From: Bacteroidales bacterium
GTDB taxonomy: Bacteria; Bacteroidota; Bacteroidia; Bacteroidales; UBA932
DNA: 64,000 nt
Assembly: GCA_015060225.1 (NCBI GenBank)
Contig: SUYX01000002.1
Location: 1 to 64,000 of the forward strand
Direction: 5' to 3'
Position numbers and translations under genes: made by a program. Below, piece by piece: positions 1 to 64,000 of this stretch; the first letter of the stretch is position 1, and each line of letters starts with the position of its first letter. Under the pieces are notes generated by a model, which had not been told where the DNA came from, did not search any database, and saw only the letters and a program-made list of their open reading frames with translations.

Positions 1-838
1 CCGGGCTTATTGTAAAGAGCAGTTCATAATCTTCCCCGCCGCTTGTAGCAATCTCCAATGCATCCCAACCCATTTGGGCACACTTGCGCTTCATCTCATC
101 TGAAACAGGAATTGAACCGGTATCAACCACTGCCCCTACTCCCGATTCCTTAAGTATATGGCGCAGGTCTGAACCTATACCGTCCGAGATATCCATCATT
201 GCCGATGCCCCGGCTGCTGCAATTTCCATTCCCTCCTTTACTCTTGGAATAGGAAGATAATGCCTTGCAATCAGTTTCTCAGCATCTGCGTCCCTTTCGC
301 ACCCCTCAAGGATAAGTTTCAGTCCGCACCCTGAGTCTCCAAGGTTCCCTGTAACGCATATTAGGTCCCCAACTGCAGCATTGCTCCTCTTTACAGATTT
401 TCCTGCAGGGGCCTCTCCGGTAACTGTAACACTTATGCATAATCTGTCGGGAGAAGAGGTTGTATCACCTCCCAGAAGGGGACATCCATATATTGCGGAA
501 ATCTCCTTGTAGCCCCTGAAGAACTCGTCTGTCCACTCCTTGCCCAAACCTTTCGGGAGTGCAAAGGAGAGGAATGATCCGGTACATCTTCCCCCCATTG
601 CCGCAATGTCGCTGATATTTACCGCAGCACTTTTCCACCCCAGGCGGTAAGCACTTATGTCATCCATAAGGAAATGGGTCCCCTCTATGAGCATATCTGT
701 ACTCACAAGGGTTTCCATACCGCTCTTTTGAGGCATTACAGCGCAATCATCCCCTATTCCCAGATACCCCTGTGGAACTTCAATCCCCTGTTTTATCTCC
801 TCAATAAGGCCAAACTCGCCCAATTCCTTTAAATCCAT
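1..838 (-). CDS. thiL: Thiamine-monophosphate kinase, 3' end cut by window
   Basis: ThiL phosphorylates thiamine monophosphate to the cofactor TPP in the cytoplasm, the last step of the pathway. About 279 residues are visible from the ATG at 838; the C-terminus lies beyond position 1. Family motifs read in order: GIGDDCAV (Mg/ATP binding), STDMLIEGTHF, DISDIAAMGG, GGDTTSSP and MDISDGIGSDL. The start overlaps the 3' end of the thiE-tenA fusion by 10 bp, which implies translational coupling. It is the last visible gene of the TPP-riboswitch-led operon. Confidence 0.93.
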   Translation of the reverse strand, partial: MDLKELGEFGLIEEIKQGIEVPQGYLGIGDDCAVMPQKSGMETLVSTDMLIEGTHFLMDDISAYRLGWKSAAVNISDIAAMGGRCTGSFLSFALPKGLGKEWTDEFFRGYKEISAIYGCPLLGGDTTSSPDRLCISVTVTGEAPAGKSVKRSNAAVGDLICVTGNLGDSGCGLKLILEGCERDADAEKLIARHYLPIPRVKEGMEIAAAGASAMMDISDGIGSDLRHILKESGVGAVVDTGSIPVSDEMKRKCAQMGWDALEIATSGGEDYELLFTISP

Positions 839-2142
839 CCTTCAAGTGTTTTTGCGTAATCATAAGATTTACCTTCCCCCTCGTAACCATAATCCCAGAA
901 GGCATATTCATACAGCGCAGCCTTCAGGTAGTAATATGTCATCTTTTCACGGGTCTGTTTGTCTGCTTTGGCAGCCCATGAGTCAATAATGTCCAATACG
1001 GCTCTTGTCCCTTGGGTAAACTCTTCATTTCCATACTCCAGAATCCACTCTTTGTATGGATTCTCATCCATTTTGGCAATTTTAAGTATGTGCTGCCCCA
1101 CACGGTTGTAGATCCACATGCAAGGGAGCATAACAGCAAGTGCCAGACATCTGTTACCGGTATCAATACCCTCCTGAATCAAATCTACATAACCCTTGGT
1201 CACTTCAGAAACCGGCACATCTGTATTGATTCCGTATTTTTCTATCAGAAACTCGTGCATCAGTTTCTCCCCCTCCATGCCGCTTTTGGCAATTGCTGTG
1301 AACATCTCCCTGTTCTGCGGGGTATCCATCATCTCCGCTGCAGTGAGCATATGTGCATAATACCCTTTCAGGTAGTGTTCATCCTGTGCAATGTAACTTG
1401 CAAACTTATTCAATTCCAATGTTCCTCCCGACAACTCCCCAATGAATTTCTGCCCCAGAATTGCCTTGTATATTTTATTGGATTTCCTCCATACCTCCTG
1501 GCACCAACTCTCCTTGGCATTTGCATCAACAATTTCCTTCAACTCTTTTGCAGCACCGCAAATATCTTGCGCAGAAGAGATTGCGCTCACTACCGCTATA
1601 CCGTCACATCCTGTCTGCATTACCTCTGCAGCAGTAGTGCTGTTCATACCTCCAATTGCTACTGTGGGGTGGATTGACATTCTCACTGCTTCCTTCAATC
1701 CCTCTATTCCAAACGGTTTTGCTGTATCGGTCTTTGTCTGGGTTGCAAATACAGGTGAAATCCCCACATAATCCACATCAAGGTCATTTGCCTGCAGGAG
1801 GTCATCAATATTCTCAACGGAAAGTCCTATGATTTTGTCAGGACCAAGAAGTTCCCTTGCAATGCTGTATGGCATATCGCTCTGCCCAATATGCACCCCC
1901 TCTGCATCAACTGCAAGGGCTACATCAATTCTGTCATTTATAATCAGAGGCACATTGTATGGCTTGAGAATCTCCTTAACCCTTTGTGCAAGTTCCACAA
2001 ACTCTTTGGTGGAAGCCTCCTTCTCCCGCAACTGCACCATTGTTGCACCCCCTTCAACTGCCTTTGAAACAACCTCTTCAAGAGATCTCCCCAATGAAAG
2101 GGAACGGTCCGTTACCAGATATAGTTTTAATCCGTTTTTCAT
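829..2142 (-). CDS. thiE-tenA: Fused thiamine-phosphate synthase / TenA thiaminase II
   Basis: 437-residue bifunctional protein. Residues 1-210 are a ThiE TIM barrel (YLVTDR start, QLREKEAS, INDRIDVALAVDAEGVHIGQSDMP, GISPVF, AIGGM), joining HMP-PP and THZ-P to thiamine phosphate. Residues 215-437 are TenA, which hydrolyses aminopyrimidine thiamine breakdown products to HMP. The TenA nucleophile is Cys341 in LPCMWIY and the acid Glu412 in YEYAFW, so both halves look active. ThiE and TenA are usually separate proteins. Lies between thiM (about 100 bp upstream) and thiL (10 bp overlap). No frameshift or linker decay is seen. Confidence 0.92.
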   Translation of the reverse strand: MKNGLKLYLVTDRSLSLGRSLEEVVSKAVEGGATMVQLREKEASTKEFVELAQRVKEILKPYNVPLIINDRIDVALAVDAEGVHIGQSDMPYSIARELLGPDKIIGLSVENIDDLLQANDLDVDYVGISPVFATQTKTDTAKPFGIEGLKEAVRMSIHPTVAIGGMNSTTAAEVMQTGCDGIAVVSAISSAQDICGAAKELKEIVDANAKESWCQEVWRKSNKIYKAILGQKFIGELSGGTLELNKFASYIAQDEHYLKGYYAHMLTAAEMMDTPQNREMFTAIAKSGMEGEKLMHEFLIEKYGINTDVPVSEVTKGYVDLIQEGIDTGNRCLALAVMLPCMWIYNRVGQHILKIAKMDENPYKEWILEYGNEEFTQGTRAVLDIIDSWAAKADKQTREKMTYYYLKAALYEYAFWDYGYEGEGKSYDYAKTLEGWI

Positions 2143-2243
2143 TATTTTACTCTATAACTCTATAACTCTCTAACTGATTTTCTGTCTTGTTTTCTTACTG
2201 TCTTACCTTCTTTTGGCTCTTACTGTCTTACCTTCTGGTTGTC
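2143..2243 (-). repeat. Degenerate short repeats in thiM/thiE-tenA spacer
   Basis: The spacer is built from low-complexity repeats: CTATAACT-type octamers at about 2152-2173, and an 18-bp direct repeat CTTACTGTCTTACCTTCT at 2194-2211 and 2219-2236, followed by a third partial copy. No stable hairpin or promoter was recognised, so it is probably transcribed spacer that grew by slippage. Confidence 0.6.
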
Positions 2244-3041
2244 TTATTGTCTTACAGTTTCTGCCAATTGCTCTTCTGTAATGTTGTATAATGTATCCAC
2301 AAAATTAGTCAATAATGAGCCAGGTCCGTCTGATTTTTTTGCAGCAATTTCACCTGCTGCACCCATAAGTGCCATTGCATGCAGGGATGCCTCAAGAAGA
2401 TTAGACGGGTTTACCGCAGCAAATGCCCCTACCATAGAAGATGCTGTACAACCCATTGCTGTTACCAAAGGCATCAGATGCGAACCGTTCCTTATGGTTT
2501 CAACTCTCTTTCCGTCTGTAATATAATCAGTTTCTCCACTGATAACTACTACTGCTCCAGTACGCTCTGCAAGCATCTTTGCAGAATTTAATGCATCGGT
2601 TGAACTGCAACTGCTGTCAACCCCTTTACTCTTAATCTCTGCATCCATTAATGCCATTATCTCTGAAGCATTTCCCCTTATAATGTTTGGATGGCACTCA
2701 TCTATTATTCTCCATGCAGTTTTTGTACGGTATGTTGTAGCACCAACTCCAACCGGGTCCAATACAGTTATTCCACCTGTTTTATGCTTTGTTTTGCCGG
2801 CAATAATCATGGATTCTATCCACTTTGCATCCAATGTGCCAATGTTTATAACCAGTGCTCCGGCAATTTGCACCATCTCATCCACCTCCTCTGTAGCATG
2901 TGCCATTACCGGAGATGCACCGGCTGCCAACAATGCATTGGCAGAGAAATTCATTGCCACATAGTTTGTAATGTTGTGCACTAAAGGGGATTTTTCCCTC
3001 ACTGCACGGAAATTCTCTTTAAGACGTACAATATCAATCAT
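2244..3041 (-). CDS. thiM: Hydroxyethylthiazole kinase
   Basis: 265 residues from the ATG at 3041. ThiM phosphorylates the salvaged thiazole alcohol (THZ) to THZ-P, the substrate of ThiE. Motifs: HNITNYVAMNFSANALLAAGASPVMAHA near the N-terminus, LDPVGVGAT (94-102), PNIIRGNASEI (119-129), and AMGCTAS with the catalytic Cys198. The frame is open further upstream to 3074, but those codons encode a decayed copy of the end of the upstream methyltransferase, so 3041 is the better start. Second gene of the riboswitch operon. Confidence 0.93.
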   Translation of the reverse strand: MIDIVRLKENFRAVREKSPLVHNITNYVAMNFSANALLAAGASPVMAHATEEVDEMVQIAGALVINIGTLDAKWIESMIIAGKTKHKTGGITVLDPVGVGATTYRTKTAWRIIDECHPNIIRGNASEIMALMDAEIKSKGVDSSCSSTDALNSAKMLAERTGAVVVISGETDYITDGKRVETIRNGSHLMPLVTAMGCTASSMVGAFAAVNPSNLLEASLHAMALMGAAGEIAAKKSDGPGSLLTNFVDTLYNITEEQLAETVRQ

Positions 3042-3050
3042 GACGATACT

Positions 3051-3110
3051 ATTTTTATAGGCAATTATTGCCACATATGATTCCTTATCATATCCCCTGG
3101 TTGGTTCCTC
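3051..3110 (-). pseudogene. Decayed duplicate of the methyltransferase 3' end
   Basis: Read on the minus strand these 20 codons give EEPTRGYDKESYVAIIAYKN, closely matching the last residues of the gene ending at 3110 (EEPVKGYDKGSYVAIVAYKK). The copies lie head to tail about 62 bp apart. The fossil has no start of its own, differs by several substitutions, and runs open into thiM without serving as its likely start. Best read as a local tandem duplication or the remnant of a second gene copy. Confidence 0.75.
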
Positions 3111-3814
3111 TATTTTTTATATGCAACTATTGCAACATATGATCCCTTATCATATCCTTTTACCGGTTCCTCCACTGTTTTATGTGAGTAACATGGAGAT
3201 GCGGTAAGGGTCTGTGAGAACTCCAGTTCCATAAAACCTGCCTCCTCTATCAAATTGACTTTTTCTGCTGTAGTGCGCCATTTGGCCTGTTTTACAAGTT
3301 CAATAGGATACGGCATTAAAGGAACACACCCCTCAAGCAGTGGGTGGTCCCACGAGCCTGTTGAAAGTGCAAGATTATAAAGGAGACCGTATGCACTCTC
3401 TTTAGGGACATCTATCACAACAACCTTTCCCCCCTTTTTTAGTGCCCCATATGCTTTGCGCAATGCAAGTCCAAGATCCTGCATATAGCAGGGGCATCCG
3501 TTGAACAGTACTGTGTCATATTTTTCCACCCCATAATCTGTTTCTTCTCCTGTTCCCACTGTAACTTCCATCCCACGATTGCGGGCAATTTCAGCCATTG
3601 CTGCAGAAGGTTCAATACCTACTTTTACAGAGATGCCATATTTGTCTGCTATAATTTTCTCAAATAATCCGCTTCCGCAACCAATTGAAAGTACATTACC
3701 AGCATTATTCAGACAAGAAGCAACAAGTTTTACCTCTGTCTCAAGCACATTGCTGTTCTCTATAAACCAGGAATCATATTCATTGGCATAGATATCAAAA
3801 CTTTCGTATCCCAT
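3110..3814 (-). CDS. Class I SAM-dependent methyltransferase, thiamine-regulated
   Basis: 234 residues from the ATG at 3814. The SAM-binding fold is shown by motif I VLSIGCGSGLFEK, the acidic loop GIEPSAAM, and YDTVLFNGCPCYM followed by KKGGKVVVIDVP. The frame stays open upstream to 3928, but that part overlaps the TPP riboswitch and its terminator, so the downstream start is preferred. It is the first gene after the riboswitch, so it should be made when TPP is low. The substrate is not recognisable; a role in thiamine or pyrimidine/thiazole salvage is inferred only from the operon. Confidence 0.85.
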   Translation of the reverse strand: MGYESFDIYANEYDSWFIENSNVLETEVKLVASCLNNAGNVLSIGCGSGLFEKIIADKYGISVKVGIEPSAAMAEIARNRGMEVTVGTGEETDYGVEKYDTVLFNGCPCYMQDLGLALRKAYGALKKGGKVVVIDVPKESAYGLLYNLALSTGSWDHPLLEGCVPLMPYPIELVKQAKWRTTAEKVNLIEEAGFMELEFSQTLTASPCYSHKTVEEPVKGYDKGSYVAIVAYKK

Positions 3815-3819
3815 AAGTA

Positions 3820-3854
3820 AAAATAAAAAAGCCGTATCATTATGGTGATACGGC
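3820..3854 (-). terminator. Riboswitch-controlled intrinsic terminator
   Basis: On the minus strand GCCGTATCA (3846-3854) pairs perfectly with TGATACGGC (3831-3839) around a 6-nt loop, followed by six U and a further AU-rich run. It lies between the TPP aptamer and the first operon start codon. The 5' arm region AUGCCGU (3850-3856) can instead pair with ACGGUAU (3888-3894) just after the aptamer, which would form an antiterminator. Confidence 0.85.
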
Positions 3855-3889
3855 ATATTTGCAATAATTAAATTCCAATAATGTAAAAT

Positions 3890-3976
3890 ACCGTTTCCCT
3901 GCGCTGTCATTATACATTTCAGGTTCATAGGGTATATTCTCAGCTTTGCCTCCTGTGGCTCAGCACCCCTAACAGC
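3890..3976 (-). promoter_or_regulatory. TPP riboswitch (THI-box)
   Basis: The minus strand holds the conserved THI-box pieces in order: AGGGGTGCT, GCTGAGA, ATACCCT, GAACCTGA, AGGGAA. P1 can form between GCUGUU (3971-3976) and AACGGU (3890-3895). The 3' P1 strand overlaps the antiterminator segment, so TPP binding (P1 formed) should free the terminator at 3820-3854 and switch off the methyltransferase-thiM-thiE/tenA-thiL operon. The motif set is established; the switching scheme is inferred from base pairing. Confidence 0.93.
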
Positions 3977-3980
3977 ATTG

Positions 3981-3988
3981 CAAATATA
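3981..3988 (-). promoter_or_regulatory. -7 promoter motif of the thiamine operon
   Basis: TATATTTG matches the Bacteroidota -7 consensus TAnnTTTG. It would start transcription at about 3974, right at the 5' side of riboswitch helix P1. No clear -33 box is visible. Confidence 0.7.
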
Positions 3989-4043
3989 ATTATTTTTCTT
4001 GGTATTTTTAAAGAAACCTCACTCTTTTACTTTCAGTACTGCT

Positions 4044-4966
4044 GCAAAATCAGCTATTTATGATGCGGTTCACTACTCAAACAGGGTTCCAGCAGCAAAA
4101 CCGGCATTATTTGATGCAGTTCCACATTCAGATATAGTTTCGGCTGCAAAATCAGCTATTTATGATGCAGTTCACTACTCAAACAGGGTTCCAGCAGCAA
4201 AATCAGCATTATTTGATGCAGTTCCACATTCAGATATAGTTTCGGCTGTAAAATCAGCCATTTTTGATGCGGTTCACTACTCAAACAGGGTTCCAGCAGC
4301 AAAATCAGCCATTTTTGATGCAGTTCCACATTCAGATATAGTTTCGGCTGTAAAATCAGCCATTTTTGATGCGGTTCACCGCTCAAACAGGGTTCCAGCA
4401 GCAAAACCGGCATTATTTGATGCAGTTCCACATTCAGATATAGTTTCGGCTGTATAATCAGCCATTTTTGATGCGGTTCACCGCTCAAACACAAGGCTCA
4501 AGCAGCAAAACCGGCATTATTTGATGCAGTTCCACATTCAGATATAGTTTCGGCTGTAAAATCAGCCATTTTTGATGCGGTGCACCGCTCAAACACAAGG
4601 CTTAAGCAGCAAAACCGGCATTATTTGATGCAGTTCCACATTCAGATATAGTTTCGGCTGTAAAATCAGCCATTTTTGATGCGGTTCACTACTCAAACAG
4701 GGTTCCAGCAGCAAAACCGGCATTATTTGATGCAGTTCCACATTCAGATATAGTTTCGGCTGCAAAATCAGCTATTTATGATGCTGTTCACTACTCAAAC
4801 ATGGTTCCAGCAACAAAACCGGCATTATTTGATGCAGTTCCACTTTCAGATATAGTTTCGGCTGCAAAATCAGCTATTTATGATGCAGTTCACTACTCAA
4901 ACACAAGGCTTAAGCAGCAAAACCGGCATTATTTGATGCAGTTCCACTTTCAAATAATGTGTTCCA
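4044..4966. repeat. Tandem array, nine 102-bp units (paired 51-bp half-units)
   Basis: Two related half-units alternate: A (CAAAACCGGCATTATTTGAT...) and B (CAAAATCAGCTATTTATGAT...), each 51 bp, giving a 102-bp period, for example CAGGGTT at 4082 and 4184. Nine B/A pairs can be followed. Several B units carry CACAAGGCTCAAG-type ends that are 2 bp longer; the A unit at 4300 has a B-type start, a sign of exchange between units. Because 51 is divisible by 3, frames stay open on both strands, but the plus frame hits TAA at 4455 and the 53-bp units shift it, so protein coding is unlikely. The array lies upstream of the thiamine promoter; function unknown. Confidence 0.9.
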
Positions 4967-4999
4967 GTTGCAAAAGAGGCAGTTCGTGAATGTGTCTGT

Positions 5000-5278
5000 T
5001 TACATCAGTGCCTCAAGCATTTGGGCAAACTGATCCGGGCAGGAGGTTGCCTTGTTGCCGCAACGGATTCCCTTAAGGCGCTCTTTTATGTCAGCTATTT
5101 TTTGTCCTCTTGCAAGTGCACAGATTCCCTGGAGATTACCGTTGCATCCGCCGTATAACATTGCATCTACTATTGTGTCACCCTGCAGAGCAAGGTTTAT
5201 CTGCACTGAGCATACCCCTTCGGTTGCTGCGGTTACTATCCTAATTCCGTCCTGTACTTTATCTCCTATAATTTTCAT
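5000..5278 (-). CDS. TSCPD-domain protein (TIGR03905-type)
   Basis: 92 residues. The signature TSCPDQFAQML lies at the C-terminus, and MLYGGCNGNLQGICALARGQ resembles the small TSCPD domain also found at the end of some ribonucleotide reductases. The spaced cysteines suggest metal or redox function, but the role of stand-alone members is unknown. It stands alone, with about 200 bp lacking recognised features before the next gene. Confidence 0.8.
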   Translation of the reverse strand: MKIIGDKVQDGIRIVTAATEGVCSVQINLALQGDTIVDAMLYGGCNGNLQGICALARGQKIADIKERLKGIRCGNKATSCPDQFAQMLEALM

Positions 5279-5483
5279 TTATAGAGTGCTTGTTTGATCG
5301 TTATGGTTAAATGATTCATTTATTGTACTGGCAATTTTGTATGTGAGCAGATTAATACCGGTAAGAATCTGACATTATGTCCTTTCTCTTGAATTGATCG
5401 GCCTATATGCCTATGGTCTGATTTAATACCACAAGAATTCGGCTCTCCGTACAATTCTCCTGCTTATTATTGCTATTCTGCAT

Positions 5484-6116
5484 TTATGGCAAATACTTGA
5501 TTTTAGCCTTGTCTCGAGGTTTTGCCTCAGGAGTTTCGTCGGGATAACCCAAACCAATGCAAATGATTGGAGTGTAACCTTCGCTGAATCCCAGCATTTG
5601 GGTTGCCTCCGGTGATTTTGCGAGGAAGCGGATTGGGCTGCCAAGGCAAACTGAACCTACTCCAAGCGACCATGCAGAGAGCATGATGTTTTCTGAGAGC
5701 AAACCGCAGTCTATTGGAGAGAAGTCATATGACGGGTCATTTGCTATGAATACAAGTGTAGGGGCGCCACGGAAACATCCCTCTACCATTTCTGGTTTTA
5801 TATCCTTGTTGGCATTTACCATTGCCTCCTTGAACTTGGAAGCGGTTTCAGGGTTGTCAATTACCCTTATTTCCCAACTCTGTCTGTTCATTCCGCTTGG
5901 TGCGTTTATGCCGCACTCTAGAATTTTATCCATTGTTTCACGTGCTACAGGACCATCCTTGTATTTGCGGATGCTTCTGCGGGTCATGATGTTTTCAATT
6001 ACCTGATTCTCTGCTTTCATATCTTTATTGGTTTCATTTGGTGTGTTTTCAGGCTGGCTGCATGATATTAGTGCAGCAATGCCCAGTACTGAAATGATTA
6101 GGTTAATGGATTTCAT
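5484..6116 (-). CDS. Nitroreductase-family lipoprotein
   Basis: 210 residues from the ATG at 6116. Residues 1-19 form a lipoprotein signal (hydrophobic stretch then LISC, Cys19), followed by a polar linker. The nitroreductase FMN domain starts at TRRSIRKYKD and continues with APSGMNRQSWEIRVI, DCGLLSENIMLSAWSLGVGSVCLG and GLGYPDE. These enzymes reduce substrates with NAD(P)H and FMN, so an exported, lipid-anchored version is unusual; the physiological electron donor is unclear. An upstream in-frame start at 6155 would destroy the signal peptide. Preceded by TATCTTTG at 6163-6170. Confidence 0.85.
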   Translation of the reverse strand: MKSINLIISVLGIAALISCSQPENTPNETNKDMKAENQVIENIMTRRSIRKYKDGPVARETMDKILECGINAPSGMNRQSWEIRVIDNPETASKFKEAMVNANKDIKPEMVEGCFRGAPTLVFIANDPSYDFSPIDCGLLSENIMLSAWSLGVGSVCLGSPIRFLAKSPEATQMLGFSEGYTPIICIGLGYPDETPEAKPRDKAKIKYLP

Positions 6117-6162
6117 AATTTGTATTTTTAGTGGAACGATGTTTCTCAATATCATCTGAGGC

Positions 6163-6199
6163 CAAAGATAGTAATTTGATTAGAAAAAGAGTAATTTTG
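6163..6199. promoter_or_regulatory. Divergent -7 motifs, nitroreductase and ybaK
   Basis: TATCTTTG on the minus strand (6163-6170) serves the nitroreductase; TAATTTTG on the plus strand (6192-6199) serves ybaK. Both match TAnnTTTG exactly. Confidence 0.6.
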
Positions 6200-6233
6200 C
6201 CTTGTGTGATTTATGCAGTAATATCCGGTAATT

Positions 6234-6722
6234 ATGGCTAAGAAGAGAGAAAAGACCAATGCCGCCCGCCTTCTGGATAAGGCAGGTATAAAATATAACC
6301 TTATTCCGTATGAATTTGATGAGAATGACCTTGCTGCCCAACATGTTGCCCATAGTCTTGGGCAGGATATTGCAAGGGTATTCAAGACCCTGGTGCTCCA
6401 CGGCGACAAAACCGGTTATATTGTATGTGTTGTTCCCGGCAATTGTGAAGTGAATCTTAAGGCTCTGGCCAAGGCATCCGGAAACAAGAAGGTTGAGATG
6501 ATTGCAATGAAGGATCTGCTGCAGGTTACAGGGTATATCCGCGGAGGCTGCTCCCCTATTGGAATGAAGAAGCCTTTCCCGACATTTTTCCACTCAACTG
6601 CCGTAGATTTTGAGACTATTTATGTGAGTGCCGGTGTCCGGGGGCTTCAGATAGAGGTTGCACCTCAGATACTCATCTCTTTTGTTGGGGCCACATTGGC
6701 AGATGTCGCCTCCCCAATGTAA
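6234..6722 (+). CDS. ybaK: Cys-tRNA(Pro) deacylase YbaK/EbsC
   Basis: 162 residues. Trans-editing enzyme that hydrolyses Cys-tRNA(Pro) misformed by ProRS. The family lysine lies in RVFKTLVL (Lys51), and the motif GYIRGGCSPIGMKK is present near residue 103, with SAGVRGLQIEV in the C-terminal part. Length is normal for the family. Single gene; the 52-bp tandem array begins about 30 bp after its stop. Confidence 0.92.
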   Translation: MAKKREKTNAARLLDKAGIKYNLIPYEFDENDLAAQHVAHSLGQDIARVFKTLVLHGDKTGYIVCVVPGNCEVNLKALAKASGNKKVEMIAMKDLLQVTGYIRGGCSPIGMKKPFPTFFHSTAVDFETIYVSAGVRGLQIEVAPQILISFVGATLADVASPM

Positions 6723-6751
6723 TTTCCATTTTCTTCCCGACAATTCCCCTG

Positions 6752-7115
6752 CATCCACACCAGATACCCCCTGCGAGGATAAAAGCATCCTTCGGGCACA
6801 CTGCATCCACAGGAGATACCTTTTTCGTGGACAAGAGCAATCTTCGGGCACTTTGCATCCACACCAGATACCCTATTTGTGGACAAATCCCATTGCGTAC
6901 CGCTCTTCATCCACACCAGATACCCATTTTGTGGACAAATGCTGCAGCGCGCCGCACTCCATCCACGCAGAATGGCCATTTTGTGGACAAACGCTACAGC
7001 GCACCGCACTCCATCCACGCAGAAGCACCATTTTGAGGACAAATGCTGCAGCGCACCGCACTTCATCCACACCAGATATCCTCTGTGTGGAAGAAAGCAT
7101 GCTTCCGGTACTCAG
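6752..7115. repeat. Tandem array, seven 52-bp units
   Basis: Seven contiguous units start with CATCC at 6752, 6804, 6856, 6908, 6960, 7012 and 7064, each exactly 52 bp; an eighth decays after 7116. Most carry the inverted pair TCCAC...GTGGA about 16-20 nt apart, so each could form a small hairpin. The middle units (6908-7063) are most alike; the outer ones diverge. Since 52 is not a multiple of 3, a repeated protein is excluded. No spacers, so not CRISPR. Unrelated in sequence to the 51-bp array. Confidence 0.9.
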
Positions 7116-7181
7116 CATCCGCGCTATGAGCCCTTTAGCCACAACAGTACCTCTAAATGTGGTGTTCATAAAAGTATTTGT

Positions 7182-7189
7182 TACCTTTG
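7182..7189 (+). promoter_or_regulatory. -7 promoter motif of the GNAT gene
   Basis: TACCTTTG matches TAnnTTTG, 19 bp before the ATG at 7208. It supports that start rather than the in-frame codon at 7178. Confidence 0.6.
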
Positions 7190-7207
7190 CAGCAAAATAT
7201 TAATACT

Positions 7208-7678
7208 ATGGAAATTAAAGATAGAATCAATTACGATGTTGTTGTGGGAACAACAAAAGATATTCAGTCAATTGCACAGTTTCAGGTTGATATGGCTCAG
7301 GAGTCTGAGGGGACAACTCTGGATATACAGACCGTTCTGCCTGGTGTTACCGCTGCCGTTAATGATCCGCAGAAAGGTACCTATATTGTCTGCAGTGTTG
7401 ACGGGCAGGCCATCAGCAGCCTTATGCTTACCCGTGAGTGGAGCGACTGGACAAACCGCTGGTACTGGTGGATACAGAGTGTTTATGTAAAGCCTGAGTA
7501 CAGGGGTAAGGGTGCTTACAGGGCTATGTATGAGAAAATTAAACAGATGGCCAAGGAGCAGGGGGTTACCCAGATCCGCCTTTATGTAGACAAGACCAAC
7601 TATTCTGCCCAGAAAGTGTATCAGAAACTTGGTATGGCAGAGTGCCATTATTACATGTACGAAGAAGTTCTGGACTAA
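7208..7678 (+). CDS. GNAT-family N-acetyltransferase
   Basis: 156 residues from the ATG at 7208. The acetyl-CoA binding core reads WIQSVYVKPEYRGKGAYRAMYEKI (V/I-x-x-x-R-G-x-G-A type loop), followed by YVDKTNYSAQKVYQKLGMAECHYYMYEE, the typical GNAT C-terminal strand. Transfers acetyl from acetyl-CoA to an amine; the substrate is unknown. Monocistronic, convergent with the small gene ending at 7682. Confidence 0.88.
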   Translation: MEIKDRINYDVVVGTTKDIQSIAQFQVDMAQESEGTTLDIQTVLPGVTAAVNDPQKGTYIVCSVDGQAISSLMLTREWSDWTNRWYWWIQSVYVKPEYRGKGAYRAMYEKIKQMAKEQGVTQIRLYVDKTNYSAQKVYQKLGMAECHYYMYEEVLD

Positions 7679-7681
7679 GGG

Positions 7682-7882
7682 TCATTTCTCTACAGAGAAA
7701 TTCCCCTTTTCGTCCATAACTATAGTATCTCCTTCATTTACAGATACAAATCCATCTTCTGTAAACAAAGAGAGCATAGAAAAACCCATACAGATGTACG
7801 GAGCCAACACCATGTCTCCGCACATCTGTTTCACTTCATGGAAGTTCAATCCAGTGTATTGTATTTTCTTTACTGCAGACAT
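7682..7882 (-). CDS. Small conserved hypothetical protein
   Basis: 66 residues, soluble, with the C-terminal pattern GFVSVNEGDTIVMDEKGNFSVEK, reminiscent of small proteins with an 'EGD-x-IV...G-x-F' ending found in phage and bacterial genomes. It lies 3 bp downstream of the M28 peptidase stop, so it is probably co-transcribed with it. Function not recognised. Confidence 0.7.
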   Translation of the reverse strand: MSAVKKIQYTGLNFHEVKQMCGDMVLAPYICMGFSMLSLFTEDGFVSVNEGDTIVMDEKGNFSVEK

Positions 7883-7885
7883 ATC

Positions 7886-9310
7886 TTATTTGTAATTATC
7901 TACAAATCCTGTTACAAGATTGAATATTCTCTCAAAATTGCACGAGTGGAAATTTTCGTAAGTGTCCCTTGGTGAATGGTAATTCTTGTTGGTATCGCCG
8001 TCCAGTTCAATATAGATTGCCGGTACACCCTTTAATCCAAACGGGTAATGGTCTGCATAATCATCCATTGGATGGCGGTCAAGTTTTGCAAACGGTTTCT
8101 CCATAGATGCGTTTATTGCGTTCAGGCACTCAAGACCTCTCTCTCCCTGGTCTGAAATCTGGCAGTAGATGTTCTCTCCGTTGTCTCCAATCATATCAAG
8201 TTCTACAAAATATTTGATATCTTCAAGCGGAAGCATAGGATTGTCTGCATAGAAGAATGATCCGAGAAGGTTGTTCTCCTCAGCATCAAAGAATATGAAT
8301 ACAATTGAGTGCTCAGGCTGGTTTGCCTTAAAGTGTCTCATAAGGTTCAAAAGCATTGCTGTTCCCGATGAGTTGTCGTTTGCACCATAGAAGATGTCAT
8401 CCGGCCCGCAAATGCCAAGGTGGTCATAGTGGCATGCAAGGATAAAATGTTCATTGCTCTTGGATTTTCCAGGAATGTAGGCAATAATGTTGTGTGCATC
8501 ATTGTCAATCATCTCTGCATGTGTCTCAATCTTTACCTTCCTGGCATTCTCCGGGAATGATTCATCCACTATGAATACCGGCATAGGGGTATTGAAATGG
8601 TTGCGAGATTTGAAATAAGGAAGCAGTTCTCCTTTGCAGATAAGTGCCCCTACTTTTGTAAGCGGTACAAAGTATGTCTTGTAAACCTCTATTCCTGGGT
8701 ATGTGTACATGGTCTCCCTAAACTTGTCCCAGTTTATTACAACTGCCTTGTCCTGGAATTTTCCAGAGTTCAGATAATTGCAGAATTTGTCGGGAGTAAT
8801 GTATTTGTCATCTACATATACAATATCAAGTTCTCCCTCAAATGAAGGTGAAAACTCCTTGAGTGTGTAGTCAATTGTGTTGCGGAGAGTTTTTCCGTCA
8901 ACTGTCATCTCCACTTTGCCCCGTTGTGCATTCAGAGGGTGGTTGAAGTGCTGAAGGTATGCAAGTCTGCTTTCCGGTGCCCCTTCCCATCTGCGGGCAT
9001 TACAAGGGGTAATAAGGCTCTTGAATTCCGGTTGCAGGGAGTGGAGTTCAGGTCTGGTCTTCCCTTCCCAACTCTTCTCAATTACATCTGCCGGAATTGT
9101 TCCAATTCCAAGTTTCTCAATTTCTCCAATAATGAATTCTCCGGCTTTAATTGTGCCGTTCATATAATTGCTCCTTCCATAATATTCTGCAGAAGAGAGC
9201 TCTTTTACCACATCTCTGTAGTATTGTTCACTTGGGGCAGGAATCTCCTGTTTTGGAGCACAACTCCCCATTACCAGTAAAGCCATAGTTAATGCTGCTA
9301 TAGTTTTCAT
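7886..9310 (-). CDS. M28-family zinc aminopeptidase, lipoprotein
   Basis: 474 residues from the ATG at 9310. Lipoprotein signal ends at MGSC (Cys17). The M28 metal sites are ACHYDHLG, GANDNSSG (bridging Asp), DAEENNLLGS (general base Glu and ligand) and VELDMIGD, with a late DHYPF. Predicted to cleave amino acids from peptides outside the inner membrane. The N-terminal 200 residues hold a PA-like insert region. Promoter TACATTTG on the minus strand at 9332-9339. Followed 3 bp later by a small hypothetical gene. Confidence 0.9.
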   Translation of the reverse strand: MKTIAALTMALLVMGSCAPKQEIPAPSEQYYRDVVKELSSAEYYGRSNYMNGTIKAGEFIIGEIEKLGIGTIPADVIEKSWEGKTRPELHSLQPEFKSLITPCNARRWEGAPESRLAYLQHFNHPLNAQRGKVEMTVDGKTLRNTIDYTLKEFSPSFEGELDIVYVDDKYITPDKFCNYLNSGKFQDKAVVINWDKFRETMYTYPGIEVYKTYFVPLTKVGALICKGELLPYFKSRNHFNTPMPVFIVDESFPENARKVKIETHAEMIDNDAHNIIAYIPGKSKSNEHFILACHYDHLGICGPDDIFYGANDNSSGTAMLLNLMRHFKANQPEHSIVFIFFDAEENNLLGSFFYADNPMLPLEDIKYFVELDMIGDNGENIYCQISDQGERGLECLNAINASMEKPFAKLDRHPMDDYADHYPFGLKGVPAIYIELDGDTNKNYHSPRDTYENFHSCNFERIFNLVTGFVDNYK

Positions 9311-9331
9311 TTTAGTGTGTTTTATCTTATA

Positions 9332-9339
9332 CAAATGTA
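9332..9339 (-). promoter_or_regulatory. -7 promoter motif of the M28 lipoprotein
   Basis: TACATTTG on the minus strand, 22 bp before the ATG at 9310; matches TAnnTTTG and supports the downstream start. Confidence 0.6.
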
Positions 9340-9378
9340 GTTAAAATTCTGTAACTTTACATCTGAAACAATAACACT

Positions 9379-10029
9379 ATGGCATATAGGAAATTTGATA
9401 CCTGTTTCTTTGAGCGTTATGCCCATCTTACCCTTGAAACAATTCTGGGGAGCCGTTACAGTGCGTTGGAGAATAAGGACAGGCCGGATCTCCAGCTTCC
9501 CGACAATTCTCTTGGCATTGAGGTTACCCGTGCCATGGAACCTGACAAGCATAATGCAAACCAGTTGCTTAAGGAACTGGCCGGGATGCATATTAACGAA
9601 TATCAGAAGGAAGATATGCAGAGAATAGTTGATACCGGATATGCTTACGGTTTGCCTGGTATGAATTATACAGGGTACAAGGAAGAGGATTACTGGTTGT
9701 TGGCCCAGCCTCTAAAGCGTATCCTCAAAAGCAAGATAGAGAAAGTTGCCAAGGGATTTTATGGCAATTTCAAGGAATATGGACTTTATGTATTTTGCAG
9801 GGATCTGTTGGATCTCACACAAGTTGAAGTGGCTCTGGAATATACTTTAAGAGTGCAGGACAATCTTGACATCAGATACAATACTTTATATCTGTCACAG
9901 TCTGATACACTATATGTGTGCAATCTCCAGGATAACCTCTTCTACGAAGGGATAAACTCCCGCATAGATTCCTATTCCATTCCCGACAATCTACGCAGGG
10001 AGTTTTTCTTCAAGTCGTTGGGTTATTAG
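9379..10029 (+). CDS. Hypothetical protein, possible PD-(D/E)xK nuclease fold
   Basis: 216 residues, no signal peptide or membrane segment. The early segment DRPDLQLPDNSLGIEVTRA resembles the D-x(10)-E-x-(K/T) core of restriction-endonuclease-like proteins (Asp37, Glu48), but the usual lysine is Thr here. The rest is mixed alpha/beta with many aromatic and basic residues. Stand-alone gene between M28 peptidase and pyrophosphatase; no methylase or toxin partner. It carries two copies of the TTCCCGACA motif. Fold assignment is tentative. Confidence 0.5.
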   Translation: MAYRKFDTCFFERYAHLTLETILGSRYSALENKDRPDLQLPDNSLGIEVTRAMEPDKHNANQLLKELAGMHINEYQKEDMQRIVDTGYAYGLPGMNYTGYKEEDYWLLAQPLKRILKSKIEKVAKGFYGNFKEYGLYVFCRDLLDLTQVEVALEYTLRVQDNLDIRYNTLYLSQSDTLYVCNLQDNLFYEGINSRIDSYSIPDNLRREFFFKSLGY

Positions 10030-10046
10030 TCCTTTTTATTACAGGA

Positions 10047-10667
10047 CTATTCTTGGTTTATAAGGTCATTATAATCTTCCATTGAGCGGAGAATCACATC
10101 TTTTGCCACCTCAGGTCCATAAATTGAAATGAACTGCATACGGCTTGTGTGCTCCCCTGGAATATCTTTATATGTACTGAAGTAGTGGATAAGACGGCGG
10201 ATAATATCCATAGGGACCTGGTCTATATCTGTCATATGTCCATACACTGCGTCACTCCTCAATACTGCAATAATCTTGTCATCTGCCTGGTTATGGTCAA
10301 GAAGTCTGAGACCGCCTATAGGTCTTGCATTAACCAGAATGTCACCATGGGTTACATCTTTCTCTGTAAGTACACAAATATCAAGAGGGTCACCGTCACC
10401 GTCCACATCTGTACGGACAAGTGCCTTGTTTGTAAGCTCAGCCATTTTAGGGCCGCAATATGTCTTTGGAAGGAATCCGTATAGCGAAGGTACTATATTG
10501 GAGAACTTCTGGGGACGGTCCAATGTAAGGTAACCTGATTCTTTGTCAACTTCATATTTTACTGAGTCTGTAGGTACAATCTCTATGAATGCCCTGACTG
10601 CATCTGGAAAATCTGCTCCCTGGCTTATACCATGCCATGGATGTGCCTTATGATTCTTGGTTTTCAT
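10047..10667 (-). CDS. ppa: Family I inorganic pyrophosphatase
   Basis: 206 residues. Hydrolyses pyrophosphate to phosphate in the cytoplasm, pulling biosynthetic reactions forward. The signature DGDPLDICVL (Asp91, Asp93, Asp96) binds Mg2+; GFLPKTYCGP and GGLRLLDHNQADDKIIAV are also family-typical. Length is normal. Single gene with TAAATTTG on the minus strand at 10688-10695. Confidence 0.95.
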   Translation of the reverse strand: MKTKNHKAHPWHGISQGADFPDAVRAFIEIVPTDSVKYEVDKESGYLTLDRPQKFSNIVPSLYGFLPKTYCGPKMAELTNKALVRTDVDGDGDPLDICVLTEKDVTHGDILVNARPIGGLRLLDHNQADDKIIAVLRSDAVYGHMTDIDQVPMDIIRRLIHYFSTYKDIPGEHTSRMQFISIYGPEVAKDVILRSMEDYNDLINQE

Positions 10668-10687
10668 AAATTAGGTTAAATTTTCAA

Positions 10688-10695
10688 CAAATTTA
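10688..10695 (-). promoter_or_regulatory. -7 promoter motif of ppa
   Basis: TAAATTTG on the minus strand, 21 bp before the ppa start codon; exact TAnnTTTG match. Confidence 0.6.
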
Positions 10696-10793
10696 ATAAT
10701 AAATGTGGTTGGTTGTTATAAAATTTTGCATTTGTTCCAAAACGAGATATATTTACAATCTCTTAATGCAAGTTATAAAGTATAACCAAAATA

Positions 10794-12359
10794 ATGATTT
10801 TTAAAATGAAACGAGTTGTAAATTTGCTTGTTGCCCTATTTGTTTTGGCAAATACAGCAGCGTATTCACAGACATGCCTTCCGGATGAATTAGCCTATAA
10901 GGTTAAAAATGAGGGTTTTTCAAAATCTAAAATCGAATCCCTTGCCCAGTTCATGACAGATGATATGGGGCCAAGACTTGCCGCTTCGCAATTGAAAGTA
11001 AGAGCAGAACAGATGATGGTGGAAAAATTGAAGGAGATGGGCTTTTCTAATGTGAAAATTGAATTTGCTTATGATTTTCCCAAAGGGGGATGGGACAATA
11101 AAATGAACTATGTTGCAATGACATCCCCTTACTATTGCAGTTTTGCAGCAAATCCAAAAGCCTGGAGTGGAAGTACTAATGGCCTGGTTAAAGGGGAGTG
11201 TATTGTTGTTGATCCAAAAAATCTCAGTGAGGTTGAAGCCCTCAAAGGAAAATTGGCCGGTAAAATAGTTCTTATGCCTTCAACCCAGACATATGAAATC
11301 AAATTTACCCCCCTTGCTTCCCGATATACTGATGAGCAATTGGCTGATATGGAATTGGATTCAAGAGCATCAACATCTCCTGGCAGGAGGTATTCATATA
11401 ATTTCAACCCTTCTGCACGAGAGCTCCAGAGTGCTGTCAATAACCATATAAAAGAAGAGAAACCTCTTGCAGTTGTTAGTGGAGGCGGTTCATTCAATGT
11501 ACCTTCTTCAAGAGGTGTCCAGTATAAAGCTGGCCAGCCAGAACCGGTTGCCGAGATAATTCTTCCTCTTGAAGATCATGCCCGAATGGTAAGAATGGTT
11601 AAAAAAGGCGAAAAAGTTGAGATGGAACTCAATATAAAGAATGAGTTTACAGCCAATACCAAGATCAATAATGTAATTGCTGAGATTCCCGGTACAGATC
11701 CAAAGCTCAAAGATGAAGTCGTTCTTATAGGTGCACACTTTGACTCATGGCATGGTGGTACAGGTGCTGCAGACAATGCATCTGGATGTATTGTTATGAC
11801 AGAGGCTTTACGTATAATTAAGGAGTTGGGTATAAAACCAAAACGTACTATCCGTCTTGCATTGTGGGGTGGTGAGGAACAGGGCCTTTATGGCTCAAGA
11901 GGTTATGCCAATTTGAAATTATATGACAATGAAAAGAAGAAGGCACTGCCTGGATATGATGATTTTGCTCTCTATTTGAACATGGATAACGGCTCCGGAC
12001 GTTTCCGCGGAATCTATCTGGAAGAGAATGATATGGCTGTGCCGTTTTTCCAGGCATGGATGCAACCTCTTGAATCGCTTGGTTTCAATACACTTTCATT
12101 GAGGAGAACCGGAAGCACAGACCATGTTACCTTTAACCGTTTAGGGCTTCCTGCATATCAGTTCATCCAGGATCCTCTTGAGTATGGACGTACATATCAT
12201 ACCGTAATGGATACTTATGAGAGACTTTCTCTACAGGATTTGCGAATTGATGCTGTTATTGTTGCATGGCTTGCCCTAAATGCTGCAATGGATGATGCAA
12301 GAATTCCTGTCAAACCCGGCTATCCTGCCATTTTAGCTACACAGCAGAATAGAAGATAA
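10794..12359 (+). CDS. Exported M28-family carboxypeptidase Q-like peptidase
   Basis: 521 residues with a Sec signal peptide (hydrophobic run, cleavage near AYSQ). The first half holds a PA-domain-like region (GKIVLMPSTQ...). The M28 zinc core is IGAHFDSWHGGTGAADNASG, WGGEEQGLYGSRGY (base and ligand Glu), LNMDNGSG and TDHVTF. The order and C-terminal DPLEYGRTYHTVMDTYERL resemble carboxypeptidase Q-like enzymes. Likely periplasmic dipeptide hydrolysis. A second ATG at 10806 could be the real start. Followed by the structured element at 12381. Confidence 0.9.
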   Translation: MIFKMKRVVNLLVALFVLANTAAYSQTCLPDELAYKVKNEGFSKSKIESLAQFMTDDMGPRLAASQLKVRAEQMMVEKLKEMGFSNVKIEFAYDFPKGGWDNKMNYVAMTSPYYCSFAANPKAWSGSTNGLVKGECIVVDPKNLSEVEALKGKLAGKIVLMPSTQTYEIKFTPLASRYTDEQLADMELDSRASTSPGRRYSYNFNPSARELQSAVNNHIKEEKPLAVVSGGGSFNVPSSRGVQYKAGQPEPVAEIILPLEDHARMVRMVKKGEKVEMELNIKNEFTANTKINNVIAEIPGTDPKLKDEVVLIGAHFDSWHGGTGAADNASGCIVMTEALRIIKELGIKPKRTIRLALWGGEEQGLYGSRGYANLKLYDNEKKKALPGYDDFALYLNMDNGSGRFRGIYLEENDMAVPFFQAWMQPLESLGFNTLSLRRTGSTDHVTFNRLGLPAYQFIQDPLEYGRTYHTVMDTYERLSLQDLRIDAVIVAWLALNAAMDDARIPVKPGYPAILATQQNRR

Positions 12360-12380
12360 CGGATAAATGAATGAATAGAA

Positions 12381-12493
12381 GAACCGGTAGAATATTGATA
12401 CTGACAGCATAATTCGACGGTTGCGAGTTATTTCTCATGAAATGACGAAGCAGAGGAGACTTCGAGCTGTTAGAATCAATATTCTGCCGATTC
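12381..12493 (+). ncRNA. Structured repeat element, copy 1
   Basis: A ~27-bp basal stem pairs 12381-12408 with 12466-12493 (one or two mismatches, two G.U pairs). It encloses a core with 5' strand ATAATTCGACGGTTGC, an inner hairpin GTTATTTC/GAAATGAC (12427-12434/12439-12446) and 3' strand AGCAGAGGAGACTTCGA. The core strands are identical to copy 2 at 33991, whereas both stems differ but still pair. G.U pairs favour plus-strand RNA. Sits between convergent genes, before a U-rich stretch, so it may end the M28 transcript. Confidence 0.75.
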
Positions 12494-12508
12494 CTATTTT
12501 TGAGGTAT

Positions 12509-13279
12509 TTATTCTTCTATGTCGCTGGAAGTCCTGCGGATATGGATGAATGCCTCTGCCCTTTTGCAGTTGTGTTCCATGCCTCGGAATATCTCCATCT
12601 GTCCGTGAGACTCATCATACCAATCTTCAGGGTTCTGGCATTTGTGGCAGTAGGTTGCCTTTTTCTTTATATTTGCAAATTCTGTGATGTCAACCCAGTC
12701 TGTAGGGTGGAAAATCATGCTCTGCACCCCGCTCATCACCTCATAATAATATAGTTCAAACCCATATTTGAGTTGTCTCCATGCATCATAAGTAAGGATA
12801 GAACATATTCTGTGGTCCCTATGTGAATCAATTGGCCAATGTGTGAATACAAGTTGCGGATTCTCCTTTTCAATAACCTCCTTCATCTCTGCATAACGCT
12901 CTTTGGTCACCTCTGAACTTCCGTCAATCTGGGTCATGAAAATAGGTCTTACACCAAAAACTTCACAAGCCTCTTTTGCCTCTTTCATTCTCATTGCAGA
13001 TGATTCTGCATGGCTCTTCCCTGGTACACCTGCTTCACCTCTGGTCATATAAACTACTACTACCTCATACCCTAATTTCTTAAGAACCATTATAGTCCCA
13101 CCACATCCAGTCTCGGGATCGTCGGGATGGGCGCCAATTATCATTGCTTTTTTACCTTTACCGGGTGAACTTGCTGCATTTCCGGTAAATGGGCTGTTGC
13201 CTGCAAAGGCATCAGTTCCCAATACTGCTGAACCTGCCATTGCAGCTCCTGCAAGTTTCAGCATTTTACGTCTGTCCAT
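12509..13279 (-). CDS. PIG-L (LmbE-like) deacetylase with signal sequence
   Basis: 256 residues. The N-terminus MDRRKMLKLAGAAMAGSAVLG looks like a Tat-type or Sec signal (paired Arg, then a hydrophobic run and AFA). Zinc site motifs: AHPDDPE at 50-56 and the later HWPIDSHRDHR. Family members remove N-acetyl groups from sugars such as GlcNAc conjugates. Probably exported; the substrate is unknown. Its promoter overlaps that of the divergent FNT gene. Confidence 0.88.
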   Translation of the reverse strand: MDRRKMLKLAGAAMAGSAVLGTDAFAGNSPFTGNAASSPGKGKKAMIIGAHPDDPETGCGGTIMVLKKLGYEVVVVYMTRGEAGVPGKSHAESSAMRMKEAKEACEVFGVRPIFMTQIDGSSEVTKERYAEMKEVIEKENPQLVFTHWPIDSHRDHRICSILTYDAWRQLKYGFELYYYEVMSGVQSMIFHPTDWVDITEFANIKKKATYCHKCQNPEDWYDESHGQMEIFRGMEHNCKRAEAFIHIRRTSSDIEE

Positions 13280-13314
13280 ATGCTATTTCAGTTTTATGAT
13301 TTGCTCTATAGCTA

Positions 13315-13331
13315 CAAATTTAATAATTTTG
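13315..13331. promoter_or_regulatory. Back-to-back -7 motifs, PIG-L and FNT genes
   Basis: TAAATTTG on the minus strand (13315-13322) and TAATTTTG on the plus strand (13324-13331) are separated by one base. Polymerase could hardly occupy both at once, so the two genes may compete for transcription. Confidence 0.6.
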
Positions 13332-13347
13332 GAAAAAATTCTCTGAA

Positions 13348-13950
13348 ATGAAAAACTTTATTTTAATGTCTCTCTTTGCCGGATTGCTGATAGGGACTGG
13401 TGGACTTGTTTATTTGAGAGTAGGCGGTTTGGCAGGAGCCGTACTTTTTGCTTTCGGACTTTTGAGTGTTGTAATGTGCAGTGCGCAACTCTATACAGGC
13501 AAATCCGGATACCTCCCATATAGAGATTTTCCAAAACTGATATTAATGCTGGCAGCCAATGCACTTGGGTGTATTGTAGCAGCATTTATTGCATATTATG
13601 TCTCAAATGAAGCAGTCAATTCAAACTTGGCAAATATCCTTTCTTCCCGACAGTCTGCATCTTGGCATGCACTCCTGGTCACTTCGTCGGGAACAGGAAT
13701 GATAATGACTTTGGCTGTTTATGGTGCCCGGAAACAACATTATCTCCCACTTCTGTTTGGCGTTCCTGTATTTATTCTTTGCGGATTGCCACACTGCGTT
13801 GCTGATGCATTCTATTATGCCCTTGCTGCGTTGCAGGGAAAATGGGATTGGTGGATTTTGGGAGCCTGGTTCTGGGCTATTATAGGAAACTATATAGGAT
13901 GTAATCTGCCAAGAGTTCTTATGGGTGATAAATTTGAATTCAAAGTATAA
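13348..13950 (+). CDS. Formate/nitrite transporter-like membrane protein
   Basis: 200 residues, six predicted membrane segments. FNT-like features: glycine-rich first helices, LLSVVMCSAQLYTGKSGY after helix 2 (compare the FNT 'eLfTGn' site), GLPHCVADAFYYALA and a C-terminal GNYIGCNLPRVL (compare 'GNiiGG'). It is shorter than typical FocA (about 280 residues). Would move small anions such as formate across the inner membrane; the substrate is not provable from sequence. Confidence 0.75.
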   Translation: MKNFILMSLFAGLLIGTGGLVYLRVGGLAGAVLFAFGLLSVVMCSAQLYTGKSGYLPYRDFPKLILMLAANALGCIVAAFIAYYVSNEAVNSNLANILSSRQSASWHALLVTSSGTGMIMTLAVYGARKQHYLPLLFGVPVFILCGLPHCVADAFYYALAALQGKWDWWILGAWFWAIIGNYIGCNLPRVLMGDKFEFKV

Positions 13951-13954
13951 AATA

Positions 13955-13978
13955 AGGGCCCGGAAAAAACCGGGCCCT
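13955..13978. terminator. Bidirectional terminator, FNT / superoxide reductase
   Basis: AGGGCCCGG and CCGGGCCCT form a perfect 9-bp GC-rich stem around six A. AU-rich runs on both sides let it serve both convergent genes. Confidence 0.85.
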
Positions 13979-14001
13979 ACTTAATTATACAACTCAACTT
14001 T

Positions 14002-14382
14002 TTATAGTTCAGTTTTCCATAAACCATGCAGATTGCAGTACTCATAAACTGCTACAGGTTTGTCTGCACAAGTACAGAAAACTGCTTCTGCCTTCTCTCT
14101 GTTCTTCACATCTATTTTCATTCCTCCATTCTCTGTCTCAACATAGATGAATGAAATGTGGTGCTCTGGTGTCATTGGATGAGGTGCACTTCCTACCTCT
14201 ACTTTAATTGTGCAGTCGTCAATTTTAGTTACAACTGGAACGTGTTTCTCTACACTTGCATCAACTGTGTTTGCAACAAGCTCTTCCATCTTCTCTCCAC
14301 AGCATACTACTGGAACTTTAGAATCAACAACTTTACCGATAACGTTACCGCAGTGGCGGCATTTGTAGAATTTTGTAGCCAT
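14002..14382 (-). CDS. dfx: Desulfoferrodoxin (superoxide reductase)
   Basis: 126 residues. Reduces superoxide to peroxide without releasing O2, an anaerobe defence. The N-terminal desulforedoxin Fe(Cys)4 centre uses Cys8, Cys11, Cys27 and Cys28; the catalytic centre II uses EKHVPV (His47), HPMTPEHH (His68, His74/75), Cys116 and His119. Full 2Fe type. Monocistronic, promoter TATCTTTG on the minus strand at 14467-14474. Confidence 0.95.
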   Translation of the reverse strand: MATKFYKCRHCGNVIGKVVDSKVPVVCCGEKMEELVANTVDASVEKHVPVVTKIDDCTIKVEVGSAPHPMTPEHHISFIYVETENGGMKIDVKNREKAEAVFCTCADKPVAVYEYCNLHGLWKTEL

Positions 14383-14466
14383 AATTATAAATTTTTTAAT
14401 ATTTGTATCCGTACTTATTTACTAAACAATCCAATGTTCCGTTTGTTCATCTTCTTGTTTCTTTTG

Positions 14467-14474
14467 CAAAGATA
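14467..14474 (-). promoter_or_regulatory. -7 promoter motif of dfx
   Basis: TATCTTTG on the minus strand, about 85 bp before the start codon; leaves an AU-rich 5' leader with no recognised riboswitch. Confidence 0.55.
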
Positions 14475-14533
14475 CAACAATTTTCTAATAAACCAAATTT
14501 TATTAAAGAATAATATTTAAAATCTACAAAAAA

Positions 14534-15538
14534 TTATCTGTAAAAATTTTTAACGAAGGCTGCATAGTTTTTCTTACCAAGCACACAAATGTTCCACCAT
14601 CCTGTCAAAAATCCGGTACCATAACCAGAAAGCTGTGTAAATGAGGCTACTATAGCATATAATGAAGTTTTAAAACCTCTCTTGTCCATTGCTGCATCTG
14701 TAAATATTATCAGACATAACAGAATTATCGGGAATAAAAACCAAAAACTTAAAATAGTTGACATCATGATAAGGAATATACACCCAAGTACAAATAGAGC
14801 AGGAAGCATATGTACCGGTTTGAGTGTTCCGGGATGTCTCTTCGTAAGGTGTATTCTGGCTATTCCTGAATTGAATACCTGTTTGAAAAAAGTTTTTAAT
14901 GTATTTCTTCTCTTGTGGTACACCCATGCTTCGGGAAAGAAACGGCTGTCATATCCCCCCTCCTTTACTTTATAACTGAAATCAACATCTTCACCAAACC
15001 TCATGTTGGAGAATCCCCCGATTTCATCAAATACACTCTTCTTTATACCCATATTGAATGTCCTGGGATAGAATTTGTCTGCACTTTTCCTGTTTCCCCT
15101 TATTCCACCTGTAGTAATTATTGAGGTCATGGAATAGTCTATAGCTTTTTGTAATGTAGTAAATGACGGATGGGAACGGTCTGCTCCTCCAAATAGTTGG
15201 CATTCGCATTTTTCAAGTTCCCCTACAACAGCTTCAAAATAGTGGTCAGGAATAATACAGTCAGAATCAAAGAAAAGTAGCCACTCCCCTTTTGCCTTTG
15301 CTGCACCCCAGTTGCGGGCCTGTGCCGGTCCTCCGTTTTCTTTGTAACAGTATGTTATTTCAATAAGGCCGGAATAATCTTTGCACACCACATCACACTT
15401 GACAGATGAACCGTCCTCTACAATAATCACTTCAAACTCCCGGTTATGTTGTCGGGAAAGGCTGTCAAGAAGTTCCTTTACTTCATGAGGTCTGTCATAC
15501 ACAGGTATTATAACTGAAAACTTGGGTAAAACATTCAT
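14534..15538 (-). CDS. Family 2 glycosyltransferase, membrane-anchored
   Basis: 334 residues. GT-A domain: FSVIIPVYDRP at the N-terminus, IIVEDGSS, the DxD-type FFDSDCIIP (UDP-sugar/metal site), and GGFSNMRFGEDVDFSYKVKEGG (base region). Residues about 245-310 hold two or three hydrophobic segments that place it at the membrane. Probably adds a sugar to a lipid-linked or surface glycan; the acceptor is unknown. Stand-alone, promoter TAAATTTG at 15561-15568 (minus). Confidence 0.88.
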   Translation of the reverse strand: MNVLPKFSVIIPVYDRPHEVKELLDSLSRQHNREFEVIIVEDGSSVKCDVVCKDYSGLIEITYCYKENGGPAQARNWGAAKAKGEWLLFFDSDCIIPDHYFEAVVGELEKCECQLFGGADRSHPSFTTLQKAIDYSMTSIITTGGIRGNRKSADKFYPRTFNMGIKKSVFDEIGGFSNMRFGEDVDFSYKVKEGGYDSRFFPEAWVYHKRRNTLKTFFKQVFNSGIARIHLTKRHPGTLKPVHMLPALFVLGCIFLIMMSTILSFWFLFPIILLCLIIFTDAAMDKRGFKTSLYAIVASFTQLSGYGTGFLTGWWNICVLGKKNYAAFVKNFYR

Positions 15539-15560
15539 CTGTCAAAATTGTTATTCTTAG

Positions 15561-15568
15561 CAAATTTA
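15561..15568 (-). promoter_or_regulatory. -7 promoter motif of the glycosyltransferase
   Basis: TAAATTTG on the minus strand, 23 bp before the start codon; exact TAnnTTTG match. Confidence 0.6.
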
Positions 15569-15626
15569 GAGTTTTATTCCCACTTATAAAAAACATTTCT
15601 TATCTTCACATTATAAATAATATGAT

Positions 15627-16043
15627 ATGAAAATACATTTGATTTTAGCTGTTTTATTTTTGGCCCTCATTTCATGTGGCAATAACGGTTCAAATAAAAA
15701 GACTTCCCATAAGGAGTTTGAAATGGAGGGTGTATGGAAAGGGACTCTCCCATGCGCAGATTGCCCCGGTATTGAGTATATACTTGCATTGCAGCCCGAA
15801 GGGTATTACAAGCTTACAGTAATATATATAGATGGTGAAGGGGACGGCATTGATATAAAACTCTATGCAGACGGCAAGGTTGTAAGGACAAGCAAAGATG
15901 ATTCTTTTTTCCTTAGACTTCTCCCTCCTCCTGGTAATGATACAATATATTTCAAGATAGTTGACGGTGATACTCTCAGATTGGTAAACAAGGATTTTGA
16001 AGAGCCACAGAATCCTCAATTATACAATATTGTTAAAGAGTAA
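15627..16043 (+). CDS. NlpE-like copper/envelope-stress lipoprotein
   Basis: 138 residues. Lipoprotein signal ends at LISC (Cys17). The following domain begins with the NlpE signature GVWKGTLPCADCPGIEYILAL, where the CxxC pair can bind metal or form a disulfide, then a small beta-barrel. In E. coli NlpE activates Cpx on surface contact; whether that holds here is unknown. A thioredoxin-like lipoprotein follows after 6 bp. Confidence 0.8.
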   Translation: MKIHLILAVLFLALISCGNNGSNKKTSHKEFEMEGVWKGTLPCADCPGIEYILALQPEGYYKLTVIYIDGEGDGIDIKLYADGKVVRTSKDDSFFLRLLPPPGNDTIYFKIVDGDTLRLVNKDFEEPQNPQLYNIVKE

Positions 16044-16049
16044 TATCCA

Positions 16050-16568
16050 GTGAAACCATATAGTCTATATATCATCCTCACATTCCTTCTTCCGCTGGCA
16101 ACCATATCATGTTCCGGAGATGAAACTCTTCCTGACAATAATATTATTGGGTTGGGAGATTATCTTCCGGACTTTACAGCAGTAATGAATGACGGTTCTA
16201 CCGTTACCGGAGATATGCTCCGCAACGGTATTTCCTGTATAGTATTCTTTAACACTTCATGTCCTGACTGCACAATAACGCTCCCCCATATTCAGCAAGC
16301 TTATGATGAATACACCCTCAAGGGGGTCAAATTTGCTCTAATCAGCAGGGCTGAAGAAGATTCTTCCATTTCCCTTTATTGGGAAACCAACGGCTATACC
16401 ATGCCCTATTCACCACAAAAAGGGAGAGAAATTTTTGGGCTCTTTGCATTAGCCACAATTCCGAGGGTTTATATATCTGACAAAAATGGTAAAGTAATGG
16501 CAATCTACACAGATTCACCTGTCCCCACCTACAGTCAGATTGCCCGTAATCTTGACTCTCTCCTTTAA
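16050..16568 (+). CDS. Thioredoxin-fold (TlpA/AhpC-like) lipoprotein
   Basis: 172 residues, start GTG at 16050. Lipobox TISC (Cys21). The thioredoxin-like domain holds the redox pair in FNTSCPDCTITLPHIQQAYDEY, then a cis-Pro segment ATIPRVYISDKNGKV. Likely a periplasmic disulfide reductase or heme/cytochrome maturation helper. It directly follows the NlpE-like CxxC lipoprotein and may act on it (inference from adjacency). Confidence 0.82.
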   Translation: MKPYSLYIILTFLLPLATISCSGDETLPDNNIIGLGDYLPDFTAVMNDGSTVTGDMLRNGISCIVFFNTSCPDCTITLPHIQQAYDEYTLKGVKFALISRAEEDSSISLYWETNGYTMPYSPQKGREIFGLFALATIPRVYISDKNGKVMAIYTDSPVPTYSQIARNLDSLL

Positions 16569-16616
16569 ATTTCTTAAACCATATCCGTTTATAATTTGTT
16601 TCTATAGAAAAATTCT

Positions 16617-17087
16617 ATGGAAACGATGGAAATTACCCCTAAGACTAGCCACAAAAGAACTGTAAAAGATTTTGATATCTCAAAATATATGGGTGAGTGG
16701 TATGAAATTGCCAGATATGAAAATATTTTTGAGAGAGGTCTCCTTGATGTTTCTACACGTTATACCCTTCTTCCCGACAAAACGGTAAAAGTTGAAAATA
16801 AAGGGATAAACCGCCATGGAAAAGAAAAAAAGATATTTGGGACAGCTTTCCAGCCTGAGCCTATGAACAATCCGGCACATCTGAGGGTAAGTTTCTTCTG
16901 GTGGTTTGCTTCAGATTATAATATCATAATGTTATCTCCTGATTATTCATATTCTGTTGTTAGCGGAAACAATGGCAAACTGCTTTGGATACTCTCAAGG
17001 AAGAAGGTTCTGGATGGCACTACTCTCGATCAAATCTTCGGCTTTCTCCGTACAAGAGGATACAATCCCAGCAAACTGGTCTTCTAA
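16617..17087 (+). CDS. Lipocalin-family protein (Blc-like, no signal)
   Basis: 156 residues. Lipocalin structural motif DISKYMGEWYEIARYENIFERGL at 20-42, and C-terminal LWILSRKKVLDGTTLDQIFGFLRTRGYNPSKLVF typical of bacterial Blc. Binds lipids or hydrophobic ligands. Blc is normally an outer-membrane lipoprotein; no lipobox or signal peptide is visible here, so it appears cytoplasmic unless the start is wrong. Its stop overlaps the convergent MBL gene by 4 bp. Confidence 0.85.
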   Translation: METMEITPKTSHKRTVKDFDISKYMGEWYEIARYENIFERGLLDVSTRYTLLPDKTVKVENKGINRHGKEKKIFGTAFQPEPMNNPAHLRVSFFWWFASDYNIIMLSPDYSYSVVSGNNGKLLWILSRKKVLDGTTLDQIFGFLRTRGYNPSKLVF

Positions 17088-17881
17088 AAACTGAATAGTT
17101 CTGATAAGGTTTTTCGGGGCAGGGCATTGAGTTCAACATCGCTGTCTACAACAACATTGATTGATTCCAGTGCCCCCTTTATGCAGTTGTATGCCTTTTG
17201 GGGAGTATTGTTGTTTTCGCTCAGGTGGCATAGAAATATATGGGATATACCTTTATGGTAAAATCTCTTTATTGCACTGGCAGCCTGTATATTACTAATA
17301 TGCCCATGCCCTTGCATAATCCTTAGCTTGAGCTCTGGAGTGTAAGGACCTCCAAGAAGCATGTCAAGATCATAATTGCTCTCGATTATTACTATCTGTG
17401 AATTCTTGCAATATTCTATAGCCTCGTCAGTAACTTCACCAATATCAGTGATGAAAGTAAACTTTACACCGTAGAAATCTATGTGGTATCCAACTGTGTC
17501 TGTGGCGTCGTGAGGTACTGAAAAAGGTGTAAAGGAGACACCTTTATAAGTACTTGCAACTCCAGGGGTTGTCTTTCTTACACACCCTTTAAGACGGCAT
17601 CTTGTACAACTGTGGCTATCCAGTGATTCATGCAGCCTTTCTGTTGCATACACAGGTTTGTGGAACTTTTCTGCAACAATTCCCAACCCTTTTATATGGT
17701 CAATATGATCATGTGTAACCAGGATGAAATCCACCGAGTCTATTGAAATGTCATACTCAGCCAATCTTTTTTTTATTGTCCTCGGCCCTATTCCTGCATC
17801 TATAAGGAGTCCGCTCTCTTCATTGCCTATATAGTAACAGTTCCCGTTACTCCCACTGCTCAGACTGAAAAACTTTACCAT
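17084..17881 (-). CDS. MBL-fold metallohydrolase, YycJ/WalJ type
   Basis: 265 residues. Begins MVKFFSLSSGSNGNCYYI, the typical YycJ start, then the zinc motif THDHIDH (HxHxDH) and later FITDIGEVTDEAIEYCKN and LCHLSENNN. YycJ proteins are predicted 5'-3' exonucleases or DNA-repair hydrolases; the role is not settled. Its start overlaps the upstream HAD gene by 7 bp, so the two are translationally coupled. Confidence 0.88.
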   Translation of the reverse strand: MVKFFSLSSGSNGNCYYIGNEESGLLIDAGIGPRTIKKRLAEYDISIDSVDFILVTHDHIDHIKGLGIVAEKFHKPVYATERLHESLDSHSCTRCRLKGCVRKTTPGVASTYKGVSFTPFSVPHDATDTVGYHIDFYGVKFTFITDIGEVTDEAIEYCKNSQIVIIESNYDLDMLLGGPYTPELKLRIMQGHGHISNIQAASAIKRFYHKGISHIFLCHLSENNNTPQKAYNCIKGALESINVVVDSDVELNALPRKTLSELFSF

Positions 17882-18516
17882 TGTTCCCCCAACTTTATCA
17901 GTTCTTCCTTCACTTTCTCTTCCAGATTGTCTTTTACATCATAAAGGAGAGTATGTAGCCCCATTTCTTTTCCTGTACAAATATTTGCCTGAGAATCATC
18001 TATAAACAAAGTCTCAGAAGGAATTGCACCTGAATCACAAAACAGTTTGCGGTATATGGCCTCAGATGGTTTTGATTCTTTCATCTCATATGAGAGGTAA
18101 AGTTTCTCAAAAACATCTTCAATGTCTGCACCTTCTGCTTCAAAAAAAAGATCACAGCATCTTTGCCAAGCAATAGGATTCACATTGCTCAGCAGCATAA
18201 GGTTGTATTTCTCTTTAAGTTTGAACAACAGTCTTACCTTATATGGTTCAACAATCAACAGGAATGAATTGAGGGCAGCATCAATCTCTTCATCACTTAT
18301 ATTCTCCTTATTGCAATACCCTTTTACAATAGTTCTGAATTCCGGGGCATCAATATCTCCATTTTCAAATTTGGCAAAGAACCCTTTCTGTGCATATGAA
18401 TTCAGATAATCTCCAAAATTGTCAAAACCAAGGTTCTTTGAAAAGTTTTCCAGACACTTGTCCCTATCAAGCGTTACAAGAACTCCACCAAGATCAAAAA
18501 TCAAATTCTTTATCAT
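17875..18516 (-). CDS. HAD-family phosphatase, YihX-like
   Basis: 213 residues. HAD motif I FDLGGVLVTLD, motif II LLSNVN, and motif III/IV region LFIDDSQANICTGKEMG. The DxG form of motif I is typical of the YihX/sugar-phosphatase branch. Substrate unknown; location between purine nucleoside phosphorylase and MBL genes hints at sugar-phosphate or nucleotide handling. 3 bp downstream of the phosphorylase stop. Confidence 0.85.
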   Translation of the reverse strand: MIKNLIFDLGGVLVTLDRDKCLENFSKNLGFDNFGDYLNSYAQKGFFAKFENGDIDAPEFRTIVKGYCNKENISDEEIDAALNSFLLIVEPYKVRLLFKLKEKYNLMLLSNVNPIAWQRCCDLFFEAEGADIEDVFEKLYLSYEMKESKPSEAIYRKLFCDSGAIPSETLFIDDSQANICTGKEMGLHTLLYDVKDNLEEKVKEELIKLGEQW

Positions 18517-18519
18517 CTT

Positions 18520-19347
18520 CTATAATCTCCCTATCATTTTTGTAAATAGCAGACACATCTTGTCTGCAGCCTCATCAGCTGCCCTTACAACATCGTCACC
18601 ATCATTTACATAATCTGGAGCATAATCGTCATGTGCCTCATTAGTAATGACAGAAACACCAAATACAGGAATACTGCAATGACGGGCCACAATCACTTCA
18701 GGTATAGTTGACATTCCAACGGCATCTGCCCCTATTGTCCTGAAATATTTATATTCTGCAGGTGTTTCATAAGTAGGTCCTGTGCTTGCAAGATATGTAC
18801 CTTTCTTAAGGGCAATTCCCACCTCTGAAGCAATTTCGTTTGCCATTTCACACAATTTTGGCGAATATGGGTGTGTCATGTCGGGAAAACGGGTACCGAA
18901 CTCCTCCATATTGGGGCCTATGAGGGGATTGGGAAGGAGGTTTATGTGGTCATTAATCACCATCAGGTCACCCACCTTAAAGTCATAATTAACACCCCCT
19001 GCAGCATTTGATACAAAAAGATAATCTATCCCCAGCACCTTCATTACCCTTATCGGGAGGGTGACATACTCCATTGTGTAACCTTCATAGTAATGGAATC
19101 TCCCCTGCATGGCAACAACCTGTTTTCCGCCAAGTCTTCCCGATATGAAATTTCCTTTATGACCTACTGCTGTAGATGTCGGGAAATGGGGTATTTCCCT
19201 GTAAGGAACAATTATGGGATCTTCAATCAGTTCGGCAAGTTTTCCGAGTCCGCTTCCAAGAACTATTCCGGCAAGAGGTTTGACATCCCCTATTTTACCT
19301 TTTATATACTCTGCCGCTTCATATATCTTTTTTACCCTTTCATCCAT
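18520..19347 (-). CDS. punA: Purine nucleoside phosphorylase I
   Basis: 275 residues. Cleaves inosine/guanosine (and deoxy forms) with phosphate to base and ribose-1-phosphate. Motifs: GIVLGSGLG phosphate loop, [10 protein letters not shown] (phosphate/ribose site), [34 protein letters not shown] and [10 protein letters not shown] with the base-binding Asn. Trimeric PNP length. It sits between the deaminase gene upstream (5-bp gap) and a HAD phosphatase. Confidence 0.95.
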
Positions 19348-19352
19348 ATCTT

Positions 19353-20624
19353 TTAGAATTTATAAAGTTTTTCACATATATTTCTGACATTTTCAATGAT
19401 CTCCCTCTCCCCTTCAACTATATGGTTTTCCATAATGAATTCCCCGTTGCATATGAGGCTCTCAATACATGATGAGTTTGCCGAGTAAATGAAATTTGAG
19501 TGGAAATTGATATTTGGGACAAATGCGTAATTGTCCATATCAACAATGGCTATATCAGCCAGTTTGCCAACTTCTATCTTTCCGGCATCAATTCCAAGAG
19601 CATCTGCACCGTTTGCAGTTGCAATCTGCATAAGTTCATCCAGCGGCAATGCTTCCGGATCCCTTCTCCATCCTTTTTGCAGCAGAGCGGCAGTTTTCAT
19701 AGCCTCCCTCATATCCAAATTGTTTGAGGACCCGCAACCGTCAGTGCCAAGACAAACCCTTACCCCTTTTTCCTTCAATTCATTGTATCTGAACCTGCTT
19801 CCCGATGCCAACTTGAGATTTGAATTTATATTGTGTACTGCTGTCACGCCATATTTTGACATAATATCAATATCGTTGTCACTGAGCCAAACGCAATGTG
19901 CAGCTATTGTCTCAGGGCCCAATGCCCCAAGATTCTGCAGATGCTCAAATGGTGTACATCCGTTCAATTGTATTGAATCCAGATTTTCCTGCTCCGTTTC
20001 TGACATGTGTATATGTACGGTCAGCCCTTTATCTCTTGCAAAATCAACACACCATTTAATCAGATTGTCAGATACTGTGTATGGGGCATGCACACCAACC
20101 GACATCTTTTGCATATCTCCCCATTGGAGCGATTCTTCATACATCTTTATCATCCCCTCTTTTATGGAACCGTTTTTTGATTCATCCTTGAGGTTTAGGG
20201 CCACATATGCATGTACGCTCCTCATTCCCATTTCTTTCACCGCTTTTACAGCTGTTTCAGGCATCCAGTACTGGTCATAAAAGCAGGTAGTGCCTGTCTT
20301 TATCATCTCAAGACAGGCAAGTCTGGTACCCCAGTATATGGCATCATGGTCCATTTTTGCTTCAACAGCCCAAATATGCTGCAACCACTCCTGGAGTCCT
20401 GTGTCCTCCTTGTATCCCCTTGTCAGTGTCATTGCCGAGTGGGTATGCATGTTCACAAACCCCGGTACTGCTCCTTTACCTTTACAATCCAGTACCTTGC
20501 ATAGGGTGCTTTCCTCATCAGTAAGGTGGATTGTATCTTCAATCTTGGCAATCCTGTTCCCTTTTATGAGTATATCCTTGGTTCTGGAGTCAAGAAGAAT
20601 CCCTTTAAGCAAAATGTTTCCCAT
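19353..20624 (-). CDS. mtaD: 5'-Methylthioadenosine/S-adenosylhomocysteine deaminase
   Basis: 423 residues, amidohydrolase superfamily. Metal ligands His60 and His62 in HTH, then [23 protein letters not shown] (His, substrate Glu), AAHCVWL and [14 protein letters not shown] (catalytic Asp). Deaminates MTA, SAH or adenosine to the inosine form. First gene of a tight minus-strand run with the purine nucleoside phosphorylase, giving a plausible deaminate-then-phosphorolyse salvage route for SAM by-products. A near-consensus -7 motif lies at about 20645-20652. Confidence 0.9.
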
Positions 20625-20709
20625 AAATATCGGTTTTAGATATGTAAAGATAACATTTCTTTATCTGTTTTGAGGAATTTATTGTATTTTGCACATATTT
20701 TAAATTGTT

Positions 20710-22380
20710 ATGGCATTTCTTTGGTTAGATATAAATTCATCATGGTCACATTCTTCGCTGGCTTTACCTGCTTTACACGCAAATCTGGAACATGAAGTGA
20801 GAATAAAGTGCAATATGCAGGTTGTTCGTGGAACCATTAAAAGCAATCCTGCACAAATTATTGAAGAGTCGCTTTCTCTTTGTCCTGACTTTATATTTGC
20901 CACAGCGTGGCTTTTTAACATAGAATATCTTGTATCAATTCTTTGCAGAATAAAAGAACTTCTTCCCCATGTGCAGATATTTTTGGGAGGTCCTGAGTTC
21001 CTTGGCAACAATGAATCATTCTTAAGAAAAAACAGTTTTGTTACTGCTGTATTTAAAGGTGAGGGGGAAGAGATTTTCAATTCATTTGTCATCTCTCTCC
21101 TCAATGGTGACAATCAATGGAAAAATCTTCCGGGATTTGAATGGACTGATGGCGATAATTATTATTCATCCAACACAGTAAATGTCAAGGATTTTTCTTC
21201 CTTGTCTCCACCTATGGATTCTTCCCTGTTTTCATGGGACAAATCATTTGTGCAGATAGAAACTTCCAGAGGTTGCTTCAATTCCTGCAGATTCTGTGTA
21301 AGTGGAATTGAGAAAGTTAAAGTACAGGACATTCCTGTTGATAAATTGAGGGAATTGTTGCATTCAGTTGTGGCTAAAGGTGTTGCCGAAGTCAGAATTC
21401 TTGACAGGACATTCAATGCCAATCCGGGGAGAGCTATTGAACTTATAACACTTTTTAAAGAGTTTGCAGGTAAGTTGAAATTCCACATAGAAGTTCATCC
21501 TGCTTTGCTTCATACTGTTACAAACGGTTCATCAGTTTCTATATTGAAGGATATTCTGGCAGAGGTGCCCCAAGGTCTCCTTCATCTTGAAGCCGGTATC
21601 CAGACATTGCAGCAGGATGTTTTGGACATGTGTTCACGAAAGGGCTCATGTACCAATGCCCTTGAGGGGCTGAAATTCCTTATCGGATGCGGAAAATTTG
21701 AAGTTCATGCAGATCTTATTGCAGGATTGCCGGGATATACTTTTGATTCATTGGTTGACGATACTCTTCAATTGATGGAGGTTTCTCCGGCAGAAATTCA
21801 GCTTGAGCTCCTTAAGCTTCTGCCAGGGACACATTTTTGTTTATATGCCGGTGATTATGGTCTGCGCCATTCACCTGTTCCACCTTACGAAGTGCTTCAG
21901 ACACCATCAATCTCATACTCGCAACTTGGCAGAGCTATGGTGCTTTCCAGAGCACTTGACTTGTGGTATAATGATTCCAGATGGCGTATTCCTTTTAGGG
22001 AAATTTTTAGAGGCAACAGGCAGCTTCTGCTTCGTTTGATTGATTATTTATATGATGGAGATCTCGTTTCCCAACCGTTAAGTCTTGAGGGACGTGGTTT
22101 GCTCCTATACCGTTTCTGCAGAGATTTTGCTTGCGAAATGACTCCTTTTCTCTCCTTGCAATGGGTAAAGAATGGACTATCCATCAAAAAGGAGCCTGCT
22201 CAATCTTTTGTAAAATGGGATATCAATGATGCAAATACAAAGAATCCCCTCTTTGTAGAAGGGGATCCGAGATACAAGTATTATTTTGTGGATATTTGCA
22301 ATTCAAGACATTGGTTCTCTTTCAACAAGGAGATTGAACGTATAGCGCCATGTTCCTATATTGCAGAAGAACTTTCTTAA
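20710..22380 (+). CDS. B12-binding-domain radical SAM protein (DUF4080 type)
   Basis: 556 residues. Residues 1-130 form a cobalamin-binding Rossmann domain (GGPEFLGN, FKGEGEE). The radical SAM cluster is CFNSCRFC in ETSRGCFNSCRFCVSG. Later ILDRTFNANPGRA, LEAGIQTLQ and ADLIAGLPGYTFDS match the HemN-like barrel, and the C-terminal 180 residues match the DUF4080 extension. The reaction is unknown for the family. Single gene, with no obvious partner; the flanking genes are unrelated. Confidence 0.88.
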   Translation: MAFLWLDINSSWSHSSLALPALHANLEHEVRIKCNMQVVRGTIKSNPAQIIEESLSLCPDFIFATAWLFNIEYLVSILCRIKELLPHVQIFLGGPEFLGNNESFLRKNSFVTAVFKGEGEEIFNSFVISLLNGDNQWKNLPGFEWTDGDNYYSSNTVNVKDFSSLSPPMDSSLFSWDKSFVQIETSRGCFNSCRFCVSGIEKVKVQDIPVDKLRELLHSVVAKGVAEVRILDRTFNANPGRAIELITLFKEFAGKLKFHIEVHPALLHTVTNGSSVSILKDILAEVPQGLLHLEAGIQTLQQDVLDMCSRKGSCTNALEGLKFLIGCGKFEVHADLIAGLPGYTFDSLVDDTLQLMEVSPAEIQLELLKLLPGTHFCLYAGDYGLRHSPVPPYEVLQTPSISYSQLGRAMVLSRALDLWYNDSRWRIPFREIFRGNRQLLLRLIDYLYDGDLVSQPLSLEGRGLLLYRFCRDFACEMTPFLSLQWVKNGLSIKKEPAQSFVKWDINDANTKNPLFVEGDPRYKYYFVDICNSRHWFSFNKEIERIAPCSYIAEELS

Positions 22381-22385
22381 AGCCA

Positions 22386-23237
22386 TTATAGGTGAAGTGT
22401 TCCGCTTGCAACTATTTTTCCGCTGCCACCAACTCTTACAGAACCTTCTTCTGAAATTGCAGCTGAAATTTCAGATGCACGTCCCATTGCTTCACCCTGG
22501 ATGAATATGCATTTGTTTTCCGGTGTTACAATTCCGTACTTATACAGGTAATATGTAAGAGCACCATTAGCTGTGCCTGTAGCAGATTCTTCGTCAATGC
22601 CATACAAAGGGGCAAAATTCCTTACATGTGCTGTATAATTGTCCTTTTCTATTGCAAATGCGTGAACACCGGTAACACCAAGCTCCCTGCTTAAATCTGC
22701 CAGTGCCTGCATGTCAGGTCTGAGACTGTTCAGTTCATGAAGATCTGATACAGGTAAAATTATGTCGGGAAGCCCTGTTGATATTATTTCCGGAACATAT
22801 CCTTTGAGTGATTCCATCTCTTTCCCTGACATTATCCTGTACAGTTCTTCAGGAGTTTCTATCTTCCCGATATATTTTGGTGCAGCCATATCCATCCATA
22901 TATCATCATCTATCTTAACTTTAAGGTTGCCGGCTTTCGTACGGTTGATGCACATATCACTTTTTTTAACAGCTCCTGTTTCAATCAATACTGTAAATAA
23001 GGCGATTGTTGCATGTCCGCATAAGTCAACTTCTCCTTCAGGAGTGAAATATCTGGTTGTAAAGTCCCCGTCTGTGTTTTTTATTACAAATGCAGTTTCA
23101 GAGTATCTCAATTCTGCTGCAATTTTTTGCATCAGAATATCGTCGGGAAAAATCGAATTGTCCGGGAGTATTACAACTCCTGCGGTATTGCCTCCAAATG
23201 GTACTGAAGTGAAAGCATCTACAATATAAAAGTTCAT
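22386..23237 (-). CDS. PhzF-family isomerase
   Basis: 283 residues. Diaminopimelate-epimerase-like two-domain fold: FYIVDAFTSVPFGGNTAGVV at the N-terminus, RYSETAFV (catalytic Glu46), DLCGHATIALFTVL, and EESATGTANGALTYYL. Most members act on unknown small metabolites rather than phenazine precursors; there are no phenazine genes here. Divergent from the energy operon. Confidence 0.9.
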   Translation of the reverse strand: MNFYIVDAFTSVPFGGNTAGVVILPDNSIFPDDILMQKIAAELRYSETAFVIKNTDGDFTTRYFTPEGEVDLCGHATIALFTVLIETGAVKKSDMCINRTKAGNLKVKIDDDIWMDMAAPKYIGKIETPEELYRIMSGKEMESLKGYVPEIISTGLPDIILPVSDLHELNSLRPDMQALADLSRELGVTGVHAFAIEKDNYTAHVRNFAPLYGIDEESATGTANGALTYYLYKYGIVTPENKCIFIQGEAMGRASEISAAISEEGSVRVGGSGKIVASGTLHL

Positions 23238-23257
23238 GGTTGTTGAAATTTTCTTTA

Positions 23258-23295
23258 CAAATATATGAATTCATAAGAAATTATTTTTATTTTTG
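23258..23295. promoter_or_regulatory. Divergent -7 motifs, phzF and acyl-CoA synthetase operon
   Basis: TATATTTG on the minus strand (23258-23265) for phzF and TATTTTTG on the plus strand (23288-23295) for the acd-kor operon; both match TAnnTTTG. Confidence 0.6.
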
Positions 23296-23318
23296 TTATA
23301 AATTTTATGATTTAAAAG

Positions 23319-25373
23319 ATGATTGCTAAAGAATTGATATCTCCAGAGAGTATTGTTGTGGTTGGTGCATCTGATGATACATCAAAACCGGGTGGCAATG
23401 CGCTTAAGAATCTGCTGGATACAGGCTATTCAGGTACTCTTTATGCAGTTAATCCTAAAAATGACTTCGTGCAGGGGGTAAAATCATACAGAAGTGTTGA
23501 TGACCTCCCTCATGTAGATTGTGCCATACTGGCAATTCCGGCAAAATCGGCTCCATCTGCAGTAGAAATACTTTGTAGGGACAAAGGGTGTAAAGGTATT
23601 GTAATCTTTTCTGCAGGCTTTCATGAAGATGGCCCGGAAGGTGCAGCTTTGGAGAGACAACTGGTTGGGACAGTTGATAAATATGGAGCTTCAATGATTG
23701 GTCCCAATTGTATTGGAATCATTACAAATTTCTATGCAGGAGTTTTTACCAAGCCTGTTTCCAATCTTTCACCAGATGGTATAGATATAGTCTCAGGTTC
23801 AGGTGCTACCGTTGTATTCATTATGGAAGCTGCTGTCAAGAGGGGGTTGAACTTCTCGCAAGTGTTTTCCGTAGGCAACAGTGCTCAGATAGGAGTTGAA
23901 GATGTCCTTGAATATCTCGATGATACATATGTTCCAGGGAAGAGTTCTCCTGTAAAATTGATGTACATAGAGAACATTTCAAATCCAAAGAAGCTGTTGA
24001 AGCATGCAAGGTCCCTGATTTCCAAAGGGGCACGGATTGCCGCCATCAAAGCAGGCTACAGTGATGCAGGAAGCAGGGCTGCATCATCTCATACCGGAGC
24101 CCTTGCTACTCCCGATAAAGCAGTTACAGCTCTGTTTGAGAAAGCGGGTATCATAAGGGTATATAGCAGGACTGAACTTGTCAATATGGCTTCTGTTTTC
24201 TCAATGCCTGCACCTAAAGGAAACAACATTGCAATTATAACTCATGCCGGTGGTCCTGCCGTTATGCTTACCGATGTTCTCAGCAGCAATGGTATAAATA
24301 TTCCGCACTTGAGTGGTGAAAAGGCAGACAGATTGCTCTCAAAGCTTTATCCAGGGTCATCAGTTGCCAATCCTATAGATTTTCTTGCAACAGGAACTAA
24401 AGAACAGCTCGGACACATCATAGATGCTTGCAACAATGATTTTGACCAGATTGACGGTATGGCGGTGATATTTGGAAGTCCCGGTCTTGTTGATGTTTCA
24501 GATGTCTATCAGTTCGTTCTTCAGAAGATGAAGGATTCTCCTAAACCAATATATCCAATTCTCACTTCGGTGGTGAATGCTGGTGAAGCTATTGGTAAAT
24601 TTCAGCAGATGGGAGGTATATGTTTTACGGAAGAGGTCGATTTCGGGAGGTCATTTGCCAATATGGTGAAGGACAATATGACAGATGATGACTATATTCA
24701 TCGGGATATTGATGTTTTAGCTATTAGAAGCGTGGTTGATTCATCTTCTGACGGGTATCTCTCCCCTGCAAATGTTCAGAAACTTCTGGATGCTGCAGGA
24801 ATAGGAAGGGCTTTGGAATTTGTAGTTTCCACACCGGAAGAGGCTCTTGCTGCGGCTGAGAAGACCGGTTACCCTCTGGTAATGAAAGTAGTCGGTCCGG
24901 TGCACAAGACTGACGTAGGAGGTGTTGTCCTAAATGTTAATGCCAATTCTCAGCTCCTTGCAGAATTTGACAGGTTGATGAAGATAAAAGATACTGTAGC
25001 AGTCATGCTTCAGCCTATGCTTTGCGGCACTGAAATATTCATTGGAGCCAAGAAGGAAGGTGATTTTGGAACCCTTGTCCTGTGCGGTCTTGGCGGGATT
25101 TTTGTAGAAGCTTTAAATGATGTTTCTTCTCATCTGGCACCTTTCTCTACAGAAATTGCCCATAGCATGATAAAACGGTTGCGTGGTTACAAGATAATCA
25201 AGGGAATCAGGGGTTTGGAAGGTGTTAATGAAGGAATGTTGGCAGATATGGTTTCCAGAGTCTCTTCACTATGTGCAATAGCTCCGGAAATAGAGGAAAT
25301 GGATCTTAACCCGATTCTTGGCAACAGCATAAGCGTAACAGCTGTTGATGCAAGAATCAGAATAGGAAAATGA
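23319..25373 (+). CDS. acd: ADP-forming acyl-CoA synthetase, fused alpha-beta
   Basis: 684 residues. Converts an acyl-CoA (acetyl-, branched-chain or aryl-) plus ADP and Pi to the acid and ATP. The alpha part has a CoA-binding Rossmann domain (VVVGASDDTSKPGGNALKNL), GPNCIGI and the phospho-His loop SSHTGAL; the beta part has an ATP-grasp domain (GYPLVMKVVGPVHKTDVGGVVLNV) and GLGGIFVE. Heads the operon with ferredoxin-dependent 2-oxoacid oxidoreductase genes, whose acyl-CoA product it can use for substrate-level phosphorylation. Confidence 0.93.
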   Translation: MIAKELISPESIVVVGASDDTSKPGGNALKNLLDTGYSGTLYAVNPKNDFVQGVKSYRSVDDLPHVDCAILAIPAKSAPSAVEILCRDKGCKGIVIFSAGFHEDGPEGAALERQLVGTVDKYGASMIGPNCIGIITNFYAGVFTKPVSNLSPDGIDIVSGSGATVVFIMEAAVKRGLNFSQVFSVGNSAQIGVEDVLEYLDDTYVPGKSSPVKLMYIENISNPKKLLKHARSLISKGARIAAIKAGYSDAGSRAASSHTGALATPDKAVTALFEKAGIIRVYSRTELVNMASVFSMPAPKGNNIAIITHAGGPAVMLTDVLSSNGINIPHLSGEKADRLLSKLYPGSSVANPIDFLATGTKEQLGHIIDACNNDFDQIDGMAVIFGSPGLVDVSDVYQFVLQKMKDSPKPIYPILTSVVNAGEAIGKFQQMGGICFTEEVDFGRSFANMVKDNMTDDDYIHRDIDVLAIRSVVDSSSDGYLSPANVQKLLDAAGIGRALEFVVSTPEEALAAAEKTGYPLVMKVVGPVHKTDVGGVVLNVNANSQLLAEFDRLMKIKDTVAVMLQPMLCGTEIFIGAKKEGDFGTLVLCGLGGIFVEALNDVSSHLAPFSTEIAHSMIKRLRGYKIIKGIRGLEGVNEGMLADMVSRVSSLCAIAPEIEEMDLNPILGNSISVTAVDARIRIGK

Positions 25374-25543
25374 TAATGATTAAAGGAAAATTTACTAAAT
25401 TAGCAGATGATTTCAAGCAGTTGAGCCCTACTGCAAAAGGCATGGTGCTTTTATGCATCATACTGATAATTGGAATACTTTTGAGATGGGATTCAACAAT
25501 AGAGGGAATTAAGCAGGGCTTCGGATTCTTCAGCGGAAAATAA
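25370..25543 (+). CDS. Small single-pass membrane protein in the acd-kor operon
   Basis: 57 residues: MIMIKGKFTKLADDFKQLSP, then a hydrophobic helix GMVLLCIILIIGILLRW, then a short tail ending FGFFSGK. The ATG overlaps the acyl-CoA synthetase stop (ATGA), showing translational coupling; a second in-frame ATG is at 25376. Lies just before the ferredoxin subunit. The charge pattern suggests a cytoplasmic N-terminus. It may anchor or regulate the complex, but nothing in the sequence proves a function. Confidence 0.75.
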   Translation: MIMIKGKFTKLADDFKQLSPTAKGMVLLCIILIIGILLRWDSTIEGIKQGFGFFSGK

Positions 25544-25569
25544 TTGACAAACATTAAATAATATCAGAT

Positions 25570-25791
25570 ATGGCAGTAAAAGGAGCTATAGTGGTTGATA
25601 CCGAGAAATGCAAGGGTTGCAGTGTTTGTATTGCAAACTGTCCTACCCAGACAATTGCATTGTCAAAACAGGTTAACGGCAAAGGATATAATTATGCCTA
25701 TATGGAAAATCCGGAAAATTGTATTGGATGTACAAACTGTGCTACAGTGTGTCCGGATGCCGTAATTACAGTGTATAGAGTAAAAATATAA
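25570..25791 (+). CDS. korD: 2-oxoacid:ferredoxin oxidoreductase, ferredoxin (delta) subunit
   Basis: 73 residues with two 4Fe-4S motifs: CKGCSVCIANCP and CIGCTNCATVCP. Carries electrons from the TPP subunit to ferredoxin. 12 bp before the alpha subunit gene, consistent with a D-A-B-C operon. Confidence 0.92.
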   Translation: MAVKGAIVVDTEKCKGCSVCIANCPTQTIALSKQVNGKGYNYAYMENPENCIGCTNCATVCPDAVITVYRVKI

Positions 25792-25803
25792 ATTTTAAGG
25801 GAT

Positions 25804-26883
25804 ATGGCAGAAAAGATTCTTATGAAGGGTAACGAGGCAATAGCCTATGGTGCCATAAGGTGTGGCGCTGACGGTTATTTCGGGTATCCTATCACTCCAC
25901 AATCAGAGGTTATGGAGACATTGATGGAACAGAAGCCTTGGGAAACAACCGGTATGGTTGTCCTTCAGGCAGAAAGTGAGACTTCATCAATTAATATGGT
26001 ATATGGGGGCGCCAGTACCGGCAAGAAGGTAATGACTTCTTCAAGCAGTCTGGGTATTAGCCTCATGGCAGAAGGTTTGAGTTATCTCGCCGGTGCCGAA
26101 CTCCCTTGTGTTGTTGTTAACGTTATGAGGGGTGGCCCTGGTCTGGGTACAATCCAGCCAAGCCAGGCAGATTATTTTCAGGCTGTAAAAGGTGGTGGAC
26201 ATGGAGACTATAAGATGATTGTACTGGCTCCTGCTTCTGCACAGGATATGTATGACCATGTAGGTCTGGGCTTTGATCTTGCTTTCAAATACAGGATACC
26301 AACCATGATACTTTCTGATGGCGTTATCGGCCAGATGATGGAGAAAGTGGAAATGAGGGAGATGAAACCTAGAAGAACTGCAGAACAGGTAAAGGCTGAA
26401 TGTCCATGGGCTTTGACAGGCAAAACTCCAGACAGGGACAGAAATCACATCACATCGCTTGCGTTGGATCCTAATGTCCAGGAAAAGACAAATGTCAGAC
26501 TTCAGGCAAAATACAGGGAGATAGAGGAGAATGAAGTAAGATATGCTACATATATGACCGATGATGCCGAGTATTTGTTTGTTGCATATGGCAGCATGTC
26601 CAGAATTTGTGAGGCTGTAGTTGACCAGGCACGTGAAGCAGGGTACAAAGTTGGCCTTTTGAGACCAATCACACTGTTCCCTTTCCCTGCCAAACAGATA
26701 CAGGATCTTGTTCCTCAGTTAAAAGGAATCCTTACAGTTGAGATGAGTGCTGGCCAGATGGTTGAAGATGTGAAACTTGCTGTAAACGGTAAGGTTCCTG
26801 TAGAATTTTATGGCAGGATGGGTGGCATAATCCCTGCTCCAGACGAGGTTCTTGATGCTTTTGTTAAACATTTCAATAAATAG
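25804..26883 (+). CDS. vorB: 2-oxoacid:ferredoxin oxidoreductase, alpha subunit
   Basis: 359 residues. Starts KILMKGNEAIAYGAIRCGADGYFGYPITPQSEVMETL, the pyrimidine-binding domain of Kor/Vor alpha subunits, then SSLGISLMAEGLSYLAGAELPCVVVNVMRGGPGLGTIQPSQADYFQ. With the other subunits it oxidises a 2-oxoacid with CoA to acyl-CoA, CO2 and reduced ferredoxin. The split between 2-oxoglutarate (KorA) and branched-chain (VorB) use cannot be decided from sequence; pairing with an ADP-forming synthetase favours amino-acid-derived 2-oxoacids. Confidence 0.92.
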   Translation: MAEKILMKGNEAIAYGAIRCGADGYFGYPITPQSEVMETLMEQKPWETTGMVVLQAESETSSINMVYGGASTGKKVMTSSSSLGISLMAEGLSYLAGAELPCVVVNVMRGGPGLGTIQPSQADYFQAVKGGGHGDYKMIVLAPASAQDMYDHVGLGFDLAFKYRIPTMILSDGVIGQMMEKVEMREMKPRRTAEQVKAECPWALTGKTPDRDRNHITSLALDPNVQEKTNVRLQAKYREIEENEVRYATYMTDDAEYLFVAYGSMSRICEAVVDQAREAGYKVGLLRPITLFPFPAKQIQDLVPQLKGILTVEMSAGQMVEDVKLAVNGKVPVEFYGRMGGIIPAPDEVLDAFVKHFNK

Positions 26884-26889
26884 AGGACT

Positions 26890-27651
26890 ATGGATATTAA
26901 AGATATAATTAAACCGGAGAATGTGGTTTATTCCAAAACGCCTATTCTTACAGATGCAATAATGCACTATTGCCCTGGTTGTACCCACGGTGTAGTCCAC
27001 AAGGTTATTGCTGAAGTTATAGAGGAGTTGGGAATTCAGGACAAGACCATTGGAATTTCACCTGTAGGTTGTGCTGTACTTGCATACAATTATCTGAACA
27101 TAGATTGGGAACAGTCTGCCCATGGCCGCGCACCTGCACTTGCTACTGCTACCAAACGTCTTAATCCCGACAAATATGTATTTACCTATCAGGGAGATGG
27201 AGACCTTGCTTCCATTGGAACAGCTGAAGTAATGCATGCTTGCAACAGAGGTGAGAATATTGTGATTGTATTCATAAACAATGCCATATATGGTATGACA
27301 GGCGGTCAGATGGCCCCTACTACCCTACTTGGACAAGTAACTGCAACTACTCCTTATGGAAGAGATGCAAAATTGAATGGTTACCCATTGAAAATTACCG
27401 AACTTCTTGCCCAGTTGGAAGGCACTTGTTATGTTACAAGACAGTCTGCCCAGAATCCTGCTGCTGTGAGAAAATTGAAAAAGGCTTTGAAGAAAGCTTT
27501 TGAAAATTCCATGATGGAGAAAGGTACTTCATTTGTAGAGGTAGTAGGTACTTGTAATTCGGGATGGAAAATGACTCCTGTAAAAGCCAACAAATGGATG
27601 GAAGAGAATATGTTCCCATTCTATCCTCTTGGAGATATGAAAGACAGATAA
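26890..27651 (+). CDS. korB: 2-oxoacid:ferredoxin oxidoreductase, beta (TPP) subunit
   Basis: 253 residues. The TPP-binding segment is YQGDGDLASIGTAEVMHACNRGENIVIVFINNAIYGMTGGQ (GDGD...NN); CPGCTHG near residue 28 provides cysteines typical of KorB. Forms the catalytic heart with the alpha subunit. 6 bp after the alpha gene. Confidence 0.94.
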   Translation: MDIKDIIKPENVVYSKTPILTDAIMHYCPGCTHGVVHKVIAEVIEELGIQDKTIGISPVGCAVLAYNYLNIDWEQSAHGRAPALATATKRLNPDKYVFTYQGDGDLASIGTAEVMHACNRGENIVIVFINNAIYGMTGGQMAPTTLLGQVTATTPYGRDAKLNGYPLKITELLAQLEGTCYVTRQSAQNPAAVRKLKKALKKAFENSMMEKGTSFVEVVGTCNSGWKMTPVKANKWMEENMFPFYPLGDMKDR

Positions 27652-27677
27652 ACCATTAACGCAAAACTAATGACAAT

Positions 27678-28229
27678 ATGAAAGAAGAATTGATAATAGC
27701 AGGATTTGGAGGACAAGGAGTTTTATCTATGGGTAAAATTCTTGCATACTCTGGAATAATGCAGGATAAAGAGGTAACATGGATGCCATCTTACGGTCCT
27801 GAGATGCGTGGTGGTACAGCAAATGTTACTGTCATTTTAAGTGACAAGAAGATTGGCTCCCCTATTCTGGCCAAATACGATACTGCAATAATTCTAAACC
27901 AGCAGTCAATGGACAAATTTGAGAACTCTGTCAAACCTGGCGGGCTCCTGATTTATGATCCCAACGGAATAACCAGACATCCTCAAAGAAAAGATATCAA
28001 TATTTGTTCAATTGAAGCTGCTGAAGAGAGTGCCCGTATAGGCAACCTTAAAGCATTCAACATGATTGTTCTTGGAGCATTCCTCAAAAAGAAGCCTGTA
28101 GTCTCAATGGAAAGTGTTGTAGCAGGACTCAAGAAATCACTTCCTGAAAGGCATCATCATCTTATTCCAATGAATGAGGATGCTATACATGTTGGAATGG
28201 ATAAAGTGGTTGACTATAACGTTTTGTAG
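27678..28229 (+). CDS. korC: 2-oxoacid:ferredoxin oxidoreductase, gamma subunit
   Basis: 183 residues. IIAGFGGQGVLSMGKILAYSGIMQDKEVTWMPSYGPEMRGGTANVTVILSD is the standard gamma-subunit start. Structural and CoA-facing subunit. Last gene of the operon; followed by a terminator at 28251. Confidence 0.94.
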   Translation: MKEELIIAGFGGQGVLSMGKILAYSGIMQDKEVTWMPSYGPEMRGGTANVTVILSDKKIGSPILAKYDTAIILNQQSMDKFENSVKPGGLLIYDPNGITRHPQRKDINICSIEAAEESARIGNLKAFNMIVLGAFLKKKPVVSMESVVAGLKKSLPERHHHLIPMNEDAIHVGMDKVVDYNVL

Positions 28230-28250
28230 TTATATATCTAACTGAAAAGT

Positions 28251-28289
28251 AAAAGTCCTTACTAAAATGTGGGGGCTTTTATTTTTTTA
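28251..28289 (+). terminator. Terminator of the acd-kor operon
   Basis: AAAAGTCC pairs with GGGCTTTT (one G.U) around a 14-nt loop, followed by an A/T-rich run with seven T. Confidence 0.65.
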
Positions 28290-28303
28290 TACAAAAATAT
28301 TGT

Positions 28304-28311
28304 TAATTTTG
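28304..28311 (+). promoter_or_regulatory. -7 promoter motif of the zapA operon
   Basis: TAATTTTG matches TAnnTTTG, 19 bp before the coiled-coil gene at 28331. Confidence 0.6.
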
Positions 28312-28330
28312 CTATTGAATTGTTAATATA

Positions 28331-28624
28331 ATGAGTATAGAGGGTCAAATAGTAACAGTAAAACTGAAAGGTCATATTGAGCAGATAATCTCAAAATATG
28401 AAGTTGCTCTATCTGACAATATCTCATTGAAAGAACAATTGCTGAGAGTTACAAACGAATTGGAATTAAAGAATAACAGAATAAAGGAGTTAGAGCAGAA
28501 AGTTGAGCAGATGCAGCTTGCGGATGCTTTTGCTGCATCAACAGATGATGTGAAGGAGGCTAAAAAGAGGATCGGGAAGATTGTGAAGGAAATAGACAAA
28601 TGTATTTCAATGTTAAATGATTGA
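28331..28624 (+). CDS. Coiled-coil protein upstream of zapA
   Basis: 97 residues. Residues 25-65 form a leucine/glutamate-rich coiled coil (LKEQLLRVTNELELKNNRIKELEQKVEQM), followed by a lysine-rich C-terminal helix. No signal or membrane segment. Ends 2 bp before the zapA ATG, so co-translation with zapA is likely and a cell-division role is inferred only from that. A ZapB-like role is possible but unproven. Confidence 0.75.
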   Translation: MSIEGQIVTVKLKGHIEQIISKYEVALSDNISLKEQLLRVTNELELKNNRIKELEQKVEQMQLADAFAASTDDVKEAKKRIGKIVKEIDKCISMLND

Positions 28625-28626
28625 CA

Positions 28627-28923
28627 ATGGAAGAAGAAAAACAGAGGATTAAGATTACTATAGCCGAAAGGCAGTATCCGCTGACCATACACCCGTCTGA
28701 GGAAGAGAGCATGCGTATTGCAGTGAGCAAGATAAGGGAGATGGTAGAATTCTACAAGAGCAAGTTCAAGGACAGGGATGTTCAGGATGCCCTTTCAATG
28801 TCAGTACTTCATTTTGCAGTAAAAATGGTAAAATTGGAACAGAACCGCGAGTTTGAGAATCTTGTGGATGATCTTAAGGTTCTGGACAAGCAATTGGACG
28901 AATATCTGGCTTCTACCAGATAA
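28627..28923 (+). CDS. zapA: Cell division protein ZapA
   Basis: 98 residues from the ATG at 28627 (an in-frame TTG at 28621 overlaps the previous gene). The globular domain IKITIAERQYPLTIHPSEEESMRIAVSKIREMVEFYKSKF and the C-terminal coiled coil KLEQNREFENLVDDLKVLDKQLDEYL match ZapA, which bundles FtsZ filaments at midcell. Followed by a structured RNA region and rny. Confidence 0.88.
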   Translation: MEEEKQRIKITIAERQYPLTIHPSEEESMRIAVSKIREMVEFYKSKFKDRDVQDALSMSVLHFAVKMVKLEQNREFENLVDDLKVLDKQLDEYLASTR

Positions 28924-28957
28924 CATTTTTAAGACATACAAATAGCTAAATATACTT

Positions 28958-29158
28958 TTAGCCGTTGGATCACAGCTCTTTGCGAAAATCAACACTATAA
29001 ACAGAACCGAGTGACCAACAGACAAAACCAGGCCTGGGTGACCCTTCGGGGGATTCCGTTTGTTACGGGACGTTGGAAGGTTGCGTCTATCATTGGAGCT
29101 CAAATCTTAATTTTTAAGATTTTTCTGAAAACAGCGGGTCCAACGGCTTTTATTATGC
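28958..29158 (+). ncRNA. ssrS: Long hairpin RNA, candidate 6S RNA
   Basis: The ~285-bp gap between zapA and rny holds a rod-like RNA of about 200 nt. The ends AGCCGTTGGA and TCCAACGGCT pair over 10 bp; further in, CCAAC/GTTGG and GACAAA/TTTGTT pair, and the tip has CCC-TTCG-GGG. An AU hairpin AAATCTTAA/TTAAGATTT lies in the 3' half. A single long hairpin with bulges next to zapA matches 6S RNA, which sequesters RNA polymerase. The class is inferred from shape and neighbourhood, not from a model search. Confidence 0.6.
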
Positions 29159-29210
29159 TTGAAACTTAACCAAAACCTATAAATAACACATATAAAAACA
29201 GAGAGAAGAG

Positions 29211-30755
29211 ATGGAAAGCATTACAATTTTAATTTTATCGCTTTGTGGAGCTGTTGTAGGTTTCTGTGCTGCATATTTTGTGGTAAATAATGTAGTTTTG
29301 AAGAAAAAGAAGGCACAGATTCTTAAAGAGGCAGAGACAGAGGGTGAGAACATCAAAAAAGAAAAAATCTTTCAGGCAAAGGAGAAGTTCCTCCAGCTTA
29401 AAAGTGAACATGAACAGTTTATAAACGAAAAGAACAGTCAGATCCAGCAGATTGAGAATAAAGTCAAACAGAAGGAACTTGTTATCAATCAGCAGAATCA
29501 GGAGATCAACAAAAAACAGAAAGAAATAGATCTCATTAAGGAGAACCTTAAGAATCAGGTTGAAATAGTGAACCGCAAGAGTGAGGAGTATGACAGGCTT
29601 AAACAGGAGGCTATTGAGAAAATAGAGAGCATTGCCGGCATGACAGCATCTGAAGCAAAGGCCCAATTGATTGAAACCATGAAGGATGAGGCTAAAACTC
29701 AAGCAATGTCATATATCAATGATGTAATGGATGAGGCCAGACTTACTGCTTCAAAAGAGGCTAAAAGAATTGTCATAAATACTATCCAGAGAACAGCACC
29801 TGAAACTGCAATTGAAAATGCTGTAACTGTTTTCAATATTGAGAGTGACGAAATTAAAGGTAGAATCATAGGACGTGAAGGTAGAAACATCCGTGCTTTG
29901 GAGGCCGCTACAGGTGTTGAAATTGTGGTTGATGACACTCCTGAGGCAATTCTCCTTTCTGCTTTCGATCCTGTAAGGCGAGAAGTTGCACGCTTGGCTC
30001 TTCACCAGCTTGTAACTGATGGCCGCATACATCCTGCCAGGATAGAGGAAGTTGTGGCAAAAGTTCAGAAACAGCTTGAGGATGAGATACTCGAGACCGG
30101 TAAGAGAACATGTATAGATTTAGGTATTCATGGCGTACATATCGAACTGATCAAACTGATCGGCAGAATGAAATACCGTTCTTCATACGGACAGAACCTG
30201 TTGCAGCATGCAAGGGAGGTTGCAAATATCTGCGCAATTATGGCCTCAGAACTTGGTTTGAACCCTAAAGCAGCCAAAAGGGCCGGTCTTTTGCATGATA
30301 TTGGAAAAGTGTCCGATGAGGATCCTGAATTGCCACATGCTATCCTTGGCATGAAACTGGCTGAGAAATATAAGGAGAAACCTGAAATCTGCAATGCAAT
30401 TGGTGCTCACCACGAGGATATTGAAATGAGTTCCCTCCTATCCCCTCTTGTATTGGTAGGTGATGCCATTTCCGGTGCAAGACCTGGTGCAAGACGTGAG
30501 GTTATTGAATCATATATCAAGAGACTTCAAGATATGGAGAATATCGCACTTTCTTATCCTGGAGTAACCAAGACTTATGCAATACAGGCTGGCAGAGAAT
30601 TGAGAGTAATAGTTGGAAGCGAGCAAGTGACTGACCAACAGGCTGAACAGCTTTCAATTGACATAGCCAAGAAAATTCAGGATGAAATGGTTTATCCAGG
30701 ACAGGTTAAAATAACTGTTATCCGTGAAACAAGATCTGTAAGCTTTGCCAAGTAG
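29211..30755 (+). CDS. rny: Ribonuclease Y
   Basis: 514 residues. N-terminal membrane helix (residues 4-26), a long charged coiled coil (30-200), a KH RNA-binding domain with [31 protein letters not shown], and an HD domain with [19 protein letters not shown] and HHEDIEM. Membrane-bound endonuclease that starts mRNA decay. Full length for the family. Ends in an intrinsic terminator. Confidence 0.95.
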
Positions 30756-30776
30756 ACAATGCAATTACATTTAAGG

Positions 30777-30803
30777 AAAGGTGACCCCGGTCACCTTTTT
30801 TTA
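30777..30803. terminator. Bidirectional terminator, rny / tamA-like
   Basis: AAAGGTGAC and GTCACCTTT form a perfect 9-bp stem around CCCG, followed by seven T on the plus strand. Sits between convergent genes. Confidence 0.88.
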
Positions 30804-30817
30804 TTATAATAAACTGA

Positions 30818-33130
30818 TTAGAACGGATATCCTACACCAAACTGAAGTGCATAATTGCCTTTTTTGAGAAATGAACGTGGACCTTTCCAGTCATTCTCGG
30901 AAGGGTCATACAATTTGTTTCCCAAATCAAGACGGAGAAGGACAAAATTCAGGTCAAGTCTGAGCCCAACTCCCCAGTCTGCAGCAATATGTTTGTAGAA
31001 TGTATTGAATTTGAAAAGGCCTTCACGAGTCTGTTGGGTATCATCTGTATGGTCCTTTATGTTCCATACATTACCGGCATCCATAAACAATGCACCCTCA
31101 AAATTCCAGAACAAAGGGAAACGGTATTCAATATTTGCTTCAAGTCTCATGTCACCTGTCTGGTTTGGAATAGTAAATGTGGTATCCACTTGAGCATATC
31201 CGGGTCCAACTGTCCTTGCCTGCCATCCTCTAAGGCTATACGCACCTCCTGCCCAGAACAGTTTCTCAAACGGAAGTGTTACAGAATTGCCGTATCCTAC
31301 ACCAATACCGGCCAAAAACCTTGCGGCAATTGACCTGTTCTCTTTTTTCCCAAATTTCCATGTATACACTGCAGACATTTCTGTCCGGTAATACTGTGAA
31401 TATGGAGAATTCCAAATAAGTCTCTCACCATTGGCATTCTTTTTCATTACGCCGTTGAAAAGACTCAACAGATTTCCCGACAAGTCATTTTGCCATCTGA
31501 TATAAAAGTAACTGTGTGCAGGACGTGGAGATGCATCTGTAGTATAGTATATATTAGTACCAAGTCCCATATCCCAGTGGTCCTTATACGAGTTGATCAG
31601 GAAAGGGTCTTTGAGACTTTCGTAAAAATCCGCTTTTAGGCTGTTCAATTTTACAATGTTTACCTGTAATGGTGAAATCTTAAAGAAAAGCCTCTCTCTG
31701 GTGCTCCATACATAGCTGTAGCTGCCGGAAATTATATATCTGGTGTATTCCGGTCTTTCCTGAAAATTATATGAAACGGCAAACTCTGTCCTGGGTATAT
31801 TGGTTGATTTGAACAGATTGTCGGGAAGAAGCAGGAAATTTGGAGTACTCAGAGAAGTGGCAACACCAAACTCTGTTGCCCTCTTATTGTTGCCGAAACC
31901 AAACTGGAAGTCACCCATAAGACTGACATTGAGCAGTTCTGCTCCACGGAGAAGGTTCTTGTGATAATATGAAACTGATGGGGAAATACCAAACAGTCCT
32001 GTAGAATTGATTGAGCTTTCCAGACCGAGCTTGTATCCCTGCAGTTCAGATGCAGTAAGTTTCATTGTACAGTCAACTATGTTGCTGTCAACCTGGTCCA
32101 TCTGTATATTTACACTGCTGAAAAGGTTCAGATTGGATAGCCTTGTATATGTTTTTGAAACTTCCTCTTCATTATATGGATACCCTTCTCTTACATAATT
32201 CATTCTGCTCATTACCCTTTTTCTAAGAAAGAGCTTGTCGCGGTATTTGAATATTATTCCTCTGTATTCAACAGAGTCTGTTGGTGTATTGAGGTTCATT
32301 GCAGGCATTGCTACAACAGAATCCCCTTCAAATATGTATACCAACGGATTTGATGGTTTCCTGATGGGCTGCATTACAACCTTGCCATATCTGAATATCC
32401 TATGTGGTTCAGCATCTTTTGGAAGCTCATTTCTTGTATAATTGTTTATCTCAATTTTGAGTATTGCCTTTCCATTGCCTGAAAGAGTATCTGCAGAGAA
32501 GAAAAAGTAGTTTTTGGAAAAGCCATAATACCCTCTGTTTCTCAATTGGGCAGACATATACTCAGAAGATTCATTAAGAAAATTTTCTGATAGGATGTCT
32601 CCTCTCTTTATTGTATTTTGAAGAGAATCCCTATAGAAAACCTGAGCAAGTTTTTTGTCAGTGATAACATATTCTGTTGAATCTATTGTATACTGTTTTC
32701 CAATTATTATATTGTATAGAACGGTAGTCTTCTTGTTCTTAGTTATGATTGAATCGGTAACATGAGAGTTGTAGTACCCCTGATACTTAAGGTGGTTTTC
32801 TATATTGGATACAGAGGATGCTACCAAAGCTTTGTCAAAAATGACCGGTTCGTCGCCCACTTTCTTTACAAATCTGTCCCAGCCATTACCTTTACCATTA
32901 CTCCAGTTATAAATGCTCATGAACGGATTCCATCCAAAGAGGAAATAGGTATTAGGTTTCTGCTTGATGTATGGCTCAATGGTTGATGTCTCATAATCCT
33001 TGGAATTGAGGATATTAATTTCATTATGTACCAATCTGGACTCACCTTGTGGAATTACTCTGGTTGTAGAACAACCTGCTGCAACCAGCAATAAAGGTAA
33101 AAGGAGATATTTAAAATGATTTTTAGCCAT
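30818..33130 (-). CDS. TamA/BamA-family outer-membrane lipoprotein
   Basis: 770 residues from the ATG at 33130. Lipobox VAAGC (Cys20). The N-terminal half has POTRA-like repeats (IKQKPNTYFLFGWNPF..., GYYNSHV..., NRGYYGFSKNYFFF), and the C-terminal half a 16-strand-type Omp85 barrel with the LRGWQARTVGPG motif and C-terminal YALQFGVGYPF ending in Phe. Inserts or translocates proteins/lipids at the outer membrane. The Bacteroidota version is a lipoprotein, unlike E. coli TamA. Divergent from the trmH-like gene. Confidence 0.88.
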   Translation of the reverse strand: MAKNHFKYLLLPLLLVAAGCSTTRVIPQGESRLVHNEINILNSKDYETSTIEPYIKQKPNTYFLFGWNPFMSIYNWSNGKGNGWDRFVKKVGDEPVIFDKALVASSVSNIENHLKYQGYYNSHVTDSIITKNKKTTVLYNIIIGKQYTIDSTEYVITDKKLAQVFYRDSLQNTIKRGDILSENFLNESSEYMSAQLRNRGYYGFSKNYFFFSADTLSGNGKAILKIEINNYTRNELPKDAEPHRIFRYGKVVMQPIRKPSNPLVYIFEGDSVVAMPAMNLNTPTDSVEYRGIIFKYRDKLFLRKRVMSRMNYVREGYPYNEEEVSKTYTRLSNLNLFSSVNIQMDQVDSNIVDCTMKLTASELQGYKLGLESSINSTGLFGISPSVSYYHKNLLRGAELLNVSLMGDFQFGFGNNKRATEFGVATSLSTPNFLLLPDNLFKSTNIPRTEFAVSYNFQERPEYTRYIISGSYSYVWSTRERLFFKISPLQVNIVKLNSLKADFYESLKDPFLINSYKDHWDMGLGTNIYYTTDASPRPAHSYFYIRWQNDLSGNLLSLFNGVMKKNANGERLIWNSPYSQYYRTEMSAVYTWKFGKKENRSIAARFLAGIGVGYGNSVTLPFEKLFWAGGAYSLRGWQARTVGPGYAQVDTTFTIPNQTGDMRLEANIEYRFPLFWNFEGALFMDAGNVWNIKDHTDDTQQTREGLFKFNTFYKHIAADWGVGLRLDLNFVLLRLDLGNKLYDPSENDWKGPRSFLKKGNYALQFGVGYPF

Positions 33131-33150
33131 CACATCTTTTATATTCTACA

Positions 33151-33200
33151 CAAATTTAATCCTTTTTGTTTAAAAATATTGATAATATTGGATATATTTG
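33151..33200. promoter_or_regulatory. Divergent -7 motifs, tamA-like and trmH-like genes
   Basis: TAAATTTG on the minus strand (33151-33158) and TATATTTG on the plus strand (33193-33200); the second supports the start at 33223. Confidence 0.6.
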
Positions 33201-33222
33201 TCTACATAAATGCAGATTCTTC

Positions 33223-33981
33223 ATGACACCTCTTTCGGCAAATAAAATTAAATTCATAAGATCTCTCTCCCAGAAAAAATTCAGGGACCAGCACAATCTT
33301 TTTATTGCTGAAGGTGAAAAAATTGTAGCTGAGGCACTCAGCTCCGGCTATAATGTAAAAGAGGTTTACCATGAAAAGGAAATAGGGAGAGAGTGTATGG
33401 AACGGATCACTTGTCTATCTTCACCTTCTCCAGTGCTCGCAATAATTGAGAAACCCAATTTTACTCCCGATGAGATATTCTCATCTATTGAAAATTTCTC
33501 ATCTGTAGATTCTTTGTCGGGAAGAAAGCCCCTTTATCTTGCACTTGATGGTGTAAAGGACCCTGGCAATTTGGGTACCATAATCAGAGTTGCTGACTGG
33601 TTTGGAATAGATGCCATATTTGCAAGCCCGGGTACAGTGGAGGTGTGGAATCCAAAAGTAGTTCAGGCTACAATGGGAGCCATTTTCCGTAAGCAAATCA
33701 TTTATACAAATCTGGATAGAGTGTGCAATTGTTTTTCTGCAGCGGGCTTTCCTGTATATGGGACATTCCTGGATGGCAGGAACCTCTATGAAAACCTCCC
33801 TGCTGAATCCAAGTACGGTCTTGTGGTAATGGGTAGTGAATCATTCGGCATCTCCCCCGCCCTTGAATCTCTGATTACAAACAAACTGCTCATACCTCCA
33901 TACCCGGCAGGTTCCGTTACATCAGAATCACTTAATGTGGCAATTGCTACAGCTATAATATGTGCTGAATTCAGAAGATAA
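33223..33981 (+). CDS. TrmH-family (SpoU) RNA 2'-O-methyltransferase
   Basis: 252 residues from the ATG at 33223. N-terminal substrate-binding domain (KKFRDQHNLFIAEGEKIVAEAL) and a SPOUT knot with LDGVKDPGNLGTIIRVADWFG (motif 1), VVMGSESFGIS (motif 2) and VTSESLNVAIATAI (motif 3). Methylates ribose in rRNA or tRNA using SAM; target not determined. The structured element copy 2 begins 10 bp after its stop. Confidence 0.9.
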   Translation: MTPLSANKIKFIRSLSQKKFRDQHNLFIAEGEKIVAEALSSGYNVKEVYHEKEIGRECMERITCLSSPSPVLAIIEKPNFTPDEIFSSIENFSSVDSLSGRKPLYLALDGVKDPGNLGTIIRVADWFGIDAIFASPGTVEVWNPKVVQATMGAIFRKQIIYTNLDRVCNCFSAAGFPVYGTFLDGRNLYENLPAESKYGLVVMGSESFGISPALESLITNKLLIPPYPAGSVTSESLNVAIATAIICAEFRR

Positions 33982-33990
33982 TTGATTCTA

Positions 33991-34102
33991 TTAGAATTAA
34001 ATAATTAACCCTGCCTGCATAATTCGACGGTTGCTAGCTATTGCACAGCAATGGCGTAGCAGAGGAGACTTCGAGCAGGTAGGGTTAATTATATAATTCT
34101 AG
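33991..34102 (+). ncRNA. Structured repeat element, copy 2
   Basis: Basal stem of about 26 bp: TAGAATTA and TAATTAACCCTGCCTGC on the 5' side pair with GCAGGTAGGGTTAATTA and TAATTCTA on the 3' side (one mismatch, G.U pairs). The core repeats copy 1 exactly in both flanking strands, but the inner hairpin is GCTATTGC-ACA-GCAATGGC (34037-34055), so pairs changed together relative to copy 1. Also between convergent genes (trmH-like and rlmB). Confidence 0.75.
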
Positions 34103-34112
34103 AGAAAATTAA

Positions 34113-34856
34113 CTATTTGCTTATTCTTTGTCTTACAGCTTCATAAAGGATTACTGATGCTGCTGCAGAAACATTTAGTGAACCTATGTTACCGGCCATA
34201 GGAATTTTGGCCTCGGCAGTTGCAAGTTTGCGGACTTGGTCTGAGATACCTTTGTCTTCAGCCCCCATAACAATGGCTGTAGGGCCTGTGAGGTTAACAT
34301 CATAAAGGTAACCTTCAGCCTTTTCTGTTGCACATACCATCTGTACATCACTCTGAAGCAGGTAGTATGCAGCTGTCTTCAAATTAGGAACCTTGCATAC
34401 ATTTATTCTCAACAATGCACCAGCAGAGGTCTTTATGGCATCTGGGGTAATTGAAGCACCACCTTTTGCAGGAAGAATTATACAGTCAACACCTGCGCAT
34501 TCTGCACTACGGGCAATTGCTCCAAAATTCCTCACATCACTAACGCCATCCAAAAGGAGGAACAACGGATTCTCTTTCTTGGCAAAAGCCTGCTCAACTG
34601 CAACCTCCAGCTGAACATACTCAACAGAAGGAATTACGGCAATAACACCCTGATGGCGTCCACGGGTAATTTTGTCCAATCTCTCTACAGGTACAAACTG
34701 GAATGCAATCTGTTTCTCCTGCAGCAATGAGAACAACTGCTGGAACTGCTCTCCTGTGAGACCTTTTTTCAAAAACACTTTCTCTATATTCTTTCCTGCA
34801 GAGATTGCCTCAAATACAGGATGCATACCATACAGGTAGTTTGTTTTCTCTTCCAT
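34113..34856 (-). CDS. rlmB: 23S rRNA (Gm2251) 2'-O-methyltransferase
   Basis: 247 residues. YLYGMHPVFEAI at the N-terminus, LLDGVSDVRNFGAIARSAECAGVDCIILP (motif 1), AIVMGAEDKGIS (motif 2) and GNIGSLNVSAAASVILYEAVRQR (motif 3) match RlmB. It methylates a P-loop guanosine of 23S rRNA. 15 bp downstream of the ABC-F gene, so likely the end of the minus-strand run. Confidence 0.92.
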   Translation of the reverse strand: MEEKTNYLYGMHPVFEAISAGKNIEKVFLKKGLTGEQFQQLFSLLQEKQIAFQFVPVERLDKITRGRHQGVIAVIPSVEYVQLEVAVEQAFAKKENPLFLLLDGVSDVRNFGAIARSAECAGVDCIILPAKGGASITPDAIKTSAGALLRINVCKVPNLKTAAYYLLQSDVQMVCATEKAEGYLYDVNLTGPTAIVMGAEDKGISDQVRKLATAEAKIPMAGNIGSLNVSAAASVILYEAVRQRISK

Positions 34857-34871
34857 ATCAGTTAATTTAAT

Positions 34872-36836
34872 TTATTCACTTAATTGTGCCCACTCATCCA
34901 TCTTTTCATCCAACTCCTTCTTGGCTGTATCATATTTGGCAGTAAGTTCCAGAATCTTTCCGGTTTCAGTTGCACATGACAATTCTTCTTCAAGAGCGGC
35001 AATTGTCTCTTCAAGCTCCTCAATTCTCTTCTCGCATTGTTCAATCTTTTTCTTGAGTCTTGTCTTTTCCCTCTCAATCTCCTTCATCTGCTGGTAAGAG
35101 AGTTGTGCCTGAACCTTGTTATCCTGCTTCCCGACAGTTGCTTCACTTACAATTGTACTCCTTTCCATCTGTACAGAAGAGTTGCCAGCAACACCAGGGC
35201 TTTTCCTCTCCAATTCATTCAGACTGTCAAGCCTTTTTCTTGCAAGGAAATCCTGAACACCACCCAGATGTTCCTTAACCTTCCCATCCTTGAACTCATA
35301 AATCTTGTCCACAAGTCCGTCAAGGAAATCACGGTCGTGCGATACAATAACCAATGTTCCGTCATACGCCTGCAGAGCCTGTTTGAGAATATCCTTTGAA
35401 ATGAGGTCCATATGGTTTGTCGGCTCATCCAATGCCAACAGATTATGAGGCTTGAGCATCAGTTTGGCCATTGCCAGACGGGCCCTTTCCCCTCCGCTCA
35501 ATACTGCAACTTTTTTGTCAATATCCTCTCCCCTGAAAAGGAATGCTCCAAGTATATCCCTCAATTTAGTACGGATATCTCCTACAGCTATTTTATCAAG
35601 GGTGTCAAACACCGTATCATTCTTGTCCAGCACATCCTCCTGGTTCTGGGCAAAGTAACCCATATCAACATTATAACCGAGTCCAGCTTCACCATCTATC
35701 GGGAATAGTTCCTTTGTAATGATTCTCATTAGAGTGGTTTTTCCCTCACCGTTCCTCCCCACAAAGGCTATCTTCTCACCTCTTTCAATAGATATGTTCA
35801 CTCCGTCTATAATTACTTTGCTCCCGTAACCTATAGTTGCATCCTTTGCACTGAACACTATTTGTCCGCTGCGTGGTGCTGGGGGAAATTTCACGCTTAA
35901 GGCACTCTTGTCCTCAATGTCTACCTCTATCCTCTCCAGTTTGTCCAACTGTTTTATACGGCTCTGTACCTGATTGCTCTTGGTGGCCTTGTAACGGAAT
36001 CTCTCAATAAACTCCTCAGTTTTCTCAATCATCTTCTGCTGGTTCTCATAAGCTGCCAATTGCTGTTGCATGCGCTCTGCCCTCAGCTCCTTGTATTTGC
36101 TGTACGGTACTTTATAGTCATATATCTTGCCGAGCATAATTTCAACAGTACGCTTGGTGATGTTATCAAGAAACTTGCGGTCGTGTGAGATGAGTACAAT
36201 TGCCCCTGGAAAGCTTTTCAGATAATCCTCAAACCACTCGATTGATTCTATGTCAAGATGGTTGGTAGGCTCATCCAGCAGCAGCACATCCGGTTTGCGC
36301 AAAAGCACCTTTGCCAATTCTATACGCATATTCCACCCCTGGCTGAATGTTGCTGTGGGACGTTCAAGCTCATCTCTCTTGAATCCCAGACCGGTAAGCA
36401 CCTTCTCTGCCTGTGAGCGAACAGGCTCAGACTCAAGTATTGCAACACGGTCATTATACTCATTCAACTTTACAATCAGATTGTTGTATTGTTGGGAATT
36501 ATAATCTGTACGATCTGCAAGTTCTCCGTTAATTTTCTCTATCTGGGCATGCAGTTCAAACAGCTCATTGAAAGCAGTAAGTGTTTCATCAATCACACTC
36601 TTGTCCTTGGCGTGTTCCATCTGCTGCGGCAGATACCCCAGAGTGAGCCCCGGAGGAACCATAATCTTCCCGGAAGTTGGGGAATTCAACCCCAGAATAA
36701 GTTTCAGCAGAGTTGATTTTCCCGCACCATTTTTCCCGACAAGTCCTATCCTGTCGTTGTCAGTAATATGGAAATTGATATCATTCAGCAGAGTAAAGCC
36801 ACCAAATGAAACATTGACATTATTTATCGATATCAC
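34872..36836 (-). CDS. ABC-F family ATPase (Uup-like)
   Basis: 654 residues. Two ATPase domains with Walker A GKNGAGKSTLLK and GRNGEGKTTLMR, Walker B LLLDEPTNHLDIES and LALDEPTNHMDLIS, and signature LSGGERARLAMAKL in the second half; the first signature is the weaker FSQGWNMRIELAKVL. The linker between them and a C-terminal coiled coil (from about residue 570) fit Uup. ABC-F proteins act on ribosomes, not in transport. Its start overlaps tatC by 17 bp. Confidence 0.93.
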   Translation of the reverse strand: MISINNVNVSFGGFTLLNDINFHITDNDRIGLVGKNGAGKSTLLKLILGLNSPTSGKIMVPPGLTLGYLPQQMEHAKDKSVIDETLTAFNELFELHAQIEKINGELADRTDYNSQQYNNLIVKLNEYNDRVAILESEPVRSQAEKVLTGLGFKRDELERPTATFSQGWNMRIELAKVLLRKPDVLLLDEPTNHLDIESIEWFEDYLKSFPGAIVLISHDRKFLDNITKRTVEIMLGKIYDYKVPYSKYKELRAERMQQQLAAYENQQKMIEKTEEFIERFRYKATKSNQVQSRIKQLDKLERIEVDIEDKSALSVKFPPAPRSGQIVFSAKDATIGYGSKVIIDGVNISIERGEKIAFVGRNGEGKTTLMRIITKELFPIDGEAGLGYNVDMGYFAQNQEDVLDKNDTVFDTLDKIAVGDIRTKLRDILGAFLFRGEDIDKKVAVLSGGERARLAMAKLMLKPHNLLALDEPTNHMDLISKDILKQALQAYDGTLVIVSHDRDFLDGLVDKIYEFKDGKVKEHLGGVQDFLARKRLDSLNELERKSPGVAGNSSVQMERSTIVSEATVGKQDNKVQAQLSYQQMKEIEREKTRLKKKIEQCEKRIEELEETIAALEEELSCATETGKILELTAKYDTAKKELDEKMDEWAQLSE

Positions 36837-37584
36837 GGCAGACCAAAATGCTTAGTTCGTATAATCCATACAGCGGTAGTCCTACAGCCATTAGTGTAAA
36901 CGGATCTCCGCTTGGGGTAATGAATGCGGCAAGTACAAGCATAATTACAAATGCATGTTTGCGGTACTTCTTGAGGAAATTTTTTGTAAGAATACCTATT
37001 TTGGACAGTATTACAGCAAGTGAAGGCATTTCAAATACCACTCCCATAATAAGGATCAGCCATGTGAACATGGAAATGTAGGATTGCAACGATATCTGGT
37101 TTGCAACCTCATAGCTTACCTGATATGTACCCAAAAATCTTAACGTAAGTGGGAAAATCAGATAATAACCGACCAATACTCCCAAAAGAAACAGAATTCC
37201 CGCAAATGCAAATGCAACCCTCGCTGTCCTTTTTTCATTCTCATATAATGCCGGACTCACAAATCTCCACAACTGATAAACAATAAATGGTACTGCCAGA
37301 ACAAGTGCAAAATAGAAAGTGGTACTTATATGTATGAAAAACTGTGCAGAAAGATCAATGTTTATAAGTTCAAGTTCAAATGCCGGCAATAAAGGGGCAC
37401 CCACCAGATCCAGAATCTTATCTATAAATCTGTATAGGATAAAATCAGAATCAATAGGTGCAAATACAACAGTATTGAAAACAAAATCCTTTGCCATAAA
37501 TATTGCAGCCATCAATACTGCAATAAATATGGCAGACCTGAACAGCACCTTTCTCAATTCGTCAAGGTGCTCCCAAAATGTCAT
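36820..37584 (-). CDS. tatC: Sec-independent translocase TatC
   Basis: 254 residues from the ATG at 37584, giving the family start MTFWEHLDELRKVLFRSAIF. Six membrane helices. FVSPALYENEKR carries the conserved TatC loop after helix 2. Binds twin-arginine signals and with TatA exports folded proteins. Upstream in-frame TTG at 37599 is less likely. Next to tatA, as usual. Confidence 0.93.
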   Translation of the reverse strand: MTFWEHLDELRKVLFRSAIFIAVLMAAIFMAKDFVFNTVVFAPIDSDFILYRFIDKILDLVGAPLLPAFELELINIDLSAQFFIHISTTFYFALVLAVPFIVYQLWRFVSPALYENEKRTARVAFAFAGILFLLGVLVGYYLIFPLTLRFLGTYQVSYEVANQISLQSYISMFTWLILIMGVVFEMPSLAVILSKIGILTKNFLKKYRKHAFVIMLVLAAFITPSGDPFTLMAVGLPLYGLYELSILVCRDIDK

Positions 37585-37602
37585 CTCCTGCTGGCCCAAT
37601 TA

Positions 37603-37812
37603 TTATTTCTCCTCTTTTTTCGCTTCTTTAGTATCGTCTGCGTTAATTTCATCCTCTATCCCTTTAACGCCGTCTTTAAAGCTCTTTACCCCCTTGCCTA
37701 TACCTTTCATCAACTCTGGAATCTTCTTGCCTCCAAACAAAAGAAGTACAACAAGAGCAATAATAATAACTTCACCGGCACCAAAACTGCCGAACAATAG
37801 CAAACTTCTCAT
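37603..37812 (-). CDS. tatA: Sec-independent translocase TatA
   Basis: 69 residues. One membrane helix (GAGEVIIIALVVLLLFGGKKIPELMKGIGKGVKSFKD) with the FGxxxxPEL hinge and amphipathic helix, then an acidic tail. Forms the pore with TatC for folded cargo, perhaps including the PIG-L protein with the twin-Arg-like signal. Confidence 0.94.
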   Translation of the reverse strand: MRSLLLFGSFGAGEVIIIALVVLLLFGGKKIPELMKGIGKGVKSFKDGVKGIEDEINADDTKEAKKEEK

Positions 37813-37823
37813 TTTATTTTATA

Positions 37824-38261
37824 TTAAAAGTATTTTTCCATAATTTCAGCAGCATACTCAGGTATTCTGCAAGGCTTTCTTGTATCGGATTTTATGAATC
37901 CTATCACAACTTCGCCTTCAGCTACAACCGATCCTATCTCCATTTTGGGTGTAAGAGGATTTACACTGCTCTCTTTTATGATTTGTGTCTTTATCCTCAT
38001 CTTTGCCATAGGCATACTCTCCATGCTGCTTATAATTTTAAGAGTATCACCCATTCTCGATGGAGTTTTATATGTACAGAATGTAGATACTACAGGGAGC
38101 ATTATTCCTCTCCCCTCAATTTCACTTATAGGAAGACCTATCTCCTCAAGCATCTTAATCCTCCCATACTCAAAATATCTTATATAATTTGAGTGATGGA
38201 CAATTCCCATCAGATCTGTCTCATAGTATCTTACTTCAACATTGCACTCAGTACGAATCAT
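37824..38261 (-). CDS. Acyl-CoA thioesterase, YbgC/FadM type
   Basis: 145 residues, hotdog fold. VRYYETDLMGIVHHSNYIRYFEYGRIKMLEEIGLP has the YbgC catalytic Asp and HxxY pattern. Hydrolyses acyl-CoAs in the cytoplasm. Stop-start overlap of 1 bp with the upstream P-type ATPase (coupled). Confidence 0.9.
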   Translation of the reverse strand: MIRTECNVEVRYYETDLMGIVHHSNYIRYFEYGRIKMLEEIGLPISEIEGRGIMLPVVSTFCTYKTPSRMGDTLKIISSMESMPMAKMRIKTQIIKESSVNPLTPKMEIGSVVAEGEVVIGFIKSDTRKPCRIPEYAAEIMEKYF

Positions 38262-40846
38262 TATCTGTTCTCCTTAATCCTTTTGAACAATCTGCCAAGT
38301 TCTCCAATCCACAATACCATTGATGTTCCGGCAATTATTGCAATCCAATGTGTCAGGCTCAATGGTTCAGTCCTGAAGAATCCTCCTCCAAACTGTATTA
38401 TTACTATTTGCAGAACAAGTATGAGAACTGCAATTATAATGAAGTTCCAGTTCTCCTTCAGTTTGTAGAATGCAGACCTGTTTCCTCCAAGTGTCCTTGC
38501 ATTGAACATGTTCCAGAACTGCATCATCACAAAGATAGTAAAGAATACCGAGAGTTCATAAACTGATACAATTCCATCTTTATTCATATATACAAGGATA
38601 CCCAACAATATAGCCAGGAAGACAAGTCCTACACCAAATATATTGCCCATCATTGTCCTGGATATAATGAAATCGTTAATGCCCCTTGGCTTCTTCTTCA
38701 TTACCTCCTTGTATGAAGGTTCGCTTGCAAGTGCAAGTGCGGCAAAAGTATCCATAATCAGATTTACCCACAACATCTGTGTAACTGTAAGTGGAAATTC
38801 TATACCAATAAAAGGGCCAATAAGGGCAGTAAACAGCGCAACAACATTAATTGTCAACTGGAACTGGATGAACTTCTGTATATTCAGATAAATGGACCTT
38901 CCCCATCTTACTGCAGTTGTAACACTTGCAAAAGAATCATCCAAAAGGATGATGTCACTGGCTTCTTTAGCAACAGCAGTACCTGTTCCCATTGCCAATC
39001 CCACATCTGCATAGTTGAGTGCAGGTGCATCATTAGTTCCGTCTCCTGTAACAGAAACCACTTGACCACATTGCTGCAGCAGTTTTACAAGCCTCATTTT
39101 GTCAGCCGGTCTTGCCCGGGACATCACCTTTATGTTGAGGGCAGCCTCTGTAGCAGCAACATCATCAAGTTCTGAAAAGGCTATACCTGTAATGTGGTTT
39201 TTTTCAAGTGTATCCCCTTCTCTCCACAATCCCGCCTGACGGGCAATTTCAACTGCTGTTAGAGAAGTGTCGCCTGTAACAATCTTAACGGCAATACCGG
39301 CATCTGTACACTGCTGCATAGCTGCTGGTACATCGTGCCTTATTGGGTCAGCGATTGCAACAAAACCTGTATAATTGAATTTATTTCCATTCACAAGTTC
39401 CGCTATATCCATATCCGCATCGAGAAGAGGAATCTCAACCTTTGCAAATGCAAGTGATCTCATTCCTTTCTCCTGGTACACCCTTACTTTAGAAATCTCC
39501 TTCTCTACATCAATATTTCCACATTTGCCAAAGATGATTTCAGGTGCCCCTTTTATAAGCAGAATAACTTTGTCGGGAAGATCGAAATCTGCAATTGTTG
39601 CCATATATTTCCTCTCTGTGCTGAAAGGAAGTCTTTTTACAATTTTGAAGTTTTTGCGGATATCATCATATGAATATCCGTTATCAGCCAAATACAGTAG
39701 CAGTGCCCCCTCTGTAGGGTTTCCTACTGCAGACAAATTTCCGTCAATGTCCTTTTCCAACAGTGCAGTAGAATTCAATGCAATCTCCTTTGCAAAATCA
39801 TCAGAAACGGTTCCTGAATAATATTGCACCTGCATCTTGTTCTGGGTAAGGGTACCTGTTTTGTCTGTACATATTACTGTAGTTGCACCCATTGTTTCGC
39901 AGGCATGCATTTTCCTTACAAGTGTATTCCCCGCAGTCATCTTGCGCATACTGTATGCAAGACTCAGTGTAACACTCATTGCAAGTCCCTCAGGTACAGC
40001 CACTACGATTAGTGTAACCGCTATCATGAAGAAACTCAGAAGCAATGTCAAGTTCTCCAGTGTAAACGAGAAAGTAAGCAAACCTACAGCATAGTCTCTG
40101 ATTACCAAAGCAAAGAAAGTAAGACCTGCAACTGTAAATCCAATCTTCCCGATAACACCGCTCAGTTTGTCCAACTGCTTGTTCAATGGTGTCTTGGCAC
40201 CGGTAAGTTCTGCTGCCTGACGAGCTGTCTTTCCAATCTCCGTAGCATCTCCAACTGCTGTAACCTCCATTATTCCATCACCCTCTGTAACTGTTGTACC
40301 TCTGTAAATGCAGTTGGGGGAATATGTTCCTGCAAAATCCTTTACCGGCTCATGGGTTTTTCTGGATGATACCGACTCTCCATTGAGCGATGATTCATTT
40401 ACACTCAACTCCATTGTCTCAAGAAGTTTACCGTCTGCCGGTATCTCATCTCCTTGGGTAACAATTACTATATCCCCTACTACCAGTTCATTCTTTGGGA
40501 TTTGGGTTACGGCTCCGTTTCTATAAACCTTTACAGGAACAGTGTCATTTATCTGATTGAGAATGTCAAACTCCTTACCTGCCTTGTACTCATTTATAAA
40601 TGAGAGGAATGTGGCAAGAAATACTGCAAGCAAAATTCCCAGGCTCTCCACTATTGATCCATGGAAATATCCTGTAATGAATGAGAGCAATGTTGCAAAT
40701 AATAGAAGTTTGATAATTGGGTCATTGAATTTCCCCAATAACAATTTAACCCAACTCTCCCTTGCAGGGGGTGTCAGGTCATTTGTACCATACTTTGTCC
40801 TGTTTTCCAGAACCTGGTTATCCGATAATCCCTTAAATTGCTGCAT
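38261..40846 (-). CDS. Calcium-translocating P-type ATPase, PMCA type
   Basis: 861 residues. Phosphorylation site Asp328 in CTDKTGTLTQNKM, PEGL (285-288) in the transmembrane ion site, the actuator loop SSLNGES, KGAPEII for nucleotide binding, and TGDGTNDAPALNYADVG. The C-terminal membrane domain has LWVNLIMDTFAALALASEP, a IIB Ca2+ pump feature. Exports Ca2+ from the cytoplasm using ATP. Normal length for bacterial members. Confidence 0.92.
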   Translation of the reverse strand: MQQFKGLSDNQVLENRTKYGTNDLTPPARESWVKLLLGKFNDPIIKLLLFATLLSFITGYFHGSIVESLGILLAVFLATFLSFINEYKAGKEFDILNQINDTVPVKVYRNGAVTQIPKNELVVGDIVIVTQGDEIPADGKLLETMELSVNESSLNGESVSSRKTHEPVKDFAGTYSPNCIYRGTTVTEGDGIMEVTAVGDATEIGKTARQAAELTGAKTPLNKQLDKLSGVIGKIGFTVAGLTFFALVIRDYAVGLLTFSFTLENLTLLLSFFMIAVTLIVVAVPEGLAMSVTLSLAYSMRKMTAGNTLVRKMHACETMGATTVICTDKTGTLTQNKMQVQYYSGTVSDDFAKEIALNSTALLEKDIDGNLSAVGNPTEGALLLYLADNGYSYDDIRKNFKIVKRLPFSTERKYMATIADFDLPDKVILLIKGAPEIIFGKCGNIDVEKEISKVRVYQEKGMRSLAFAKVEIPLLDADMDIAELVNGNKFNYTGFVAIADPIRHDVPAAMQQCTDAGIAVKIVTGDTSLTAVEIARQAGLWREGDTLEKNHITGIAFSELDDVAATEAALNIKVMSRARPADKMRLVKLLQQCGQVVSVTGDGTNDAPALNYADVGLAMGTGTAVAKEASDIILLDDSFASVTTAVRWGRSIYLNIQKFIQFQLTINVVALFTALIGPFIGIEFPLTVTQMLWVNLIMDTFAALALASEPSYKEVMKKKPRGINDFIISRTMMGNIFGVGLVFLAILLGILVYMNKDGIVSVYELSVFFTIFVMMQFWNMFNARTLGGNRSAFYKLKENWNFIIIAVLILVLQIVIIQFGGGFFRTEPLSLTHWIAIIAGTSMVLWIGELGRLFKRIKENR

Positions 40847-40864
40847 TATAAAATATTTATGTTA

Positions 40865-40903
40865 CAAGTGCCGGAACACAGCAAAAAACGAGCCCCGGCA
40901 CTA
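40865..40903 (-). terminator. Hairpin between valS and the Ca2+-ATPase
   Basis: AGTGCCGG and CCGGCACT can pair (8 bp) across a ~22-nt loop just after the valS stop. No long U-tract follows on the minus strand, so termination or attenuation is uncertain. Confidence 0.4.
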
Positions 40904-40913
40904 TATAACCAAA

Positions 40914-43667
40914 TTATTTTTTCAACAAAGAAGCAATTCTGTTATGAAGGTTCTCAAGTTTTGTTGTTGCATCAGACTGCTTCTTCCTCTCCATGGCAAC
41001 AACATTAGCTGGAGCATTATTTACAAATTTCTCATTGGAAAGTTTGCCGTTAACCTGTTTGAGGAACTTTTCATAATACTCAATCTCAGCCCTCATCTTT
41101 GCAACCTCCTCTTCAACATTTATATGTTCATTGAGCGGAACAAAGAATTCGCTGGTCTTTACCATAAAGTTTGCACCCTGGGCATCTGCATCAAATGCTT
41201 CAACTGAAGTTATCTTTGAAATGTTTGCCAGTTTCATGATAACTGCGTCCATAGAGTTGTTGTATGGAGCCTTTGCAAATATCTCAAGAGTATTTTTAGG
41301 AGAAACCTGTTTCGATTGTCTGATATTTCTAACATTCATTACAATTTGTGATGCATTCTCAAACTGCTCAAGAAGGGTGGCATCATATTCCTCACCTGCA
41401 GAAACATTCTGGTACATGATGGTATCACCAGGTTTGCGCAGCTCAAGGTTCTGCCACAACTCCTCAGTTATGAACGGCATAAATGGATGTAGTATTCTCA
41501 GAAGTGAATCAAAATATCCTTTTGTAGCCTTGTAGGTTTCGGGATCTATGCCTGCTCCATATGAAGGTTTTACCATTTCAAGGTACCATGCACAGAAATC
41601 ATCCCAGAACAGCTTGTAAATGGCCATCAATGCCTCAGACAATCTGTATTTTGAAAGAAGGTCCTCAATCTCGGCACTTACTTTGGCAAGGGTGGCATAG
41701 AACCATTTTACTGCAACTTTTGCACTTTCCGGTTGCTGTACATTCTCATCAACACTCCAGCCGCTTACAAGTCTAAATGCGTTCCAAATCTTGTTGTTGA
41801 AGTTACGCCCCTGCTCGCACAATGCCTCGTCAAAAAGGATATCATTACCTGCAGGTGCAGAAAGCATCATTCCCATACGAACCGCATCTGCACCGTATTT
41901 GGCAATCAGTTCAAGAGGATCCGGTGAGTTTCCGAGTGATTTTGACATCTTGCGGCCAAGCTTGTCCCTAACAATACCTGTAAAATATACATTCTTGAAA
42001 GGCATTGTACCGTTATACTCATAGCCGGCCATAATCATCCTGGCAACCCAGAAGAATATGATGTCCGGTCCTGTTACAAGGTCACTTGTAGGATAATAAT
42101 AATTGATCTCCTCATTTCCAGGATTACTTATTCCTTTGAAAAGTGAGAGTGGCCACAACCATGATGAGAACCATGTGTCAAGTGCATCATCATCCTGTCT
42201 GAGATCCCCTATTGTAATATTTTCATATCCGGGGATAACTTTTGCAAGTTCAAGTGCCTTTTCTGCTGTCTCTGCAACAACAAATTTCTCCTCCCCTTCA
42301 GCATTGTCGGGAAGGAAATATGCAGGAATGCGGTGGCCCCACCATAGCTGGCGGCTGATACACCAGTCCTGTATATTGTCAAGCCAGTTATGATATGTTG
42401 TCTTGTACTTGGAAGGATAGAACTTGAGTTCATCATTCATAACAGGTGGAAGTGCAATATCTGCAAAATGCTGCATCCTCAGGAACCACTGCATACAAAG
42501 TCTTGGCTCTACTGCAGTATCTGAGTTCCTTTCTGAATAGCCTACCTTGTTCTGGTAATCCTCCACTTTTTCCATAAGACCGGCAGCCTCAAGATCTTTC
42601 ACAATCTGTTTGCGGACATCCATACGGTCCATACCTATATACATACCAGCAGCCTCACTTAATGTAGCATCTGCATTGAATATATCTATAGTTTCCAGAT
42701 TATGTGTCTTGCCCAGCATGTAGTCATTTGTATCATGTGCAGGGGTTACTTTCAAACAACCTGTACCAAATTCAATCTCCACATATCTGTCCTCGATTAC
42801 AGGAATTGAACGGTTTACAAGTGGAACAATTACCTTCTTCCCTTTGAGCCATGTGTTCTTGGGGTCTTTTGGATTGATGCACATTGCAGTATCACCCATA
42901 ATTGTCTCAGGACGGGTTGTTGCAACCACTGCATATCTTCTGCCCTCAGCATCCCTGTGCAGGATCTGATGTTTTACAGCAGGATCGAAAGGATCTGCAG
43001 GGTTTAGTGTAACTGCACCTGACTCTTCACCGTCTGTACATCCCGGCTGCTCATCCACATAATATCTCAAATAGTAGAGTTTGCTCTTCTCATCCTTATA
43101 TATAACCTCCTCGTTGCTGAGTGCTGTTTGGGCCTTAGGATCCCAGTTTACCATTCTCAGACCGCGGTAAATGAGTCCTTTGTTATAGAGGTCAACAAAC
43201 ACTTTTATTACACTGGAACTTCTCTCCTCATCCATTGTGAAAGCAGTCCTGTCCCAGTCACAACTGGCACCAAGTTTACGCAACTGCTTGAGAATGATTC
43301 CACCATGCTCATTAGTCCAGTCCCAAGCATGTTTGAGGAACTCCTCCCTGGTAAGGTCACTTTTCTTTATACCCTGCCCCGCAAGCTTCTTTACAACCTT
43401 TGCTTCTGTTGCAATTGATGCATGGTCTGTTCCGGGAACCCAGCAGGCATTTTTACCCTTCATTCTTGCCCTTCGAACCAAAATGTCCTGAATTGTGTTA
43501 TTCAACATGTGCCCCATGTGAAGTACTCCGGTTACATTTGGTGGAGGTATAACAATTGTATATGCCTCTTTTTCATTCGGTTCCGAATGGAAGAATTTGT
43601 TTTCCAACCAGTATTCGTACCATTTGTCCTCAATGTTGGCCGGATTATATTTTGCAGGAATTTCCAT
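40914..43667 (-). CDS. valS: Valyl-tRNA synthetase
   Basis: 917 residues. Class I signature HMGH (50-53) in [15 protein letters not shown] and KMSKS in [18 protein letters not shown]; a CP1 editing domain with [15 protein letters not shown]-terminal coiled coil [32 protein letters not shown] as in ValRS. Charges tRNA(Val). No T-box leader was seen upstream; TAACTTTG at 43712-43719 (minus) is the likely promoter. Confidence 0.96.
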
Positions 43668-43711
43668 AATAATAATTACACTTTAAAAAGTTATAAAAAC
43701 AGTTTAGCATG

Positions 43712-43774
43712 CAAAGTTAATTAAATAAAATATGATGCAAAATTCTATTTTAAAGAAAAAAGTTAGTACATTTG
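43712..43774. promoter_or_regulatory. Divergent -7 motifs, valS and etf operon
   Basis: TAACTTTG on the minus strand (43712-43719) and TACATTTG on the plus strand (43767-43774), exact TAnnTTTG matches. Confidence 0.62.
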
Positions 43775-43835
43775 CTTGTTAATACTTAAATTGAAAACTA
43801 TAAACCTATACGAGAAAGCATAGATTGATACAATT

Positions 43836-44711
43836 ATGACAAAAAAATTGAAGATTGTTGTTCTGGCCAAACAGGTGCCGGACACCAGAAATGTCGGTAA
43901 AAATGCTATGACACCGGAGGGAACAGTAAACAGGGCAGCACTTCCGGCTATTTTCAACCCAGAAGATATGAATGCCCTTGAGCAGGCATTGTATATTAAA
44001 GACCAGAATCCGGGTTCGGAGGTATTGTTGCTCACAATGGGACCTTTCAGAGCTGCGGACATTATCAGGGAAGGACTTTTCAGAGGGGCAGACGGCGGAG
44101 TTCTCCTTACAGACAGGAAATTTGCAGGAGCAGATACACTTGCAACTTCATATGCCCTTTCACAGGCAGTAAAGAAAATTAATCCCGATATCATTCTTGC
44201 AGGACGCCAGGCAATTGACGGAGACACTGCACAGGTTGGACCTCAGGTAGCAGAGAAACTTGGCATTCCTCAGGTTACCTATGCTGAGGAGATTCAGGAA
44301 ATTTCAGACTCAAAAGTTGTAATCAAGAGAAGGCTTGAAAGAGGTGTTGAAGTTGTTTCATGTACCCTTCCATGTCTTGTAACCGTACATGCTACAGCAG
44401 CACCTTGTCGTCCAAGACATGCAAAACAGGTGATGAAATACAAATATGCAAGAACTGTTACTGAGGATACTGCAGAGGGTGCTGACTATCTTCTTTCATT
44501 GGCAGACTACCCTTACCTGAAAATTACCGAGTGGGGAACTGCTGATGTAGGAGGCGAAGACAGCAGCTACGGTATGGCAGGTTCACCAACGAAAGTGAAG
44601 AAGGTTGAGAATATTGTATTCCAGGCAAAAGAGGCTAAGAAACTTACAGCTTCGGCAGAAGATATTGATTCCTTAATCTCAGAACTTCTTGCCAACCACA
44701 CTATAGGCTAA
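43836..44711 (+). CDS. etfB: Electron transfer flavoprotein, beta subunit
   Basis: 291 residues. KIVVLAKQVPDTRNVGKNAMTPEGTVNRAALPAIFNPEDMNALEQAL and the signature region AEKLGIPQVTYAEEIQEI.. match EtfB. With EtfA takes electrons from acyl-CoA dehydrogenase. First gene of a three-gene operon. Confidence 0.94.
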   Translation: MTKKLKIVVLAKQVPDTRNVGKNAMTPEGTVNRAALPAIFNPEDMNALEQALYIKDQNPGSEVLLLTMGPFRAADIIREGLFRGADGGVLLTDRKFAGADTLATSYALSQAVKKINPDIILAGRQAIDGDTAQVGPQVAEKLGIPQVTYAEEIQEISDSKVVIKRRLERGVEVVSCTLPCLVTVHATAAPCRPRHAKQVMKYKYARTVTEDTAEGADYLLSLADYPYLKITEWGTADVGGEDSSYGMAGSPTKVKKVENIVFQAKEAKKLTASAEDIDSLISELLANHTIG

Positions 44712-44742
44712 CAGATTCACTAAACATTAATTTGATTGAGAA

Positions 44743-45759
44743 ATGAATAACATTATAGTTTTTTGCGAAACAGACAACGGCAAATTGTGCGATGTGAGCC
44801 TGGAACTTCTTACAAAGGCAAGATCTTTGGCACAAACTCTTAATTGTGAATTGGAGGCGCTGCTTATCGGATACAATGTTGAAAACCTTCAGAATGAACT
44901 TTACCAGTATGGTGTAAAGACAATACATCTTGCTGATGACAAACAGCTGGAGTTCTTCAGAACACTTCCTTATGCATCAATAGCAATCTCACTGTTCAAA
45001 CAGGAGCAGCCTCAGATTGCACTTTTCGGTGCAACTTGCATAGGACGCGACCTTGCACCAAGAATTTCAAGTGCATTGCACAGCGGTCTTACCGCAGACT
45101 GTACTTCACTTGAGATTGGTGACCATCAGGATACAAAGGGCAACAAATGGGACAATCTCCTATATCAGATACGTCCTGCATTCGGCGGTAACATCATTGC
45201 TACAATCGTAAACCCTGAGCACAGACCTCAGATGGCTACTGTACGAGAAGGTGTAATGAAGAAAGAGCCTCTTGCAACACCTGTACAGGGTTCTGTGAAG
45301 AGAATAGATGTAAGCTCCATTCTTACAGATGCAGATTATGCAGTTGAAATCATCGAGAGACACATTGAGGAGAAGAAGATAGACATTAAAGGTTCACAGA
45401 TTATTGTAGCAGGTGGCTATGGTGTGGGCAGTAAAGAGAACTTTGCTCTGGTTCATGAACTTGCCAAGGTATTGGGTGCAGAGGTTGGTGCTTCACGTGC
45501 AGCAGTTGATGCAGGTTTTTGTGAGCATGAGAGACAAATTGGCCAGACTGGTGTTACCGTAAGACCTAAACTCTTCATTTCAGTAGGTATTTCAGGACAA
45601 ATCCAGCACACTGCAGGTATGGACCAGTCATCTATGATCATTTCAATCAACAATGATCCTAATGCCCCTATCCACCAGATTGCAGATTATTCAATCATTG
45701 GAGACCTTAATGATGTATTACCTAAGATGATTGCATCTTATAAAAAACACAGCAAATAA
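44743..45759 (+). CDS. etfA: Electron transfer flavoprotein, alpha subunit
   Basis: 338 residues. The C-terminal FAD domain has IIVAGGYGVGSKENFALVHELAKVLGAEVGASRAAVDAGFCEHERQIGQTGVTVRPKLFISVGISGQIQHTAGM, standard for EtfA. Ends 2 bp before the dehydrogenase gene, showing tight coupling. Confidence 0.95.
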   Translation: MNNIIVFCETDNGKLCDVSLELLTKARSLAQTLNCELEALLIGYNVENLQNELYQYGVKTIHLADDKQLEFFRTLPYASIAISLFKQEQPQIALFGATCIGRDLAPRISSALHSGLTADCTSLEIGDHQDTKGNKWDNLLYQIRPAFGGNIIATIVNPEHRPQMATVREGVMKKEPLATPVQGSVKRIDVSSILTDADYAVEIIERHIEEKKIDIKGSQIIVAGGYGVGSKENFALVHELAKVLGAEVGASRAAVDAGFCEHERQIGQTGVTVRPKLFISVGISGQIQHTAGMDQSSMIISINNDPNAPIHQIADYSIIGDLNDVLPKMIASYKKHSK

Positions 45760-45761
45760 TT

Positions 45762-47492
45762 ATGGCAAATTTTTATAGAGATAATTCAGATTTGAAATTT
45801 CAGTTCAGACATCCGCTTATGGATAAGATTGTTGGACTGAAAGAGGATAATTTCAAAGATTTCGGCAAATATGATTATGCTCCTGCTAACGTAGAAGATG
45901 CAATAGATTCTTACGACAGGGTAATGGACATCATTGGCGGCATTTGCGGCGAGATTCTTGCCCCTAATGCAGAGCAGGTTGACCATGACGGTCCTGTATG
46001 TGCTAACGGAAGAATCACTTATGCTGCAGGTACACAGCAGAATCACGATGCCCTTACACAGGCAGGTGTATATGGCCTTGCCCTTCCAAGGGAGTATGGC
46101 GGATTGAATTTCAGCATGGTTCCTTATGTAATGGCAGCTGAACTTGTATCACGCGCAGATGCAGGATTTGCCAATATCTGGGGACTTCAGGACTGTGCAG
46201 AAACAATCTATGAATTTGCTTCAAAAGAGATTAAGGAGGAGTTTCTCCCAAGAATCAATAAAGGTGAGACATGTTCAATGGACCTTACCGAGCCTGATGC
46301 AGGTTCAGACCTCCAGTCTGTAATGCTTAAGGCTACATGGGACGAGGAGAAACAGTCATGGTTCCTTAACGGTGTAAAACGTTTCATTACCAACGGTGAT
46401 GCAGACATCAAACTTGTACTTGCAAGATCTGAAGAGGGCACTACCGATGGTCGTGGCCTTTCATACTTTGTATATGACAAGAAGTGGGGTGGCGTTAATG
46501 TAAGGCGTATAGAGAACAAACTTGGTATAAAGGGCTCCCCTACTGCAGAACTTGTATTCAAGAATGCCCCTGCAAAACTTGTAGGTGACAGGAAACTCGG
46601 TCTTATCAAATATGTAATGTCTCTTATGAACGGTGCAAGGCTTGGTGTAGGTGCCCAGTCTGTAGGTTTGTCTGAGGCTGCATATAGAGAGGCTTTGAAG
46701 TATGCTCATGAGCGTGTACAGTACAAGAAGGCAATCATCAATTTCCCTGCAGTATATGAACTTCTTGCAGTTATGAAGGCTAAACTTCAGGCATCTAGGG
46801 CAATTCTGTATGAAACAACAAGATTTGTTGATATGTACAAGGCTTACAATGCAATTGCAGAAGAGAGAAAACTTACCCCTGAGGAGAGACAGGAGAACAA
46901 GAAATACAGCAAATATGCAGACATGTTTACCCCTGTACTTAAAATGATGTCATCTGAGTACGCAAACCAGAATGCGTATGACGCAATCCAGGTACACGGC
47001 GGTTCAGGTTTCATGAAGGAGTATCCTGTAGAGAGACTTTATAGAGATGCAAGAATCCTTACCATTTATGAGGGTACTTCACAGTTGCAGACCGTAGCAG
47101 CAATCAGATATGTTACCAACGGTTCATACCTTGCAAAAATTCGTGAGTATGAGGCAATGGAGTTCAAACCTGAATATGCAGCACTTAAAGAGAAACTTAT
47201 TGCAATGACTGCACAATATGAGCAGGCATGTGAGATGGTTCAGGGCAAGGGAGAAGAGTATATAGATTTCCACGCCAGAAGACTTGTGGAGATGGCTGCC
47301 CATATCATCATGTCATACCTTCTTATCATAGATGCACAGGTTGATGAGTCATTTGCAAGAAGTGCAGAGGTCTATACCAACAAATCTGAGGCATGGAACA
47401 ACGAGAGGGCATCTTATATTGCCTCATTCAAACCTGAGGACCTAGCTGCATTTTCTGCAATAAAAGAGGAAATCGTTGCTCAGGAGAACTAG
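45762..47492 (+). CDS. Acyl-CoA dehydrogenase
   Basis: 576 residues, longer than short-chain enzymes because of an extra C-terminal helical region (about 435-576). FAD/substrate motifs: DLTEPDAGSDLQSVMLKA, NGVKRFITNGDAD, IHGGSGF-like QVHGGSGFMKEYPVERLYRDARI and the catalytic-base segment IYEGTSQLQ. Likely oxidises a short or branched acyl-CoA (or reduces an enoyl-CoA) with EtfBA as partner. The direction and substrate are not set by sequence. Confidence 0.92.
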   Translation: MANFYRDNSDLKFQFRHPLMDKIVGLKEDNFKDFGKYDYAPANVEDAIDSYDRVMDIIGGICGEILAPNAEQVDHDGPVCANGRITYAAGTQQNHDALTQAGVYGLALPREYGGLNFSMVPYVMAAELVSRADAGFANIWGLQDCAETIYEFASKEIKEEFLPRINKGETCSMDLTEPDAGSDLQSVMLKATWDEEKQSWFLNGVKRFITNGDADIKLVLARSEEGTTDGRGLSYFVYDKKWGGVNVRRIENKLGIKGSPTAELVFKNAPAKLVGDRKLGLIKYVMSLMNGARLGVGAQSVGLSEAAYREALKYAHERVQYKKAIINFPAVYELLAVMKAKLQASRAILYETTRFVDMYKAYNAIAEERKLTPEERQENKKYSKYADMFTPVLKMMSSEYANQNAYDAIQVHGGSGFMKEYPVERLYRDARILTIYEGTSQLQTVAAIRYVTNGSYLAKIREYEAMEFKPEYAALKEKLIAMTAQYEQACEMVQGKGEEYIDFHARRLVEMAAHIIMSYLLIIDAQVDESFARSAEVYTNKSEAWNNERASYIASFKPEDLAAFSAIKEEIVAQEN

Positions 47493-47516
47493 TTTCTCTC
47501 TACAGCATATAAAAGT

Positions 47517-47548
47517 ACAGTGGCCCCATAAGGAGGCCACTGTTTTTA
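47517..47548 (+). terminator. Terminator of the etf-acyl-CoA dehydrogenase operon
   Basis: ACAGTGGCC and GGCCACTGT form a 9-bp stem followed by five T. It overlaps the convergent gene's stop. Confidence 0.85.
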
Positions 47549-49081
47549 TACAATCGATCTTGTAGTTCTTTTAGTATCTGTTTCTGTATGTTGCCCTGTC
47601 TCTTTACGGCTAATTTGTTCGTATGAATCTTTAAAATCGTACTCAAGCATACCGCAAACTTTACAGCGGTATGTAATTCTATATACCTTAACTTTGTATG
47701 CTATAGAATAATCTTTATAAAGGGTTGTAGTGGTTGTTTCAGTATGTTCCTTTTTATCGCTTTCAGTAGTATATGAACTTCCATTTGAATACTTATATGT
47801 TGTTACAAGGTATGTCTTCCATTTCTTTTCATCTTTTGCCACATCCCTTACCTTTACCTTTTCATGATCATACTCAATGTATTCCTTCCAGAACTCTGTT
47901 TTCAGCTCTTCAATTTTATACATTTCCTTACATTCAGGGCATCTGTCATGAGGAATTTTGTCGAGAAGAGGAAATGTAATGAATTTAAAACTCAACAATG
48001 CTGTAACTATATTGAATAACATGAAAATTGCAACCATACCGCGGCATCCCAGAACCACTATCCATACATAAACACATATAATTGAAACAACAGCAATTAA
48101 TTTGAACAATTGTTTATTGGAGAATTTTTTCAGTACATGCGGATAATGAATCAGGTAACCTACTACAAATGCCGGGAGCATTGGTGTAAGCCAGTACCAC
48201 ACCAATACCATAAATACCATAATAATTGCAAGAAATACAAATACTATCTTCCCTATAATTCCGTTGAAAGAAAACTCCGGACCATTGTAGATTGAAGAAT
48301 CAATCATTCTGCACAATGCATTCCTCCCCATTATTAATTTTCTGAAAGGAAACATTTTTGCAATAAGTCTGCTGTCGGTTTCTTTCCATTTCAGAAGTTC
48401 AGAATTTCCCTCCTTGTCAAAAATCAATACAGGCATATGCCGTCCTTTGTCCCCCATTACCCTCAGAGAAGTGAACTCAGCTATCATTTTGTCTTTTTTG
48501 TAGTATACATATAGAGCTGGAGATGCTTTCTTTTCAATTTTCTCTAAAGATTTGCCTAATAATTTCCTGTTGAATTTGCTCTCAAGAATATGATATTTTC
48601 CTGCAGACTGAGAAATGATGTGTCTTCTTATTTTCCCTGATACCTGCGGCTCCATATTGTCGTGTTTGATTTTAGCCTTTGTGCCATCATCAAATACAAC
48701 ATCATATTTGTACGGATATCCTTCACATTTTACATTTGATACAATCTCAGATTTCTTGGTTGAAGGGTTTTTGGCCTTGAAATTGTAACCCAATTCCTCT
48801 ATAGGAATCAATCCTCTTATGCCAGATTCACTCTCTGCCCAAAAAGCATACCTTTTATTATAGAATCCTATAATTTTAACCTTTTCACCTTGTTTTACAC
48901 TGCCTATTATGGAATCTGTATAAGCCAATTTGTATATGTTGGCTTTTGAAGGTGCTTCTATTTCATCCAGGATCTTTACTTTATGCCTTACAGAAAAGGA
49001 GTTGGCCAAATGAGCCAGAATTATGAGAACGATTGCAACTTTACAAACATTCTTGTGGGAAAACAGTTTTTTACTTTTCAT
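47546..49081 (-). CDS. Membrane protein with SH3-like domain and split zinc ribbon
   Basis: 511 residues from the ATG at 49081. An N-terminal hydrophobic segment (signal or anchor), then an SH3-like stretch (IYKLAYTDSIIGSVKQGEKVKIIGFYNKRYAFWAESESGIRGLIP) and a basic beta-rich region. Residues about 270-380 contain four membrane helices. The C-terminal part has CPECKEMYKIEEL and, about 90 residues later, YRCKVCGMLEYDF: two CxxC knuckles that could form one zinc ribbon, separated by a Ser/Thr-rich insert. Family not recognised; a bacterial surface/membrane sensor is a guess. Confidence 0.7.
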   Translation of the reverse strand: MKSKKLFSHKNVCKVAIVLIILAHLANSFSVRHKVKILDEIEAPSKANIYKLAYTDSIIGSVKQGEKVKIIGFYNKRYAFWAESESGIRGLIPIEELGYNFKAKNPSTKKSEIVSNVKCEGYPYKYDVVFDDGTKAKIKHDNMEPQVSGKIRRHIISQSAGKYHILESKFNRKLLGKSLEKIEKKASPALYVYYKKDKMIAEFTSLRVMGDKGRHMPVLIFDKEGNSELLKWKETDSRLIAKMFPFRKLIMGRNALCRMIDSSIYNGPEFSFNGIIGKIVFVFLAIIMVFMVLVWYWLTPMLPAFVVGYLIHYPHVLKKFSNKQLFKLIAVVSIICVYVWIVVLGCRGMVAIFMLFNIVTALLSFKFITFPLLDKIPHDRCPECKEMYKIEELKTEFWKEYIEYDHEKVKVRDVAKDEKKWKTYLVTTYKYSNGSSYTTESDKKEHTETTTTTLYKDYSIAYKVKVYRITYRCKVCGMLEYDFKDSYEQISRKETGQHTETDTKRTTRSIV

Positions 49082-49178
49082 AAGCCTGAATTTATAGTGA
49101 AACATTAAAGTGCTGTTTGGCAAACTTAAGGTATCTTAAGAAAATAATTGTATAAGGCCCGTATTAAAATTACTTTCA

Positions 49179-49210
49179 CAAATATACAAAATTTAATTTT
49201 CGTATCTTTG
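49179..49210. promoter_or_regulatory. Divergent -7 motifs, membrane protein and DUF2520 gene
   Basis: TATATTTG on the minus strand (49179-49186) and TATCTTTG on the plus strand (49203-49210). Confidence 0.6.
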
Positions 49211-49235
49211 CATCAAAATGTATAGTTTATAGGAA

Positions 49236-50024
49236 ATGTACAAAATCAACATTATAGGAGCCGGTAATGTTGCATTCAGGATGGCTCTGTTCCTGCAGGC
49301 GGCCGGCCATTCTGTTGAATGCGTCTGTGCAAGGAACCTGGAAAAGGGAGAGAAAGTTGTAAGGGCCCTCAAAAGGAGCCGCAGCAATGCTTTTGCTACG
49401 GATGATTTCTCATCTGTTCCACTATCCGACATTACAATAATAGCAGTAAGTGACAATGCCATTAAGGAAGTTGCCTCCCTTTTGCCGTACAAGAATGTTT
49501 TTACTGTACACACCAGCGGTGCCACTCCTATGAGTATCCTTACTGAGGCCGGACTTACAAATACAGGTGTATTCTATCCCCTCATGACATTGAGCATGAA
49601 CAAGGACCTTGACATCAGGCTTGTACCTTTCCTGCTTGAGGCAGATAGCGCAAAGGGAAATGAGATTCTGGTAAACATTGTAAATTCAATTAAGGCAGAA
49701 TATAAAATATGTGACTCACAAAAGAGACTCCAGTTCCACACTGCCGCAATATTTACAACAAACTTCATCAACTATTCATTGTCTCTTGCATACGACATCT
49801 CTCATCCAGATTTTACATTTCTGCTCCCCAGTGCAATTGAAAGCGTCAGGAAAGCATTTCTTAATACTCCTGCCGCATCGCAGACCGGTCCTGCAAGAAG
49901 GGGTGATACAAATACAATAGAAAAGCATAAAAAAATCTTGTCTGACGGGAAATTCAGGGAGCACCTGGAGGTGTATGAATTCCTTACAGACAAGATCTAT
50001 AAAAAATATAATCCCGACAAATAA
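49236..50024 (+). CDS. Rossmann-like / DUF2520 protein
   Basis: 262 residues. NAD(P)-binding start INIIGAGNVAFRMALFLQAAGHSVECVCARN, followed by ITIIAVSDNAIKEVA, then VHTSGATP and the C-terminal DUF2520 helical domain. Proteins of this type are predicted oxidoreductases of unknown substrate. In relatives the gene is usually followed by kdsC-like and maf genes; here a transporter on the other strand lies between. Confidence 0.88.
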   Translation: MYKINIIGAGNVAFRMALFLQAAGHSVECVCARNLEKGEKVVRALKRSRSNAFATDDFSSVPLSDITIIAVSDNAIKEVASLLPYKNVFTVHTSGATPMSILTEAGLTNTGVFYPLMTLSMNKDLDIRLVPFLLEADSAKGNEILVNIVNSIKAEYKICDSQKRLQFHTAAIFTTNFINYSLSLAYDISHPDFTFLLPSAIESVRKAFLNTPAASQTGPARRGDTNTIEKHKKILSDGKFREHLEVYEFLTDKIYKKYNPDK

Positions 50025-50025
50025 T

Positions 50026-51537
50026 TTAAATCAGACCATTTGAACCGAGTAGAATCAGCATTGTATATCCAAGTACAAGACCAATAATGCCTACACCTAT
50101 TCCAACCTTCATCATATCTTTCTGATCTATAAAACCAGTAGAATGTGCAAGGGCATTAGGTGGAGTACTTATAGGAAGTATCATTGCCATTGATGAACCG
50201 ATTGCAACACCTATGAGCATTACAGCCACACCTCCAAATGGCTCCATCTGCTCTCCCATGGCCCTTCCTACCGTACCAAGAATTGGGACAAGCAATGCTG
50301 CACTTGCAGTATTTGAAATGAAGTTTGACATTACATAACATAAAATGCCGCCACCAATCAGCACTGCCATAACCGGCCAAGTATGGAATGGAATGGCTGT
50401 AATAAGATGTTTGGCGAGACCTGTTTCATTAAGGGCCACTCCAAGTGCAAAGCCACCTGCAACCATCCATAGCACAGACCAGTTTATCTCCTCAAGGTCC
50501 CTTCTTCCAATAATGCCAATGGCACAAAATACACCAATTGGGAGCATAGCAACAACATTTGAATTAACTCCTGTATATTTGTCAGTTACCCATAAAAGAA
50601 CGGTTATTGCAAATGTGATATAAACTACTATTGAACGCCAGTCTTTCTTGGCCTCACCTTCAATGTTGAGAACAATTTTCTTCTGTTTGAAAGGGAACAG
50701 TTTCATTAGAAGCAGCCAACCCAAGAACAATACAACTATAGTAAATGGCAACATGAAAAACATCCATTCACCAAACCCCATATTCAGATTCAGTCCCGAA
50801 GGATCATTCAAATATTTTAAAGCTATTGCATTTGGTGGCGTTCCGATAGGTGTTCCCAATCCACCCACATTGGCTGCTACAGGAATTGCCATTGCAAGTG
50901 CAATTTTACCTTTACCGTCTGCAGGCAGAGCCTTAAGAACAGGGGCAAGAAATGTAAGCATCATGGCTGCTGTAGCAGTATTGCTGAGGAACATTGAAAA
51001 TATCCCCGTCACTACAATAAATCCCAGAAGTACAAAATTTGAATGTGTGCCAAACGGCTTGAGCAGTATTCTTGCGAGAGCTCCGTCCATTCCAGTTTTT
51101 GTAGCAGCAATGGCAAGTATGAAACCTCCCAGGAACAGCATAATTATTGGATCAGCATAACAATTCAACAAAGAATTGTATTTGATAAGTGTTCCAAGTT
51201 CATTCACATCATAGCCTTGTCTGAACAGCCAAAGGGCACTGTCCGAACATGTGAACAATAATAGCACTATTACAATTGTAGAAGTAACCCATGCAGATAC
51301 GCCTTCAAGTATCCACATTAGGGTAGCAAAGACAAATACGGCAATCACCCTTTTCTCAATAATTGTAAGCCCCTCTATGCCGAAAGAAGATTCAGGCACA
51401 AGAAGAATTAAAAGAGACGCAATTACTGGAATCGCAATTCGTAAAGCAGTTGACAGGATACTTTTTGTGTATTTAGGATCTTTTTTTCTGTTCTGGTATT
51501 TCTCTACCAGCTGATAACCCAAAAATGATTTGAACAT
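50026..51537 (-). CDS. SLC13/DASS-family sodium:dicarboxylate transporter
   Basis: 503 residues, about 11-12 membrane segments. The two SNT motifs FLSNTATAAMM and FISNTASAALL, with GGLGTPIGTPPNAIA and ISTPPNALAHSTGF, are the paired hairpins of Na+-coupled dicarboxylate/sulfate carriers (VcINDY-like). Imports succinate, malate or similar. Minus strand between two plus-strand genes. Confidence 0.9.
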   Translation of the reverse strand: MFKSFLGYQLVEKYQNRKKDPKYTKSILSTALRIAIPVIASLLILLVPESSFGIEGLTIIEKRVIAVFVFATLMWILEGVSAWVTSTIVIVLLLFTCSDSALWLFRQGYDVNELGTLIKYNSLLNCYADPIIMLFLGGFILAIAATKTGMDGALARILLKPFGTHSNFVLLGFIVVTGIFSMFLSNTATAAMMLTFLAPVLKALPADGKGKIALAMAIPVAANVGGLGTPIGTPPNAIALKYLNDPSGLNLNMGFGEWMFFMLPFTIVVLFLGWLLLMKLFPFKQKKIVLNIEGEAKKDWRSIVVYITFAITVLLWVTDKYTGVNSNVVAMLPIGVFCAIGIIGRRDLEEINWSVLWMVAGGFALGVALNETGLAKHLITAIPFHTWPVMAVLIGGGILCYVMSNFISNTASAALLVPILGTVGRAMGEQMEPFGGVAVMLIGVAIGSSMAMILPISTPPNALAHSTGFIDQKDMMKVGIGVGIIGLVLGYTMLILLGSNGLI

Positions 51538-51560
51538 AAAAATTGATAATTAGATATTTA

Positions 51561-51600
51561 CAAAAATAATTATAAATCCTTAACATTTGTAGTAACTTTG
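51561..51600. promoter_or_regulatory. Divergent -7 motifs, SLC13 and kdsC-like genes
   Basis: TATTTTTG on the minus strand (51561-51568) and TAACTTTG on the plus strand (51593-51600). Confidence 0.6.
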
Positions 51601-51621
51601 CACAATAAATGAGATTTTTCT

Positions 51622-52179
51622 ATGGGCAATTATAAAACTAAACTAAAAGAGATAAAAGGATTTGCATTTGATGTAGACGGAGTATTTACAGACGGAAGCG
51701 TACTGGTAATGCCTGACGGAGACCTGTTGCGTATCCATAATGCCAAAGACGGTTATGGTGTAAGATGGGCATATTTGTGCGGTTATCATATTGCAATAAT
51801 TACAGGAGGCTATTCAGAATCTGTAAGGAAAAGGTTCCAGGGTATTGGAGTGGAACATATTTATTTGAAATCAAGGGACAAATTGCCTGATTTCTATGAT
51901 TTCTGCAATAAATGCGGCATTTCGCCCAAAGAGGTTGCCTTTGTAGGTGATGATATTCCTGATATTCCTATCCTTAAAGAGTGCGGACTGGCTGTATGTC
52001 CTTCAGATGCAGTTCAGGAAGTAAAGGATGTCTGTGATTATGTATCATTATACCCGGGAGGACGCGGATGTGTCCGTGATCTCATAGAACAAGTATTGAA
52101 GGTACAGGGCAAATGGGAGTTTGACGCATCATTGTATGCCGGCAAGTTCGGCCAGGGAATGGATGACCCTAAAAAATGA
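51622..52179 (+). CDS. kdsC: KdsC-type HAD phosphatase
   Basis: 185 residues. FAFDVDGVFTDGSV (catalytic Asp pair), IAIITGGYSESVRKRFQ, and FVGDDIPDIPILKECGLAVCPSDAV are KdsC motifs. Removes phosphate from Kdo-8-P in LPS core synthesis. No cap domain, as expected for a tetrameric C0 HAD. Overlaps in context with maf, which starts 7 bp after its stop. Confidence 0.88.
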   Translation: MGNYKTKLKEIKGFAFDVDGVFTDGSVLVMPDGDLLRIHNAKDGYGVRWAYLCGYHIAIITGGYSESVRKRFQGIGVEHIYLKSRDKLPDFYDFCNKCGISPKEVAFVGDDIPDIPILKECGLAVCPSDAVQEVKDVCDYVSLYPGGRGCVRDLIEQVLKVQGKWEFDASLYAGKFGQGMDDPKK

Positions 52180-52186
52180 TGGAAAT

Positions 52187-52774
52187 ATGCTCAACAAAAT
52201 TCTCAAAGGTAAAACAATCATACTTGGTTCCGCTTCTCCACGCAGAAAGGAACTCCTTGCAGGATTGGGTATAGATTTTACAGTTGATACAAACATAAAT
52301 TTTGAAGAAGTTGCTCCCGAAGAACTTTTATTGCAGGAATATCCGGAATATATGGCCAACGGCAAATCCTATGGATTCTACAGGGAACTTTTGGATGATG
52401 AGATTCTAATAACCGCTGATACTATGGTCCTATGTTCAGACGAAATTATGGGCAAGCCGGCAGATAGAGATGATGCAATAAGAATGTTGTCCAAATTGAG
52501 TGACAATACACACAAGGTACTTACCGGAGTGTGTCTGAGAAGTACAGAAAGGGAACTCTCATTTACCGTTACTACAGATGTAACATTCGGCAAACTTGGA
52601 CAGGATGAAATTGAGCATTATATAGACAAATACCGCCCATATGACAAAGCAGGTTCATATGGTGTGCAGGAATGGATTGGATTTGTAGGAATTAAAAGCA
52701 TTCACGGTTCATATTTCAATGTAATGGGACTTCCAGTGCACATATTGTACAACAAACTTAAGGAGATGGTTTAG
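52187..52774 (+). CDS. maf: Maf-family nucleotide pyrophosphatase
   Basis: 195 residues from the ATG at 52187 (an upstream in-frame start at 52121 would lie inside kdsC). Motifs: ILGSASPRRKELLAGLG, ITADTMVLC, GKPADRDDAIRML, and YDKAGSYGVQEWIG. Hydrolyses noncanonical NTPs such as dTTP/UTP or modified nucleotides (house-cleaning); linked to septum control in some bacteria. Confidence 0.92.
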   Translation: MLNKILKGKTIILGSASPRRKELLAGLGIDFTVDTNINFEEVAPEELLLQEYPEYMANGKSYGFYRELLDDEILITADTMVLCSDEIMGKPADRDDAIRMLSKLSDNTHKVLTGVCLRSTERELSFTVTTDVTFGKLGQDEIEHYIDKYRPYDKAGSYGVQEWIGFVGIKSIHGSYFNVMGLPVHILYNKLKEMV

Positions 52775-52776
52775 AA

Positions 52777-54672
52777 TCATCTCCTTTTTATCATATTGCC
52801 CTCTATTGAAACTGTAGAATTGTCAATCATATCCCTGAGCACTTTCAGGTAGAAACTGTAATCATCACCTGCAGCTGTTTCAATTGCACTGATTGGAATT
52901 TCGCCATTATTGTCAATCATAGAATGGATATGGGCACTCACCTCTTTCCGTCTAAAACTTTCATGACTGCCGTTCCTGTTCCTGATGCAAACATCACATA
53001 CACCGCAATCCTTTGAAGCCTCCTGACCAAAATACTCTATCAGCTGCCTGCTCCGGCATACTTCATCATTATTTACAAACGAAATAATGCTCTCAACCCT
53101 TTTCTGGAAAAGGGCTTTACGGGCATCATAATTCTTCTGTGACAAATAAAGGTTAGATTCCACCAATCTCTCCGTATTCATGATAATCAGAGGAGTACGT
53201 ACTTTAGGAATATACTTGATTATGTTGAGTTTGGATAGCTGCTTAAGTTTATCCTTCACACCAATGACAGAATCTGTAGTTACCCTTGCAATATAATCTT
53301 CGTCTATAGGGGTGAGTCTGGAGAACAGTGCAGTATATATTCTCAAGACAGATTTGATGAACCTGTCGAGTTCCGGATTGTCAATCTGAACCTTGTACAG
53401 TTCATCCCTGCCCACTGTAAACATAATTCTCGACGGATTGTCCAGTTCATCAGTAAGTTCCCAATACCCCTCCTGCTCCAGGTATTTTATTGCATAATAG
53501 GCTGATACGGAATTGAGGGAAAACTTCTTTGAGAATTCAATCAGATTGAATTTGTTTACACTCTCATTTCCCCCCTCATATGGGATATTAAGATATATGA
53601 ACACCTTCTGGTAAATCTCTTTTATGTATTGGATGTCGGGAAAAGAGATTGTATGTATTTGCCTCAGGCGGGAGATGTCCGAAGAATTCCACAATAATGT
53701 GGCATATGAACGTTTTCTGTCCCTACCTGCACGGCCTGCCTCCTGGAAATATGCTTCCAATGAATCCGGAAGATCATAATGTATTACAAATCTCACATCA
53801 GGTTTGTCAATGCCCATACCAAATGCATTGGTAGCTACAATCACCCTAATTTCATCTTTAATCCATGCATCCTGTTTTGCACTCCTGAGATCCTTGCCAA
53901 GCCCGGCATGGTAAAAATCGGAAGTTATGCCATTTTGGCGCAAAAAAGAAGAGATTTCCTCACATCTTTTCCTTTCTCTTACATAAACAATTCCGGTACC
54001 TGGAACACCATTGCATACCTTAAGAATATTACCGAACTTGTCATCCACATTTCTAACCACATAAGAAAGATTGTCCCTTTCAAATCCCGATACAATTACA
54101 TTAGGCCTGGAAAAATTGAGCTTCTGCATTATATCTTCCGCCACTGACTTAGTTGCAGTTGCAGTTAGGGCAATTATTGGAATGTCGCCTATAAGCTCTT
54201 GTATCTCTTTAATTTGCAGATATGCAGGCCTGAAGTCATAACCCCATTGTGATATACAGTGTGCCTCATCTACAACAAGGAAATTCACATTCATTTTTCT
54301 AACCCTTTCCCGGAACATATGAGTATGTAGCCTCTCGGGAGATACATAGAGAAATTTGTAATCTCCATAAATGGCATTGTCCAATGTTGTATCAATCTGG
54401 GAATAAGTCATTCCAGAATATACGGCCAATGCTCTTATACCCTTATTGTTAAGATTCTGCACCTGATCCTTCATCAAAGCAATGAGGGGGGAAATGACAA
54501 GACAAATACCCTCTTTTGCCATTGCGGGTACCTGGAAGCATACAGATTTTCCGCCACCGGTAGGCATGAGAGCAAGAGTGTCGTCACCTTTCAATGCAGA
54601 ATTAATTATCTCTTCCTGCATTGGACGGAAACTGTCATATCCCCAATATTTCTTTAAAATTTCCCTTATCAT
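52777..54672 (-). CDS. recQ: ATP-dependent DNA helicase RecQ
   Basis: 631 residues. Walker A MPTGGGKSVCFQ, DEAH-box VVDEAHCISQWGYDFRPAY, motif VI QEAGRAGRDRKRS, then a zinc-binding/RQC region with CRSRQLIEYFGQEASKDCGVCDVC. An HRDC domain is not evident. Unwinds DNA at replication and repair junctions. Promoter TAAATTTG on the minus strand at 54692-54699. Confidence 0.93.
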   Translation of the reverse strand: MIREILKKYWGYDSFRPMQEEIINSALKGDDTLALMPTGGGKSVCFQVPAMAKEGICLVISPLIALMKDQVQNLNNKGIRALAVYSGMTYSQIDTTLDNAIYGDYKFLYVSPERLHTHMFRERVRKMNVNFLVVDEAHCISQWGYDFRPAYLQIKEIQELIGDIPIIALTATATKSVAEDIMQKLNFSRPNVIVSGFERDNLSYVVRNVDDKFGNILKVCNGVPGTGIVYVRERKRCEEISSFLRQNGITSDFYHAGLGKDLRSAKQDAWIKDEIRVIVATNAFGMGIDKPDVRFVIHYDLPDSLEAYFQEAGRAGRDRKRSYATLLWNSSDISRLRQIHTISFPDIQYIKEIYQKVFIYLNIPYEGGNESVNKFNLIEFSKKFSLNSVSAYYAIKYLEQEGYWELTDELDNPSRIMFTVGRDELYKVQIDNPELDRFIKSVLRIYTALFSRLTPIDEDYIARVTTDSVIGVKDKLKQLSKLNIIKYIPKVRTPLIIMNTERLVESNLYLSQKNYDARKALFQKRVESIISFVNNDEVCRSRQLIEYFGQEASKDCGVCDVCIRNRNGSHESFRRKEVSAHIHSMIDNNGEIPISAIETAAGDDYSFYLKVLRDMIDNSTVSIEGNMIKRR

Positions 54673-54691
54673 CCCTCTTTTTTCTTCCCGA

Positions 54692-54765
54692 CAAATTTAA
54701 GATATATTTGGCAAACTTTTTGATATTCTTTATAGCGGCAATTTGCACTATTTTAACTATATTTG
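54692..54765. promoter_or_regulatory. Divergent -7 motifs, recQ and pckA
   Basis: TAAATTTG on the minus strand (54692-54699), overlapping a TTCCCGACA word by two bases, and TATATTTG on the plus strand (54758-54765) for pckA. Confidence 0.6.
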
Positions 54766-54810
54766 CCAACGGAAAAAATAATAAAAAACCATTTAACAAA
54801 TATAAATGAT

Positions 54811-56415
54811 ATGTCACAAATAGATTTAAGCAAGTACGGTATTACCGGAGTGAAAGAGGTTCTTTACAACCCTTCTTACGATGTACTTTACGCAGAGGAG
54901 ACCAAACCTGGTCTTGAGGGTTTTGAGGTAGGTCAGGTTACAGAGTTGGGCGCAGTAAATGTAATGACAGGCGTCTATACAGGCCGTTCCCCTAAAGATA
55001 AATTCTTTGTAATGGATGAGACTTCAAAAGACACCATCTGGTGGACTTCTGAGGAGTACAAGAATGACAACAAACCTGTTACCAAAGAGACTTGGGCGGA
55101 GTTGAAGAAGATTGCTCAGGATGAGTTGTCAAATAAAAGATTGTATGTAGTAGACACTTTCTGCGGTGCCAATGAGAATACCCGCATTAAAGTGCGTTTC
55201 ATCATGGAGGTTGCATGGCAGGCCCACTTTGTTAAAAACATGTTCATCCGCCCTACTGAGGAGGAACTTGCAAACTATGGCGAGCCTGATTTCGTAGTTC
55301 TTACAGCATCTAAAGCTAAAGTTGAGAACTACAAGGAGTTGGGATTGAACTCAGAGACTGCAGTTGTATTCAACCTTACAGAGAAAATGCAGATTATCAT
55401 CAACACATGGTATGGCGGTGAGATGAAGAAAGGTATGTTCTCATACATGAACTATCTGCTTCCTTTGAAAGGCATTGCATCTATGCACTGTTCTGCAAAC
55501 ACAAACAAGGCAGGCGAGACAGCTATCTTCTTCGGCCTTTCAGGTACAGGAAAAACCACCCTTTCAACAGATCCTAAACGTGAGCTTATCGGTGATGACG
55601 AGCACGGCTGGGATGATGACGGCATCTTCAACTTTGAGGGCGGTTGCTATGCAAAAGTTATCAACTTGAGTGCTGAGGCTGAGCCTGATATCTACAATGC
55701 AATTAAGAGAGATGCACTTTTGGAGAATGTTACTGTAGATGCAAACGGCAAGATTGACTTTGCAGACAAGAGTGTAACAGAGAACACTCGCGTTTCATAC
55801 CCTATCTACCACATCAACAACATTGTAAAACCAGTATCCAAAGCTCCTGCTGCAAAGAAGGTTATCTTCCTTTCAGCTGATGCATTCGGTGTGCTTCCTC
55901 CAGTATCTATCCTTACTCCAGAGCAGACCAAATATTATTTCTTGTCTGGATTTACTGCTAAATTGGCAGGAACTGAGCGTGGTATCACTGAGCCTACCCC
56001 AACATTCTCTGCATGTTTCGGTGCTGCATTCCTTTCACTTCACCCTACAAAATATGGTGAGGAGCTTGTTAAGAGAATGGAGAAATCAGGTGCAACTGCT
56101 TACCTTGTAAACACTGGATGGAACGGTACCGGCAAACGTATCTCTATCAAAGATACTCGTGGAATCATTGATGCTATCCTTGACGGTTCAATTGACAAGG
56201 CAGAAACAAAAGAGATTCCATTCTTCGGTTTCAAAGTTCCTACAGCTCTTCCAGGTGTTGATTCAGGTATTCTTGATCCAAGAGACACTTACGCTGATGC
56301 TTCACAATGGGAAGAGAAAGCTAAAGATCTTGCAGGCCGTTTCATTAAGAACTTCAGCAAGTTCACAGGAAACGAGGCTGGCAAAGCATTGGTTGCAGCC
56401 GGTCCGCAGCTATAA
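54811..56415 (+). CDS. pckA: Phosphoenolpyruvate carboxykinase (ATP)
   Basis: 534 residues from the ATG at 54811. Kinase loop [41 protein letters not shown] (P-loop, metal site), RSPKDKF and the C-terminal GWNGTGKRI. Interconverts oxaloacetate and PEP with ATP/ADP; in anaerobic Bacteroidota it often runs toward oxaloacetate in succinate fermentation. Single gene with its own terminator. Confidence 0.96.
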
Positions 56416-56444
56416 TCACTGCACTGCATTCAACCAATTATTAT

Positions 56445-56475
56445 ATGGAGATCCTTTTAGGGTCTCCATTTTTTG
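56445..56475 (+). terminator. Terminator of pckA
   Basis: ATGGAGATCC pairs with GGTCTCCAT (one bulge), followed by six T. Confidence 0.85.
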
Positions 56476-56517
56476 TAAATTATATTCTGCCGGCATTGTC
56501 ATATAATCGTCGGGAAG

Positions 56518-56547
56518 TAAAAAAGGTTGGCAATTTAATGCCAACCT
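56518..56547 (-). terminator. Terminator of the VanX-like gene
   Basis: AGGTTGGCA and TGCCAACCT pair perfectly; read on the minus strand a six-T run follows. Confidence 0.88.
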
Positions 56548-56577
56548 CATAAAAGTTAATTATTGAATCGAATATTA

Positions 56578-57273
56578 TTAAGGAATCAACTTGAAGTTTT
56601 CCCTTGCATATTTTGTTGGCATATGGTCAAAGTGCCACCACTCCTCATCAATTGGGAGGAAACCGGCCTCAGTCATTACTTTTCTGAGCAAAAGTCTGTT
56701 TTCAAGCTCCCGTTTTGTAATCTTCCCTTCGTCAAGAAGCTGCTGCTCTATGTTAACCCTGCTCTGGTCTGCAAAACAATCATACTCAGAGCCCATTGGA
56801 ATAGGATGTCCGGTGCAGTCAATAATTGTAACATCAACAGCATTTCCAAAATTATGATTACCACCACCTCTGGCCGGATTAGCCACAAAATCTTCCATAT
56901 CTGTCCCCTCTACACTATCCCACATCTCCTGCTGGATACTTATTGGACGGGCAGCATCATATACTATAAGATTAAGATCCAGCCTGATGGATTTGAGAAG
57001 TTTGTTTGCCTTAAGAAGTTTTTCTGCAGTTTCTGGAAGCATAAACGCCTTATTCACATCTTTATAAAGCACCTTGCCCATAAAATTGTACGGTTTGGCA
57101 TATATAAGATCAACTGCAATTGTAGAATCGAGATCATGAATGTCAACAAGGCCCATTGCCCTCATCTGAGCTTCCTTAGGTGAATCTGCCTGATGGTCAG
57201 AGACAACAGATGAATTGTTTGTACATGATAAAATCACTAAAAATAGTGAGAAGAAAATTAAAATTCTTTTCAT
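56578..57273 (-). CDS. D-Ala-D-Ala dipeptidase, VanX/DdpX-like lipoprotein
   Basis: 231 residues. Lipobox VILSC (Cys17). Zinc-peptidase motifs of VanX: GGNHNFGNAVDVTIID (SxHxxGxAxD type) and EEWWHFDH (EWWHF). Cleaves D-Ala-D-Ala released from peptidoglycan turnover; being a lipoprotein it acts outside the inner membrane. No vanH/vanA neighbours, so resistance is not indicated; cell-wall recycling is the likelier role. Confidence 0.9.
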   Translation of the reverse strand: MKRILIFFSLFLVILSCTNNSSVVSDHQADSPKEAQMRAMGLVDIHDLDSTIAVDLIYAKPYNFMGKVLYKDVNKAFMLPETAEKLLKANKLLKSIRLDLNLIVYDAARPISIQQEMWDSVEGTDMEDFVANPARGGGNHNFGNAVDVTIIDCTGHPIPMGSEYDCFADQSRVNIEQQLLDEGKITKRELENRLLLRKVMTEAGFLPIDEEWWHFDHMPTKYARENFKLIP

Positions 57274-57371
57274 AATTTTGAAATATTAAAATATGATAAT
57301 TATTATATACTATTTTTTAATGTAAAATTAAACATAAAATTACTAAAATTGTTAAAACTGAAAAAATCAAT

Positions 57372-57869
57372 ATGAAAAAAGTAAATTTCAAGAATCACCC
57401 AGTATCGCTTAAAGGCAACCTTCCGCAAGCAGGAAAACCAGCTCCGGATTTCAAATTGACCAAATCTGATTTGGCTACTATATCGCTAAGTGACCTGAAA
57501 GGCAAAACCTTAGTACTTAACATATTTCCAAGTCTTGACACCGGCGTGTGCGCAATGAGTGTGCGCAAGTTCAATGAGTTGGCAGCAAACATGAAGGATA
57601 CTATTGTGCTTGCAATATCAAAAGATCTCCCTTTTGCACATACAAGATTCTGTACAACGGAAGGGATAAACAATGTAATTGCATTGTCAGATTTCAGGAA
57701 CACAGGTTTCGCAACTGACTACGGATTGCTAATGGAAGACGGTCCTCTTCATGGACTTTTGGCAAGAGCTGTTATAATAATTGATCCGGAAATGATTGTA
57801 AGATATGTACAACTTGTTCCGGAGATAACCAGTGAACCTGACTACAATGAGGTATTAAGACATTTGTAA
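57372..57869 (+). CDS. tpx: Thiol peroxidase Tpx
   Basis: 165 residues. Atypical 2-Cys peroxiredoxin: peroxidatic Cys60 in FPSLDTGVCAMSVRKFNE and resolving Cys94 in FAHTRFCTTEGI. Reduces H2O2 and alkyl peroxides with thioredoxin. Single gene, terminator at 57912. Confidence 0.95.
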   Translation: MKKVNFKNHPVSLKGNLPQAGKPAPDFKLTKSDLATISLSDLKGKTLVLNIFPSLDTGVCAMSVRKFNELAANMKDTIVLAISKDLPFAHTRFCTTEGINNVIALSDFRNTGFATDYGLLMEDGPLHGLLARAVIIIDPEMIVRYVQLVPEITSEPDYNEVLRHL

Positions 57870-57911
57870 AGGGAGAAATAATTGTTACAATAAACATAAA
57901 ATCAATAAAAT

Positions 57912-57946
57912 GGCAGCATTGGTAACAATCAATAGCTGCCTTTTTT
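57912..57946 (+). terminator. Terminator of tpx
   Basis: GGCAGC pairs with GCTGCC, with an inner ATTG/CAAT pairing, followed by six T. Confidence 0.8.
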
Positions 57947-58001
57947 GTATTACTCAGATTTACAATCAAATGGACAAAATTCAGAGATGAAAAAATTTGA
58001 C

Positions 58002-58009
58002 TAAATTTG
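58002..58009 (+). promoter_or_regulatory. -7 promoter motif of the patatin gene
   Basis: TAAATTTG, 16 bp before the ATG at 58025; leaves a very short leader. Confidence 0.55.
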
Positions 58010-58024
58010 TAAAAAATTATATCT

Positions 58025-58867
58025 ATGGAGTACAAAATGGATGAATACTCTTCACTTGTACTTGAAGGTGGAGGATTAAGGGGTGTTTTTACTTGCGGAG
58101 TATTGGACAATTTTATGGAAAGGGGCATTGAGTTTCCTTTTACTGTAGGGGTAAGTGCCGGAGCTTGCAACGGCCTGTCTTATATTTCAAAGCAGAAAGG
58201 AAGGGCAAAGTACAGCAATATAGACCTTTTGGCAAAATATAACTACATAGGGGTAAAATATCTGTTTACCCAAAGGAACATAATGGATTTCAATCTCCTC
58301 TTTCATGAGTTTCCCGACAAAATCATTCCATATGACTACCGGGAGCTTGCCAATACAAAAAAGCGTTTTGTGATGGTAACAACAAATTGTCTTACAGGAC
58401 AGGCAAACTATATGGAGGAGTATAAGGACAGCAGAAGGGTAATTGACATAGTAAAGGCATCAAGCAGCCTCCCTTTTGTCTCCCCTATTGCGTATGTGGA
58501 TGGTATTCCAATGCTTGATGGAGGTATTGCCGATTCCATACCAATTGAATATGCTATCTCCCAAGGGTATTTGAATAATGTAGTAGTGCTTACAAGGAAC
58601 AGAGGGTACAGGAAAAAGATAAATACCTCCAAATTAGTTCCCCGTCTTTTTTATCGGGAATACCCTAATCTGGTTGATGCTATTGTTTCAAGAAATGAAA
58701 GATACAATGCTGTGCTTGAAATGATAGAGAAAATGGAGGATGAAGGAAAACTGACAGTAATCCGTCCTCTCAAGGCAATTGAAGTGGACAGAATGGAAAA
58801 AAATACAGAAAAATTGACTGCATTATATAATGAAGGGTTCGAATTGGCATCACAGTATAAGATATAA
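58025..58867 (+). CDS. Patatin-like phospholipase
   Basis: 280 residues. LVLEGGGLRGVFTCGVLDNFMERG (oxyanion hole), GVSAGACNGLSYIS (nucleophile Ser in GxSxG) and DGGIADSIPIEYA (catalytic Asp in DGG). Cytoplasmic acyl hydrolase of the YjjU/RssA type. A second ATG lies at 58037. Followed 43 bp later by nagA. Confidence 0.9.
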   Translation: MEYKMDEYSSLVLEGGGLRGVFTCGVLDNFMERGIEFPFTVGVSAGACNGLSYISKQKGRAKYSNIDLLAKYNYIGVKYLFTQRNIMDFNLLFHEFPDKIIPYDYRELANTKKRFVMVTTNCLTGQANYMEEYKDSRRVIDIVKASSSLPFVSPIAYVDGIPMLDGGIADSIPIEYAISQGYLNNVVVLTRNRGYRKKINTSKLVPRLFYREYPNLVDAIVSRNERYNAVLEMIEKMEDEGKLTVIRPLKAIEVDRMEKNTEKLTALYNEGFELASQYKI

Positions 58868-58910
58868 TCGATTATTTTTATTATATTCGCAAGGATAAAA
58901 ATTAAGGACT

Positions 58911-60068
58911 ATGTTAGTACAAATTATAAACGGAAAGATCCATACGCCACAAGGATGGCTGAAGAACGGATCGGTGATTATCAACGACAATAAAATACTT
59001 GAGGTATCCAATTGTGACCTTGCAGTTGTAGGGGCAAAAATTGTTGATGCCAAAGGTATGTACATTGTTCCAGGAGGTGTGGAGATACATGTACATGGAG
59101 GTGGTGGAAGAGATTTCATGGAGGGCTCGGAAGATGCTTTCAGAACTGCTGTTGATGCCCATATGCAACATGGAACTACCAGTATATTCCCTACCTTGTC
59201 ATCTTCAAGCATACCAATGATCAGAGCTGCCGCTGCAACAACTGAAAAGCTTATGGCGGAGAAAGACAGTCCTGTACTTGGACTTCACCTTGAGGGACAT
59301 TATTTCAATATGAAAATGGCCGGTGGCCAGATTCCTGAATATATCAAGAATCCGGATCCTAACGAATATATTCCTCTTCTTGAAGAGACAAACTGCATAA
59401 AGAGATGGGATGCGTCACCAGAGCTTCCGGGAGCCATTCAGTTTGGAAAATATGTATCATCAAAAGGTATACTTGTATCAGTTGCCCATACTCAGGCAGA
59501 GTTTGAGGATATAAGGGCAGGATATGATGCCGGTTATACCCATGCAACACATTTCTACAATGCAATGCCGGGGTTCCATAAAAAGAACGAGTACAAATAT
59601 GAAGGTACAGTAGAGTCAATCTACCTGATGGATGACATGACAGTAGAGGCCATTGCAGACGGAATCCATGTTCCTCCTACTATCCTGAGACTAATCTATA
59701 AAGTTAAGGGAGTTGAAAAAACAGCCCTGATTACAGATGCCCTTGCATGTGCTGCCAGCGACAGCAAAGTGGCTTTTGACCCAAGGGTAATCATTGAGGA
59801 CGGAGTATGCAAGCTTGCTGACAGGTCTGCCCTTGCCGGAAGTATTGCAACTATGGACCGTCTTATCCAGACAATGACATTCCAGGCTGAAGTTCCTCTA
59901 TTTGATGTCTGCAGAATGATTTCAGAGACCCCAGCTAAGATTATGGGAGTTTATGACAGAAAAGGTTCTCTTGAGCGTGGCAAGGATGCCGACATTCTTC
60001 TTTTGGACAAGAATCTCGATGTTAGAGCAGTATGGGCTATGGGCAAAATGGTTAAAAACTTTGAATAA
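58911..60068 (+). CDS. nagA: N-acetylglucosamine-6-phosphate deacetylase (active copy)
   Basis: 385 residues. Deacetylates GlcNAc-6-P to GlcN-6-P in amino-sugar recycling. Active-site residues are all present: His60 and His62 (EIHVHG), Glu128 (GLHLEG), His193 (VAHTQ), His214 (ATHFYNAMPGF) and the catalytic Asp276 (LITDAL). Standard length. First of two adjacent paralogues, 8 bp before the next. Confidence 0.93.
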   Translation: MLVQIINGKIHTPQGWLKNGSVIINDNKILEVSNCDLAVVGAKIVDAKGMYIVPGGVEIHVHGGGGRDFMEGSEDAFRTAVDAHMQHGTTSIFPTLSSSSIPMIRAAAATTEKLMAEKDSPVLGLHLEGHYFNMKMAGGQIPEYIKNPDPNEYIPLLEETNCIKRWDASPELPGAIQFGKYVSSKGILVSVAHTQAEFEDIRAGYDAGYTHATHFYNAMPGFHKKNEYKYEGTVESIYLMDDMTVEAIADGIHVPPTILRLIYKVKGVEKTALITDALACAASDSKVAFDPRVIIEDGVCKLADRSALAGSIATMDRLIQTMTFQAEVPLFDVCRMISETPAKIMGVYDRKGSLERGKDADILLLDKNLDVRAVWAMGKMVKNFE

Positions 60069-60076
60069 AAGAGATT

Positions 60077-61219
60077 ATGCTTACACAAATAATCAACGGA
60101 AAAATTCTCACCACAGAAGGATGGCTCGAAGGCGGATCAATAATTCTGAGTGATTCAAAAATACTTGAAATTACAAACAGTGACCTTCCAAGGGTAGGTG
60201 CAGAGATTGTTGATGTTAAAGGAGACTATATCCTCCCGGGGTTTGTAGCCATGAACATTCATGGTGGTGGAGGTCATGCCTACAAGGAGGGTACAAAAGA
60301 GGCATTTGAAACAGCTACCAATGTTCATCTCAAGCATGGTGCCACAACAATTTTCCCAACAATTTATACTGCCAAGGCTGAGAAAATCTACAATTCAGCC
60401 AGAATTTGTGAGGAGATTCTAAAGAATGGTCATACCCCTATCAAAGGTTTGCATATTGCAGGACCATACTTTAACCCAAATATGGTTAAAGGTTTCCCTG
60501 GTGCTAAGGATCCTGATAAAGAAGAATACCTGAAAATACTTTCAGATATCGGCTTTATAAAGAGATGGGACCTTTCACCAGAACTTCCAGGTGCCTATGA
60601 AATGGCAAAGATCCTCAAATGGAAGAATATTGTTGCAGGAATTACACATACTCAAGCTGAGTTTCAAGTTGTAAAAGAGGCTCTTGAGGCAGGTTTCACA
60701 CATGTTTCACAGCTTTACAACTCAATGCCCGGTTTCCATAAACGCGGAGAGTACAAATATGAAGGTACAGTTGAGAGCGTACAGCTTCTGGATGACATGA
60801 GTGTTGAGGTAATTGCAGACGGCAAACACCTCCCAGGGACAATTCTCAGACTTGTTTACAAGCTTAAGGGAGTTGAAAGGATGTCACTTGTAACATGTGC
60901 CCTCAAATATGCGGCATTTGACGGCGAGATAGAAGCTGATTCAGACTTCATAATAGAAGATGGAGTTTGCAAGCTTAAAGACCACTCTACACTTGCAGGA
61001 AGTATTGCCACAATGGACAGGGTTGTAAGAGTAGCTATACAAGCCGGTATTCCATTTGAAGATGCTGTAAGGATGGCATCAGAGACTCCTGCCAAAGTAA
61101 TGAACTGCTACGACAGGGTAGGTTCGTTGGAAGAGGGAAAAGATGCTGATGTAGTAACAATGAATAAAGATTATCAGATTACAGGTGTCTGGTCACAAGG
61201 TATCAAATATAACGGTTAA
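60077..61219 (+). CDS. NagA paralogue with lost active-site residues
   Basis: 380 residues, colinear with the preceding NagA from start to end, including GFHKRGEYKYEGTVES and the C-terminal SETPAKVM...GSLEEGKDAD. Key residues changed: Asn60 for His, Ala128 for Glu, Gln212 for His, and Cys274 for the catalytic Asp; only His62, His191 and His251 remain. The frame is intact and well conserved elsewhere, which argues for selection as a non-hydrolytic partner or ligand-binding protein rather than decay. Overlaps the next gene by 35 bp if that gene starts at GTG 61185. Confidence 0.85.
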   Translation: MLTQIINGKILTTEGWLEGGSIILSDSKILEITNSDLPRVGAEIVDVKGDYILPGFVAMNIHGGGGHAYKEGTKEAFETATNVHLKHGATTIFPTIYTAKAEKIYNSARICEEILKNGHTPIKGLHIAGPYFNPNMVKGFPGAKDPDKEEYLKILSDIGFIKRWDLSPELPGAYEMAKILKWKNIVAGITHTQAEFQVVKEALEAGFTHVSQLYNSMPGFHKRGEYKYEGTVESVQLLDDMSVEVIADGKHLPGTILRLVYKLKGVERMSLVTCALKYAAFDGEIEADSDFIIEDGVCKLKDHSTLAGSIATMDRVVRVAIQAGIPFEDAVRMASETPAKVMNCYDRVGSLEEGKDADVVTMNKDYQITGVWSQGIKYNG

Positions 61220-62150
61220 GGCATTACTGCTGACAATATCCATATTTCTTTTGGCAGCATGCAAGTCACCGCTTGAAAAATCAATACTTGAACCGTTGAC
61301 ATCAAAAGAGTTGGACAGAGTTGCCGGAGAGGATAATTCCTTTCTGGCAACTTATTCCATTGTAGAGGAGAAATCCAACTACATCCACACACTACAGGAT
61401 TCTTCCCGATGGAAACATCTTACCTACGCCAGACTCCACTCCTATCTGAAAACAATTGAAAGTGCTGAACTCAATTCGCCGTTGTTTGCACAATTAAGGG
61501 AAAAGTGGGAACAAATGTACAGCAGCTACAACACACAAGTTGATACTATTCTCAGGCAGTGGAGACAATATCTGGAAACCAATACACCGGATTCACTACT
61601 CATTATATCTTTTGAAGGGATAGAGACGGAAAAAATAAGAAATATCAACAAACAGATTGATACACTTGTAAAGGCCCGGATCAAATACAAAAGTTTGTCT
61701 TTTCCTGTTGATTCATTTAAAATGGCCTATTGCTTTGCACCATTTAACGACTCTTCGGCAACAAACAATGTGGTTTATAAAAAAAGGATAAAAGACAGTA
61801 CCACAGTAAAGGTATTCCCTGTTCTGATTCCTGAACTGAAAAAGAGACTCTCAAGCAAAGATACTGCACTCAAATTCCAATATGAGATATTTGCCGTTTA
61901 CGCAAATGGCAAATGCTACAATAATGACTCTTTAAAACAGGACCTTCCAAAATCAGTCATGCAGCTAATAAATGCAGAAGAGTCTTCCAAAGAGTCACAA
62001 TTCTTTGATGAACGCTATTTCAGAGAGAAGATTATCAGGGATCTTATAGACCCTGCATTCATATCCCAAAGCGCTTATATAAAGATAAATGCAGAGGATT
62101 TTTACAAAGAGATAGACTCTTTGGCACATAATTATACTAATCTTCACTGA
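61185..62150 (+). CDS. Hypothetical lipoprotein downstream of the nagA pair
   Basis: 321 residues if begun at GTG 61185, within the end of the NagA paralogue; no ATG is available near the signal peptide. The hydrophobic run ALLLTISIFLLAAC gives a lipobox Cys26. The rest is mostly helical and charged, with a late FFDERYFREKIIRDL segment. No family recognised. Likely co-transcribed with the nagA pair; its stop overlaps convergent ygfA by 14 bp. Confidence 0.75.
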   Translation: MSGHKVSNITVKALLLTISIFLLAACKSPLEKSILEPLTSKELDRVAGEDNSFLATYSIVEEKSNYIHTLQDSSRWKHLTYARLHSYLKTIESAELNSPLFAQLREKWEQMYSSYNTQVDTILRQWRQYLETNTPDSLLIISFEGIETEKIRNINKQIDTLVKARIKYKSLSFPVDSFKMAYCFAPFNDSSATNNVVYKKRIKDSTTVKVFPVLIPELKKRLSSKDTALKFQYEIFAVYANGKCYNNDSLKQDLPKSVMQLINAEESSKESQFFDERYFREKIIRDLIDPAFISQSAYIKINAEDFYKEIDSLAHNYTNLH

Positions 62151-62688
62151 TTACCATATCCATAGGGAGATCATAATCTCCGCACGGTATTGAATCAAAA
62201 ATCTGGAATCTGAAGGCAATACCAATCTTTTTGCAATTGAGTGAATTCAGAAGCCTGTCATAAAACCCTTTACCTCTACCCATCCTGTTATTGTTCCTGT
62301 CAAAAGCCATCCCAGGTATAATGGCAAGATCTATTTCTGAGGGATCGATTGTATTATTCTCTGCCGGTTCAAGTATATTGTTGTAACCTATAGACATATT
62401 GTCGGGAATATACTCTTTAAGTATCAGATTGTCTCCGTCAACAACAGGAAGTGCAATCCTTTTGTTGCCCTTTCTGCGGTTGCTTAAGGATTCAAGGAGA
62501 AGATCTGTGTTAACCTCATCGGGAAGAGCATGATAGAGAAGAATGGTATCAGAAATGGCCAATTCCGGAAGCTGGAGCACCCTTTTCTGTATAGAAACAG
62601 ATCTCTCCAGTTTTTGCTGAAGCGTATACTCATGTTTAAGGGCTCTTACAAGTCTCCTCAATTCCTTTTTTTGCTCATCAGTTGTCAT
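62137..62688 (-). CDS. ygfA: 5-Formyltetrahydrofolate cyclo-ligase
   Basis: 183 residues. LRRLVRALKHEYTLQQ and the ATP/folate segment AIIPGMAFDRNNNRMGRGKGFYDRLL match the family. Converts 5-formyl-THF to methenyl-THF with ATP. In enterobacteria this gene is linked to ssrS and zapA; here zapA is about 33 kb away. 1 bp after the marC stop. Confidence 0.93.
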   Translation of the reverse strand: MTTDEQKKELRRLVRALKHEYTLQQKLERSVSIQKRVLQLPELAISDTILLYHALPDEVNTDLLLESLSNRRKGNKRIALPVVDGDNLILKEYIPDNMSIGYNNILEPAENNTIDPSEIDLAIIPGMAFDRNNNRMGRGKGFYDRLLNSLNCKKIGIAFRFQIFDSIPCGDYDLPMDMVISED

Positions 62689-62689
62689 G

Positions 62690-63328
62690 TCAGTTTAAAA
62701 ATGAATTGATGAACGGTGTAATTCCGGCTTTGAAGAACTCAACTGCAATAACCATAATAATCAGCCCCATTATTCTGAGCATTACATTAATCCCAGTTTC
62801 GCCAAGATATTTTACAATTCTTGTTGAAAAGGCAAATATCAGATAACTCAAAAGAAGCACCACAAGCACTGATACCGCAAATGCAATCTTATGGGAAATT
62901 GTTACTGCATCTTCCATAAGGACAATGGCATTGGTAATGGCACCCGGGCCGCAAAGCATAGGTATTGCCAGAGGGGTAATTGCAATATCCTTTGCTGCCT
63001 TATGGATTTCATCCTTACCTCCCTTGATTGGAGAAAGACGGGCATTGAGCATATCAAAACCTACAATAAAGAAAATGGCGCCTCCTACAATTCTGAAACT
63101 GTCTACGGAAATGCCGAAAAATTTGAACAGGAATTGTCCGGAAAAGGCAAATCCCAGGAGGATGAGAAGAGCCGCAAAAACAGCTCTGCTTGCAATCTGG
63201 AGCTTTTCTTTGTTTCCTATCTCTGCGGTAAGTCCCAAATAAACAGGCAGGATGCTTATTGGGTTGATAAGTGTAAAGAAAGATGTAAACACCAGTAAAG
63301 AATAGGCAATGACAGAATTCTGGTCCAT
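62690..63328 (-). CDS. MarC-family integral membrane protein
   Basis: 212 residues, six membrane helices. LINPISILPVYLGLT at the N-terminus, GAIFFIVGFDMLNAR and AIPMLCGPGAITNAI are MarC/UPF0056 motifs. Possible transporter; substrate unknown. Confidence 0.9.
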   Translation of the reverse strand: MDQNSVIAYSLLVFTSFFTLINPISILPVYLGLTAEIGNKEKLQIASRAVFAALLILLGFAFSGQFLFKFFGISVDSFRIVGGAIFFIVGFDMLNARLSPIKGGKDEIHKAAKDIAITPLAIPMLCGPGAITNAIVLMEDAVTISHKIAFAVSVLVVLLLSYLIFAFSTRIVKYLGETGINVMLRIMGLIIMVIAVEFFKAGITPFINSFLN

Positions 63329-63403
63329 TTGAAAACAAATATTAAAATAAAATAAACACCAATAAACACCGCAAAAACTTTGCGCTATAAAGATAGTAAT
63401 TAT

Positions 63404-63411
63404 TATATTTG
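63404..63411 (+). promoter_or_regulatory. -7 promoter motif of the WYL regulator
   Basis: TATATTTG, 22 bp before the ATG at 63434; exact TAnnTTTG match. Confidence 0.6.
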
Positions 63412-63433
63412 TAGAGGAATAAATTTTAAGAAT

Positions 63434-64000
63434 ATGAGCAATTTTTCCAATGCTGTCTTAAGACACCGTACAATTGATGCATGTTTGAGGGACACATCCC
63501 GCAAATATACACTTATAGATCTTATAAATGCTTGTACAGCAGCCATAAAGGAAAAACATGGCTCTAAAGTAGGCAATAAATTCAAAGTATCGGTAAGATC
63601 CCTCCAGCTCGACCTGCAGACCATGCGTTGCAAAACAAAAGGGTATGGTGCCCCTATAGTGGTATATGAGCAGAAATACTACAAATATAAAGACCCCAAT
63701 TATTCTATATACAAGTCTAAACTTGGAAAGGAGACACTCGGCCAGATATCAGAGCTGGTAGATTCATTAAGTGAGTATTCTTCATTCAACGGACTCTCAA
63801 GCCTCAAGAACATTTCACATATCCTGCATGAAGAGATTTCGGCAAAACTGCAGAAAAGGGAGAGTGTGATTGAAAATGAAGCAAGAAGGAATCCGTTGGG
63901 GCTGGAATATTTTGACACCATACATGATGCAATAATAAATAAAAAAGCCCTGTGCATAGGATATTTCTCATCACGCTCCAACAATATCATGAGCATCATC
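63434..64000 (+). CDS. WYL-domain transcriptional regulator, 3' end cut by window
   Basis: About 189 residues visible, open to the window edge. The start MSNFSNAVLRHRTIDACLRDTSRKYTLIDLINACTAAIKEKHG and the following VSVRSLQLDLQTMRCKTKGYGAPIVVYEQKYYKYKDPNYSI match the winged-helix part of Bacteroidota WYL regulators. Helices with LGKETLGQISELVDSLSEYSSFNGL come next, and the visible end (HDAIINKKALCIGYFSS) begins the WYL ligand domain. The effector is unknown. Confidence 0.85.
   Translation, partial: MSNFSNAVLRHRTIDACLRDTSRKYTLIDLINACTAAIKEKHGSKVGNKFKVSVRSLQLDLQTMRCKTKGYGAPIVVYEQKYYKYKDPNYSIYKSKLGKETLGQISELVDSLSEYSSFNGLSSLKNISHILHEEISAKLQKRESVIENEARRNPLGLEYFDTIHDAIINKKALCIGYFSSRSNNIMSII

Follow-up and report, generated by a model that had tools for sequence, protein, structure and literature searches.

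The window, that is, the whole 64-kb stretch of Bacteroidales DNA that was analyzed, contains two copies of a hairpin element, and each copy lies between convergent genes. Copy 1 is flanked by an M28 peptidase gene and a PIG-L family gene, and copy 2 by two SpoU-family rRNA methyltransferase genes (Pfam assignments). The two copies are the top two of the 14 inverted repeats listed for the window, and their parts are given below with the basis of each assignment.

12374..12500, + strand: copy 1, whole hairpin, type A (inverted-repeat listing, folding)
12374..12408, + strand: copy 1, left arm, locus-specific (inverted-repeat listing)
12407..12424, + strand: copy 1, core strand 1, conserved 18-mer GCATAATTCGACGGTTGC (sequence match with copy 2)
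12427..12446, + strand: copy 1, inner hairpin P3 (sequence, folding, pairing across copies)
12449..12467, + strand: copy 1, core strand 2, conserved 19-mer AGCAGAGGAGACTTCGAGC (sequence match with copy 2)
12466..12500, + strand: copy 1, right arm (inverted-repeat listing)
33992..34101, + strand: copy 2, whole hairpin, type A (inverted-repeat listing, folding)
33992..34018, + strand: copy 2, left arm (inverted-repeat listing)
34017..34034, + strand: copy 2, core strand 1, conserved 18-mer (sequence match with copy 1)
34037..34055, + strand: copy 2, inner hairpin P3 (sequence, folding, pairing across copies)
34058..34076, + strand: copy 2, core strand 2, conserved 19-mer (sequence match with copy 1)
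34075..34101, + strand: copy 2, right arm (inverted-repeat listing)

The first-pass annotation had reported that the two elements share runs of 18 and 19 identical nucleotides, and these were located at 12407-12424/34017-34034 and 12449-12467/34058-34076, respectively. Its observation that the inner hairpin and the outer arms differ in sequence between the two elements and still pair was reproduced as well. The inner hairpin pairs GTTATTTC (12427-12434) with GAAATGAC (12439-12446) in copy 1 and GCTATTGC (34037-34044) with GCAATGGC (34048-34055) in copy 2, and the outer arms are 35 nt long with 80% complementarity in copy 1 and 27 nt long with 93% complementarity in copy 2. Folding of the + strand gave z-scores of -8.8 for copy 1 and -10.4 for copy 2, and none of 200 shuffles equaled the native sequence. 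Elsewhere in the window, a TPP riboswitch at 3879-3980 (- strand) was the sole Rfam match at gathering score, and a tRNA/tmRNA search of the window returned none. For the 9-mer TGTCGGGAA, 21 occurrences were counted over the two strands of the window (e.g. at 15450, 22763, 33515, and 42305), against approximately 0.5 expected by our own arithmetic for an even base composition.

The exact two-strand pattern of the core occurs seven times in the window's own draft genome (G000; 2.15 Mb, 86% complete). A covariance model made from 38 copies was searched against 39 genomes of the same genus with a cut-off of E <= 0.001, and it yielded 57 matches in five genomes, with 20 in G000, 12 in G024, 12 in G008, 8 in G015, and 5 in G022. 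The E-value was below 1e-9 in 49 of these matches, the remaining eight being type C variants (defined below) or half copies. The genome-wide covariance search proposed in the first-pass annotation has found further copies, 20 matches being in the window's own genome. When 393 genomes of the order were searched with the model, the window's own genome alone matched, in a search that scored 10 candidates per genome and may have overlooked weak relatives. Scanning 84,980 species genomes for the exact pattern, an approach blind to diverged relatives, gave 24 stretches, each located in one of four Bacteroidales MAGs (Yak_Cecum, Water_deer_Cecum, Roe_deer_Rectum, and SIG149) that match the other four carriers.

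The full pattern had no match in viral contigs, and copy 1 had none in plasmid and phage sequences. A 16-mer of strand 2 was present in four viral contigs, which have in common one coding-like sequence that lacks strand 1. Comparison with Rfam gave no family for the elements at gathering score and only weak miRNA-type matches below it, in agreement with the first-pass annotation, which did not recognize a known class, and a literature search (supplements aside) found no description of it. So far, the family appears to be confined to one clade of ruminant-type gut Bacteroidales MAGs, which points to a mobile element and not to an ancient class of ribozyme or riboswitch.

Each copy is a hairpin of approximately 112 nt in which a conserved asymmetric core and a short inner hairpin are enclosed by outer arms of approximately 20-30 bp. 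In type A, to which the window copies belong, CTGCATAATTCGACGGTTGC lies opposite GCAGAGGAGACTTCGAGCAG, and in type B GGGGACCTCATTCGACGGTTGC lies opposite GCAGAGGAGACTGYGTCGTCCCC; type C is type B with approximately 75 extra nt in the 3' strand. Judged by their starts, the 52 collected copies comprise 22 A-like, 29 B- or C-like, and one intermediate copy. The plan, from the outside inward, consists of the outer arms (P1), a 5' bulge, a short helix (TCGA/TCGA in type A and CGACG/CGTCG in type B, as read by eye), an asymmetric loop with AGGAGACT on its 3' side, P2 (TTRC/GYAG), an internal loop (GA/GAA, or TA/GTA in some copies), and the hairpin P3. The type C copies at G000:C25, G000:C11, and G008:C56 are located in gene clusters that also include an RHS-repeat protein gene and an immunity-type gene of the SUKH (SMI1/KNR4) family.

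When the 23-pair structure was scored over 38 copies, 91.8% of the cells were paired vs. 73.9% in shuffles, none of 500 shuffles reached the native value, and both sides had changed in 16 of the 23 pairs. The proportion of paired cells was 99.3% in P2, 99.7% in P3, and 83.3% in P1, and P2 covaried from TTGC/GCAG to TTAC/GTAG, TTGA/TCAG, and TTGG/CCAG. Two U-G wobbles were nearly invariant (columns 40-64 in 38/38 copies and columns 32-73 in 37/38), and the opposite strand would turn both into A-C mismatches. Among the 456 cells of P2 and P3, the non-Watson-Crick cells were 79 G-U, 0 A-C, and 2 other, and folding of the + strand beat that of the - strand in 45 of 46 copies, six long-core copies being left out. 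As the wobbles of P2 and P3 are all on the + strand, it is a single strand, either RNA or single-stranded DNA, that counts in the core helices.

With regard to genomic position, an upstream gene was called for 50 of the 52 copies, and it was on the same strand as the element in 44. The neighbor genes, which are simple ORF calls, were of the ++ class in 22 copies, the +- class in 21, and the -- class in six (the -- case at G008:C7:3398 is probably miscalled), and three copies had one side uncalled; none of the 49 copies with both neighbors called was at a divergent (-+) site. In tandem gene pairs, 22 copies were in sense and 6 in antisense orientation (p = 0.004, raw), or 18 and 5 (p = 0.011) when orthologs and the Rhs group had been collapsed by hand. 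A same-strand downstream gene was also present for 22 of the 52 copies. There was no enrichment of T 3' of the right arm (T fraction 0.35 vs. 0.34 further out, 46 copies), TTTT was found within 8 nt after the right arm in two of the 46, and at three loci an ordinary-looking terminator, identified by eye, separates the gene from the element. Pfam searches of the four neighbors of the window copies and of six Rhs-cluster genes showed no shared function. The first-pass annotation had compared the core to a ligand-, protein- or ribozyme-type one. The conserved strands do face each other, but the copies are beside gene 3' ends and not in the upstream position of a riboswitch, which argues against a ligand-sensing leader.

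At a given locus the outer arms change little, and the arms of different loci are almost unrelated. Arm pairing was compared between native arms and arms swapped between copies for 45 of the 52 copies, seven orthologs or near duplicates having been dropped. The mean was -20.0 kcal/mol for native and -6.4 kcal/mol for swapped arms, native arms beat the best 1% of swaps in 33 of the 45 copies, and the weakest native pairing was that of a chimeric copy, G024:C27. Between non-orthologous copies, the identity of the outer left arm was 37% in type A (19 copies) and 36% in type B (20 copies), compared with 32% and 30% in shuffled arms, and that of the 5' core strand was 92-93%. At the window loci, on the other hand, the arms of G000 and G024 were 98.4% identical, with one of 64 sites differing per copy; arms and core together showed 2/114 and 1/113 differences vs. 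91/776 and 132/776 in the flanks. The other two ortholog pairs displayed no rate difference between arms and flanks (1/64 vs. 7/511 for C43/C12 and 9/64 vs. 147/756 for C63/C44).

In 42 copies, 91% of the 982 outer-arm cells were Watson-Crick pairs, and the others included 25 G-U, 15 A-C, and 48 other combinations. The 25:15 ratio of + to - strand wobbles was not significant (p = 0.15), and the test is a weak one that leans toward G-U, local alignment favoring matches. In a study on B. cereus terminators, G-U is reported as the commonest compensatory intermediate (PMC5381666). Selection on RNA would make this intermediate stand out, and its lack of a significant excess suggests that the outer arms were made as inverted copies. 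The compensatory changes had earlier been taken as a sign of selected RNA or single-stranded DNA structure; the constrained structure and the + strand polarity of P2 and P3 support this view, whereas the outer arms do not carry the usual compensatory mark. The orthologs G000:C63 and G022:C44 differ by one T-A to A-T double change. Identical arms were found at two G008 loci (C26 and C18) and similar arms at two loci of G000:C24, and since some loci share arms, the arms are not new in every jump. The chimeric copy (G024:C27:31904) has a right arm as in its G000 and G022 orthologs and a different left arm and core, as if it had been converted from another copy; its arms barely pair.

Comparison of sites between genomes revealed both filled and empty states. 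At the copy-2 site of G006, G022, and G011, the convergent genes nearly abut and there is no hairpin, the longest perfect inverted repeat in 120 nt being 5-7 nt at these empty sites and 12-13 nt at filled ones. In G008 the same site is occupied by a type B copy of reversed orientation, and in G015 by a small insert instead (G015:C13:14500-15700), which, read by eye, is a toxin-antitoxin-like two-gene pair. The copy-1 site of G006 has an ordinary terminator. At the G000:C19 site, the element and extra flanking bases are absent from G006, G015, G022, and G008, which indicates a gain in the G000/G024 line. The arms of this copy, which its distribution marks as a late gain, pair rather weakly (-13.3), and a 6-bp direct repeat, GGTAAA, no longer than expected by chance, borders the copy; G024 seems to have lost the element between the repeats.

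We also considered whether the G024 gaps at C24 site 2 and C19 represent clean insertions in G000. This was rejected, as both look like G024 deletions: site 2 retains an arm homologous to the arm of the neighboring copy, and C19 retains bases that are absent from the outgroups. One arm of C24 site 2 is preserved in G024:C53, together with a fragment of site 3. No clean datable insertion could be read between two near strains, and direct repeats around the copies were not in excess (5.93 vs. 6.05 in swaps), the copies being perhaps too old and their boundaries uncertain.

The copies at G008:C36, G008:C3, and G000:C33 are without the 5' half, and tandem duplications at G000:C36:32300-33500 and G024:C41 cover the 5' half of the core together with the left arm and its upstream flank. 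Both tandem half duplications break at the tip of P3, as if a hairpin tip had been cut. Judged from the sequences, the half losses, the tandem half duplications, and the chimeric copy show a high turnover. The distribution across genomes is patchy: in trees of flanking genes, the copy-free genome G006 groups with G000/G024 (M28 and PIGL) or with G008 (trmB), and the copy-free genome G005 groups with G015 and G022 (M28); the trmA tree did not resolve. At G008:C50:14500-14800, the site of an element in G000, there is a perfect core-less hairpin, GAAGAAATGAACCTGCAGGTTCATTTCTTC, which may represent a product without the core, an ordinary terminator, or the state before insertion.

In a second hairpin family, long arms enclose a core unrelated to the first, CCGCCCGTGGYCTCGTGAACGGGAGGGGCCC, followed by a hairpin and GGGAGGGAT. 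It was found at 17 places in seven of the 39 same-genus genomes (e.g. G000:C33:5897-5929 and G000:C63:7463-7495), and its arm pairing was -26.9 native vs. -10.5 swapped in 17 copies, a set from which one contig-end place had been dropped and to which one nearby extra copy had been added. By eye, the core is possibly pseudoknotted. The gene classes were +- for nine copies, -- for four, ++ for one, and -+ for one, with two uncalled, i.e. there was no sense bias and one site was divergent. That another family is built to the same plan suggests that the pattern is not a single accident.

A search for a mobilizing gene, which covered one transposase family, Y1_Tnp, found none. Y1_Tnp matches were present in 27 of the 39 genomes (all five carriers and 22 of the 34 non-carriers), and strand 1 of the core was near none of the Y1_Tnp loci read, a part of the 62 matches. 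The palindrome ACGTCGTCTTTTTGTACAA and its variants are located beside a Y1_Tnp gene in G000, G024, G008, and G006. This REPIN-like palindrome is also present at the C24 sites of G008 and G024, where G000 carries the element.

The family is dispersed, gained and lost, has a constant core with strand polarity and locus-specific paired arms, and is located at gene 3' ends. We consider it an even chance (probability about 0.5) that the window sites are copies of a non-autonomous mobile hairpin of the REP/MITE type, approximately 112 nt long or slightly more, of which the core would be recognized and the arms re-made on moving. A putative factor, be it a nuclease, a transposase, or a reverse transcriptase, would recognize the single-stranded core, either as single-stranded DNA or as RNA in the 3' end of an mRNA, and copy the element to new sites downstream of stop codons. 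During the move, one arm would be re-synthesized from the other by self-primed or snap-back copying; the arms would then be free to diverge in sequence from copy to copy, with the palindrome remaining nearly perfect, and the core alone would be constant. Where it has landed, the hairpin may protect or insulate the 3' ends of mRNAs in the manner of REP sequences; such a role would explain the sense bias as well as the conservation of the two window copies.

A wider proposal, which we put forward tentatively and regard as doubtful, is that there is a class of mobile hairpins in which the strand-polarized core is the mobile information and each move builds new, nearly perfectly complementary arms by copying one strand. 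The new arm pair would be built by self-primed DNA synthesis or by an RNA-templated step, at least two unrelated cores would exist in the genus, and the moving enzyme would be one not yet known.

The main rival to a mobile hairpin is a host-selected 3'-UTR RNA, that is, a hairpin that is transcribed, that either binds a protein through its core or blocks 3'-5' exonucleases, and that selection has kept where it landed. The presence of a same-strand upstream gene in 44 of 50 cases, the sense bias in tandem pairs, the restriction of core wobbles to the + strand, and the double change between G000:C63 and G022:C44 are all consistent with this explanation. Arms more conserved than flanks at two of four ortholog pairs, both of them in the window, where arms and core are far less diverged than the flanks between G000 and G024, likewise favor host selection. 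However, there was no extra conservation at the other two pairs, the wobbles of the arms have no significant strand bias, and the neighbors tested with Pfam (four in the window and six of the Rhs cluster) have no common function. The presence of the element is also patchy, G006 being matchless though flanking-gene trees put it among the carriers. We regard selection for RNA in place as rather unlikely as the general explanation, though it may apply to individual copies.

An ordinary MITE mobilized by a DDE transposase, its arms being terminal inverted repeats that have diverged, would likewise be palindromic, approximately 112 nt long, intergenic, multi-copy, and gained and lost, and the C19 copy is bordered by the GGTAAA repeat. 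Yet the variable part of the present element is its ends, which are conserved in MITEs, direct repeats are not in excess over swapped flanks, and the C19 repeat is within chance length at a site where the G024 state may be a deletion; we consider a MITE of this kind quite unlikely. It is very unlikely that the core inserts into, or decorates, pre-existing bidirectional terminator hairpins. The sites beside stop codons, 21 of 52 of them between convergent genes, and the core-less hairpin of G008 at the site of a G000 element speak for it, but there is no T-tract (0.35 vs. 0.34; TTTT in 2/46), no hairpin is present at the empty copy-2 sites, an ordinary-looking terminator (by eye) precedes the element at three loci, and some loci have arms in common. 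The lowest probability is given to a REP, i.e. a single-hairpin substrate of a RAYT (Y1 transposase): although every one of the five carriers has at least one Y1_Tnp match and the distribution at 3' ends is REP-like, Y1_Tnp is also found in 22 of 34 non-carriers, and in four genomes a Y1_Tnp locus sits among the ACGTCGTCTTTTTGTACAA palindrome, with strand 1 near none of the loci read.

If the arms are re-made on moving, this would be a form of transposition in which the sequence of a palindrome can change freely with its pairing remaining nearly perfect. Strong covariation could then arise without selection on RNA, which would call for caution in RNA discovery based on covariation. Should the RNA instead be under selection in place, the family would represent a new 3'-UTR structure that accompanies dozens of genes of ruminant-gut bacteria.

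The element resembles REP, BIME, and REPIN sequences in being a short multi-copy extragenic palindrome at 3' ends and between convergent genes that can fold as single-stranded DNA or mRNA. In REPs the repeated sequence is the stem itself, whereas the long outer arms of the present element are locus-specific and only the asymmetric inner core is repeated; moreover, the element has no link to a RAYT at the Y1_Tnp loci read. Mitochondrial double-hairpin elements are also mobile hairpins whose stems vary yet stay paired, but they belong to another genome and have another core; a literature search on them found nothing. Like MITEs, the element is non-autonomous, short, and dispersed, with inverted repeats at its ends. 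The conserved part of MITEs is the ends, while in the element the ends are variable and the middle is conserved, few pairs of copies have common arms, and target duplications are not in excess around the copies (which are perhaps too old).

REPINs are described as mobile miniature DNAs spread by RAYTs (PMC3116915), and REPs are reported to slow 3'-5' decay and stabilize upstream mRNA (PMC5082802). Intrinsic bidirectional terminators share with the element a hairpin just after stop codons with arms that change and stay paired; unlike them, the element has no T-tract, has a conserved core of approximately 60 nt, and shows no significant excess of G-U over A-C in its arms. A human-microbiome screen describes palindromic candidate structured RNAs of approximately 80-130 bp in Bacteroidetes (e.g. 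HMP2_4078), some of which are not predicted terminators (PMC8040213). These candidates resemble the element in their description (palindromic, Bacteroidetes, size), and the family of the element is so far found only in ruminant-type MAGs. What appears to set the element apart from the known repeat families considered here is the combination of a near-constant middle with site-specific arms.
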